Of a DNA stretch of 27,302 bases, positions 1 through 27,302 are shown one piece after another (within the stretch, counting starts at the first letter, position 1; every line of letters starts with the position of its first letter). The DNA comes from a virus. The stretch spans positions 1-27,302 of IMG/VR virus record IMGVR_UViG_3300025880_000079; one strand, given 5' to 3'. The notes under the pieces were generated by a model. That model worked only from the letters and a program-made list of their open reading frames with translations. It did not search any database and had not been told where the DNA came from. The position numbers and the translations under genes were made by a program.

Positions 1-1020
1 AACATCGCTGAAAATCGGCAGATGGCTATTAAGATTCTCCTTAATTCTCTTTATGGTGCTATGGGCAACAAGTACTTCAGGTTCTTCGACCAGCGCATCG
101 CTGAGGCTATTACACTGTCAGGACAGCTTACGATACGATGGGCTGAGGTTGCAATCAACAAATATCTCAATGAGGTGTTGTCCACTAATAAACACGATTA
201 CGTTATCGCAATCGACACAGACAGTTTGTATGTTAGCTTAGATACTCTGGTTAAGAAAGTCCAACCTAATAATACTATCGACTTTTTGGATAAAGTTGCA
301 AGTGAGAAGTTAGAACCCATTCTGGCATCGGCCTATGACAACTTATATAACATGATGGGTGGTATAGAAAACCGAATGGTCATGAAACGAGAAGTTATCG
401 CTGATCGTGGGATCTGGACTGCCAAGAAAAGATATATTCTGAATGTGTTCGATAATGAAGGGGTTCGTTATGCAGAACCTAAACTTAAAATCATGGGTAT
501 TGAGGCTATCAAGTCATCTACGCCAGAACCTTGTAGAGATGCTCTCAAAGAAATATTCAAAGTAATTATGTCTGGCGATGAAGTAAAGACACAACTTGCT
601 ATTAAACAATTTAAAAGGTACTTTGTATCACTAGATGCGGACAAAGTTGCATTCCCTCGTGGAGTTTCCAACGTGTCAGACTATCGTGATTCAGCTACTA
701 TATATCGTAAAGGTACTCCAATTCATGTTCGTGCTGCCCTGCTACACAATTATCTATTGGATAATTATAGTCTAAATAAGAAGTATGAGGCAATTAAGAA
801 TGGCGAGAAGATCAAGTTTATCTATCTTAAAGTACCCAACAGCCTTAAAGAAAATGTAATTGGATTCAGTCAGTATTTACCCGAAGAATTTAAACTCGCT
901 AAATACATAGACTACGAATTACAATTTGAGAAGACTTTTTTGGCCCCAATCGAGCCAATACTAAAATCAATCGGTTGGTCGTCAGAAGAACAATCATCTT
1001 TGGAAAGTTTTTTTGGCTAA
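1..1020 (+). CDS. 43: DNA polymerase, family B (T4 gp43-like), 3' part
   Basis: This is the polymerase domain of the replicative DNA polymerase. The frame is open from base 1, so the gene begins upstream of the window, and the internal ATG at 22 is not the start. Motif B reads KILLNSLYGAMGN (bases 31-69) and motif C reads YVIAIDTDSLYV, whose DTDS holds the metal-binding aspartates. This is the usual family B order, followed by thumb sequence of normal length. The exonuclease domain must lie upstream. The protein ends SSLESFFG, a short hydrophobic-acidic tail like the C-terminal sliding-clamp (gp45) binding peptides of T4-type polymerases. A very similar tail ends the glycosyltransferase at 2667-3614. 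The identification as gp43 is secure from the motifs; clamp binding is inferred. Confidence 0.96.
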   Translation, partial: NIAENRQMAIKILLNSLYGAMGNKYFRFFDQRIAEAITLSGQLTIRWAEVAINKYLNEVLSTNKHDYVIAIDTDSLYVSLDTLVKKVQPNNTIDFLDKVASEKLEPILASAYDNLYNMMGGIENRMVMKREVIADRGIWTAKKRYILNVFDNEGVRYAEPKLKIMGIEAIKSSTPEPCRDALKEIFKVIMSGDEVKTQLAIKQFKRYFVSLDADKVAFPRGVSNVSDYRDSATIYRKGTPIHVRAALLHNYLLDNYSLNKKYEAIKNGEKIKFIYLKVPNSLKENVIGFSQYLPEEFKLAKYIDYELQFEKTFLAPIEPILKSIGWSSEEQSSLESFFG

Positions 1021-1024
1021 ACAC

Positions 1025-1053
1025 TTTACTTTTAAGTCTAAATATGTTATAAT
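1025..1053 (+). promoter_or_regulatory. sigma70-like promoter
   Basis: TTTACT at 1025-1030 and TATAAT at 1048-1053 are separated by 17 bases, with TG one base before the -10 box (extended -10). It lies in the gap after the polymerase stop. The start point is predicted near 1060, followed by an AGGAG ribosome-binding site at 1066-1070 and the ATG at 1077. It is one of six matching sites in this window. Confidence 0.8.
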
Positions 1054-1076
1054 AGACACATTAACAGGAGAAAAAA

Positions 1077-1376
1077 ATGAAATTAGTAAGATTATCATCC
1101 GGTGAAGAAATTATCGGCAATGTAGAGCATATCGCGCCAGGTAGCGAGAAAGGTAGTGTAACAATTACCGATGGTTATAGCCTTATTCCCGCTGGAGAAG
1201 GTAAGATTGGTTTTATGCCTTTTATGGCGTATACCAAAGCTGCTGAAGGTATCACAATATCAAATCAGTTTGTTCTATTTGTAGTTGAACCTAAAGAGGA
1301 ATTGGTGAGTCAGATTCAATCAATGCAATCAGGTATTGTAGTACCACCTAAACAAGGTATTATTACAGGGGTTTAA
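1077..1376 (+). CDS. small conserved phage protein, possibly Sm-like fold
   Basis: This 99-residue soluble protein begins MKLVRLSSGEEIIGNV. The opening pattern, K-L-x-x-G-E-E-I-I-G-x-V, then a predicted beta strand and a turn ending in FMPFMAY, resembles small beta-barrel proteins of marine T4-like phages that I have seen described loosely as Sm-like. No catalytic motif is visible. A strong AGGAG ribosome-binding site and its own promoter indicate it is well expressed. It is the first gene of a run that continues into the glycosyltransferases at 1378 and 2667. The Sm-like fold is a weak guess from the pattern; an RNA-binding or regulatory role is unproven. Confidence 0.75.
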   Translation: MKLVRLSSGEEIIGNVEHIAPGSEKGSVTITDGYSLIPAGEGKIGFMPFMAYTKAAEGITISNQFVLFVVEPKEELVSQIQSMQSGIVVPPKQGIITGV

Positions 1377-1377
1377 T

Positions 1378-2346
1378 ATGCAATCAAGATATCCTATTTA
1401 CATTATATCTAAAGGTCGTGCAGATTCAAGACTGACAGTCAAGTCTCTGGATGATATGGGTGCAATGTATAGGGTAGTTATTGAAGAATCAGAATATGAT
1501 GATTATGCTGCAGTAATTAACCCTAACAGATTATTAGTACTACCCGAAGGTTTCAGAGAAAATCCAAGGTGGGCTAGAAAATGTGATGTGACTGGTCTTA
1601 TGGGCGGATCCATTCCAGTAAGAAACTGGGTATGGGAACATTCTATTAATGAAGGACATAAACGACACTGGATTATGGATGATAATATTCATAACTTCTA
1701 TAGGTTACATAATAATAGAAAGACCAAAATGACCACACCCGCATGTTTTAGAGTATGTGAAGACTTTACTGATAGATATACTGATGTTAAAATGTCTGGT
1801 ATGAACTATGCATTTTTCTGTCCTGCATTTACTAAACGACCACCTTACTATCACAATACCAGAGTATATTCTTGTATTCTATTATCCAATGATGTATATG
1901 AAAGTGGAGAACTTTACTGGCGTGGTAAATTCAACGAAGATACCGACTTATCATTACGTGTAATGAAAGGTGGTTACCATACATTCTTGTTTAATGCAAT
2001 GCTATGTGGTAAAGTTGCAACACTTACAATGAAAGGTGGTAACACAAAAGAGGTATATGGTATAGACCAAGCAGGTACTAAGCATGACCGAGTGGGTGGT
2101 GAAGATTTTGACCATAGACGAGAGTTTGCAGAATCTCTACATGCCCAACATCCAGACGAAGTTAGGATTACACAGAAGTGGGGCCGCTGGCATCATCACA
2201 TAGATTATACTGTGTTCCAAAACAAGAAACCTACCAAAAAACCGGACCTAAATATACCTAAAGGTACTAATAATTATGGAATGAAATTGGTAAAATTAAA
2301 ATCAACAGCAGCATTAGATGAACAGGAGGAATTAAATGTCGAATAA
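1378..2346 (+). CDS. TET-associated glycosyltransferase-like protein (TAGT/GREB1-type)
   Basis: This 322-residue protein resembles the TET/JBP-associated glycosyltransferase family, which comparative genomics has linked to glycosylation of modified bases in phage DNA. Seen in the sequence: an N-terminal strand followed by SKGRADSR (residues 11-18); IPVRNWVWEHS before a strand ending in WIMDDN (98-103), whose DD corresponds to the metal and nucleotide-sugar binding acidic pair; NEDTDLSLR further on; then MKGGNT and KWGRWHHHIDY near the end. These fit a GT-A type fold. No TET/JBP dioxygenase is visible in this window, so the acceptor is unknown. It starts one base after the stop of the 1077 gene, and its end overlaps the 2336 gene. 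A second glycosyltransferase follows at 2667. The family call is from remembered patterns; DNA as acceptor is inference. Confidence 0.82.
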   Translation: MQSRYPIYIISKGRADSRLTVKSLDDMGAMYRVVIEESEYDDYAAVINPNRLLVLPEGFRENPRWARKCDVTGLMGGSIPVRNWVWEHSINEGHKRHWIMDDNIHNFYRLHNNRKTKMTTPACFRVCEDFTDRYTDVKMSGMNYAFFCPAFTKRPPYYHNTRVYSCILLSNDVYESGELYWRGKFNEDTDLSLRVMKGGYHTFLFNAMLCGKVATLTMKGGNTKEVYGIDQAGTKHDRVGGEDFDHRREFAESLHAQHPDEVRITQKWGRWHHHIDYTVFQNKKPTKKPDLNIPKGTNNYGMKLVKLKSTAALDEQEELNVE

Positions 2347-2665
2347 AGATTTAAATAAAGCTATTAACTATGAACCACAAAGTCTATTTGTGTTAGATGG
2401 TAGCGAAGAAGAAACTACACCTTATGATTGGGATGATATGCCCGATTTTAACCAGCCACAAGCTGAAGCGCATAAGATGATTAAGATCCGTTTTAGAAAT
2501 GAAGAGGATTATAGAGAGTTTGCAGAACTAATCGGTCAAAGAAATATGACCCATAGAACCAAAAGTATTTGGTATCCAGTTCTTGATAAGAAAGCACATA
2601 GCCTTGAAAGATTTGTGCATGAAGATCAAATTGCTGACATGGACATAGATGAAGTGATGAGTTAA
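2336..2665 (+). CDS. conserved phage protein between two glycosyltransferases
   Basis: This 109-residue protein has an acidic N-terminal half (WDDMPDF around residues 32-38) and a C-terminal half with the pattern IKIRFRNEEDYREFAELIGQ, then TKSIWYP. I recognise this module from marine phage proteins associated with DNA modification, but no function is established that I can name. Its ATG overlaps the last 11 bases of the TAGT gene, with AGGAGG just upstream inside that gene, so the two are probably translationally coupled. Because it is tightly held between two glycosyltransferases it may be an accessory or substrate-recognition partner of one of them; that is inference from position only. Confidence 0.8.
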   Translation: MSNKDLNKAINYEPQSLFVLDGSEEETTPYDWDDMPDFNQPQAEAHKMIKIRFRNEEDYREFAELIGQRNMTHRTKSIWYPVLDKKAHSLERFVHEDQIADMDIDEVMS

Positions 2666-2666
2666 T

Positions 2667-3614
2667 ATGGCCAAGATTATTATGTACTGGTCTAACATAC
2701 CAGCAAAATCAGGTTATACTACAGTTGATGAATGGCGAAATGCAGAGTTACAATTCTCGCCTCATCACGATCTAGTTTTTAAGTCGCATGAAAGATTGGG
2801 TAATGATGTAGAAATTTGGACACATCAAAAGGTGTCTAATTTCAATTATACTGGTATTACTATTAAAGACGCTGGCGAAATTATGTCGCACGATACTTGT
2901 TTTAACGGTTTATCATGGGGACATTCGATCGCATTCATAGCAGATACCGTAAGAGTCAAGAGAGCAAGTGAAGTATTAGGTATTGTACTTGATATGGATT
3001 CTGTTTGTTTAAGACCATTTCCAGAACATGATAGTTGGTTTAGTACTATGCCAGCAAAAATTACTAGCAGTATGGCTCCAAAATGGGGACCAAAGAAACC
3101 GCCAATGACAGTACATGATGGGTCATGGGATGGTAAAGCTCTTACTGCATTTCCAATTAAAATAGGTTCTACTACACAAAAAGAAATGTCAGCCCTAGCC
3201 GATAGTATACACGAGAAATTTAAAACAAAACCTAAAGGTGGTACTGATGAATGGAACTCCATTCTTTGGACAGTAAAGAAGATTGCTAATAATGACACTA
3301 CGGCAAAAGTATTTGAACCGATTTATATGAGTCCATTACCTGCTTGGTTACCAGTTGGTAAATGTTATAGCCTTGAAAGTCCTACTAGATTAGATGGTGT
3401 AACAGAAATCTTTGGTTACCCATTACCTTCTATAGAAGACATAATGAGCAAGTCGTTTATTGTCGCCCATTTCTTTGAGAGTGCATTTCAGAATGCTGAC
3501 CAGATCGAGGCAGACAAATGGGGTAGTATTCCAGACGGCAGTTTGCTAGCGAAAGAAATGGATCTGATAGGATATACACGTGAGAAACCATCATCATTAG
3601 ATGAATTTTTTTAA
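2667..3614 (+). CDS. DxD glycosyltransferase with polymerase-like C-terminal tail
   Basis: This 315-residue protein shows the layout of sugar transferases with a DxD motif (GT32 or TcdA/TcdB-like). After SWGHSIAFIADTVRVKRASEVL comes GIVLDMDSVCLRPF, with the metal-binding DMD at residues 109-111, matching the usual S/A-D-x-x-R ... hLDxDhhxL(K/R)P pattern. The last 17 residues, from IGY through SSLDEFF, match the end of the DNA polymerase at 1020 (IGW through SSLESFFG), a type of tail used to bind the sliding clamp. It immediately follows the 2336 gene and ends the run started by the promoter at 1025. The transferase fold is well supported; the sugar and acceptor are unknown, and clamp tethering is inferred. 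Confidence 0.78.
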   Translation: MAKIIMYWSNIPAKSGYTTVDEWRNAELQFSPHHDLVFKSHERLGNDVEIWTHQKVSNFNYTGITIKDAGEIMSHDTCFNGLSWGHSIAFIADTVRVKRASEVLGIVLDMDSVCLRPFPEHDSWFSTMPAKITSSMAPKWGPKKPPMTVHDGSWDGKALTAFPIKIGSTTQKEMSALADSIHEKFKTKPKGGTDEWNSILWTVKKIANNDTTAKVFEPIYMSPLPAWLPVGKCYSLESPTRLDGVTEIFGYPLPSIEDIMSKSFIVAHFFESAFQNADQIEADKWGSIPDGSLLAKEMDLIGYTREKPSSLDEFF

Positions 3615-3622
3615 AAAAACCC

Positions 3623-3651
3623 TTTACATTGACACTTAATTGTGTTATAAT
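3623..3651 (+). promoter_or_regulatory. sigma70-like promoter, nearly leaderless
   Basis: TTTACA at 3623-3628, a 17-base spacer and TATAAT at 3646-3651, with TG one base before the -10 box. The start point is predicted at A3658, only three bases before the ATG at 3661, leaving no room for a ribosome-binding site on the transcript. A TTGACA at 3629 is only 11 bases from the -10 box and is unlikely to serve as the -35 box. Confidence 0.82.
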
Positions 3652-3660
3652 ATACTTATT

Positions 3661-4581
3661 ATGATATCAGGTACGCTATTCCAATCACTATATAAGACTG
3701 AAACGGTTAACAAGATTGACTTCGATTCATTCAAAGAATTTGAGAAAGTACTATATAAACTCGCCGGTATACCCAGAAAAGATAAGAAATCAGCATATCT
3801 TATGTCACCAGCATCTTACTTAGAAGGTACTACGAGAAAGAATGATAATGTTACTAAATGGGGAAGCTGGTGTGCAGTAGATGTTGATGATTTTACTGGA
3901 GATTTAAAAGAATTTCTGCAGAAGAAATGTGGTAAATACTACTTTGTTTGCTATTCCACCGCATCATCAACAGAAGAAAGTCCTAAATTCAGATTAGTAT
4001 TTCCACTATCCCGTGAAGTTGACAGAGAAGAAATAAAACACTTCTGGTTTGCTCTTAATACAGAACTCGGCGAGATGGGTGACATCCAAACTAAAGATTT
4101 ATCAAGAATGTACTATATCCCTGGCAAGTATGCTAATGCAAACAACTTTATCTTTACCAATGAAGGTGAATATATAGACCCAGAAGTATTAATGGATTCA
4201 CATGAATATATTGAGAAAGGTGGTAACACATTCTTTGATAAATTACCTAAGACTATGCAAGAAGCATTAATCAATCATACAAAGAATTCACTAACTAATA
4301 CAGATGTAAAATGGACATCATATAAAGATTGTCCGTTCTTTCCAAGACAGTTAGAACTAGATTATAAAGTCATAAGTGGATCAGGTTGGTACTATAAGAT
4401 GTATCAAATTATGGTTGCGCTGGCAGGTAACGCTATAAAAGCTAAATACCCTATAACAGCTAAAGAAATTGCGTGGATGTGCAGAGAACTTGATATGGAT
4501 ACCGGTAACTGGTATGATAAACGTCCACTAGATAAAGAGGCCATTCGTGCCTTAGAATATGTAATGAGGAATCAATTATGA
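3661..4581 (+). CDS. primase-polymerase-like protein (AEP-type), conserved in marine T4-like phages
   Basis: This 306-residue protein has WCAVDVDDF early, an acidic D-x-D motif, then CYSTASSTEESPKFRLVFPLSR and later QTKDLSRMYYIPGKY. The order, a DxD motif, a strand ending in S-T with K/R-F-R-hhhPL, then D-x-S-R-hhYhPG, is that of archaeo-eukaryotic-type primase domains found in replication proteins of plasmids and phages. A C-terminal helical part follows (about residues 200-306). The start at 3661 (MISGTLF) is preferred over an upstream in-frame TTG at 3640, because that TTG lies within the promoter between the -35 and -10 boxes. The gene overlaps 4578 by four bases. The primase relationship is from motif order and is tentative; activity is unknown. 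Confidence 0.7.
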   Translation: MISGTLFQSLYKTETVNKIDFDSFKEFEKVLYKLAGIPRKDKKSAYLMSPASYLEGTTRKNDNVTKWGSWCAVDVDDFTGDLKEFLQKKCGKYYFVCYSTASSTEESPKFRLVFPLSREVDREEIKHFWFALNTELGEMGDIQTKDLSRMYYIPGKYANANNFIFTNEGEYIDPEVLMDSHEYIEKGGNTFFDKLPKTMQEALINHTKNSLTNTDVKWTSYKDCPFFPRQLELDYKVISGSGWYYKMYQIMVALAGNAIKAKYPITAKEIAWMCRELDMDTGNWYDKRPLDKEAIRALEYVMRNQL

Positions 4582-4844
4582 CAGAATATACAGATGAGGT
4601 AGAAAAGGTGAGAATTATGAGAGAAGCAGAAGAGTGGGCTAAAGGAACATCAGGTATACATTCCCATTCCTTTAATTCAATGCATTATGACGATAGGCCA
4701 CAGGATACAGCTGATGGTAAAAGTGTAACAGATGTTGAATATAATACTGGTGTGGTTAAGAGATATCAGAATGGTGTACATATACATACATTTGGCCATG
4801 AGGCTAAAGGTGATGAACTTTACGATTTATACACGAGGCGATAA
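4578..4844 (+). CDS. small hypothetical protein
   Basis: This 88-residue hydrophilic protein starts with an ATGA overlap of the previous stop, so it is probably coupled to the primase-like gene. It has a charged helical N-terminus (EVEKVRIMREAEEWAKG) and two histidine-rich patches (HSHSFNSMHYDD and HIHTFGHE), which could bind a metal. I do not recognise the family. No membrane segment or signal peptide is present. Confidence 0.72.
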   Translation: MTEYTDEVEKVRIMREAEEWAKGTSGIHSHSFNSMHYDDRPQDTADGKSVTDVEYNTGVVKRYQNGVHIHTFGHEAKGDELYDLYTRR

Positions 4845-5008
4845 TGAAACGGTTTTGGACAATTTGGAAGTATGCTCTTGGGTCATTTAATGACGAAGAC
4901 ACAGCGCCAGTTGAAAATCAAATTACTATTATAAGAACTGTTATATTAGGCGTAAATCTAATTTGCGCAATCTTAATTATGGCAAATATTATTAAAGGAT
5001 GGTTATGA
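4844..5008 (+). CDS. small membrane protein conserved in T4-like marine phages
   Basis: This 54-residue protein begins MKRFWTIWKYALGSF at an ATG that shares its first base with the stop codon of the 4578 gene. After a short polar stretch (NDEDTAPVENQ), residues 30-50 form one hydrophobic segment (IIRTVILGVNLICAILIMANI) followed by KGWL. The aromatic and basic N-terminus suggests it lies along the membrane surface, with one transmembrane helix. Similar short proteins occur in marine T4-like phages; their role is unknown to me. Its stop overlaps the start of the dehydrogenase (TTATGA), so all these genes form one transcription unit. Confidence 0.75.
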   Translation: MKRFWTIWKYALGSFNDEDTAPVENQITIIRTVILGVNLICAILIMANIIKGWL

Positions 5009-6189
5009 AAAAAATTACAGTAGTAGGTTCTGGTTATGTTGGCATGGCCAATGCAACTATGTTGGCTAAATACAATGATGTCACAGTACTTGATATTGAT
5101 AAAGATAGGGTTGATTTAGTTAATAATAAAAAATCGACAGTTAAAGATTCGTATATACAAGATTATTTAGATACTGAAACACTTACTCTTAATGCCACTA
5201 CCGATCAACAATTTGCATATACTGATGCAGATTGGGTTATTATTGCCACTCCCACAGACTATGATGAAAAGACGAATTACTTTAATACGGATTCAATTCA
5301 GTCTTGCATTAGAGATTGTTTAGAGTATAACCCTGAGGTTAATATAGTAATTAAATCAACTATACCCGTGGGTTTCATTTATTCTATGCAAGTGAAATTT
5401 GGTAAACTTAATATATTATTTTCACCCGAATTTTTAAGAGAAGGTAGTGCACTACGTGATTGTTTAAGACCAGAAAGAATTGTAATAGGTACTAAAAATC
5501 ATGTCGGTAAAGAATTTGCAAATATTATAAAAGAAGCTATCATACCGCAGAGTATAGACTGCCCAGTAATATTTACCGGTCATAAAGAAGCAGAATCTAT
5601 CAAGTTATTTGCTAATACGTTCTTGGCCATGAGAGTCGCATTCTTTAATGAACTTGATATGTATTCTGAATCCTTAGACATGAACCCAAAAGAAATAATT
5701 AATGGCGTGACTACAGATAGTAGAATCGGAAAAGGTTATAATAATCCATCATTTGGTTATGGTGGTTACTGTTTTCCTAAAGATACACGACAGCTATTAG
5801 CTAATTTCCGTAAACAAAGAATACCTAATAAGATTATCCAAAGTGTTGTATACGCAAATGATAACAGAAAAGATTGGATTACAAATAGAATCCTGCAGAA
5901 AGATGGCGTATCAATCGTAGGTATACATCGTTTGGTTATGAAGTCAGGTTCAGATAATTACCGATCATCTGCAATTCAGGGCATTATCCAACAGCTTCTA
6001 AATAACAATGTAAAAGTTATTATATACGAGCCAAGTCTAGACAAAAAAGAATTCATGGATTGTGTAGTAGAAAATAATCATAAGAAATTTAAGAAACTGT
6101 CTGATCTTATTGTAACCAATAGGATTGATGATAGTCTAAAAGACGTAATAGAAAAAACATACACAAGGGATATATTTAATGACAATTAG
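5005..6189 (+). CDS. ugd: UDP-glucose/GDP-mannose dehydrogenase family protein
   Basis: This enzyme of 394 residues probably oxidises UDP-glucose to UDP-glucuronate in two NAD-dependent steps. The N-terminal Rossmann motif is ITVVGSGYVG (residues 4-13). The central dimer region contains SPEFLREGSAL (140-150) and ESIKLFANTFLAMRVAFFNEL (198-218), with the family's conserved Lys200 and Asn204. The catalytic cysteine is Cys256 in GYGGYCFPKD. The start at 5005 is chosen over 4999 because it gives an ATGA overlap with the previous stop and AAAGGA lies at suitable distance. With the epimerase at 6531 it would make a nucleotide sugar that could feed the two glycosyltransferases at 1378 and 2667. Whether the substrate is UDP-glucose or another sugar cannot be settled from motifs alone. 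Confidence 0.92.
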   Translation: MKKITVVGSGYVGMANATMLAKYNDVTVLDIDKDRVDLVNNKKSTVKDSYIQDYLDTETLTLNATTDQQFAYTDADWVIIATPTDYDEKTNYFNTDSIQSCIRDCLEYNPEVNIVIKSTIPVGFIYSMQVKFGKLNILFSPEFLREGSALRDCLRPERIVIGTKNHVGKEFANIIKEAIIPQSIDCPVIFTGHKEAESIKLFANTFLAMRVAFFNELDMYSESLDMNPKEIINGVTTDSRIGKGYNNPSFGYGGYCFPKDTRQLLANFRKQRIPNKIIQSVVYANDNRKDWITNRILQKDGVSIVGIHRLVMKSGSDNYRSSAIQGIIQQLLNNNVKVIIYEPSLDKKEFMDCVVENNHKKFKKLSDLIVTNRIDDSLKDVIEKTYTRDIFNDN

Positions 6190-6499
6190 TAAAGAAACAC
6201 AAAGAATAATCGAAGATATTAATAAGATCAAAACATGGCACTACGATAGAAACTTAATCGAAGGTGCTACGGATAAAGACCAACTAGCCAAATTGATCCA
6301 AGAAATGGGTGAATTATCTGATAATATCTGTAAAGGCAGAGATATTAAAGATGATATTGGAGACATTATTGTGGTCTTAATTAACATCGCTGAACGTAAT
6401 GGTATTTCACTTACTGAATGTGTAAGTACTGCGTATGAAGATATTAAGGACCGTAAGGGTGTAATGAAAGACGGCATATTTATTAAGGATGAGGGTTGA
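6179..6499 (+). CDS. mazG: MazG-like nucleotide pyrophosphohydrolase
   Basis: This 106-residue all-helical protein has the MazG signature: QLAKLIQEMGELSDNI (acidic Glu42 and Glu45), then DDIGDIIVVLINIAERNG with Asp59 and Asp62 that coordinate magnesium. Family members hydrolyse nucleoside triphosphates to monophosphates plus pyrophosphate. In phages they have been proposed to adjust nucleotide pools or alarmones of the starved host. It overlaps the end of the dehydrogenase gene by 11 bases. The start of the next promoter lies over its last codons. It is a single-domain short version, unlike the two-domain bacterial MazG. Family call is firm, substrate is not. Confidence 0.87.
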   Translation: MTISKETQRIIEDINKIKTWHYDRNLIEGATDKDQLAKLIQEMGELSDNICKGRDIKDDIGDIIVVLINIAERNGISLTECVSTAYEDIKDRKGVMKDGIFIKDEG

Positions 6500-6524
6500 C
6501 AAATACAATAAAATGGTATATAAT
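6496..6524 (+). promoter_or_regulatory. consensus sigma70 promoter for a leaderless transcript
   Basis: TTGACA at 6496-6501, 17 bases, TATAAT at 6519-6524: both boxes match the consensus exactly. The -35 box overlaps the stop codon of the MazG-like gene. The predicted start point is A6531, the A of the epimerase start codon. Confidence 0.88.
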
Positions 6525-6530
6525 AGACCC

Positions 6531-7391
6531 ATGAATAAATTAAAAATATTAGTGACAGGTGGTGCCGGTATGATCGGTTCTGCTTTATGCCATGAACTGG
6601 AAAACCAAGGACATCAAGTAACTAGTTTGGATAATTATTCAAATGGTTCTTCGGATAATCATCATCCGGGTGTTGAGTATATTACTGGTAGTACTAATAA
6701 TATTGCTCTCTACTTTCACGATGATGTGAAGTTTGATTATATCTTTCATTTTGGCGAATACGCTAGAGTAGAACAATCATTTGATGATTACGAAGATGTA
6801 ATGGACTATAACTACCATGCATTTCCTAAAGTACTAGACTTTGTTAAGAAATCTGGTGCCAAGATAATCTACTCTGGTTCTTCTACTAAGTTTGCTATTG
6901 GAGAAGATGGAAAATCCATGTCTCCCTACGCATATACTAAAGCACAGAATACTGAACTATTAACTGCATATGCCTCTTGGAATAATATAAAATATGCCAT
7001 TGTATATTTCTATAATGTATATGGTGACAATGAAGTAACAGATGGTAAATATGCAACAGTTATTGGTAAATTCTTAAAGATGGTTCGCGATGGTGCCAAA
7101 TCTTTACCAATTACAAGCCCAGGAACTCAAAGAAGAAACTTCACGCATTTAGATGATACTATTGATGGATTAATCAGAATTATGAAATATGGTTCTGGTG
7201 ATAATTGGGGTATCGGTAATGATGAATCGTATTCTTTATTGGATTTGGTAGAAATGCTAGGTGTTAAACCCGATATGCAACCAGAGAAACCAGGCAATAG
7301 AATGGCTGGAGAAGTGCACAATAGTATGCTAAAAACTCTAGGTTGGGTACCAAAGATAAGTTTAAAAGATTACATTAAGGATAGATTATGA
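6531..7391 (+). CDS. NAD-dependent nucleotide-sugar epimerase/dehydratase (extended SDR)
   Basis: This 286-residue extended short-chain dehydrogenase has the NAD-binding motif TGGAGMIG (residues 9-16), the strand DYIFHFGEYARVEQS typical of sugar epimerases, Ser115-117 in YSGSST, and the catalytic YAYTK pair Tyr133/Lys137. The C-terminal part contains FTHLDDTIDGLIR, as in GalE-like and UDP-glucuronate epimerase or decarboxylase enzymes. The start at 6531 fits the Rossmann N-terminus; an in-frame ATG at 6489 would lie upstream of the promoter. It is probably paired with the dehydrogenase at 5005. The exact reaction (4-epimerase versus decarboxylase) cannot be decided here. The end overlaps the dexA start (ATGA). 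Confidence 0.9.
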   Translation: MNKLKILVTGGAGMIGSALCHELENQGHQVTSLDNYSNGSSDNHHPGVEYITGSTNNIALYFHDDVKFDYIFHFGEYARVEQSFDDYEDVMDYNYHAFPKVLDFVKKSGAKIIYSGSSTKFAIGEDGKSMSPYAYTKAQNTELLTAYASWNNIKYAIVYFYNVYGDNEVTDGKYATVIGKFLKMVRDGAKSLPITSPGTQRRNFTHLDDTIDGLIRIMKYGSGDNWGIGNDESYSLLDLVEMLGVKPDMQPEKPGNRMAGEVHNSMLKTLGWVPKISLKDYIKDRL

Positions 7392-7966
7392 AAAGTATGA
7401 TATATGATTTCGAGACATTAGGAACAGAGTTTGAGAATTCTGCTGTAGTCTCTTTGGCTGCACTAGTATTTGATTCTAGTCAATTTGTTGCACCCGGTTA
7501 CACATACGAAGAACTGTTATCTAATGTTAAGACTGTCAAGTTTGATGTCGCGGATCAAGTTCGTAACCATAATAAAAAGATTGATCCAGATACTTTAAAG
7601 TGGTGGGGAGAACTAGACCCAGAGGCACAGAAACAACTTAAACCATCACCTGATGATATGTCAATTAATAACTTAGGTTCTTGGATTACATCAATCGCAG
7701 ACCCAGAGGATATAGAAAGAGTTTACACTAGAGGTAATACATTTGATCCTATGTTCTTACATGCAATTATTGGTAGAGACCCGTACCCACACTGGAAACT
7801 TCGCGATACTAGGTCAGTTATTGAAGGCATGACACTTTTTAATACTAAGATTAAGAATGGTTTTATGGTCCCAGGTTTAGAGGATAAATTTATACCTCAT
7901 GATGCAAAACATGATGTAGCCATGGATGTGATGAGAATGCAATTTTTAATGAGAGAAATGATATGA
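7388..7966 (+). CDS. dexA: DexA 3'-5' exonuclease
   Basis: This 192-residue protein is a DEDDh-type exonuclease like T4 DexA, which degrades DNA from 3' ends. Asp7 and Glu9 lie in YDFETLG. The next metal residue is in RGNTFDPMFL, and the last His and Asp are in PHDAKHDVAMDV. The stretch KWWGELDPEAQKQL matches the WW-x(n)-PEA segment typical of DexA, and the length is a little shorter than the T4 enzyme (about 227). It overlaps both neighbours by four bases. It probably acts in recombination and repair, or host DNA breakdown, with the UvsX system. Identification is strong. Confidence 0.92.
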   Translation: MKSMIYDFETLGTEFENSAVVSLAALVFDSSQFVAPGYTYEELLSNVKTVKFDVADQVRNHNKKIDPDTLKWWGELDPEAQKQLKPSPDDMSINNLGSWITSIADPEDIERVYTRGNTFDPMFLHAIIGRDPYPHWKLRDTRSVIEGMTLFNTKIKNGFMVPGLEDKFIPHDAKHDVAMDVMRMQFLMREMI

Positions 7967-8442
7967 GATATTTAATGATAGTCGCGTTACTATTAACAAC
8001 CCCTATCCATTCTATTGCGTCAGATGAAAACGGTGAAAGTTTTTGTCTGGCCAAGAATATATATTTTGAAGCAGGTAACCAACCTCTGGCCGGAAAGATA
8101 GCTGTATCCCAGGTGGTATTAAACAGAGTAAATTCCTCAGCTTATCCAGACGATATATGTGGTGTAGTATATCAAGCTAAATGGGCTAAGAATTGGAAAG
8201 GTACTATGGTACCAGTAAGACATATGTGTCAATTCTCTTGGTTCTGCGATGGTAAGTCAGATGAGCCAGAAGATAGTGATACTTGGATGATGGCACTCAT
8301 GATTGCAGATGAAATATTACATGGCGCTTGGCATGATATCACTGAAGGTTCTACTCACTATCATGCAGATTCAGTATATCCATACTGGGCAGATTCACTT
8401 AATGAAACCGTAATAATTAATAATCACATCTTTTATAAATAA
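7963..8442 (+). CDS. SleB/CwlJ-type cell wall hydrolase
   Basis: This 159-residue exported wall hydrolase has an N-terminal signal peptide (MRYLMIVALLLTTPIHSIAS, residues 1-20) and a Hydrolase_2 (SleB/CwlJ) domain: CLAKNIYFEAGNQPLAGKIAVSQVVLNRV with the likely catalytic Glu36, a central QFSWFCDG, and HYHADSVYPYW near the end. Such enzymes cut peptidoglycan glycan strands. A signal peptide suggests secretion by the host Sec system, which would need control of timing or a holin-independent release. It lies far from the spanin genes at 26686-27302. It could alternatively modify the wall for adsorption or superinfection control. It ends inside the late promoter at 8434. Confidence 0.9.
   Translation: MRYLMIVALLLTTPIHSIASDENGESFCLAKNIYFEAGNQPLAGKIAVSQVVLNRVNSSAYPDDICGVVYQAKWAKNWKGTMVPVRHMCQFSWFCDGKSDEPEDSDTWMMALMIADEILHGAWHDITEGSTHYHADSVYPYWADSLNETVIINNHIFYK
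8434..8441 (+). promoter_or_regulatory. T4-type late promoter
   Basis: An exact TATAAATA, the T4 late -10 box recognised by gp55 with the clamp, overlaps the stop codon of the wall hydrolase. The start point would be near 8447, followed by AGGAAGA and the ATG at 8454. It is supported by position. About three chance copies per strand are expected in sequence this AT-rich. Confidence 0.6.
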
Positions 8443-8453
8443 TAGGAAGAACA

Positions 8454-8693
8454 ATGAGACGACAACAAACTAGCCACTACGAAACAGAATGCACTTTAGA
8501 GTGCACTGATAATGGAAAGAAAGTATCCGCGGATGTTGATCAGTTTAAAGAACATGAGTCACTTACAGTTCTTATAGAAGGTAAGGTACGTGTACATTTA
8601 AAGTATACAAAATTCAAAGAATATGTTGGTTCAATGTCGGGCCTCGAATTCGTAACCAAAGGGCCTAAATTCTTAGGTTCATCTTATAGGTAA
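8454..8693 (+). CDS. small hypothetical protein
   Basis: This 79-residue protein begins MRRQQTSHYETECTLECT and contains alternating strands (ECTLECTDNGKKVSADVDQF, SLTVLIEGKVRVHLKYT), so it is likely a small beta-rich soluble domain. I do not recognise it. The AGGAAG at 8444-8449 is its ribosome-binding site, and a late-promoter box lies just upstream. It is followed four bases later by the co-chaperonin gene. No signal peptide or membrane helix is visible. Confidence 0.75.
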   Translation: MRRQQTSHYETECTLECTDNGKKVSADVDQFKEHESLTVLIEGKVRVHLKYTKFKEYVGSMSGLEFVTKGPKFLGSSYR

Positions 8694-8697
8694 AAAT

Positions 8698-8961
8698 ATG
8701 AAAATGTTGGGAAACAATGTACTGGTAGCAGAGGTACAGAAAGAAGCAACCACAGCAGGTGGTATTATATTAACAGAATCAATCGATAAAGGCAGTAAAC
8801 CAGGGCTAGTTTTAGCGGTAGGTGGTGGTGCACTCGGTACAGTTATGTCAGGAAATAAAGTATTTCTTGATTGGAGTAAATCATTACCCGTAAATGTAGA
8901 AGGTAAAGCAGCAGTTATTGTTGATGTAGAACACATTAAAGCAGTAATAAGTGAAGGGTAG
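8698..8961 (+). CDS. GroES-like co-chaperonin (T4 gp31 role)
   Basis: This 87-residue protein is a GroES-type cap for the host GroEL. Visible features are the N-terminal strand MLGNNVLVAEVQ, the mobile loop ending in the hydrophobic GGIIL tripeptide (about residues 21-26) that contacts GroEL, and the barrel strands GLVLAVGGG, GNKVFLDW and AAVIVDVEHIKAVI. It is slightly shorter than bacterial GroES (about 95) and much shorter than T4 gp31 (111), so it resembles GroES more than gp31. In T4-like phages this protein replaces GroES to fold the major capsid protein. No separate groEL is present in the window. Confidence 0.88.
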   Translation: MKMLGNNVLVAEVQKEATTAGGIILTESIDKGSKPGLVLAVGGGALGTVMSGNKVFLDWSKSLPVNVEGKAAVIVDVEHIKAVISEG

Positions 8962-8967
8962 TAATAT

Positions 8968-9429
8968 ATGAAAGGAAAGTTTAAGAAAGCTTTCATGGAT
9001 TGTGCAGAGAGATTTGCACAATTATCAACCGCAAAACGGTTACAGGTAGGTTCTATTATTGTAAAAGATAATAGGATTATATCTATAGGTTATAATGGTA
9101 TGCCATCTGGATGGGATAATGAGTGCGAGTACGAAGTTGCAAATGAACTTCACGTTTATGTTGAACCAGGTAAACCAAAGGTGGTTTCTATGAAAAGTAA
9201 ACCAGAAGTATTACACGCAGAAGCAAATGCTATTACTAAAATGGCTCGATCTTCTGAAAGTTGTGATGGTGCGGAAATGTTCTGTACCCACATGCCATGT
9301 ATGGAATGTGCTAAGTTAATATACCAATCTGGTATTACAAAATTATATTATAAGCATGATTATGTGGCCGCGAAAGGATCCGGCCAAAGATTCCTAGTAG
9401 AATGTGGAATCGAATTGGAGCAAGTATGA
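8968..9429 (+). CDS. cd: dCMP deaminase
   Basis: This 153-residue enzyme converts dCMP to dUMP, supplying thymidylate synthesis (ThyX at 13712). Its zinc site is His83-Ala-Glu85 and Cys111-Met-Glu-Cys114 (HAEAN and MPCMECA). The substrate loop RLQVGSIIVKDNRIISIGYNG is the usual dCMP deaminase N-terminus, as in T4 Cd. The insertion between Glu54 and His83 (VANELHVYVEPGKPK) matches the variable zinc-loop region of phage enzymes. It lies after groES and overlaps the cytidylyltransferase at 9426 by four bases, so nucleotide-metabolism genes form one unit. Confidence 0.93.
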   Translation: MKGKFKKAFMDCAERFAQLSTAKRLQVGSIIVKDNRIISIGYNGMPSGWDNECEYEVANELHVYVEPGKPKVVSMKSKPEVLHAEANAITKMARSSESCDGAEMFCTHMPCMECAKLIYQSGITKLYYKHDYVAAKGSGQRFLVECGIELEQV

Positions 9430-9860
9430 AAGTAGGAATAACATGTTCGACATTTGATCTGTTACACTCAGGTCACGTGGCGATGTTAAGAGAAGCAAAA
9501 ACTGCATGTGATTATTTAATCTGTGCATTACAGAATGACCCGTCGGTCGATCGGCCAAATAAAAATAAACCTGTCCAAAATATAGTTGAGAGGCAAGCAC
9601 AACTAGCCGCTATCAGATATGTGGACGAAATTCTTGTATACAATACCGAAGACGAACTAAGGGATATTCTAAGTATGTATCAAATAGATGTTAAGATTAT
9701 GGGCGAAGAGTATAGAGACATAGACTTTACTGGTAAAGATATTTGCCAGAAACGTGGAATTGAATTCTATTTCAACAAACGTGACCATAGATTTTCTACA
9801 TCAGACTTACGCAAAAGAGTCGAAGAAAACTCTTTACAAATAAGGAAAAGTGTAGTATAA
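9426..9860 (+). CDS. cytidylyltransferase-like nucleotidyltransferase (TagD/RfaE type)
   Basis: This 144-residue protein shows the HxGH nucleotidyltransferase fold: GITCSTFDLLHSGHVAMLREAK with HSGH near residue 16, and HRFSTSDLRKR near the end, matching the R-x-S-T-S-x-x-(R/K)-R signature. It would transfer CMP or a related nucleotide from a nucleoside triphosphate to an alcohol-phosphate such as glycerol-3-phosphate or heptose-1-phosphate. The start at 9426 is preferred over 9402 because it overlaps the previous stop (ATGA). The stop codon at 9858-9860 is part of the -10 box of the next promoter. Its activated product is unknown; it may belong with the sugar pathway at 5005-7391. Confidence 0.82.
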   Translation: MKVGITCSTFDLLHSGHVAMLREAKTACDYLICALQNDPSVDRPNKNKPVQNIVERQAQLAAIRYVDEILVYNTEDELRDILSMYQIDVKIMGEEYRDIDFTGKDICQKRGIEFYFNKRDHRFSTSDLRKRVEENSLQIRKSVV

Positions 9861-9861
9861 T
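9833..9861 (+). promoter_or_regulatory. sigma70-like promoter, overlapping a stop codon
   Basis: TTTACA at 9833-9838, 17 bases, TATAAT at 9856-9861. The TAA stop of the upstream gene is inside the -10 box. Start point predicted at A9868. The downstream gene begins at 9894. Confidence 0.82.
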
Positions 9862-9893
9862 ATACCTATTAATAAATAACTGGAACTTATATT

Positions 9894-10475
9894 ATGAATG
9901 AATTGATTAAAAATAAAACTGATTGGCTTCCTATCTCATGGATTCCAAGTACCAACTCAACAGAATGGCGCAAATTTGTAAAAGAAAATGGTGTCGATGG
10001 TGCAGTCCGAGGATGTTATCAAGTAGCTCTTGCTAAAGATATTGAAGCTATTGGTGATGATTTAGTGCATAAAGCAATAGGTTATAACGGAAAAGCTAAA
10101 GATGTAATCGGCCGAACTGGTGGTATTAGAGCGCCAAAAGGTAGACATGGTGCAAGAGTATATATTGACAAATATAACTTGGATAGAGCCAAAGATGTAG
10201 TTATTAGATATCTGATAGTTGACGATATTGAAAACAAAGAACTTGAACTAGAACGTCTTATACACACTGCACACCAAGAGAAGTTTGGATGGGATTTTGC
10301 GTGGAGAGAAGCTAGTGGCGGTATAGATGGTAAGTATGATAAAATTCTAGCAGAAGTTGAATATCTAACATCTAAACAGATGATTGATATTATCGGAGAG
10401 ATAATGCAATTATCCAAACAGAAAGCTTTACAAGAACATGAAGAAAAGCTAATAAACACTTTACAATCAGAGTAA
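9894..10475 (+). CDS. possible GIY-YIG nuclease-like protein
   Basis: This 193-residue protein has GCYQVALAKD (a GIY-type strand near residues 41-50), VHKAIGYNGKAKDVIGRTGG (a YIG-type strand followed by basic residues), then a possible acidic metal-binding Glu in ELELERLIHTAHQEKFGWDF. The C-terminal part is helical (YLTSKQMIDIIGEIMQLSKQK onwards). The order and spacing fit a GIY-YIG endonuclease, a family that includes T4 SegA and repair nucleases, but the central motifs are not textbook. It has its own promoter at 9833, and the next promoter lies over its last codons. I rate the fold as possible only. Confidence 0.55.
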   Translation: MNELIKNKTDWLPISWIPSTNSTEWRKFVKENGVDGAVRGCYQVALAKDIEAIGDDLVHKAIGYNGKAKDVIGRTGGIRAPKGRHGARVYIDKYNLDRAKDVVIRYLIVDDIENKELELERLIHTAHQEKFGWDFAWREASGGIDGKYDKILAEVEYLTSKQMIDIIGEIMQLSKQKALQEHEEKLINTLQSE

Positions 10476-10488
10476 AATGTGTTATAAT
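10460..10488 (+). promoter_or_regulatory. sigma70-like promoter for the bS21-uvsX unit
   Basis: TTTACA at 10460-10465, 17 bases, TATAAT at 10483-10488, with TG one base before the -10 box. The start point lies near 10495. It is followed by CGGAG and the bS21 start at 10514. The -35 box lies within the previous gene. Confidence 0.83.
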
Positions 10489-10513
10489 ATATACTTAATA
10501 AACCGGAGAACAT

Positions 10514-10777
10514 ATGCCAAGTATTGATTTACGTCCTAAAAAGAATAGAAATCCAAAGGACAAAAGACCACCTAGGGAGATGCCATTTGATGTGGCCCTC
10601 AGAAAATTTAAGAAAGCTGTAGAACGAGCTGGAACCTTACAGAAAGTAAGAGAAAAGGAGTTCTATGAAAAGCCTACTGCTAAGAGAAAGCGTAAGAAAG
10701 CAGAGGCCAAGGCTAGGTGGCGTAAACAAGAACGCTCAATGCAATTAGGACCAGATAGGTCTAGGAGAATACGATAA
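10514..10777 (+). CDS. rpsU: ribosomal protein bS21
   Basis: This 87-residue very basic protein carries the S21 core from residue 23 to about 70: [31 protein letters not shown], then a lysine and arginine-rich helix. bS21 sits in the small subunit near the mRNA exit and the anti-Shine-Dalgarno end of 16S rRNA, and takes part in translation initiation. The N-terminal extension (residues 1-22, [21 protein letters not shown]) is longer than the usual 3-8 residues of bacterial S21. It is the first gene of the unit and its end overlaps the uvsX start. bS21 is known in several marine phages including pelagiphages; a role in redirecting host translation is inferred. Confidence 0.95.
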
Positions 10778-11826
10778 TGTCAGTAATGGATAAATTAAAG
10801 AAGAATTCAAAGATTAAGACAACCGAAGTGTTAGAAAAATCAATTTTCTTTACAGAAAAAGACCAGGTATCTACTATAGTGCCTATGGTTAATGTAGCAC
10901 TATCCGGTGATATGGATGGTGGTCTTACTTCAGGACTTACAGTTTTGGCTGGTCCAAGTAAACACTTTAAAACATCATTTGCCCTACTTATGGCATCCGC
11001 GTATATGAAAGAACACGAAGACGCAGTCATGTTATTCTATGATTCAGAGTTTGGTTCACCCCAATCATATTTCGAGTCTTTCGGTATTGATACTAGTAGA
11101 GTATTACATACGCCTATCACAGATGTAGAACAACTAAAATTCGACCTGGTTAACCAACTAGATGAAATTGACAGAGGTGATAAAGTTATTATCGTCATTG
11201 ATTCTATCGGTAACCTTGCGAGTAAGAAGGAGCTAGAAGACGCTCTTAACGAAAAGTCCGTGGCAGATATGTCTAGGGCGAAGGCATTAAAGGGACTATT
11301 CCGAATGGTGACTCCTTATCTCACTATGAAGAATATCCCTTTACTTGCTGTTAATCATACTTACCAAGAAATTGGTCTGTTCCCTAAAGCGATTGTATCG
11401 GGTGGAACAGGTATCTATTACTCCGCAGATAATATTTGGATTATCGGTCGTCAACAACAGAAACAAGGTACAGAAATCAAGGGGTATAACTTCGTGATTA
11501 ATGTAGAGAAATCAAGATTCGTTAAAGAGAAATCTAAAATTCCAGTCAGTGTGACTTGGGAAGGTGGTATTTCGGAATATGGCGGATTGCTTGATGTAGC
11601 TATGGCTGGTGGATATGTAGTAAAACCAACGATGGGTTGGTATGCAAGAGTTGACCATGCTACTGGAGAGATTGTAGAACCTAAGGTGCGTGAAAAGAAT
11701 ACACAAACTAAAGAATTCTGGGATCCTATTCTAAATGAAACAGACTTTAAGAAGTTTGTTAAGTCTCACTATCAGATCGGCCATAAACCTATGCTCGATG
11801 TTGAAATAGAAATTAAAGAGGAATAA
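10777..11826 (+). CDS. uvsX: UvsX recombinase (RecA-like)
   Basis: This 349-residue protein is the phage RecA homologue, forming filaments on single-stranded DNA for strand exchange and recombination-dependent replication. Walker A is GPSKHFKT (59-66), matching the UvsX form GPSKxFK(S/T). The Walker B strand is KVIIVIDSIGN. The L1/L2 DNA-binding region contains IPLLAVNHTYQEIGLFPKAIVSGGTG. Length is close to T4 UvsX (about 390), a little shorter. It shares one base with bS21 (TAATG overlap) and one with the 11826 gene. Identification is strong. Confidence 0.96.
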   Translation: MSVMDKLKKNSKIKTTEVLEKSIFFTEKDQVSTIVPMVNVALSGDMDGGLTSGLTVLAGPSKHFKTSFALLMASAYMKEHEDAVMLFYDSEFGSPQSYFESFGIDTSRVLHTPITDVEQLKFDLVNQLDEIDRGDKVIIVIDSIGNLASKKELEDALNEKSVADMSRAKALKGLFRMVTPYLTMKNIPLLAVNHTYQEIGLFPKAIVSGGTGIYYSADNIWIIGRQQQKQGTEIKGYNFVINVEKSRFVKEKSKIPVSVTWEGGISEYGGLLDVAMAGGYVVKPTMGWYARVDHATGEIVEPKVREKNTQTKEFWDPILNETDFKKFVKSHYQIGHKPMLDVEIEIKEE

Positions 11827-12164
11827 TGGAAAACTATATTGATGAATCCGATTATACCTATGTAGAGAATGATTCGGCAGAATTTTGGGGAATTAAGTTT
11901 AGAAACGATTCGCCATATTCTGGTGTAGTAGTTGTATATGGTACTGTGTCTATTAAAGAATCAAAAGAACTAGATATGGCTACTTTGTCATTCTCATATA
12001 ATGTTCAAGATGCAGGACAATACAATGTAGATGAACTGGAAAGTTCGAGTGAATTTAAAAATTATCTTGGTGATGTTCTTCAAAGTATAATTAATGATAA
12101 TGTAAAGGAAAAGAATGGACATAACGAATCAATTACCAACTCACATACTGAATCATCTTCTTAA
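11826..12164 (+). CDS. small conserved protein between uvsX and gp41
   Basis: This 112-residue acidic protein has a C-terminal tail rich in serine and acid (NGHNESITNSHTESSS) and a central beta-rich part (GVVVVYGTVSIKES, ATLSFSYNVQD). Proteins of this type sit between uvsX and the gp41 helicase in marine T4-like phages; the function is unknown to me. Its last 50 bases overlap the start of the helicase gene. No signal peptide or membrane segment. A DNA replication accessory role is guessed from position. Confidence 0.75.
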   Translation: MENYIDESDYTYVENDSAEFWGIKFRNDSPYSGVVVVYGTVSIKESKELDMATLSFSYNVQDAGQYNVDELESSSEFKNYLGDVLQSIINDNVKEKNGHNESITNSHTESSS

Positions 12165-13512
12165 TAATGAGGATTATTGCCGACGTGTAATACCATATCT
12201 GCAGAAAGAGTATTTTGAGGGGACACATAAGACAGTCTTTGATCTTATTGTCAAGTTTGTTGCTAAGCATAATAAACTACCAAGTGGTAAGATTCTTGAC
12301 TTAGAACTTCGCAAGATTCAAGCACCGGATGATATTCTAAATAATTCTGCTAAATTAATCAATGAGATACGAGAAAAATCAGATATTGATACAGATTACT
12401 TAATACAAGAATCAGAGAAATGGTGCCGAGATCGAGCAGTTTATAATGCTATTATGAACTCTATTCAAATCATTGATGGTAAAGATGTAGAGAAAACAGA
12501 AGGTGCTATACCAGAGATTCTATCTAAGGCCTTAGGTGTTTCATTTGATCAAGCTATTGGTCATGATTATATAGATAATTCCGAAGACCGTTATGAATTC
12601 TATAATAGAACTGAAGAAAGAATACCATTTGACTTGGATTACTTCAACAAGATTACAAAAGGTGGTTTACCTAATAAAACATTGAATATCGCTTTGGCAG
12701 GAACAGGTGTTGGTAAATCCTTATTTATGTGTCATTGTGCAGCATCAGTTTTAGAACAAGGTAAGAATGTTCTATATATCACTATGGAAATGGCAGAAGA
12801 AAGAATAGCAGAACGTATTGATGCTAATCTTATGGACCTACCAATTCAACAGTTAGGGAATCTACCTAAGAACGTATTCGATACTAAAATCCAAAAGATA
12901 GCACAAGCATCTATTGGTAAACTAATTATTAAAGAATACCCTACAGGTTCTGCACATACAGGACATTTTAGGGCATTACTTAATGAACTAAAACTCAAAA
13001 AGAACTTTAGTCCGGATATGATTTACATAGATTATTTAAATATTTGTGCGTCAAGCCGTATGAAAGGTATGGGCGGAAGTATAAATAGTTACACCTACAT
13101 CAAAGCCATCGCAGAAGAAATGCGTGGTCTTGCTGTAGAGTTTAATGTACCGATAGTTTCGGCGACACAGACCACTAGGTCAGGATTCAGTAATACTGAT
13201 GTCGGACTAGAGGATACATCGGAATCATTTGGATTACCTGCAACGGCTGATCTTATGTTTGCTCTTATATCTACAGAGGAACTAGAAGAATTAGGTCAAT
13301 TAATGGTTAAACAATTGAAAAACCGATATAACGATCCGACCAGTTACAAAAGATTTGTGATTGGTGTTGATCGGTCCCGCATGAAATTATATGATGTAGA
13401 GGAATCTGCCCAAACCGACCTTATAGGTGACGGCAGTTCTATCCCCGATAAACCAATTGCAACGTGGGGAGATAGAGAAAATAAAGACACGTTTGCAGAT
13501 TTCAACATATAG
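12115..13512 (+). CDS. 41: replicative DNA helicase (T4 gp41-like, DnaB type)
   Basis: This 465-residue protein has a DnaB-type helicase core. Walker A is GTGVGKS (196-202), followed by VLYITMEMAEERIAERID, the H1a-type strand. The Walker B strand is MIYIDYLNICAS, and VPIVSATQTTR is the sensor strand. The N-terminal 150 residues hold the helical domain that contacts the primase. The C-terminal end (TFADFNI) is short. The start at 12115 has AAGGA upstream and matches the gp41 N-terminus better than later starts, even though it overlaps the 11826 gene by 50 bases. It works with the polymerase (1-1020) and, in T4, gp61 primase, which is not in this window. Confidence 0.95.
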   Translation: MDITNQLPTHILNHLLNNEDYCRRVIPYLQKEYFEGTHKTVFDLIVKFVAKHNKLPSGKILDLELRKIQAPDDILNNSAKLINEIREKSDIDTDYLIQESEKWCRDRAVYNAIMNSIQIIDGKDVEKTEGAIPEILSKALGVSFDQAIGHDYIDNSEDRYEFYNRTEERIPFDLDYFNKITKGGLPNKTLNIALAGTGVGKSLFMCHCAASVLEQGKNVLYITMEMAEERIAERIDANLMDLPIQQLGNLPKNVFDTKIQKIAQASIGKLIIKEYPTGSAHTGHFRALLNELKLKKNFSPDMIYIDYLNICASSRMKGMGGSINSYTYIKAIAEEMRGLAVEFNVPIVSATQTTRSGFSNTDVGLEDTSESFGLPATADLMFALISTEELEELGQLMVKQLKNRYNDPTSYKRFVIGVDRSRMKLYDVEESAQTDLIGDGSSIPDKPIATWGDRENKDTFADFNI

Positions 13513-13521
13513 GAGAAATAT

Positions 13522-13704
13522 ATGAATATGTTACTTAACGCAAAAGACTGGGCAATGGACAGACTAGGAGAAAGAACATCTATTGATGGACTTGGACTAA
13601 TCGCGGTTTGTGGTTCTGTTATTTTATTTGGTGGCCTTGCAAAACTACTCGCATGGGTAGGACTAGCCTGGGGCATTTACACATTGGTGAAAAAAGAAGG
13701 CTAA
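13522..13704 (+). CDS. small membrane protein conserved in marine phages
   Basis: This 60-residue protein has a polar start (MNMLLNAKDWAMDRLGERTS) and one or two hydrophobic stretches, LIAVCGSVILFGGLAKLLAWVGLAWGIYTLV, then KKEG. The pattern D-W-A-M-D-R-L-G-E-R-T recurs in many marine phage small proteins; the role is unknown. It has an AGGAG ribosome-binding site at 13512-13516 and stands between gp41 and thyX. It could be a membrane effector early in infection, but nothing in the sequence specifies that. Confidence 0.8.
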   Translation: MNMLLNAKDWAMDRLGERTSIDGLGLIAVCGSVILFGGLAKLLAWVGLAWGIYTLVKKEG

Positions 13705-13711
13705 ATAATTA

Positions 13712-14371
13712 ATGTTTAAGGTGAAACTTATATCATATAGTCAACCGCCTGCAGATAGTGATCTTTCTAATGACCTACTGCAGATGGTTGCATATTGCGC
13801 CAGAGTCTCTAATCCTGGTAATCAAAGCAATGAAAAAACAGCTGAGAAGCTTGTAAAATATCTAATCAAACATAAGCACTGGTCACCTTTAGAAATGGTC
13901 AGTGCTTGCCTAGAAATAGAAACCACCAGGGATATCGGTAGACAGATTCTACGCCACAGGTCTTTTTCTTTCCAAGAATTTTCACAAAGGTATGCAGATC
14001 CTACACAGGATATGGAATTTATTACCCGTGAGGCTCGCTTACAGGATACAAAGAATAGACAGAATAGTATAGAAATCCCTCTGGAAGATTCTATTAATTA
14101 TGTATGGGAGTCCTATCAAGAAGTTGTTATCGAAAGATGTAAGCAAGCATATGAATGGGCAGTTGATGCCGGAATTGCAAAAGAACAAGCAAGAGCCGTA
14201 TTGCCTGAAGGACTTACAATGTCCCGTATGTATGTTAATGGTACTCTTCGTTCGTGGATTCATTATATTCAACTTCGCGCCGAGAATGGCACTCAGAAGG
14301 AGCACATAGAAATTGCAAAAGCAGTGGGTGATGTTATATATCAAATATTCCCACTAGATGACGTAATTTAA
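13712..14371 (+). CDS. thyX: thymidylate synthase ThyX (flavin-dependent)
   Basis: This 219-residue enzyme makes dTMP from dUMP using FAD, NADPH and methylene-tetrahydrofolate. The ThyX motif RHRxxSxxxxSxRY is present as RHRSFSFQEFSQRY (81-94), and HWSPLEM (56-62) precedes it as in the family. The second half contains QARAVLPEGLTMSRMYVNGTLRSWIHY, the usual catalytic R-x-V-L-P region. The enzyme follows the dCMP deaminase in pathway terms and supplies thymidine for the AT-rich genome. ThyX rather than ThyA is also typical of some marine host lineages, including SAR11. The tRNA gene follows 12 bases after its stop. Confidence 0.96.
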   Translation: MFKVKLISYSQPPADSDLSNDLLQMVAYCARVSNPGNQSNEKTAEKLVKYLIKHKHWSPLEMVSACLEIETTRDIGRQILRHRSFSFQEFSQRYADPTQDMEFITREARLQDTKNRQNSIEIPLEDSINYVWESYQEVVIERCKQAYEWAVDAGIAKEQARAVLPEGLTMSRMYVNGTLRSWIHYIQLRAENGTQKEHIEIAKAVGDVIYQIFPLDDVI

Positions 14372-14382
14372 ATACAGTTTAA

Positions 14383-14459
14383 GCGCCCGTAGCTCAATAG
14401 GATAGAGCAACGGCCTTCTAAGCCGTAGGTTAGAGGTTCGATTCCTCTCGGGTGCGCCA
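14383..14459 (+). tRNA. tRNA-Arg (anticodon UCU)
   Basis: A full cloverleaf of 77 nt. The acceptor arm pairs GCGCCCG (14383-14389) with CGGGTGC (14449-14455) with one G-U. The D arm is GCTC with GAGC. The anticodon arm pairs ACGGC with GCCGT around loop CTTCTAA, giving anticodon TCT. The T arm pairs AGAGG with CCTCT around TTCGATT. CCA is encoded at 14457-14459. It reads AGA and AGG; AGA is common in the AT-rich genes here, so it likely supports phage codon use. Confidence 0.97.
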
Positions 14460-14484
14460 ATTTACTACAAGAGGAAAAGTAAAA

Positions 14485-14694
14485 ATGAGATACATTGACT
14501 ATAACTTTGAAATCAATTCTGAAGGGTTAAAATTATCAGATAAAGGGCCGCCAGATAAATGGGAACAAGTTGATATTGGGAGGACGGCATTGGAAGTGGG
14601 AGATACATTTGTATTGGAACTAGATGAAGATAACTGTATGTTCTTTAAACGACAACCACCTTATCAAAAGGAGTTAAATCTTTATGGAGATTAG
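14485..14694 (+). CDS. small hypothetical protein
   Basis: This 69-residue acidic protein begins MRYIDYNFEINSEGLKLSD and has alternating strand-like stretches, ending in ELNLYGD. I do not recognise it. The start at 14485 has GAGGAAAAG at 14471-14479; an in-frame ATG at 14452 lies within the tRNA gene and is rejected. Its end overlaps the 14684 gene by 11 bases. No signal peptide or membrane segment. Confidence 0.72.
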   Translation: MRYIDYNFEINSEGLKLSDKGPPDKWEQVDIGRTALEVGDTFVLELDEDNCMFFKRQPPYQKELNLYGD

Positions 14695-14866
14695 TGCGAC
14701 AATACCAGTTCAGTATAACAAGCCAAACATAGAGTATCAACAGACTATAATAAAAGCAGTAATTCGTATAAATGATACTCAGCAGCAGGAAATTTTATAT
14801 ACATATAATAAGAATGGACAATTAATTAATTCAGTTGTCCATAAACACGAGATTAGTATAGCATAA
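14684..14866 (+). CDS. small hypothetical protein
   Basis: This 60-residue protein, MEISATIPVQYNKPNIEYQ at the start, is mostly strand-like, with VIRINDTQQQEILYTYN in the middle. The family is unknown to me. It overlaps the 14485 gene, with a GGAG just upstream (14671-14674), and precedes iscU by 12 bases. No membrane segment is visible. It may be part of the Fe-S unit by position, but nothing else supports that. Confidence 0.68.
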   Translation: MEISATIPVQYNKPNIEYQQTIIKAVIRINDTQQQEILYTYNKNGQLINSVVHKHEISIA

Positions 14867-14878
14867 GAGGCACGGGCC

Positions 14879-15265
14879 ATGGCATACTCCGCTAAAGTTT
14901 TAGATCATTATGAAAATCCACGCAATGTTGGTACTATGGATGAGACTGATCATAATGTTGGAACAGGTATGGTTGGTGCACCCGCTTGTGGTGATGTAAT
15001 GAGATTGCAGATAAGGGTAGACGATGCAGGTATTATACGGGACGCAAAATTTAAAACTTACGGTTGCGGCAGCGCTATTGCTTCCAGTTCTTTACTTACT
15101 GAGTGGGTCAAAGGTAGAACCCTCGATGAAGCCTATACTATACGGAACACAGAGATTGCCGAAGAACTGGCACTACCCCCTGTTAAAATACACTGTTCTG
15201 TATTGGCCGAAGATGCAATTAAATCCGCGGTGGATTCACTAATAAAAAAAGGATGGTATGATTAA
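14879..15265 (+). CDS. iscU: IscU-type Fe-S cluster scaffold
   Basis: This 128-residue scaffold assembles iron-sulfur clusters. All three ligand cysteines are present: Cys37 (GAPACGD, with the key Asp39), Cys63 (YGCGSA) and Cys106 (IHCSV). The HscA chaperone recognition motif LPPVK is intact at 99-103, so it is an IscU rather than a SufU or NifU fragment, and it can probably hand clusters to the host HscA/HscB system. Length equals that of bacterial IscU. It overlaps the following A-type carrier gene by 8 bases. The cysteine desulfurase (IscS) must come from the host. Confidence 0.96.
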   Translation: MAYSAKVLDHYENPRNVGTMDETDHNVGTGMVGAPACGDVMRLQIRVDDAGIIRDAKFKTYGCGSAIASSSLLTEWVKGRTLDEAYTIRNTEIAEELALPPVKIHCSVLAEDAIKSAVDSLIKKGWYD

Positions 15266-15578
15266 ACTAACAGATTCAGCAATACACCAAGTTGCAAAAC
15301 ATATATCAAAGAGAAGTGGCACTTTGGGTGTGCGATTAGGGGTGAAGAATTCCGGTTGTAGTGGTTTCTCTTATGTATTGGAATTTGTTGACAAGCCAAC
15401 AGCAGATGATACTATAGTCCAAGCAGGTGATGTAACCATAGTACTAGATTCTAAGAGTGCTATAGTATTAGACGGCACAGAGCTAGACTATACCCGACAA
15501 GGGTTGAATGAGGGGTTTGAGTTTAAGAACCCCAACGTCAAAGCAGAATGTGGTTGTGGAGAGAGTTTCACAGTATAA
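15258..15578 (+). CDS. iscA: A-type Fe-S carrier protein (IscA/ErpA/SufA family)
   Basis: This 106-residue HesB-type protein has the conserved cysteines Cys34 (NSGCSGF), Cys98 and Cys100 (AECGCGES), which carry a cluster from the scaffold to target enzymes. The fold hallmark VRLGVKNSGCSGFSY and the C-terminal CGCGESF match the family. The start lies in the end of iscU, a coupled pair. Subfamily (IscA, ErpA or SufA) is not settled by sequence alone. Possible targets include host or phage Fe-S enzymes such as ribonucleotide reductase activators; none is visible in this window. Confidence 0.94.
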   Translation: MIKLTDSAIHQVAKHISKRSGTLGVRLGVKNSGCSGFSYVLEFVDKPTADDTIVQAGDVTIVLDSKSAIVLDGTELDYTRQGLNEGFEFKNPNVKAECGCGESFTV

Positions 15579-15599
15579 AGCTCAGTTATATTCAATATA

Positions 15600-15630
15600 A
15601 TGAAAATAAATGAAAATAAATGAAAAAAAG
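15600..15630 (+). repeat. three tandem 10-bp A-rich repeats upstream of a promoter
   Basis: ATGAAAATAA occurs at 15600-15609 and 15610-15619, and a third imperfect copy follows at 15620-15630. They sit just upstream of the -35 box at 15633, in the position of an UP element (AT-rich sequence contacted by the RNA polymerase alpha subunit) or an intrinsically curved tract. Confidence 0.7.
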
Positions 15631-15632
15631 TG

Positions 15633-15661
15633 TTGACAAAGGGTATGAGCCATAGTATAAT
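15633..15661 (+). promoter_or_regulatory. sigma70-like promoter with A-rich upstream tract
   Basis: TTGACA at 15633-15638, 17 bases, TATAAT at 15656-15661. The start point is predicted near 15668. The downstream gene has a good AAGGAGAAT ribosome-binding site (15680-15688) before the ATG at 15693. The upstream tandem A-rich repeats may raise its strength. It is the last of the six promoters of this type. Confidence 0.85.
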
Positions 15662-15692
15662 ATACCTATATTAAATGATAAGGAGAATTAAT

Positions 15693-16037
15693 ATGAAAAA
15701 CACATTTTTTGAACAGAACATTACAGAGGTTAATAAGTACCTAAGTAAGATTAAAGCTGACTATCACAGGTGGCAAGATAGATGCCGTGACGGTTCAACG
15801 GAGATTAAAGACAGAATGTTTGATGAATTCTGTGAAGGGTTGACTTATAAAGCAGGTAGAAACTACCTTAAAGTAATTTCTGGCCATTCTTGTCATTCAT
15901 TCATCGTTATTAAACCTACTAAAGGTTTTAAAGAAGGAGATATTTTAATGGCAGCATCATGGGCTGCACCGGCAACTAATTTTGCAAGAGGTAACATTTT
16001 TGAAGATTATACCGTAAGATGGACTGGAGCGCTGTAA
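15693..16037 (+). CDS. conserved hypothetical protein
   Basis: This 114-residue soluble protein begins MKNTFFEQNITEVNKYLSKIK, helical in its first 35 residues. The second half is strand-rich (YLKVISGHSCHSFIVIKPTKGF, GDILMAASWAAPATNFARGNIF) and ends YTVRWTGAL. Similar proteins occur in marine T4-like phages; the function is unknown. The start at 15693 is preferred over 15675, because the latter contains the AAGGAG site. Its strong promoter and ribosome-binding site suggest high early expression. It overlaps the next start (TAATG). Confidence 0.78.
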   Translation: MKNTFFEQNITEVNKYLSKIKADYHRWQDRCRDGSTEIKDRMFDEFCEGLTYKAGRNYLKVISGHSCHSFIVIKPTKGFKEGDILMAASWAAPATNFARGNIFEDYTVRWTGAL

Positions 16038-16210
16038 TGTTTGGTAATAAAGATACACTCATCAAAGATATTGTAGAATTAACTTTATCAGAAGATTATG
16101 TCAGAGCGCTTGTTGGTGCTCCCACAAATAAAGAAGAAAAATTCTGTATTTGCGGTGAAGAATTAGAATCCTGTCCAGAGTCCTACGTCCACATGACGTC
16201 AGGAGTCTAG
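16037..16210 (+). CDS. small putative zinc-binding protein
   Basis: This 57-residue protein begins MFGNKDTLIKDIVELTLSEDYV and ends with CICGEELESCPESYVHMTSGV. The cysteines (C-x-C-x7-C) and a nearby histidine could bind zinc or a metal, as in short zinc-ribbon proteins of marine phages with a similar C-terminal end. Function unknown. The ATG shares a base with the previous stop. The GC-rich structured stretch begins directly after its stop. Confidence 0.75.
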   Translation: MFGNKDTLIKDIVELTLSEDYVRALVGAPTNKEEKFCICGEELESCPESYVHMTSGV

Positions 16211-16376
16211 CGGCAGTCGTCACCTACCGGACGAATTAAAGCGGTAGGGGGTAGTGTCCGAACACTCACACGGAAATGAAGAAGTCCGTGATATAGGGAG
16301 ACGAGTCCGGGGTCAGGTTGGTAACCTGTACCTCCCCAAATAACCGACTTAGATGAACGGCCCCGGACTCAACTTA
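16211..16376 (+). ncRNA. candidate structured RNA, GC-rich, between two small genes
   Basis: This stretch has no open gene on the + strand and is much richer in G and C than its surroundings. Stems seen by eye: CCTACCG with CGGTAGG (16223-16229 and 16242-16248); AGTGT with ACACT (16253-16257 and 16262-16266); CACGGA with TCCGTG (16269-16274 and 16285-16290); CAGGTT with AACCTG (16314-16319 and 16323-16328); and an enclosing perfect 10-bp stem GAGTCCGGGG with CCCCGGACTC (16303-16312 and 16361-16370). GTCCGG (16305-16310) could instead pair with CCGGAC at 16227-16232, so alternative folds exist. It ends about 15 bases before the next start. A riboswitch, sRNA or processing signal is possible; I recognise no known RNA family. 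Confidence 0.5.
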
Positions 16377-16391
16377 TTTTATGGAGTTATT

Positions 16392-16703
16392 ATGAATAAT
16401 TATCTAGGTTCTCTGCGTTATGATCCATCTGGCAGAAAAAGAAAGAACGTCCCCGGTCTTAAAAAGAAACGTAAACTCAAACAACAATTCACTGAATTCA
16501 AGCCAGAAAAAAGCTTTGCGCAGATTAAAATGGAAGAATTTAATTTAAAATATCCATCTTATACAGGTGGTAGTAAGTATGAACCCGCTGAAGACCAGTC
16601 GTGGAAAACAGAGGCTTCAAAAAACTTTACTGTTGCTCCTGCATACAATAAAGGTGCATATCAAGTTATACCATCTACTGATGTAAAACATATAGGAAAA
16701 TAA
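16392..16703 (+). CDS. small hypothetical basic protein
   Basis: This 103-residue protein, MNNYLGSLRYDPSGRKRKN at the start, has a very basic stretch (GRKRKNVPGLKKKRKLK) and a hydrophilic rest, so it may bind nucleic acid or the ribosome. I do not recognise it. The start at 16392 has GGAG at 16383-16386; an ATG at 16353 lies within the structured stretch and is rejected. It is directly downstream of the candidate RNA, which could control it in cis. No membrane segment. Confidence 0.72.
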   Translation: MNNYLGSLRYDPSGRKRKNVPGLKKKRKLKQQFTEFKPEKSFAQIKMEEFNLKYPSYTGGSKYEPAEDQSWKTEASKNFTVAPAYNKGAYQVIPSTDVKHIGK

Positions 16704-16704
16704 A

Positions 16705-16851
16705 ATGGGATATAAAGTACTCGCGATTGATAAAGAAACAGAAAAAATGGTAGCAGAATATATCTTTGCTACTCTTAGAGAAGCAATGAAATTTCACGCA
16801 GGTATGGTAGCTAAAGGCTATCTTTCTGAGCTTGAAAGAGTAAAAATTTAA
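16705..16851 (+). CDS. very small hypothetical protein
   Basis: This 48-residue protein reads MGYKVLAIDKETEKMVAEYIF at its start, then a helix TLREAMKFHAGMVAKGYLSELERVKI. It begins one base after the stop of the 16392 gene, and its stop overlaps the next start (TTTAATG). Strand-strand-helix layout suggests a small folded domain. I do not recognise it. Tight spacing on both sides is the main support that it is real. Confidence 0.65.
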   Translation: MGYKVLAIDKETEKMVAEYIFATLREAMKFHAGMVAKGYLSELERVKI

Positions 16852-17012
16852 TGGAATCAATAATTATATTTGCTGTATGTATACTTGGTGTGGGTTATAC
16901 ATCATATAAAATAGGCATTAAAGAAGGTGCCGAAAAGATGTTAGATAGATTAGAAGAAATTAATATCATCAATATTGATAATGAGGGCCGTATATCACCT
17001 AAACTCAAGTAA
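16851..17012 (+). CDS. small single-pass membrane protein
   Basis: This 53-residue protein starts with a hydrophobic segment, ESIIIFAVCILGVGYTSYKIG (residues 2-22), and continues with a charged helix (KEGAEKMLDRLEEI). It is probably N-terminally anchored with its tail in the cytoplasm. The ATG overlaps the stop of the 16705 gene. Function unknown. It is the last gene before the late region that starts at 17030. Confidence 0.68.
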   Translation: MESIIIFAVCILGVGYTSYKIGIKEGAEKMLDRLEEINIINIDNEGRISPKLK

Positions 17013-17029
17013 AGTGCGTTACGGATCTT

Positions 17030-17037
17030 TATAAATA
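17030..17037 (+). promoter_or_regulatory. T4-type late promoter for the capsid-region genes
   Basis: An exact TATAAATA in a 55-base gap between genes, with the start near 17043 and a GGGGA ribosome-binding site at 17059-17063 before the ATG at 17068. It is the best placed late promoter in the window and would open the block of late genes to 26669. Confidence 0.75.
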
Positions 17038-17067
17038 GATATATAATTTCAATTAATTGGGGATACT

Positions 17068-18531
17068 ATGAAAAGGTTTAGTCAACACTACAGACAAGAA
17101 ATTCGCGAAGATTTACAAAATCTAAATTTTTCTGGTAATGAAAAGAAATTTGCACTAGAACTTCTTTCAGATATCGACGACCAAATTGGTTCTATAGATT
17201 CTACTATAGAATATGATACCCGACCTAAGAAACAAACTGGCAAAAGACTTGCCATCTCCCAACTTATTGATGATAAAGACAGAGAGAAATTTACTGCTCT
17301 TGCTAATAAAATCATTGATGACCATCCTGAATTAAATAGAGGCGCTGTACCTGGTTCTCGTAAAGAGAAGGACTATGCAATTGTATTTAACGATTTAGAT
17401 AAAACAATCTATGTTAATGTAAGACCAACAGGTAAAAGAAGTTCTGCAGGTGATGATCCGAATGAACTTATGACTGCAGCTTTGTGTCTTAAATCCAAAA
17501 TTGATATACCTACTAATTCAGATGAACTAGATGCATTGATTGAAGATGTAAAGAATAGCCTTGGTGGTGTAAAAGGATATAAAAAAGGCCAAGTTGATGC
17601 ACTAACTGGTGATTATCCAAATATGGCCCAAGCAGTATCTGCTGCTGTAACAATTCACGAGGCTGGATATGGTAATGCAGATAAAGTATACCTCACCGGC
17701 CAAGCATGGGATGATGATGTAAAACAATTCCAAAGAACTAAGTATGGTATGGCAGACTTTAATTCTTCTGACTTTATTATAAAGAAGGGTAAGAAGTACT
17801 TAGGTGTTTCACTAAAGAAAAAGCCATTACCAACTACTGGTGATCCAACTCTAATCAACAAAGCATTCGCTAGTCTTTTATCTGGTTCTCCAGAACTTAA
17901 AAAGGTGAGAGAAGGAATTGAAAAAGATGCTGGAGAATTCTATGTTCATGTAATCAAACTTGCGGCACGATTGAAAAAGTTATCACCAGATATGATGGCG
18001 GATTTAAAGAAAGATAAACCTACAAGCACAAACTGGAAACAATATATTCAAAGAATACCCAACGACTTAATTAATACTATGTTAAAGAGAAAGAGAACTC
18101 TCTTTGCGGTCATGGGTGATACTATTCTTAAAAACGCCGATCTCATTGCTAATCAATTAATACAATTAATATTTAAGGCTGATCTCAAAGAGTTACAGAA
18201 AGTTGACTTTGATTTTACGTTGGTTACAGGTATTGGTGATTATGGTCCTAAGAAAGGTGTAGTTGTTTCTAAAGGAGAATATAAAGACATTAATACTGTA
18301 ACATCTCAATTAGATGATTTGTTTTCTAAGGGGAAACCTAAAATAATATTTACACCAGGCGTAAAACAGGCCTTTGAAGTCGGCGCAACTGCAGCTAACC
18401 TTAAATTTGATTTAATGATTGGTAAAGTAACAGTGTGTAATATTATACTTAGATATAAAGGCGACTTTAGAAGTGCTCCTAATTTTAATGCTGTCATGAC
18501 ACAAGAATTTAAAAACTTATATAAAGGGTAA
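17068..18531 (+). CDS. conserved phage protein with possible PD-(D/E)XK nuclease motif
   Basis: This 487-residue protein of the late block begins MKRFSQHYRQEIREDL. Around residues 230-255 it has GMADFNSSDFIIKKGKKYLGVSLKKKP. The order, Asp, then a strand with S-x-K instead of the usual E-x-K, fits a PD-(D/E)XK-type nuclease core loosely. The rest contains helical and strand-rich parts (SQLDDLFSKGKPKIIF, then a C-terminal domain from about 430). Related proteins occur in marine T4-like phages. Its first residues resemble the M-K-x-F motif of the later genes but lack a clear (L/I)xE|(A/G) site. It is the first gene after the late promoter. Structural or nuclease role is open. Confidence 0.72.
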   Translation: MKRFSQHYRQEIREDLQNLNFSGNEKKFALELLSDIDDQIGSIDSTIEYDTRPKKQTGKRLAISQLIDDKDREKFTALANKIIDDHPELNRGAVPGSRKEKDYAIVFNDLDKTIYVNVRPTGKRSSAGDDPNELMTAALCLKSKIDIPTNSDELDALIEDVKNSLGGVKGYKKGQVDALTGDYPNMAQAVSAAVTIHEAGYGNADKVYLTGQAWDDDVKQFQRTKYGMADFNSSDFIIKKGKKYLGVSLKKKPLPTTGDPTLINKAFASLLSGSPELKKVREGIEKDAGEFYVHVIKLAARLKKLSPDMMADLKKDKPTSTNWKQYIQRIPNDLINTMLKRKRTLFAVMGDTILKNADLIANQLIQLIFKADLKELQKVDFDFTLVTGIGDYGPKKGVVVSKGEYKDINTVTSQLDDLFSKGKPKIIFTPGVKQAFEVGATAANLKFDLMIGKVTVCNIILRYKGDFRSAPNFNAVMTQEFKNLYKG

Positions 18532-18534
18532 TAC

Positions 18535-19776
18535 ATGAAAAGTTTAACCGGATATCTATCTGAGGCAGCAGGCAAAAACACACACATGACACACATTGAA
18601 GATTTGATTCTTGATGGTGGTGTCAAGGGTGCACGTCAAGCTATCAACGCCTTAAGAAGTTTAAGGGATATGTTAAGTGGTAACTCTAAGAAATCAGTTG
18701 ATATAACCGTTAAGTGGGACGGCGCTCCTGCAGTATTTGCTGGTGAAGACCCAAGAGATGGTTCATTCTTTGTTGCTAAGAAAGGTATCTTTAATGCCAA
18801 CCCAAAGATTTATAAGTCACATGAAGATATTAAAGCAGATACTTCTGGTGACCTTACTAAGAAATTAATACTAGCATTTGATGAACTACAAAAGTTAGGT
18901 ATCAAAGGAGTCATTCAAGGTGACTTCATGTTCGACCAATCCGACTTAAAGAAGGAAACAATTGATGGAGTATCTTATACTGTTTTTCATCCTAATACCA
19001 TTGCTTATGCTGTCCCTACTAACTCTGATATTGCTAAAGAAATTAGATCGGCTAAAATAGGAATAGTATGGCACACAATTTATAGTGGAGCCACATTTGA
19101 AACTATGCAAGCTGAGTTCGGTAGAGAGATAGTACCCAAGTTAAGAAAGTCCAAGAGTGTTTGGATGGTAGACGCAACAATGCCTGACCTATCAGGTACT
19201 GCAACTCTTACTGCAAAAGAAACTGCCGCAGTAACAAAGAATTTATCTGAAGCAGGTAAACTGTTTAAACAAATCGCTTCATCTACCCTTAAAGAAATAG
19301 AACAGAATAAAGAATTAAATACGGTTATTAATGTATATAATAATAGGAAAGTAAGAAACCAAGAAAGAATTACAGATACCAAGAAACATGCGACTGGTTT
19401 GGTTATGTTTGTTAACGATCGATATGCTAAAGAAATAGATAAAAGGTCTACTGATAAAGGTAAACAAGGTCAAATTTCTAAAAGAGACGAGTTATTAAAG
19501 TTTTTTAGTAAAGGTAACATTAAAAATCTACAAAAAATCTTCGAAATGCAGAATTTTGTAGTGGATAGTAAATTAATTATTATAAATAAACTAAACAAAC
19601 TTTCTAATATTGGGACGTTTGTTAAAACTAAATCCGGATTTAAGGTAACCAACCCAGAAGGTTTTGTTGCAATAGATCGCATGGAAGGTGGCGCTGTTAA
19701 ATTAGTTGATAGAATGGAATTTTCTGCCAATAATTTTAGCAAAGATATTATAAAAGGTTGGGATAACCCCAACTAA
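18535..19776 (+). CDS. DUF6267-like late protein with KxDG nucleotidyltransferase-like motif
   Basis: This 413-residue protein belongs to a family conserved in marine T4-like phages (I associate it with DUF6267, from memory). It starts MKSLTGYLSEAAGKN, a capsid-targeting-like peptide with LSE|A. DITVKWDGAPAVFAG (residues 57-70) has K-W-D-G, the lysine-centred motif I of ATP-dependent ligases and RNA capping enzymes. PEGFVAIDRMEGGAVKLVDR near the end resembles motifs IV and V (EGhV and KhK), so a covalent nucleotidyltransferase fold is plausible. An intermediate stretch IKGVIQGDFMFD could be motif III. The function has not been established that I know of. It could be a ligase delivered in the virion. 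Strongly supported as a gene, tentatively as a ligase. Confidence 0.75.
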   Translation: MKSLTGYLSEAAGKNTHMTHIEDLILDGGVKGARQAINALRSLRDMLSGNSKKSVDITVKWDGAPAVFAGEDPRDGSFFVAKKGIFNANPKIYKSHEDIKADTSGDLTKKLILAFDELQKLGIKGVIQGDFMFDQSDLKKETIDGVSYTVFHPNTIAYAVPTNSDIAKEIRSAKIGIVWHTIYSGATFETMQAEFGREIVPKLRKSKSVWMVDATMPDLSGTATLTAKETAAVTKNLSEAGKLFKQIASSTLKEIEQNKELNTVINVYNNRKVRNQERITDTKKHATGLVMFVNDRYAKEIDKRSTDKGKQGQISKRDELLKFFSKGNIKNLQKIFEMQNFVVDSKLIIINKLNKLSNIGTFVKTKSGFKVTNPEGFVAIDRMEGGAVKLVDRMEFSANNFSKDIIKGWDNPN

Positions 19777-19793
19777 ATGGGAACCGAGGATAT

Positions 19794-20159
19794 ATGAAAT
19801 CGTTCAAAGAGTACACAGATGCCCAAGAAGCATTAACTTTACAGCAAAGGCAGAAAAGAAAAGCTTCTTTTAGAAAAAATAAAGCAAAGATTATGATTGC
19901 CCGTAAAAAAGCGGCCAAGAAACTTGCTTCTCCAGAACAATTAAAGTCACGCGCGACTCTTGCAGCACGTAACTTAATCATCAAAAAAATACTAAAGAAT
20001 AAATCTAAAGCAGACTTATCATTTGCTGCACGTACTGAATTAGAAAAGAAAGTAAAGAAGAAGTCCGCTGCTATTAAGAAGATCGCTAAGAAGTTACTAC
20101 CACAAGTAAAGAAAGCTGACAAGGCCAAATTGAAAAAGACAAAAACACCTGGACAATAA
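19794..20159 (+). CDS. lysine-rich late protein, probable internal head protein
   Basis: This 121-residue very basic protein starts MKSFKEYTDAQEALTLQQ (AQE|A) and continues with lysine- and arginine-rich helices (QRQKRKASFRKNKAK, KKVKKKSAAIKKIAKKLLP). Very similar proteins recur in T4-like cyanophages and other marine myoviruses. High basicity and a targeting-like N-terminus fit a DNA-binding protein packed in the head, comparable in general terms to the T4 internal proteins. No enzyme motif is visible. Gap of 17 bases after the KxDG gene. Confidence 0.75.
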   Translation: MKSFKEYTDAQEALTLQQRQKRKASFRKNKAKIMIARKKAAKKLASPEQLKSRATLAARNLIIKKILKNKSKADLSFAARTELEKKVKKKSAAIKKIAKKLLPQVKKADKAKLKKTKTPGQ

Positions 20160-20163
20160 TATT

Positions 20164-21513
20164 ATGGAATTTAAAAGCTTTAGTTCATACTTAAAAGAAG
20201 AAAAAGGAGAGGTCACATTTACTTTTGGTAGATTTAATCCACCTACTGTTGGGCATGAGAAACTGTTTGATAAGGTAAAAGATGTATCAAACGGGGTATA
20301 TAGAATATACGGTTCTAAATCACAAGACCCTAAGAAAAATCCATTATCATTTAAACAGAAAGTTAAATTCCTGCGTAAGATGTTTCCTAAACATGCTCGT
20401 AGTGTTATGGCTGATAGTGATGTAAGACACGTTATGGATATTGCTGTTAAGTTATATGACCAAGGTTTTACTGCGGTAAATATGGTAGCAGGTTCAGATA
20501 GAGTAAAAGAATTTAATGTATTATTAAATAAATATAATGGTGTTAAAGCAAGACACGGGTTTTACGAATTTAAAGATGGTGTGAAAATTATATCCGCCGG
20601 AGAAAGAGATCCAGACGCAGAGGGAGTGACAGGGATGTCCGCTTCTAAAATGAGAGCAGCTGCAGAGGACGGAGATGCAGTATCCTTTTCAAAAGGTGTT
20701 CCACGTGGTTATGATTCTAAGGATTTATTTAATACTGTTAGAAAAGAAATGGGTATCAAAGAAAGTCTTAATTTAAGAAAGCACGTAGAACTACCTAAAG
20801 TGTCCAAGACTAGAGAGCAATATGTAGAGGGTAGTTTATTCTCTGAAGGCGATACAGTTGCATTAAAAGAAACTAATGATGTGGGTACTATTATAGTATG
20901 TGGTACTAATTATCTAGTAGTAGAATTCGGACAATGGAAGAAAAGAGTCTGGCTGGATCAAGTTGATTTAGTAGAGAAGTGTGGCGCTGGTGAAGAAGGA
21001 ACTGACGAGTTAGTAAATACATATAAGAAAGGTGTACCCGGCCAAACAGAAGAAAAAGAAAAGAAGAAAAGAACTAAAGCATATCATACCGGATTAAAGA
21101 AATCCACATCAGATAAAAGACAAACACATTTTAATAAAGGCGCAAAAATGGATGATGATAATCCAGCTGCGTATAAACCTGCCCCCGGCGATGCTACTGC
21201 CAAAACTAAACCATCTAAACATACTAAGAAATATAACAAAATGTTTGGTGAATCTTTATTGACATTTGAAGATTTTGCTATAGATGAAGGTTCTGCAGAT
21301 GCTGGTCTAAAGAAGAAAGCAGATAAGTCAGGTATGCCTTTAGGTATTCTAAAACAAGTTTATAAAAGAGGTGTAGCCGCATGGCGTACCGGCCATAGAC
21401 CTGGTACTACTCCACAACAATGGGGATTTGCAAGAGTTAATTCTTTTGTAACTAAATCATCAGGAACATGGGATAAGGCAGATAAAGACCTTGCTGCTAA
21501 GGTTAGAGGTTAA
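20164..21513 (+). CDS. nucleotidyltransferase fused to C-terminal DUF5872-like domain
   Basis: This 449-residue protein has a targeting-like start (MEFKSFSSYLKEEKG), then a nucleotidyltransferase domain: TFTFGRFNPPTVGHEKLF with TVGH at 28-31, and TGMSASKMRAAAEDGD, the conserved S-x-S-x-x-R end motif. It resembles NMN or nicotinate nucleotide adenylyltransferases and related phage enzymes. A small beta segment follows (GDTVALKETNDVGTIIV). The last 75 residues (ADAGLKKKADKSGMPLG, then AAWRTGHRPGTTPQQWGFA) match the DUF5872 pattern I recall from phages. A second targeting-like peptide, LLTFEDFAIDEGS, precedes that domain, so cleavage could release it. The substrate is uncertain. Confidence 0.8.
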   Translation: MEFKSFSSYLKEEKGEVTFTFGRFNPPTVGHEKLFDKVKDVSNGVYRIYGSKSQDPKKNPLSFKQKVKFLRKMFPKHARSVMADSDVRHVMDIAVKLYDQGFTAVNMVAGSDRVKEFNVLLNKYNGVKARHGFYEFKDGVKIISAGERDPDAEGVTGMSASKMRAAAEDGDAVSFSKGVPRGYDSKDLFNTVRKEMGIKESLNLRKHVELPKVSKTREQYVEGSLFSEGDTVALKETNDVGTIIVCGTNYLVVEFGQWKKRVWLDQVDLVEKCGAGEEGTDELVNTYKKGVPGQTEEKEKKKRTKAYHTGLKKSTSDKRQTHFNKGAKMDDDNPAAYKPAPGDATAKTKPSKHTKKYNKMFGESLLTFEDFAIDEGSADAGLKKKADKSGMPLGILKQVYKRGVAAWRTGHRPGTTPQQWGFARVNSFVTKSSGTWDKADKDLAAKVRG

Positions 21514-21514
21514 T

Positions 21515-21751
21515 ATGAAGACATTTAAAGAACAACAAGAGATTGATGAAGCACCATTGGTGATGAATGATATGGATATGGCAAATGCTCTTTTTACAAA
21601 GATTAAAGATGATATGCTTAAAGCTAAAAGAAGTAAAAAGGATGAGAAAAACTGGCCCATTCTGCAAACTCTTGCCAAAATAGCAGGATATGGGATTAGT
21701 AAGAAAGGACAGGCCAAAAATAAGTCTTATAAGTACGACCTTAAGAAATGA
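21515..21751 (+). CDS. small late protein with capsid-targeting-like start
   Basis: This 78-residue protein begins MKTFKEQQEIDEAPLV, one of the clearest targeting-like starts, with IDE|A. The remainder is charged and helical (MDMANALFTKIKDDMLKAKRSKKDE), ending in a basic stretch KKGQAKNKSYKYDLKK. It lies one base after the nucleotidyltransferase stop, and its stop overlaps the next gene (ATGA). Function unknown. If cleaved after Glu12 it would leave a mature protein of about 66 residues. Confidence 0.78.
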   Translation: MKTFKEQQEIDEAPLVMNDMDMANALFTKIKDDMLKAKRSKKDEKNWPILQTLAKIAGYGISKKGQAKNKSYKYDLKK

Positions 21752-22422
21752 ATACTTTTAAAGAACATTTTGATATAATGGAAGGTGTTAATGACCCTTC
21801 TATATTTAAAGCAGTATTTCTTGCTGGTGGCCCAGGTTCTGGTAAGTCATTTATAGTTGGAAAGACTGCTCTAAAGGCATTAGGGTTTAGGTTAATTAAC
21901 TCCGATGATGCTTTTGAAAACGGATTAAAGAAAGCTGGTCTTACTACTGATCCTGCTGATATTGCATCGGCCCAAGGTCAAGCAGTAAGAGCAAAAGCCA
22001 AAGCTCTTACGGGTAGAATGATGACTAGGGCTTTACAAGGTAGGCTTGGTATTGTTATTGATGGTACAGGTAAAGACTATACTAAAATTAAAAGCCAAGT
22101 TGATATCTTAAGAGAACTTGGGTATGCAGTACATATGATTTTTGTTAACACAGATTTAGAAACAGCTATGAGTAGAAATAATAACCGGCCACGTTCTTTA
22201 CCAGACGATATGGTATCAAAAATGTGGAAAGATGTTCAGAAGAATATTGGTAAATTTCAAGGCTTGTTTAGAAATAGAATGATTGTTTTGGATAATTCAG
22301 AAGGGTCTGATATAGAAACATCAACTCTAGAAGCATATAAAGATATTAAAAGATGGGCCGCTAAGGCCCCAGAAAACTCCATTGCAGTTAAATGGATAAA
22401 GGGACAGAAAAATGGAAAATAA
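21748..22422 (+). CDS. P-loop kinase, zeta-toxin-like, with capsid-targeting-like start
   Basis: This 224-residue protein starts MNTFKEHFDIMEGVND (IME|G), then a kinase domain: AVFLAGGPGSGKSFIV with Walker A at 27-34, INSDDAFE, IVIDGTGKDYTKIK with Asp-Gly-Thr-Gly, MIFVNTDLETAMSRNNNRPRSLPDDMV with arginines typical of the lid. The layout resembles zeta-toxin and polynucleotide-kinase-like P-loop enzymes. In zeta toxins the substrate is UDP-GlcNAc; the substrate here is unknown. The combination of a kinase domain and a head-targeting peptide suggests that it is packaged and delivered into the cell, which is inference. It overlaps both neighbours. Confidence 0.82.
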   Translation: MNTFKEHFDIMEGVNDPSIFKAVFLAGGPGSGKSFIVGKTALKALGFRLINSDDAFENGLKKAGLTTDPADIASAQGQAVRAKAKALTGRMMTRALQGRLGIVIDGTGKDYTKIKSQVDILRELGYAVHMIFVNTDLETAMSRNNNRPRSLPDDMVSKMWKDVQKNIGKFQGLFRNRMIVLDNSEGSDIETSTLEAYKDIKRWAAKAPENSIAVKWIKGQKNGK

Positions 22423-22855
22423 AGAACGAGATAAGATAGTAAAATCGTTTAATGCTAAATGGAAATACAGAAAAGATAAAGAGCAATACGGCATGGCTGA
22501 TGCTTGGAAGATAATCTATTCTGAAAATGCGGAAGGTAAACTAGTAGGTGATTGTGAAGACTACGCGCTATCTATTCTTTGGAGACTTTCTGGAGAAAGT
22601 CATTTAAAAATGTGGTGGTTACTACTCACCCATCAAGCAGGTATCTGTTGTGTTGGGCCAAGTAAGTGGAAGATGTCACATGCAGTATTAAGATATAAAG
22701 GTGAATGGGTAGATAACTGGACTAAGAAGTTCGGCCCTAAATCTGCTATAGAAAAGAATCATACTTTCCATATCTTTTACGGATATGGTTGGGCATATTT
22801 TACTGCTCTTAAAATGGTAATGAGTAAGGTAGTAAGAACTATAAAGGGATTGTAG
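22412..22855 (+). CDS. transglutaminase-like cysteine protease (BTLCP type)
   Basis: This 147-residue protein shows the bacterial transglutaminase-like cysteine proteinase layout. Cys48 is in VGDCEDYALSILWRL, His90 in MSHAVLRYKGEWVDNW and Asp101 two residues after the strand, giving a Cys-His-Asp triad. Family members include LapG-type periplasmic proteases that cut surface adhesins. Here there is no signal peptide, so it would act in the cytoplasm or in the virion. Unlike its neighbours it lacks the MK-x-F-K-E start. Its start overlaps the kinase gene and its stop overlaps the next start. Substrate is unknown. Confidence 0.83.
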   Translation: MENKERDKIVKSFNAKWKYRKDKEQYGMADAWKIIYSENAEGKLVGDCEDYALSILWRLSGESHLKMWWLLLTHQAGICCVGPSKWKMSHAVLRYKGEWVDNWTKKFGPKSAIEKNHTFHIFYGYGWAYFTALKMVMSKVVRTIKGL

Positions 22856-23223
22856 TGCACAGTTTTTTAGAACATATAGAAGAACGATTTGGATTATATG
22901 AAGGACAGCATGTACCTTTAGAACAACCAATGATTGAAGCTACTAAAGACAAAGATGTTGAATTAAACTCTCCTAAGAGAGGCGGTAAAGCTAAGTACTA
23001 TGTATATGTAAAGAATGATAAAGGTAATGTAATAAAAATTCAATTTGGTGATACTACTGGGTTGAGTGCTAAAATTAACGATAGAGATGCTGCAAGGAAC
23101 TTTGCTGCAAGACATCAGTGTGATACTAAGAACGATAAGACAAAGGCAGGTTATTGGGCATGTCGTCTTCCTAAGTACGCAAAACAACTAGGATTAAAAG
23201 GTGGTGGATCTTACTTTTGGTAA
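22855..23223 (+). CDS. late protein with targeting-like start, small conserved domain
   Basis: This 122-residue protein uses a GTG start that overlaps the previous stop (TAGTG). It begins MHSFLEHIEERFGLYEGQHV, with LYE|G. The C-terminal domain, KAKYYVYVKNDKGNVIKIQFGD followed by RNFAARHQCDTKNDKTKAGYWACRLPKYAKQLGL, is a conserved module in marine T4-like phages with two cysteines that could bind a metal. I do not know its function. The extent and context fit a head-internal or injected protein. Confidence 0.75.
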   Translation: MHSFLEHIEERFGLYEGQHVPLEQPMIEATKDKDVELNSPKRGGKAKYYVYVKNDKGNVIKIQFGDTTGLSAKINDRDAARNFAARHQCDTKNDKTKAGYWACRLPKYAKQLGLKGGGSYFW

Positions 23224-23494
23224 ACCGTATTGGGAAGATGCTGATATAAGGCATTTTGACCCAAGTACAGAAGACGCGGAGTTCGTATGGCACCGTGATA
23301 TGGAAGATCGGGAGATAGAAATACTAGCAGGTGAAGGATGGCAATTTCAATTAGAGAATTGTCTCCCATGGTTGTTAAAAAAAGGTATGGTATTCGACAT
23401 TAAGAAAGAGGAATTCCATAGATTAATAAAGGGGGTAACCCCATTAAAATGCAGGGTTTATAAACATGGTAACAGCGCAAGAACAGAGGGCTGA
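23201..23494 (+). CDS. conserved hypothetical protein, cupin-like pattern
   Basis: This 97-residue protein probably starts at GTG 23201 or 23204, overlapping the previous gene by about 20 bases. It contains FVWHRDMEDREIEILAGEGWQFQ, LPWLLKKGMVFDIKKEEFHRLIKG, a pattern of a small beta-barrel (cupin-like) with a W-H-R-D and H-R-L-I-K-G pair. I recall similar short proteins in T4-like phages, function unknown. It carries no targeting-like start, so it may not be packaged. The end overlaps the next gene by 29 bases. Start position is uncertain. Confidence 0.65.
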   Translation: MVDLTFGKPYWEDADIRHFDPSTEDAEFVWHRDMEDREIEILAGEGWQFQLENCLPWLLKKGMVFDIKKEEFHRLIKGVTPLKCRVYKHGNSARTEG

Positions 23495-23765
23495 TCAATC
23501 AGCGCGCCTGGATAGAATTGAACAGAAAATTGATCAAATGTCTGAAGCAATTATTGCCTTGGCTCGAGCCGAAGAAAAGATAATTACCTTAACAGAATTT
23601 GGTAAACAACAGGGTGCACAGATATTAACCCTTATAAATAGAGTAGATAGGTTAGAAGATACTGTACGTGCTAATGGTGCAACAGTGTCAATTATTAACA
23701 AATTGTTCTGGATAGTCATTGCGGCCGCCGCCACAGCTATTACAGGAATGCTTTTCATACAATAG
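23466..23765 (+). CDS. coiled-coil protein with C-terminal membrane anchor (XhlA-like)
   Basis: This 99-residue protein has a long amphipathic coiled coil (RADQSARLDRIEQKIDQMSEA and TLINRVDRLEDTV) and a C-terminal hydrophobic segment, LFWIVIAAAATAITGMLF (80-97). The layout resembles XhlA-type haemolysin or holin-accessory proteins and is common in phages. It could aid lysis, but no adjacent holin or lysin is seen. An exact TATAAATA at 23633-23640 lies inside it. The AGAGG at 23485 is part of its coding sequence. Function tentative. Confidence 0.72.
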   Translation: MVTAQEQRADQSARLDRIEQKIDQMSEAIIALARAEEKIITLTEFGKQQGAQILTLINRVDRLEDTVRANGATVSIINKLFWIVIAAAATAITGMLFIQ

Positions 23766-23775
23766 GAGAATCAAA

Positions 23776-24669
23776 ATGAAAATCAATGATAAAGAAACTC
23801 TAAGCATTGCTGCAGCAGTCAGTGATGTACTAGAAGGAAAAACAAGAAAGGAAGAAGCTAAATATCCACATGATATGTTTCATCCAGAAACTGGAGAGAA
23901 GGAAGTAGCTAAAGACGAGTCAGAGCACAAAGCATTGGCTAAGAAAGGTTATACCCACGAAAAACCAGAAGTTGATGAGGTTGCAGAACCTGTCGCTGGT
24001 AAAGAAAAAGAATTTAAGGCCAAACATAAGATTAAGAAGTCTGGCGAAAACGAAGATGGTACTGTAGTTAAAGAAAAGAAAGTTGACGAAGTACTTGGTT
24101 TCGATAAAGATAATCCCAACAAGTCTGACGACAAAGAAGACGAGAAGGATATCAAGAAAGAGGGTAACAAGTTTACCATGGCTTTGAATGCAGCTCGTAA
24201 GAACGGCGATGATGAATTTGTTGTAGCAGGTAAGAAGTATAAAGTTGAAGACTATGATGAAGATGAAGACGACAAGGAAGAAGTTGAAGAAAGGTCAATG
24301 ACTCCGATGAAAGATAAGTTCGGCGCCGATAAAAACCTTGTTAAGAAAGCCGTTGCTCTTGCTCTTAAAATGGGTGGTAATATGACTGGTGCTACTAAGA
24401 AAATTGAAAAGATGAAGAAAGGTCTTTCAAATGATCCTGAAGTAAAAGCGGCATTACAACTTGCCAATGAAGAGGTAAGTGAAGAAGTGGTTGAAGAAGC
24501 TATTAAAATGAATGAAGCAGAAGATAAGAAAGCTAAATATAAAGCATTCTTTGATAAGGCTCTTAAAAAGTTCGGAGTTGATTCACCTGCAGAATTAAAG
24601 GGTGATAAGAAGAAAGAATTTTTTGATTACGTAGATGCAAACTACGAAGCGGAGAACGAGTCAGACTAA
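23776..24669 (+). CDS. highly charged late protein, probable head-core or scaffold-like
   Basis: This 297-residue protein begins MKINDKETLSIAAAVSDVLEG, with VLE|G near residue 20, and is very rich in Lys, Glu and Asp (KEKKVDEVLGFDKDNPNKSDD, EDYDEDEDDKEEVEER). It ends FFDKALKKFGVDSPAEL then KKKEFFDYVDANY, a C-terminal pattern that recurs in T4-like marine phage proteins. Low complexity and charge fit a prohead core (scaffold) or head-internal protein. The start at 23776 has AGGAG at 23764-23768 and is preferred over the ATG at 23719. Function inferred. Confidence 0.75.
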   Translation: MKINDKETLSIAAAVSDVLEGKTRKEEAKYPHDMFHPETGEKEVAKDESEHKALAKKGYTHEKPEVDEVAEPVAGKEKEFKAKHKIKKSGENEDGTVVKEKKVDEVLGFDKDNPNKSDDKEDEKDIKKEGNKFTMALNAARKNGDDEFVVAGKKYKVEDYDEDEDDKEEVEERSMTPMKDKFGADKNLVKKAVALALKMGGNMTGATKKIEKMKKGLSNDPEVKAALQLANEEVSEEVVEEAIKMNEAEDKKAKYKAFFDKALKKFGVDSPAELKGDKKKEFFDYVDANYEAENESD

Positions 24670-25034
24670 TGAAAAATTTTAAACAAATTAGAAAAGAAAT
24701 AGCTGAAGGTGTAAAAGACCTTAAGAACTATAAAGACCGAGACCGTAAAGGGCATGAAGCATATATGAATATTCATGTAGTCAAAGGTAATTCATCTAAT
24801 AAATTCAATGATGACTTTGGATTTAACCAAAAAGAAATGGATATGATGGATAAACTTATAAGTAAAATCAAAAATATGCATGTAGCAAGTTTTGATGGTG
24901 GTGATTCTGCTCCTGCATCCTTAGAGTTTTATGGTGACGTTGCATCTTTAAATAAATTCTTAAAAGATGGAAAAGTACAAAGTATAGTTAAGAAGTATAA
25001 AGCTAAAGTTAATGGTCCTACTAAACTAAAATAG
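24669..25034 (+). CDS. small late protein with capsid-targeting-like start
   Basis: This 121-residue protein begins MKNFKQIRKEIAEGVKDL, with IAE|G, close to the T4 targeting consensus. The rest has a conserved-looking folded part (KEMDMMDKLISKIKNMHV, ASLEFYGDVASLNKFL) and a basic end. I do not recognise the domain. The ATG shares its A with the previous stop. A late promoter starts five bases after its stop. Confidence 0.76.
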   Translation: MKNFKQIRKEIAEGVKDLKNYKDRDRKGHEAYMNIHVVKGNSSNKFNDDFGFNQKEMDMMDKLISKIKNMHVASFDGGDSAPASLEFYGDVASLNKFLKDGKVQSIVKKYKAKVNGPTKLK

Positions 25035-25038
25035 CGAT

Positions 25039-25046
25039 TATAAATA
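25039..25046 (+). promoter_or_regulatory. T4-type late promoter, nearly leaderless
   Basis: An exact TATAAATA in the 17-base gap between genes. The expected start point, about 6 bases downstream, coincides with the ATG at 25052 (a second ATG lies at 25055), so the transcript would have no ribosome-binding site. Confidence 0.62.
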
Positions 25047-25051
25047 ACTAT

Positions 25052-25423
25052 ATGATGAAAATATTTGATACCTTAAATAGGAAGAATTTTGAGCTATATG
25101 CGGCACAAAATTATAACAACCCTGAGTGCATAGACATAGAAGAATTTAAGGAGGACTTGGCTAGATTTAAGTATCTTAAAAGACTCCTTAGACGCTATGA
25201 AGTAAATGATGAGTTACAAGAGAGGCTCATTCTAAACCATTTAATAGTATTATATAATGTGTTTGGTATCGAAGCGGCTAATAAAATGATCTGGTATAAA
25301 ATAGAACCAGAACATTGGACATATATTAAACCATTTCTGGTATTTTTAAATTATCTACCAGAAGATGAACAAATAGGGGTTCCACTAGATCCATATATAG
25401 TGGAAGTATTAAGGAAAATTTAA
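25052..25423 (+). CDS. conserved phage protein
   Basis: This 123-residue helical protein begins MMKIFDTLNRKNFELYAAQN and contains RFKYLKRLLRRYEVNDELQERLILNHLIVLYNVFG. It ends VPLDPYIVEVLRKI. Closely similar proteins are found in marine T4-like phages, next to a gene like the one at 25423. The function is unknown to me. The start may be 25052 or 25055 (MMK or MK). It carries no targeting-like cleavage site and overlaps the next gene by one base. Likely a late, possibly structural, protein because of the promoter just upstream. Confidence 0.78.
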   Translation: MMKIFDTLNRKNFELYAAQNYNNPECIDIEEFKEDLARFKYLKRLLRRYEVNDELQERLILNHLIVLYNVFGIEAANKMIWYKIEPEHWTYIKPFLVFLNYLPEDEQIGVPLDPYIVEVLRKI

Positions 25424-26007
25424 TGGGTGTAGTATCACGTACAGCAGATTTATTTTACGCCTTTAGGTTTCTAAAGCTATTGGTGACGCCATGGAACAAA
25501 ATGGGCGCATTTGAACAAGGTATTATTGATGAGAATGGTAATAATTTAAAGAAGGCCAGAGAGTTAACCACCTCACAAGAGAAAGAAGTTTATACAGTAT
25601 TTCATAGATTGGTATTTAATCTAAAAAGAATTTTACAGAAAATACCATTTGGTAAAACAAAGTTAGCATCATATGCTGCAGCTTTGTTCTTAATTAAAGA
25701 AAATACGGATCTAACAGAAGAAGAAATTAGAAAGGTATTAGAAGAAGTTTTAGATGACTTGGACGAATCACTTAATGAGAGTGTGTTCTTTATTAAAGAT
25801 AATGTGATTAATCCAGGTAGATATAAATTAACTACTGAAATGGCTAGTAATAAAACTGGAGAGATTATTGCTTTCCCTGGCCAAGAAGTGGTTGTAAATT
25901 TACATAGCGAACCTGTTGATTATATATTTAATACAGGTATCTATGAAGTAACTCATACACTGACTAAACAGAAGTTATACATAAGTAGTGGAGATATAAA
26001 AAAATGA
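25423..26007 (+). CDS. conserved phage protein
   Basis: This 194-residue protein has an N-terminal helical part with YAFRFLKLLVTPWNKMGAF and VFHRLVFNLKRILQKIPFGKTKLASYAAALFLIKE, then an acidic helix (EEEIRKVLEEVLDDLDESL) and a C-terminal beta-rich domain (PGRYKLTTEM, VVVNLHSEPVDYIFNTGIYEV). It is conserved beside the 25052 gene in marine T4-like phages. The family function is unknown to me; a structural role is possible. It starts at the last base of the previous stop and overlaps the next start (ATGA). Confidence 0.78.
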   Translation: MGVVSRTADLFYAFRFLKLLVTPWNKMGAFEQGIIDENGNNLKKARELTTSQEKEVYTVFHRLVFNLKRILQKIPFGKTKLASYAAALFLIKENTDLTEEEIRKVLEEVLDDLDESLNESVFFIKDNVINPGRYKLTTEMASNKTGEIIAFPGQEVVVNLHSEPVDYIFNTGIYEVTHTLTKQKLYISSGDIKK

Positions 26008-26669
26008 AAAAATTTAAAGACATGTGGGAAGATGCAGCTGCTAATTCAGTAAGTGCTGATGGTGTAGATATGCCGGCTGATGTCCAACATGATAAGAAGA
26101 AGAAAAAGAAAGCAGCAGTCTATGACGGACGTACTAAAGAAGGTAAGAAGTTTGTCGAAAAGATGCTAGCTAGAAGAAAGGCTAAAGAAATTAATGCCTC
26201 TAAGCAGAATGCGGCTTCAGTCTCTATGAAAGAAGAAACCATTGAAGAAGGCTATGCTGCTGATAAAGAAAAGAAGCAGAAAGCAACCTTGGCCAAGCAT
26301 GATAAACGAATGATTAAAGTTGCAAGAGATTCTATTAAGAAATATCAGGACAAGAAAGATACTAAGGAAGCTAAGAAACCCGTATCTAAGATGACTCCTG
26401 CTGAGAAAGCTGCCGATGCTAAAAGACGAAAAGAGTATAACGCATATCAGAAGTCTAAGCGCAATGAAACTGTTGAAGAAGCTAAAGCACCAAAAATTAA
26501 AGGGCTTTCTTTATACGGATCTGAGGTTGCAGGTTTAAGAGCTAAAGATGGTAAGCTGTATAGTGCAAAACCAGTGGTTATGGGTGGTAAGTTGGCCTAT
26601 AGAGTAACTGATGAGTTCGGCTCATTTGAAACTCTTCCATTGAAGAAATTTGCGGCTAAGTTTGGTTAG
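26004..26669 (+). CDS. lysine-rich late protein with targeting-like start
   Basis: This 221-residue protein begins MKKFKDMWEDAAANS and is very basic in its middle (DKKKKKKAAVYDGRTKEGKK, KKYQDKKDTKEAKKPVSKM). Two further gp21-like sites are seen inside, TIEEGYAAD and TVEEAKAP, so it may be cut into peptides like T4 internal or core proteins. The C-terminal 55 residues (KIKGLSLYGSEVAGLRAKD onwards) look like a small folded domain of beta strands. Function unknown; a head-internal protein is the best guess. Confidence 0.74.
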   Translation: MKKFKDMWEDAAANSVSADGVDMPADVQHDKKKKKKAAVYDGRTKEGKKFVEKMLARRKAKEINASKQNAASVSMKEETIEEGYAADKEKKQKATLAKHDKRMIKVARDSIKKYQDKKDTKEAKKPVSKMTPAEKAADAKRRKEYNAYQKSKRNETVEEAKAPKIKGLSLYGSEVAGLRAKDGKLYSAKPVVMGGKLAYRVTDEFGSFETLPLKKFAAKFG

Positions 26670-26685
26670 TCATATAGGGTAAATT

Positions 26686-27078
26686 ATGTCAAAAATGTTG
26701 ATTGGAATTATTGTTGCTATGGGTTTATCATGTATGTTATACTATCAATTCTCTGTTGTCCCTATGCAGGTTAAACTAGAAGAACAGACCAAAGTTATTC
26801 TAGCACAAGACCTCAGGGACCAAGAACAAAAGGCCGCAATCGAGGCCATTCAAAATAACCTAACTCAAACTACTCAAGCCTTGAGTGGTTTACAAGTTAA
26901 AAACCAACAGTACGAATCAGAAATGGCAGAATATTTAGATATATTCAGACGCCATAATCTTGCTAAGTTAGCATCTGCCAAACCAGGTATGATACAAATT
27001 AGATCCAATAATAAAACTAAGGAGGTCTTTGATGCGATTGAAGCAGATAGTCAGCGTATTAGCTCTCTTAACGATTAG
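26686..27078 (+). CDS. inner-membrane spanin-like protein (Rz type)
   Basis: This 130-residue protein has an N-terminal signal-anchor (MLIGIIVAMGLSCMLYYQF, residues 4-22) followed by a periplasmic coiled coil (VKLEEQTKVILAQDLRDQEQK, and LQVKNQQYESEMAEYLDIFRR). This is the layout of the inner spanin, which with the outer lipoprotein fuses inner and outer membranes at lysis in Gram-negative hosts. Its last 47 bases overlap the start of the outer-spanin-like gene at 27032, as in Rz/Rz1 pairs. Assignment rests on layout and gene overlap rather than sequence similarity. Confidence 0.75.
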   Translation: MSKMLIGIIVAMGLSCMLYYQFSVVPMQVKLEEQTKVILAQDLRDQEQKAAIEAIQNNLTQTTQALSGLQVKNQQYESEMAEYLDIFRRHNLAKLASAKPGMIQIRSNNKTKEVFDAIEADSQRISSLND

Positions 27079-27302
27079 TGGTTGTAGTCTGTTACAGCAG
27101 GCGCCAAGAGAAGTTGAGATTATAACAAAACCAATTAAAATAGATATTGTTCAACCGGTATTACCAAGAGCAATTCATTTAAAAGAACCTAAGTGGTATG
27201 TAGTATCTGATGCTAAGATAATTGAGAATTGTCTTAAAAACCCAGAGACTAAAAAGCCTGATTGTAAATTAGGCAGAGAAGATTTATATCCAGAAGGTCA
27301 TA
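27032..27302 (+). CDS. outer-membrane spanin-like lipoprotein (Rz1 type), 5' part
   Basis: The gene runs past the window end. It begins MRLKQIVSVLALLTISGCSL with a lipoprotein signal and lipobox (ISGC, lipidated Cys18). A GGAGG site at 27021-27025 sits at suitable distance inside the preceding gene. The mature part continues as EVEIITKPIKIDIVQPVLPRA then HLKEPKWYVVSD, with a few prolines but fewer than classical Rz1. Embedding in a different frame of the preceding gene supports a spanin pair. At least 90 residues are seen. The length past the edge is unknown. Confidence 0.8.
   Translation, partial: MRLKQIVSVLALLTISGCSLLQQAPREVEIITKPIKIDIVQPVLPRAIHLKEPKWYVVSDAKIIENCLKNPETKKPDCKLGREDLYPEGH

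Follow-up and report, generated by a model that had tools for sequence, protein, structure and literature searches.

The window, 27,302 nucleotides of an uncultured marine bacterial virus (record type virus), carries RecA-like and DnaB-type genes. Because of these genes, and because the best matches of the DnaB-type gene are in marine and cyanobacterial T4-like phages, we consider the window to belong to a T4-like marine phage. Between two of its small genes lies an interval (16181–16370) that is a predicted RNA with two domains, the 5' domain at 16217–16290 and the 3' domain at 16296–16370; its helices, the genes on both sides and the promoter before them are on the plus strand.

The gene upstream of the RNA (16046–16210) encodes a Cys-containing protein of 54 amino acids without a Pfam or PHROG match; its stop codon is 6 nt before the first core helix, S1. 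The downstream gene (16392–16703), with a Shine–Dalgarno (SD) sequence at 16380–16386, encodes a 103-aa protein with a weak match to PHROG 4593 (unknown function) and a predicted structure of low confidence (pTM 0.24). The block of small genes is preceded by a sigma-70-type promoter (15633–15661) with 12 of 12 consensus bases, and the RNA is presumably transcribed from this promoter-like site at 15633. A T4-type late promoter motif, TATAAATA, at 17030–17037 before the phrog_3060 gene suggests that the block ends there. Further upstream, a NifU_N/IscU-like gene (14879–15265) adjoins a Fe-S_biosyn/IscA-like gene (15258–15578), possibly an iron–sulphur assembly pair in a phage.

The first-pass annotation described 16211–16376 as a GC-rich, structured stretch in an AT-rich genome, and this holds. 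The GC content of these 166 nt is 0.536 versus 0.359 for the 27.3-kb window; among 27136 windows of 166 nt only 45 reach this value, the highest one beginning at 16170. The minimum free energy is -60 kcal/mol (z = -2.74), and none of 200 dinucleotide shuffles is equally stable. The longest perfect stem, 10 bp, is reached in 0 of 100 mononucleotide shuffles. This stem, GAGTCCGGGG (16303–16312) with CCCCGGACTC (16361–16370), is found where it had been placed, as are the other strings named earlier: GTCCGG at 16305–16310, CCGGAC at 16227–16232 and 16363–16368, GGGGGTA at 16247–16253 and TACCTCC at 16329–16335. The region thus stands; its boundaries do not, since the structure begins already within the final part of the upstream gene and the last helix ends at 16370. 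The evidence for structure from homologues is much stronger than these single-sequence folding and GC tests.

The outermost 5' element is the hairpin P0 (TCCTACGTC / GACGTCAGGA, 16181–16204), which overlaps the last codons of the upstream gene and is found in the two-domain class. Its stem, ACGTC/GACGT, has one compensatory change and mismatches in two sequences. In three phages that have lost the gene overlapped by P0 (L041, L137, L138), P0 is retained as a different hairpin.

Homologues and the 5' domain

The first relatives were retrieved via the upstream 54-aa gene, and the region between the genes was strongly conserved there. Other homologues came from DNA patterns, the downstream gene, the gene at 17068 and then the covariance models R1 and R2. 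By hand count, about 55 other IMG/VR contigs of T4-like marine phages carry the 5' domain, and about 20 contigs besides the window carry both. All pattern matches of the 3' domain fall in contigs also bearing the 5' domain, and each of the eight RNA-bearing records searched whole has one copy of the RNA. No match was found in cultured phages, nor in Mosig and HTVC008M, each searched whole. In cellular genomes one pattern had no match, and the second had four, none of them credible: three are not matched by the model, and the fourth reaches 21 bits in a stretch that the pattern itself had selected.

Comparison of these sequences yields a 5' core of about 75 nt, consisting of an H-type pseudoknot (5 bp, 1 nt, 7 bp and a loop of 7–9 nt ending in AAAG) and two hairpins with the conserved loops nCCGAA and AUGAnAA. 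In the clade of the window, a second pseudoknot domain has been added at the 3' side and a hairpin at the 5' side of this core. In the window the pseudoknot, PK1 (16217–16248), is formed by the interleaved helices S1 (16217–16221/16230–16234) and S2 (16223–16229/16242–16248), with a single nucleotide at 16222 and the loop 16235–16241 ending in AAAG. It is followed by hairpin A (16253–16266; loop UCCGAA, 16257–16262) and hairpin B (16269–16290; loop AAUGAAGAAG, 16275–16284). That the sequence can differ under the same fold is seen from the window, TCGTC-A-CCTACCG-GACGA-ATTAAAG-CGGTAGG, and a homologue (L149), ATGCC-A-CCAGCTG-GGTGT-ATTAAAG-CAGCTGG.

Pairing was assessed in an alignment (A5) of 37 distinct 5'-domain sequences fitted to S2 and the hairpins. 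Over S1, S2 and both hairpins, 93.4% of the cells are paired, and 18 of the 21 pairs are changed on both sides, the sequences being related and hence not independent. The covariation score reaches 0.588; shuffles give 0.218 +/- 0.014, and slid structures do not exceed 0.132. S1 is paired in 94.1% of cells and S2 in 89.8%, with both-side changes at ten of the twelve PK1 pairs, including four of the five pairs of S1; for hairpin A the values are 98% and three pairs of four, and for hairpin B 94.1% and all five modelled pairs. The support for S1 is not circular, as S1 is absent from the search model. Moreover, RNAalifold applied to an unfitted alignment (A3) likewise proposes S1, hairpin A and hairpin B. 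The conservation of AAAG, GGG and CCGAA is inflated, because these motifs were part of the search patterns; the AUGAnAA loop is near-invariant though it was in none of them. The number of G-U cells, 32 compared to 10 A-C cells, fits transcription of the plus strand.

Conservation of the RNA exceeds that of the upstream gene and, for most relatives compared, also that of the downstream one. Between the window and eight relatives (the near-identical L009 was left out), the identity of the RNA is 83.4–92.6% and that of the upstream gene 57.8–68.6%, while the downstream gene has 68.6–72.2% in five relatives and 90.7–92.0% in three (L012, L014, L016).

Coding in another frame was rejected, as the frame of the open reading frames that cross the element varies from phage to phage. 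Thus the checks for lack of covariation and for a hidden coding frame, two outcomes that the first-pass annotation had named as speaking against an RNA, both came out in favour of one. A leader peptide starting at the AUG of the hairpin B loop was rejected as well: its frame is not conserved, an SD-like sequence before this AUG is missing in several members of the window's clade, and in L140 the AUG itself is missing. In one phage (L194, about 1490–1540) the AUG of hairpin B is in frame with the next gene (MKTPPTKFKYLKEITKWD...), so the RNA may contain a start codon there.

The 3' domain and comparison with known RNAs

The 3' domain is a second pseudoknot, compared in 17 sequences. Helix P1 (16296–16336; 16296–16300 with 16332–16336) is interleaved with P2 (16303–16370; 16303–16314 with 16359–16370), which encloses the 3-bp hairpin P3 (16315–16317/16325–16327). 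All five pairs of P1 are formed in all 17 sequences, in the variants GGGAG/CTCCC, GGGGG/CCCCC and GAGGG/CCCTC; the sequence 5' of P1 is variable. P2 contains the 10-bp stem noticed earlier, which is genuine and extends to 12 bp, all of them paired in 17 of 17 sequences, with both-side changes at the two inner pairs, 11 and 12. The loop of P3 can pair, as GGY with RCC, with the joining strand; in the window this pairing (within 16318–16345) is probable, on slight support, between GGU at 16320–16322 and ACC at 16343–16345.

Two longer-range pairings suggested from the single sequence find no support in the comparison. The one between GGGGGTA and TACCTCC is absent from most relatives, where the 3' strand reads TAACCCC, TAACCCT and similar; the strand on the TACCTCC side forms the covarying P1 with 16296–16300 instead. 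The alternative in which GTCCGG would pair with the distal CCGGAC has no evidence, because both segments are separately constrained by helices of their own and phages with the 5' domain only do not have such a partner.

The view that the element is a structured noncoding RNA outside the standard families is borne out by covariation, the coding analysis and Rfam. In Rfam 15 there was no gathering-level match in the window except tRNA and nothing credible at permissive thresholds, and three other members of the family likewise had no credible match at permissive thresholds. We found no description of this RNA family in the openly licensed literature. A tRNA or tmRNA was rejected, as ARAGORN reports only a tRNA-Arg (14383–14459) in the window. 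In two other phages (L117, L125) a tRNA-Arg-like sequence with an apparent short insertion in the anticodon region (CTTCTAAGCTCGACTTAGAAGG) is situated about 900 nt upstream of the RNA. An intron or insert splitting a gene was rejected as well, since relatives lacking the RNA have an upstream protein that terminates at the same residue, and a terminator was not found by the strict scan for intrinsic terminators.

The operator pseudoknot of T4 gene 32 has stems of 5 and 7 bp. Like PK1, the gene 32 pseudoknots of T4, T2 and RB69 are H-type, stack their stems coaxially, have a very short first loop and come from T4-like phages. Further, the gene 32 operator lies between genes, 5' of the ribosome-binding site, as does the marine RNA (PMC3014915, PMC535899). 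However, the latter is not upstream of gene 32 and is much more conserved in sequence, and it has two covarying hairpins where the operator has an unstructured UUAAA-rich stretch across the ribosome-binding site. No gp32 match was found for the downstream 103-aa gene. In the one RNA-bearing record that has gp32, about 40 kb separate the two, and no copy of the RNA is present in the gp32 leader.

Structured RNAs have been described in marine metagenomes and phages, namely manA and wcaG of T4-like cyanophages and STAXI, which consists of repeated pseudoknots (PMC2864571); their sequence and layout are different, and the marine RNA has no Rfam match to any of them. Related marine myoviruses, phage Melnitz and Pelagibacter phage Mosig, have a glutamine riboswitch and a two-piece tmRNA near early promoters (PMC9004378). 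Unlike these, our RNA has no Rfam match, tRNA-like domain or tag.

Genomic context and possible functions

The RNA is always on the sense strand, between genes. S1 typically starts 5–10 nt past the stop codon of the upstream gene, for which there are about six families without relation to each other. The final helix, in most lineages, ends about 20–30 nt before the next start codon, with the SD sequence in between. Exceptions to this layout are L135, L137, L138 and L140, where the stop codon is 35–45 nt away, and the rearranged loci of L117, L123, L143, L144 and L145 described below. The downstream genes form at least six families across lineages: the MNNYLGS and MDYTRIKK families, a Cys protein, MKEHLI, KEITKWD and a ferredoxin-like one. 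The ferredoxin-like frame replaces the gene after the RNA in L117 (about 3509–3892, reverse complement) and L125; it has two Cys clusters and runs in frame into the next small gene.

Most relatives of the genes on both sides have no such RNA, and no credible copy turned up at 83 loci where relatives of these genes are present. Relatives of the 54-aa gene of the window occur without the RNA, and most homologues of the 103-aa gene do so; a riboswitch of the 103-aa gene was rejected on this ground. The RNA is intact in one phage (L117) whose upstream gene is truncated and whose downstream gene has been exchanged for another. Two others (L143, L144) have a promoter-like site directly 5' of the RNA, and a further two (L123, L145) a new promoter-like site 3' of it, before the next gene.

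Since the RNA persists while the genes on both sides are exchanged, action independent of the neighbours is favoured. Our leading, still tentative, interpretation is a previously uncatalogued family of phage noncoding RNAs acting in this way via the conserved loops. The RNA would be co-transcribed with the early operon; once folded, it could act in trans or on the whole transcript, presenting the AAAG, nCCGAA and AUGAnAA loops to a protein or RNA of the host or the phage, and the 3' domain would extend or cap the 5' fold. Covariation, conservation above that of the neighbours, the rearranged loci just described and the 83 RNA-free loci all favour an independent RNA. Against it, a dedicated promoter is absent at most loci, the strict scan found no intrinsic terminator, and the RNA is usually close upstream of an SD sequence, as a cis element would be.

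The latter position, along with the invariable sense orientation, makes an intercistronic control element acting in cis the main rival, a possibility we regard as real but somewhat less probable. A protein operator or small-molecule aptamer would here set the translation or attenuation of the next gene, much like the T4 gene 32 operator, whose pseudoknot PK1 resembles in size, or like a riboswitch, and the conserved unpaired bases would suit an aptamer. However, the next gene varies between lineages among unrelated families, the RNA is missing from most relatives of these genes, the promoter-like site of L123 and L145 separates the RNA from the next gene, and inspection revealed no conserved pairing with the SD sequence.

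Returning to action independent of the neighbours, a more specific version of it is rather unlikely: a new class of trans-acting phage RNA, whose pseudoknot core with three fixed loops would redirect a host machine early in infection by binding, for example, the ribosome, polymerase, a nuclease or a defence factor. Here the core would have spread through marine T4-like phages, with a pseudoknot domain of HDV topology added in one clade. Few structured phage RNAs are known outside introns, tRNAs and tmRNA, and the one described here, carried by more than 50 marine phage contigs and missing from Rfam, is a defined molecule whose partner can be sought. With it one can ask whether noncoding RNA serves uncultured ocean phages in controlling their hosts, or else the early genes of the phages themselves. 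What is new is the RNA family; the mode of action could still prove ordinary.

Two further readings are improbable. An RNA inside operons that depends on position and not on its neighbours could serve processive antitermination, acting on its own RNA polymerase like the put RNAs of phage HK022, but in most lineages it is not near the transcript start, and there are no intrinsic terminators downstream in the region scanned. About equally improbable is an mRNA end, that is, a terminator, processing site or exonuclease barrier shielding the upstream message. In several lineages U-rich sequence comes after a helix, and in L145 the new promoter-like site lies behind the RNA, both of which would agree with it; but the terminator scan was negative, three phages (L196, L212, L217) have no U tract, and a simple barrier has no need of fixed loop sequences.

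It is very doubtful that the 3' domain cleaves itself before G16296 as a ribozyme of HDV topology. It shares with HDV-like ribozymes the order of helices P1, P2, P3, P1', P2' (17 of 17 sequences). The sequence before P1 is variable, and a candidate for P1.1 may exist in the GGY/RCC pairing of the P3 loop with the joining strand (GGU/ACC in 15 of 17 sequences, changed on both sides to GGC/GCC in two). On the other hand, P1 has only 5 bp, there is no conserved P4, and no Rfam HDV match appears even at E up to 10; there is no invariant C before P2', where GAAC, GGAAA, GAGAA and GATC are seen, and hence the domain was not classed as an HDV ribozyme.

Least credible of all is a recoding signal, in which the pseudoknot would stimulate stop-codon readthrough or frameshifting of the upstream gene: the distance from the stop codons of those unrelated genes to S1 is the usual one for recoding pseudoknots, but gaps of 1–11 nt are usual between genes in the window, so that we read the spacing as packing, and neither an extension frame nor a stop codon or slippery site is conserved, the upstream gene being lost in L117 and a promoter-like site occupying its place in L143 and L144. 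As to the promoter-like sites themselves, in L123 and L145 more than one of them comes after a repeated GTTACA-rich stretch (GTTACAATCTTGTTACTTTTTACAATAGC).

Follow-up and report, generated by a model that had tools for sequence, protein, structure and literature searches.

What would lead a run of otherwise unrelated viral proteins to begin alike? The window (the whole 27,302-nucleotide stretch of DNA analysed here) is from a marine relative of phage T4, and it holds a gene block in which a similar short N-terminal peptide precedes a hydrophobic-x-E site. An earlier note had likened these peptides to the T4 capsid targeting sequence (CTS), which the protease gp21 removes. All the starts and sites it claimed, from 18535 to 26004, are present in the window. 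T4 IPII and IPIII begin MKTYQEFIAEA, as it stated, and the IPI start, MKTFKEFTSTTTPVSTITEA, is closer still to the window leaders. In IPIII, residues 4 and 7 of the CTS serve targeting and residues 8 and 10 processing, according to the parts of PMC9026906 used here.

Leaders of the block genes

Genes are named below by their first nucleotide; all features lie on the plus strand, and a slash marks the predicted cut. The first block gene, 17068 (17068–18531), encodes a 487-residue protein (phrog_3060) with the predicted propeptide MKRFSQHYRQEIRE/D (17068–17109). The gap ahead of it contains TATAAATA (17030–17037), which we take to be a T4-type late-promoter box; the window holds six copies against an expected mean of 5.2, no more than chance, and we dropped the box as support for late expression. 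The block continues with a DUF6267 protein (18535–19776; propeptide MKSLTGYLSE/A, 18535–18564), a small, very basic protein (19794–20159; MKSFKEYTDAQE/A, 19794–19829) whose mature form would carry a net charge of +33, and a CTP_transf_like nucleotidyltransferase fused to DUF5824 (20164–21513; MEFKSFSSYLKE/E, 20164–20199). These are followed by a 78-residue protein (21515–21751; MKTFKEQQEIDE/A, 21515–21550), a P-loop kinase of the AAA_33 or zeta-toxin-like type (21748–22422; MNTFKEHFDIME/G, 21748–21783), a 122-residue protein with a GTG start (phrog_7595; 22855–23223; MHSFLEHIEERFGLYE/G, 22855–22902), a 121-residue protein (24669–25034; MKNFKQIRKEIAE/G, 24669–24707) and a basic 221-residue protein (26004–26669) with the probable propeptide MKKFKDMWE/D (26004–26030), whose site is atypical. 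Only 18535 and 20164, the latter with a shift of 2, have the exact T4 spacing. A tblastn search of named phages with the basic protein 19794 gave no match.

A motif profile, as the earlier note had proposed, was built with eight columns from 18 N-termini of other phages, the window being excluded; training peptides and cut-offs were picked by eye, those of S-CREM2 after its mass-spectrometry (MS) list had been seen. Block genes fill ranks 1 to 7 of the 47 window genes (18535, 19794, 20164, 21515, 21748, 24669 and 26004, at 7.5 to 12.8 bits), and 17068 ranks eighth with 3.7 bits. Tagged genes number 7 of 14 in the block and 0 of 33 elsewhere in the window (Fisher p = 5.5e-5, with a cut set after the scores were seen; cut-free Mann-Whitney p = 7e-5). 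The profile also separates the Melnitz block from the remaining genes (p = 8e-4), and places eight of its top nine among 143 called genes of the contig G003 within one 10.5-kb stretch. Equal frequency in unrelated genes, which the earlier note had said would count against its reading, was not observed in the window, Melnitz, G001 or G003. Applied to 90 kb of T4 with 134 called genes, a profile from the window starts alone ranked IPI first (13.2, the next gene scoring 7.6); it misses the tagged enzymes of S-CREM2, where two of its top eight are MS-detected, neither an enzyme. A strict T4-spacing regex was rejected as a general detector, as it picks out 0 of the 143 G003 genes, against eight block genes recognised by the profile.

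Within one operon the families differ: at the 5-bit pass six are tagged in 55–89% of members, others in 0%, and several interleaved block families score 0 for the tag among IMG/VR relatives. Position 4 is F, L or Y in 63–98% of the DUF6267, basic, 21515, kinase, 22855, 24669 and 26004 families (94% of 31 distinct sequences for 26004), and in 7% of the nucleotidyltransferase family, where the motif is shifted by 2. As both TCN and AGT encode Ser-3 of the leaders, it is at the protein level that the peptide is preserved. Counted gene by gene, tag and site coincide in 2 of 218 genes of S-SZBM1 and in 6 of 222 of Melnitz. Of the 405 protein clusters in the 118 scanned IMG/VR loci and contig pieces, 46 have at least one such member, some of the 46 being single ORFs that may be spurious.

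Two genes seem to belong to the tagged set on the evidence of their relatives. The 22855 protein alone scores 3.1 bits and 15% of its family passes 5 bits; its relatives show MKSFKTFKESFGIYEG or MKTFTEYNQSFGLYEG, and among 46 distinct sequences position 4 is F, L or Y in 98% and the site present in 100%. The 17068 family, with 8% above 5 bits, has relatives beginning MLGFKQFIPED and MIRFKNSFMTEE, and 9 of 9 distinct sequences, its own included, combine F, L or Y at position 4 with a site in residues 6–30. The membership proposed by the earlier note was borne out by the profile for seven genes; 17068, which it had left out, should be added. The structure model of 17068 is poor (pLDDT 63), and its sequence found no match among solved structures. 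A GVSLKK shared with S-SCSM1 virion protein 90, noticed by eye, gave a profile-comparison probability of just 1.9%, and we therefore claim no homology.

The acidic 297-residue protein 23776 (23776–24669; MKINDKETLSIAAAVSDVLE/G) had been put forward as a less typical member. Its VLE/G site stands, being conserved in 28 of 28 distinct sequences. The CTS start does not: position 4 is F, L or Y in 11%, the profile score is -0.5 with no match to the targeting part, and 0% of the family is tagged by the profile. We excluded 23776 as a CTS protein; it may be a core- or scaffold-like protein.

Predicted cleavage sites, fusions and enzyme identities

The site keeps its place at the start of the body while the leader varies. 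In IMG/VR relatives of the kinase, hydrophobic-x-E followed by G, A or S abuts the body in 65 of 65, behind leaders of variable length. It stands directly ahead of the PL(V/I)M body in 35 of 35 relatives of the 21515 type, and in relatives of 19794 that match the body anchor an E just precedes the body A in 33 of 33, after leaders of 9–27 residues. The site is weaker in the 26004 family (81% of the distinct sequences) and in part of the 24669 family, where relatives start MKSFKQIREDIFKLKNF and have no clear E/G site. Almost no further sites occur in residues 31–55 of the block proteins. The CTS interpretation is supported by this arrangement and has survived the refutations that could be computed.

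Between the nucleotidyltransferase and DUF5824 the window encodes a CTS-like peptide and site, LLTFEDFAIDE/G (21256–21288), which the earlier note had overlooked. A peptide of this kind with hydrophobic-x-E lies at the junction in 27 of 27 distinct fusions of these two domains, and in L067 (PF19141) and C48C1 (by alignment) DUF5824 stands alone as a tagged gene. Seventeen of the 35 sites of the 21515 type are likewise internal, in fusions (17 of 17). The retention of the junction site in both sets suggests that the fusions may be packaged as polyproteins. This retention is new here, as are the ligase-like motifs in DUF6267 (18535).

Profile matches back the kinase and the nucleotidyltransferase that the earlier note had listed in the block. 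The 21748 protein scores 48.6 bits against AAA_33 (gathering score 27) and 44.4 against Zeta_toxin (22.3), with no match when its sequence was searched against solved structures; 20164 matches the phrog_3041 cytidyltransferase (E 1.5e-101) and, at the border, CTP_transf_like (21.2 bits, gathering score 21). In DUF6267, K60-W-D-G63, E375-G376 and K389 are invariant in 32 of 32 sequences, and we take KxDG, EG and the lysine to be motifs I, IV and V of covalent nucleotidyltransferases (DNA/RNA ligase superfamily). Fold matches to its model (pLDDT 84; residues 1–17 below 50) are led by RNA ligases at a score below the level of a clear match (Z 7.6, rmsd 3.8, 182 aligned). Foldseek returned no match to the model at E<=0.001, and the three weak matches of the sequence to solved structures include no ligase. 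From motifs and model, DUF6267 is probably a ligase-type nucleotidyltransferase. Leaderless homologues are found for DUF6267 in S-SZBM1 and S-CRM01, and for nucleotidyltransferases that start MKKVVFTFGR.

Head proteins and published virion proteomes

The window gave no match to gp21 (PF03420), an absence that is uninformative in a 27-kb fragment. Among the relatives' contigs searched, 4 of 7 contain gp21 and 5 of 7 gp23. The earlier note had suggested comparing the sites with the gp21 consensus in head proteins, and in close relatives, whose contigs hold both genes, the likely end of the gp23 propeptide, placed by analogy, is I-x-E.

Virion data were taken from three cyanophages, S-CREM2, S-SZBM1 and S-SCSM1. 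Homologues of the 20164 nucleotidyltransferase (33–42% identical) are reported in purified virions of all three, and each starts with the T4 core motif, defined by a regex from mutational data in the parts of PMC9026906 used, at a time when the S-CREM2 N-termini had already been seen. Of the 217 S-CREM2 proteins 10 carry the motif, and MS detected 7 of these (p = 0.002); with 26 named structural and lysis proteins removed, 6 of 9 carriers are detected versus 20 of 182 other proteins (p = 2.3e-4). Its motif-bearing virion enzymes are a SAM hydrolase, a kinase, a 'Cas9' and a cytidylyltransferase. The three proteomes pooled give 9 of 17 carriers versus 121 of 696 (p = 0.001).

Genome-wide, the test is positive in one proteome of three. 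In S-SZBM1 1 of 4 carriers is detected (p = 0.45), and the MS list lacks 191 and 192, the two genes with the strongest CTS in that phage; in S-SCSM1 1 of 3 is labelled as a virion protein (p = 0.43), gene 30 being undetected. With a looser first regex the Fisher p was 0.06 for S-CREM2 and 0.65 for S-SZBM1, and the profile, trained free of S-CREM2 peptides for S-CREM2, gave p = 0.0045 there and null results in S-SZBM1 (p = 0.30) and S-SCSM1 (p = 0.50). Untagged DUF6267 homologues (S-CREM2 gp87, S-SZBM1 141) are not on the MS lists. From gp41 to primase in S-SCSM1, 7 of 17 genes are labelled virion proteins versus 41 of 265 others (p = 0.014), and block virion proteins 90, 92 and 93 have no CTS; a block of genes 89–97 (7 of 9, p = 8e-5) was discarded, its boundary having been drawn with the labels known. 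Enrichment of the syntenic block was not significant in S-SZBM1 (3 of 11, p = 0.18) or S-CREM2 (4 of 8, p = 0.09). The published mass spectrometry agrees in part with head packaging.

Alternatives, mechanism and known systems

Were the cyanophage virion enzymes co-purifying contaminants, this MS support would be void. The parts of PMC10665884 used here leave them as possibly co-purified, and the S-SCSM1 virion list also holds a translational repressor. However, all four enzymes of the S-CREM2 virion that are neither structural nor lysis proteins are tagged, against a rate of about 0.5% in internal 29-residue windows, and the nucleotidyltransferase recurs in three virions; we consider contamination quite improbable. 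It is also unlikely, on balance, that the peptides are assembly-core handles only, on scaffold or core parts degraded or expelled before DNA entry and never delivered. In the T4 head gp22 and gp67 are indeed cleaved to pieces, and IPIII aids head assembly (PMC9026906, in part), and 23776, acidic and with a site but no CTS, resembles a core protein. Against this, the tagged bodies fit enzyme families (kinase, nucleotidyltransferase, ligase-like) with almost no extra sites behind the leader, and the nucleotidyltransferase homologues remain in CsCl-purified virions.

That the similar starts are functionless remnants of gene duplication could be proposed from their occurrence in adjacent genes of one operon. 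The bodies belong to different families, position 4 and the site persist among close homologues whose leaders differ in length and sequence, and S-CREM2, S-CRM01 and T4 carry the same pattern on other proteins, all of which makes such an origin very hard to credit. Least credible is that the 5' codons act at the nucleotide level, as a translation-initiation or regulatory element of late genes. Codon 2 is AAA in 51 of 54 starts of the MK(T/S)F type, but synonymous codons vary, as in Ser-3, the neighbouring 22412, 23201, 23466, 25052 and 25423 families have no tag, and the conserved E lies at a variable distance from the start.

We therefore favour, with considerable confidence, a T4-type internal-protein locus whose modular and changing set of enzymes is loaded into the head by a T4-like CTS/gp21 system, with the cargo most likely ejected with the DNA. 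Packaging of the tagged proteins in the head is well supported; their injection we infer. Each protein, presumably expressed late, would carry a removable propeptide of about 9–20 residues (M-K/N-x-F/L/Y..., hydrophobic-x-E end) that, on the pattern of IPI–IPIII, would bind the scaffold core and so bring the protein into the prohead. There gp21 would cut after the E beside A, G or S, and the freed cargo would be packed with the DNA and probably leave with it. The cargo would consist of the ligase-like DUF6267, the very basic protein, the nucleotidyltransferase and DUF5824 (parted at the second CTS-like site), the P-loop kinase and several small basic proteins. More tentatively, the locus may deliver modular effectors, one targeting peptide bringing a polyprotein into the head and internal CTS-derived sites releasing separate effectors. 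In widespread marine T4-like phages, DUF6267, the kinase, an NMNAT-like enzyme and RimK-type ATP-grasp enzymes of relatives could then form a ready kit for nucleic-acid or nucleotide repair and host modification, active ahead of any phage gene expression.

A tag on unrelated proteins, among them a kinase and nucleotide-handling enzymes, suggests that these phages bring ready-made enzymes into the cell with their DNA, and a legible address predicts, testably, which uncharacterized proteins should ride in the head. The candidates are many and variable, as would be expected of anti-defence cargo. Among the open papers searched that use the term 'capsid targeting sequence', none deals with marine phages judging by its title, and the one that also contains the word 'cyanophage' has it solely in a reference.

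The comparison with known systems draws on parts of PMC9602691, PMC9964418, PMC9004378, PMC9026906, PMC2984593, PMC2993671, PMC10665884 and PMC9146016. By description, the block proteins as proposed here would resemble the ejection proteins of SPN3US, phiKZ and P1, which are head-packaged and processed by a prohead protease. T4 Alt, an ADP-ribosyltransferase starting MELITELFDE, is likewise an enzyme in the head cut by gp21 near its start; the block differs in its predicted kinase, ligase-like protein and nucleotidyltransferase, and cyanomyoviruses were described in 2010 as having no alt, modA or modB (PMC2984593). The closest cyanophage counterparts are virion enzymes (kinases, NMNAT/cytidylyltransferase, SAM hydrolase), which include the homologous nucleotidyltransferase with the same T4 core motif at its start; the passages drawn on call them virion-carried or possibly co-purified and make no link to a CTS. 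With T4 IPI, IPII and IPIII the block shares a short N-terminal propeptide with an aromatic residue 4 and a hydrophobic-x-E/A end, small basic cargo with non-homologous bodies, and gp21. Unlike them, it has about ten tagged genes together, a mostly longer, IPI-like spacing and, among its cargo, enzymes as well as two-domain fusions that hold an internal site.

Probable capsid-targeting tags in the block and its families

The nine N-terminal starts and proposed cleavage sites (mostly hydrophobic-x-E, then A, G or S) listed in the earlier note are all present in the window sequence. N-termini were scored with an eight-column profile (residues 2-9) trained on the T4 internal proteins IPI-IPIII, five S-CREM2 proteins detected by mass spectrometry (MS) and ten late-block starts of phages C48C1 and HTVC008M; no window sequence was used in training. 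This profile set most of the tagged genes apart: ranks 1-7 of 47 window genes (12.8 to 7.5 bits) went to 19794 (a small, very basic protein; genes are named by start position), 20164 (a nucleotidyltransferase-DUF5824 fusion), 21515 (78 aa), 24669 (121 aa), 18535 (DUF6267), 26004 (basic, 221 aa) and 21748 (P-loop kinase). The 487-aa phrog_3060 protein 17068 came eighth (3.7 bits). For 22855 (phrog_7595) and 23776 (acidic, 297 aa) the profile gave rank 10 (3.1 bits) and rank 13 (-0.5 bits).

When the 222 genes of Methylophilales phage Melnitz were ranked, four of the top ten lay outside the block, one of these four being a displaced kinase gene; the nucleotidyltransferase, DUF6267 and the basic protein are also among the ten (block versus rest, p = 8e-4). 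On the contigs of two close relatives, 8 of the top 9 lie within 52.9-63.3 kb (G003, 143 called genes), and five of the top six at 52.8-62.0 kb with the sixth at 75.7 kb (G001, 168 called genes). A reverse profile built from window starts only was run on 134 called genes from the 40-130 kb region of T4. It placed IPI first (13.2, the next at 7.6), while IPIII and IPII shared ranks 7-8; on S-CREM2 it did not recover the tagged enzymes.

Family members came from the best 80 of at least 596 IMG/VR kinase relatives and from 30 nucleotidyltransferase loci; tagged meant at least 5 bits, and percentages are for the clusters listed, of 44 larger ones. The tag occurs in 55-89% of members of the nucleotidyltransferase, kinase, basic-protein, 21515, DUF6267 and 26004 families, is rarer in a 455-aa family (16%), the 22855 family (15%) and the 17068 family (8%), and at this threshold is found in 0% of the 22412, 23201, 23466, 23776, 25052, 25423 and 26686 families of the same operon. 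We also recorded the fraction of distinct sequences (n, the window's own included) with F, L or Y at residue 4, and with a site in residues 6-30 versus a control stretch, residues 31-55. The values were 0.87/0.98 vs 0.00 for the kinase (n = 60), 0.96/0.89 vs 0.02 for DUF6267 (n = 47), 0.95/0.68 vs 0.00 for the basic protein (n = 44), 0.98/1.00 vs 0.00 for 22855 (n = 46), 0.94/0.81 vs 0.00 for 26004 (n = 31), 0.63/0.92 vs 0.00 for 21515 (n = 38), 0.71/0.86 vs 0.00 for 24669 (n = 7), 1.00/1.00 vs 0.00 for 17068 (n = 9) and 0.11/1.00 vs 0.04 for 23776 (n = 28). The nucleotidyltransferase gave 0.07/0.86 vs 0.05 (n = 44), the low first value arising because the motif is shifted by two. Control families gave 0.03/0.00 vs 0.60 (22412), 0.19/0.03 vs 0.78 (25052), 0.14/0.00 vs 0.00 (25423), 0.45/0.77 vs 0.64 (23201) and 0.00/0.50 vs 0.09 (23466); given the site fractions of the last two, the site by itself is not diagnostic.

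Variable leaders, fixed sites and fusion junctions

When sequences were anchored on the conserved body alone, hydrophobic-x-E then G abutted the body in 65/65 kinases, behind a leader mostly of 12 residues (range 10-25; one at 160, within a longer protein), and some kinases keep the exact T4 spacing (MKSFKTFIAEG). The 21515 type has hydrophobic-x-E then A, S or G at this position in 35/35; in the basic protein, where E alone was tested and divergent members fall outside the anchor, E precedes A in 33/33 matches, with leaders of 9-27 residues. Ser-3 of the tag is encoded by both TCN and AGT codons, and therefore selection acts at the peptide level. Some homologues have no leader, namely nucleotidyltransferases beginning MKKVVFTFGR and the DUF6267 proteins of S-SZBM1, S-CRM01 and S-CREM2.

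Where the nucleotidyltransferase part is joined to DUF5824, all 27 distinct fusions carry a targeting-like peptide with hydrophobic-x-E between the two, such as GEMKSFKQSIEE|ADAK; the copy in 20164 reads LLTFEDFAIDE|G (residues 365-375). DUF5824 is a tagged gene of its own in locus L067 and in C48C1. The 21515-type domain forms the C-terminal part of a fusion in 17 cases, with the site at 17/17 junctions, and the 16 listed copies start with tag-like modules of several kinds. Such fusions would enter the head through the first tag and then be cut inside it.

Tagged proteins in published virion proteomes

The T4-residue motif [FYL]..[FY][LIMFV].E was sought in residues 2-30 of three cyanophage proteomes, with virion proteins taken from Table 3 of PMC10665884 (S-CREM2), Table 1 of PMC9146016 (S-SZBM1) and record labels (S-SCSM1; 48 counted, 45 according to its paper). 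By these lists, virion proteins make up 9/17 motif matches and 121/696 others (p = 0.0011). In S-CREM2 the motif occurs in 10/217 proteins, 7 of them MS-detected (p = 0.0021), one being a baseplate protein and probably a chance match. With 26 named structural or lysis proteins set aside, Table 3 contains 6/9 motif-bearing proteins and 20/182 others (p = 2.3e-4), and all four enzymes outside those classes match (SAM hydrolase, 'Cas9', kinase, cytidylyltransferase). Genome-wide association was not seen in S-SZBM1 (1/4 matches in Table 1, p = 0.45) or S-SCSM1 (1/3 labelled, p = 0.43).

The virion lists include the S-SZBM1 cytidylyltransferase (start MRFRQFIIEA) and the S-SCSM1 NMNAT (MKSFLQFLKEA), the latter sharing 42% identity with 20164 across 285 residues; the virion nucleotidyltransferases of S-CREM2 and S-SZBM1 share 33% and 36% with 20164. 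S-CRM01 has a homologous kinase beginning MISFDQFLSEK, which PMC10665884, citing another paper, reports from the virion; the nucleotidyltransferase of that phage begins MKLFNQFFKEA. S-SZBM1 191 and 192, with stronger tags than the cytidylyltransferase, are absent from Table 1. The similar small proteins S-SCSM1 gene 30 (MKTFKQFMSESVNISGDFNGNLY) and S-SZBM1 gene 191 (MKSFKSFLSESVNISGDFNGNLY) have near-perfect T4 tags and were detected in neither virion proteome as listed. Untagged DUF6267 homologues are missing from the S-CREM2 and S-SZBM1 tables.

In the syntenic block (between gp41 and primase) of S-SCSM1, with the boundary drawn irrespective of virion labels, 7/17 genes encode virion proteins (p = 0.014); the tabulated counts were 3/11 in S-SZBM1 (p = 0.18) and 4/8 in S-CREM2 (p = 0.09). 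The virion protein S-CREM2 ORF12, annotated Cas9-like, has its tag about 20 residues in, behind a common SRWSxW...G-like leader, and similar starts occur in S-CRM01, S-N03 and S-H34 (L143:4702-5253, L144:3743-4971, L145:3716-4944).

Proposed cargo, setting and comparison with T4

The window, an entire IMG/VR record of 27,302 nt, is probably a fragment. It belongs to a T4-like myovirus near the marine Kyanoviridae, and its block proteins have their best named relatives in Phage C48C1, Melnitz and Pelagibacter phage HTVC008M. By eye, uvsX and a gp41-type helicase lie upstream of the block, as they do in HTVC008M and S-CRM01. Immediately 3' of it come a small membrane protein gene (26686-27078) and an overlapping lipoprotein-like start (27029-27301; ...LTISGCSLLQ); by eye the two resemble an inner/outer spanin pair. 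Also by eye, adjoining small genes at 14879-15265 and 15258-15578 are IscU-like and IscA-like (Fe-S cluster assembly), and 8698-8961 encodes a small GroES-like protein.

DUF6267 keeps K60-x-D-G, E375-G and K389 in 32/32 aligned sequences. Its model (pLDDT 84, pTM 0.80; residues 1-17 below pLDDT 50) has RNA ligases at the top of the structural comparison, at Z 7.6, below the level counted as clear. A ligase-like protein alongside the kinase and the NMNAT-like enzyme suggests that the cargo may serve, at entry, in nucleotide metabolism or in the repair of nucleic-acid ends. In relatives, a RimK-type ATP-grasp protein outside the block carries the tag MINFNGYITEE (L139:15690-17111, or G001 75690-77111), and L121:5995-8034 encodes a 680-aa nucleotidyltransferase-RimK-protease fusion starting MSKSVRDFLNED. 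In Melnitz, gene 140382 (MTQKFSQFITEE) comes directly after one with a RimK-like annotation. Tagged proteins at L098:7678-8796, L097:2205-2618 and L112:5146-5487 bear alanine/lysine/glycine-rich repeats (AAKGAKAGAKAAIKKGK), histone-like by eye.

Contigs of close relatives contain the prohead protease gp21 in 4/7 cases and the major capsid protein gp23 in 5/7. Placed by comparison with T4 gp23, the gp23 propeptide in these relatives would have ISE|V and INE|T at its end, as against LTE|A or LSE|A in S-SZBM1, S-CREM2 and Melnitz. PMC9026906 assigns targeting in T4 IPIII to residues 4 and 7, gives residues 8 and 10 importance in processing, and reports propeptides of 10-19 residues.

We hold with considerable confidence, slightly tempered because the S-SCSM1 block test weakens once its boundary ignores the virion labels, that the block represents a T4-type tag and gp21 head-loading system. 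Packaging of the tagged proteins in the head is likely, and injection of the cargo is probable by analogy. No description of the cargo, its number, its turnover or the internal sites was found in the literature searched; the mechanism itself is that of T4.
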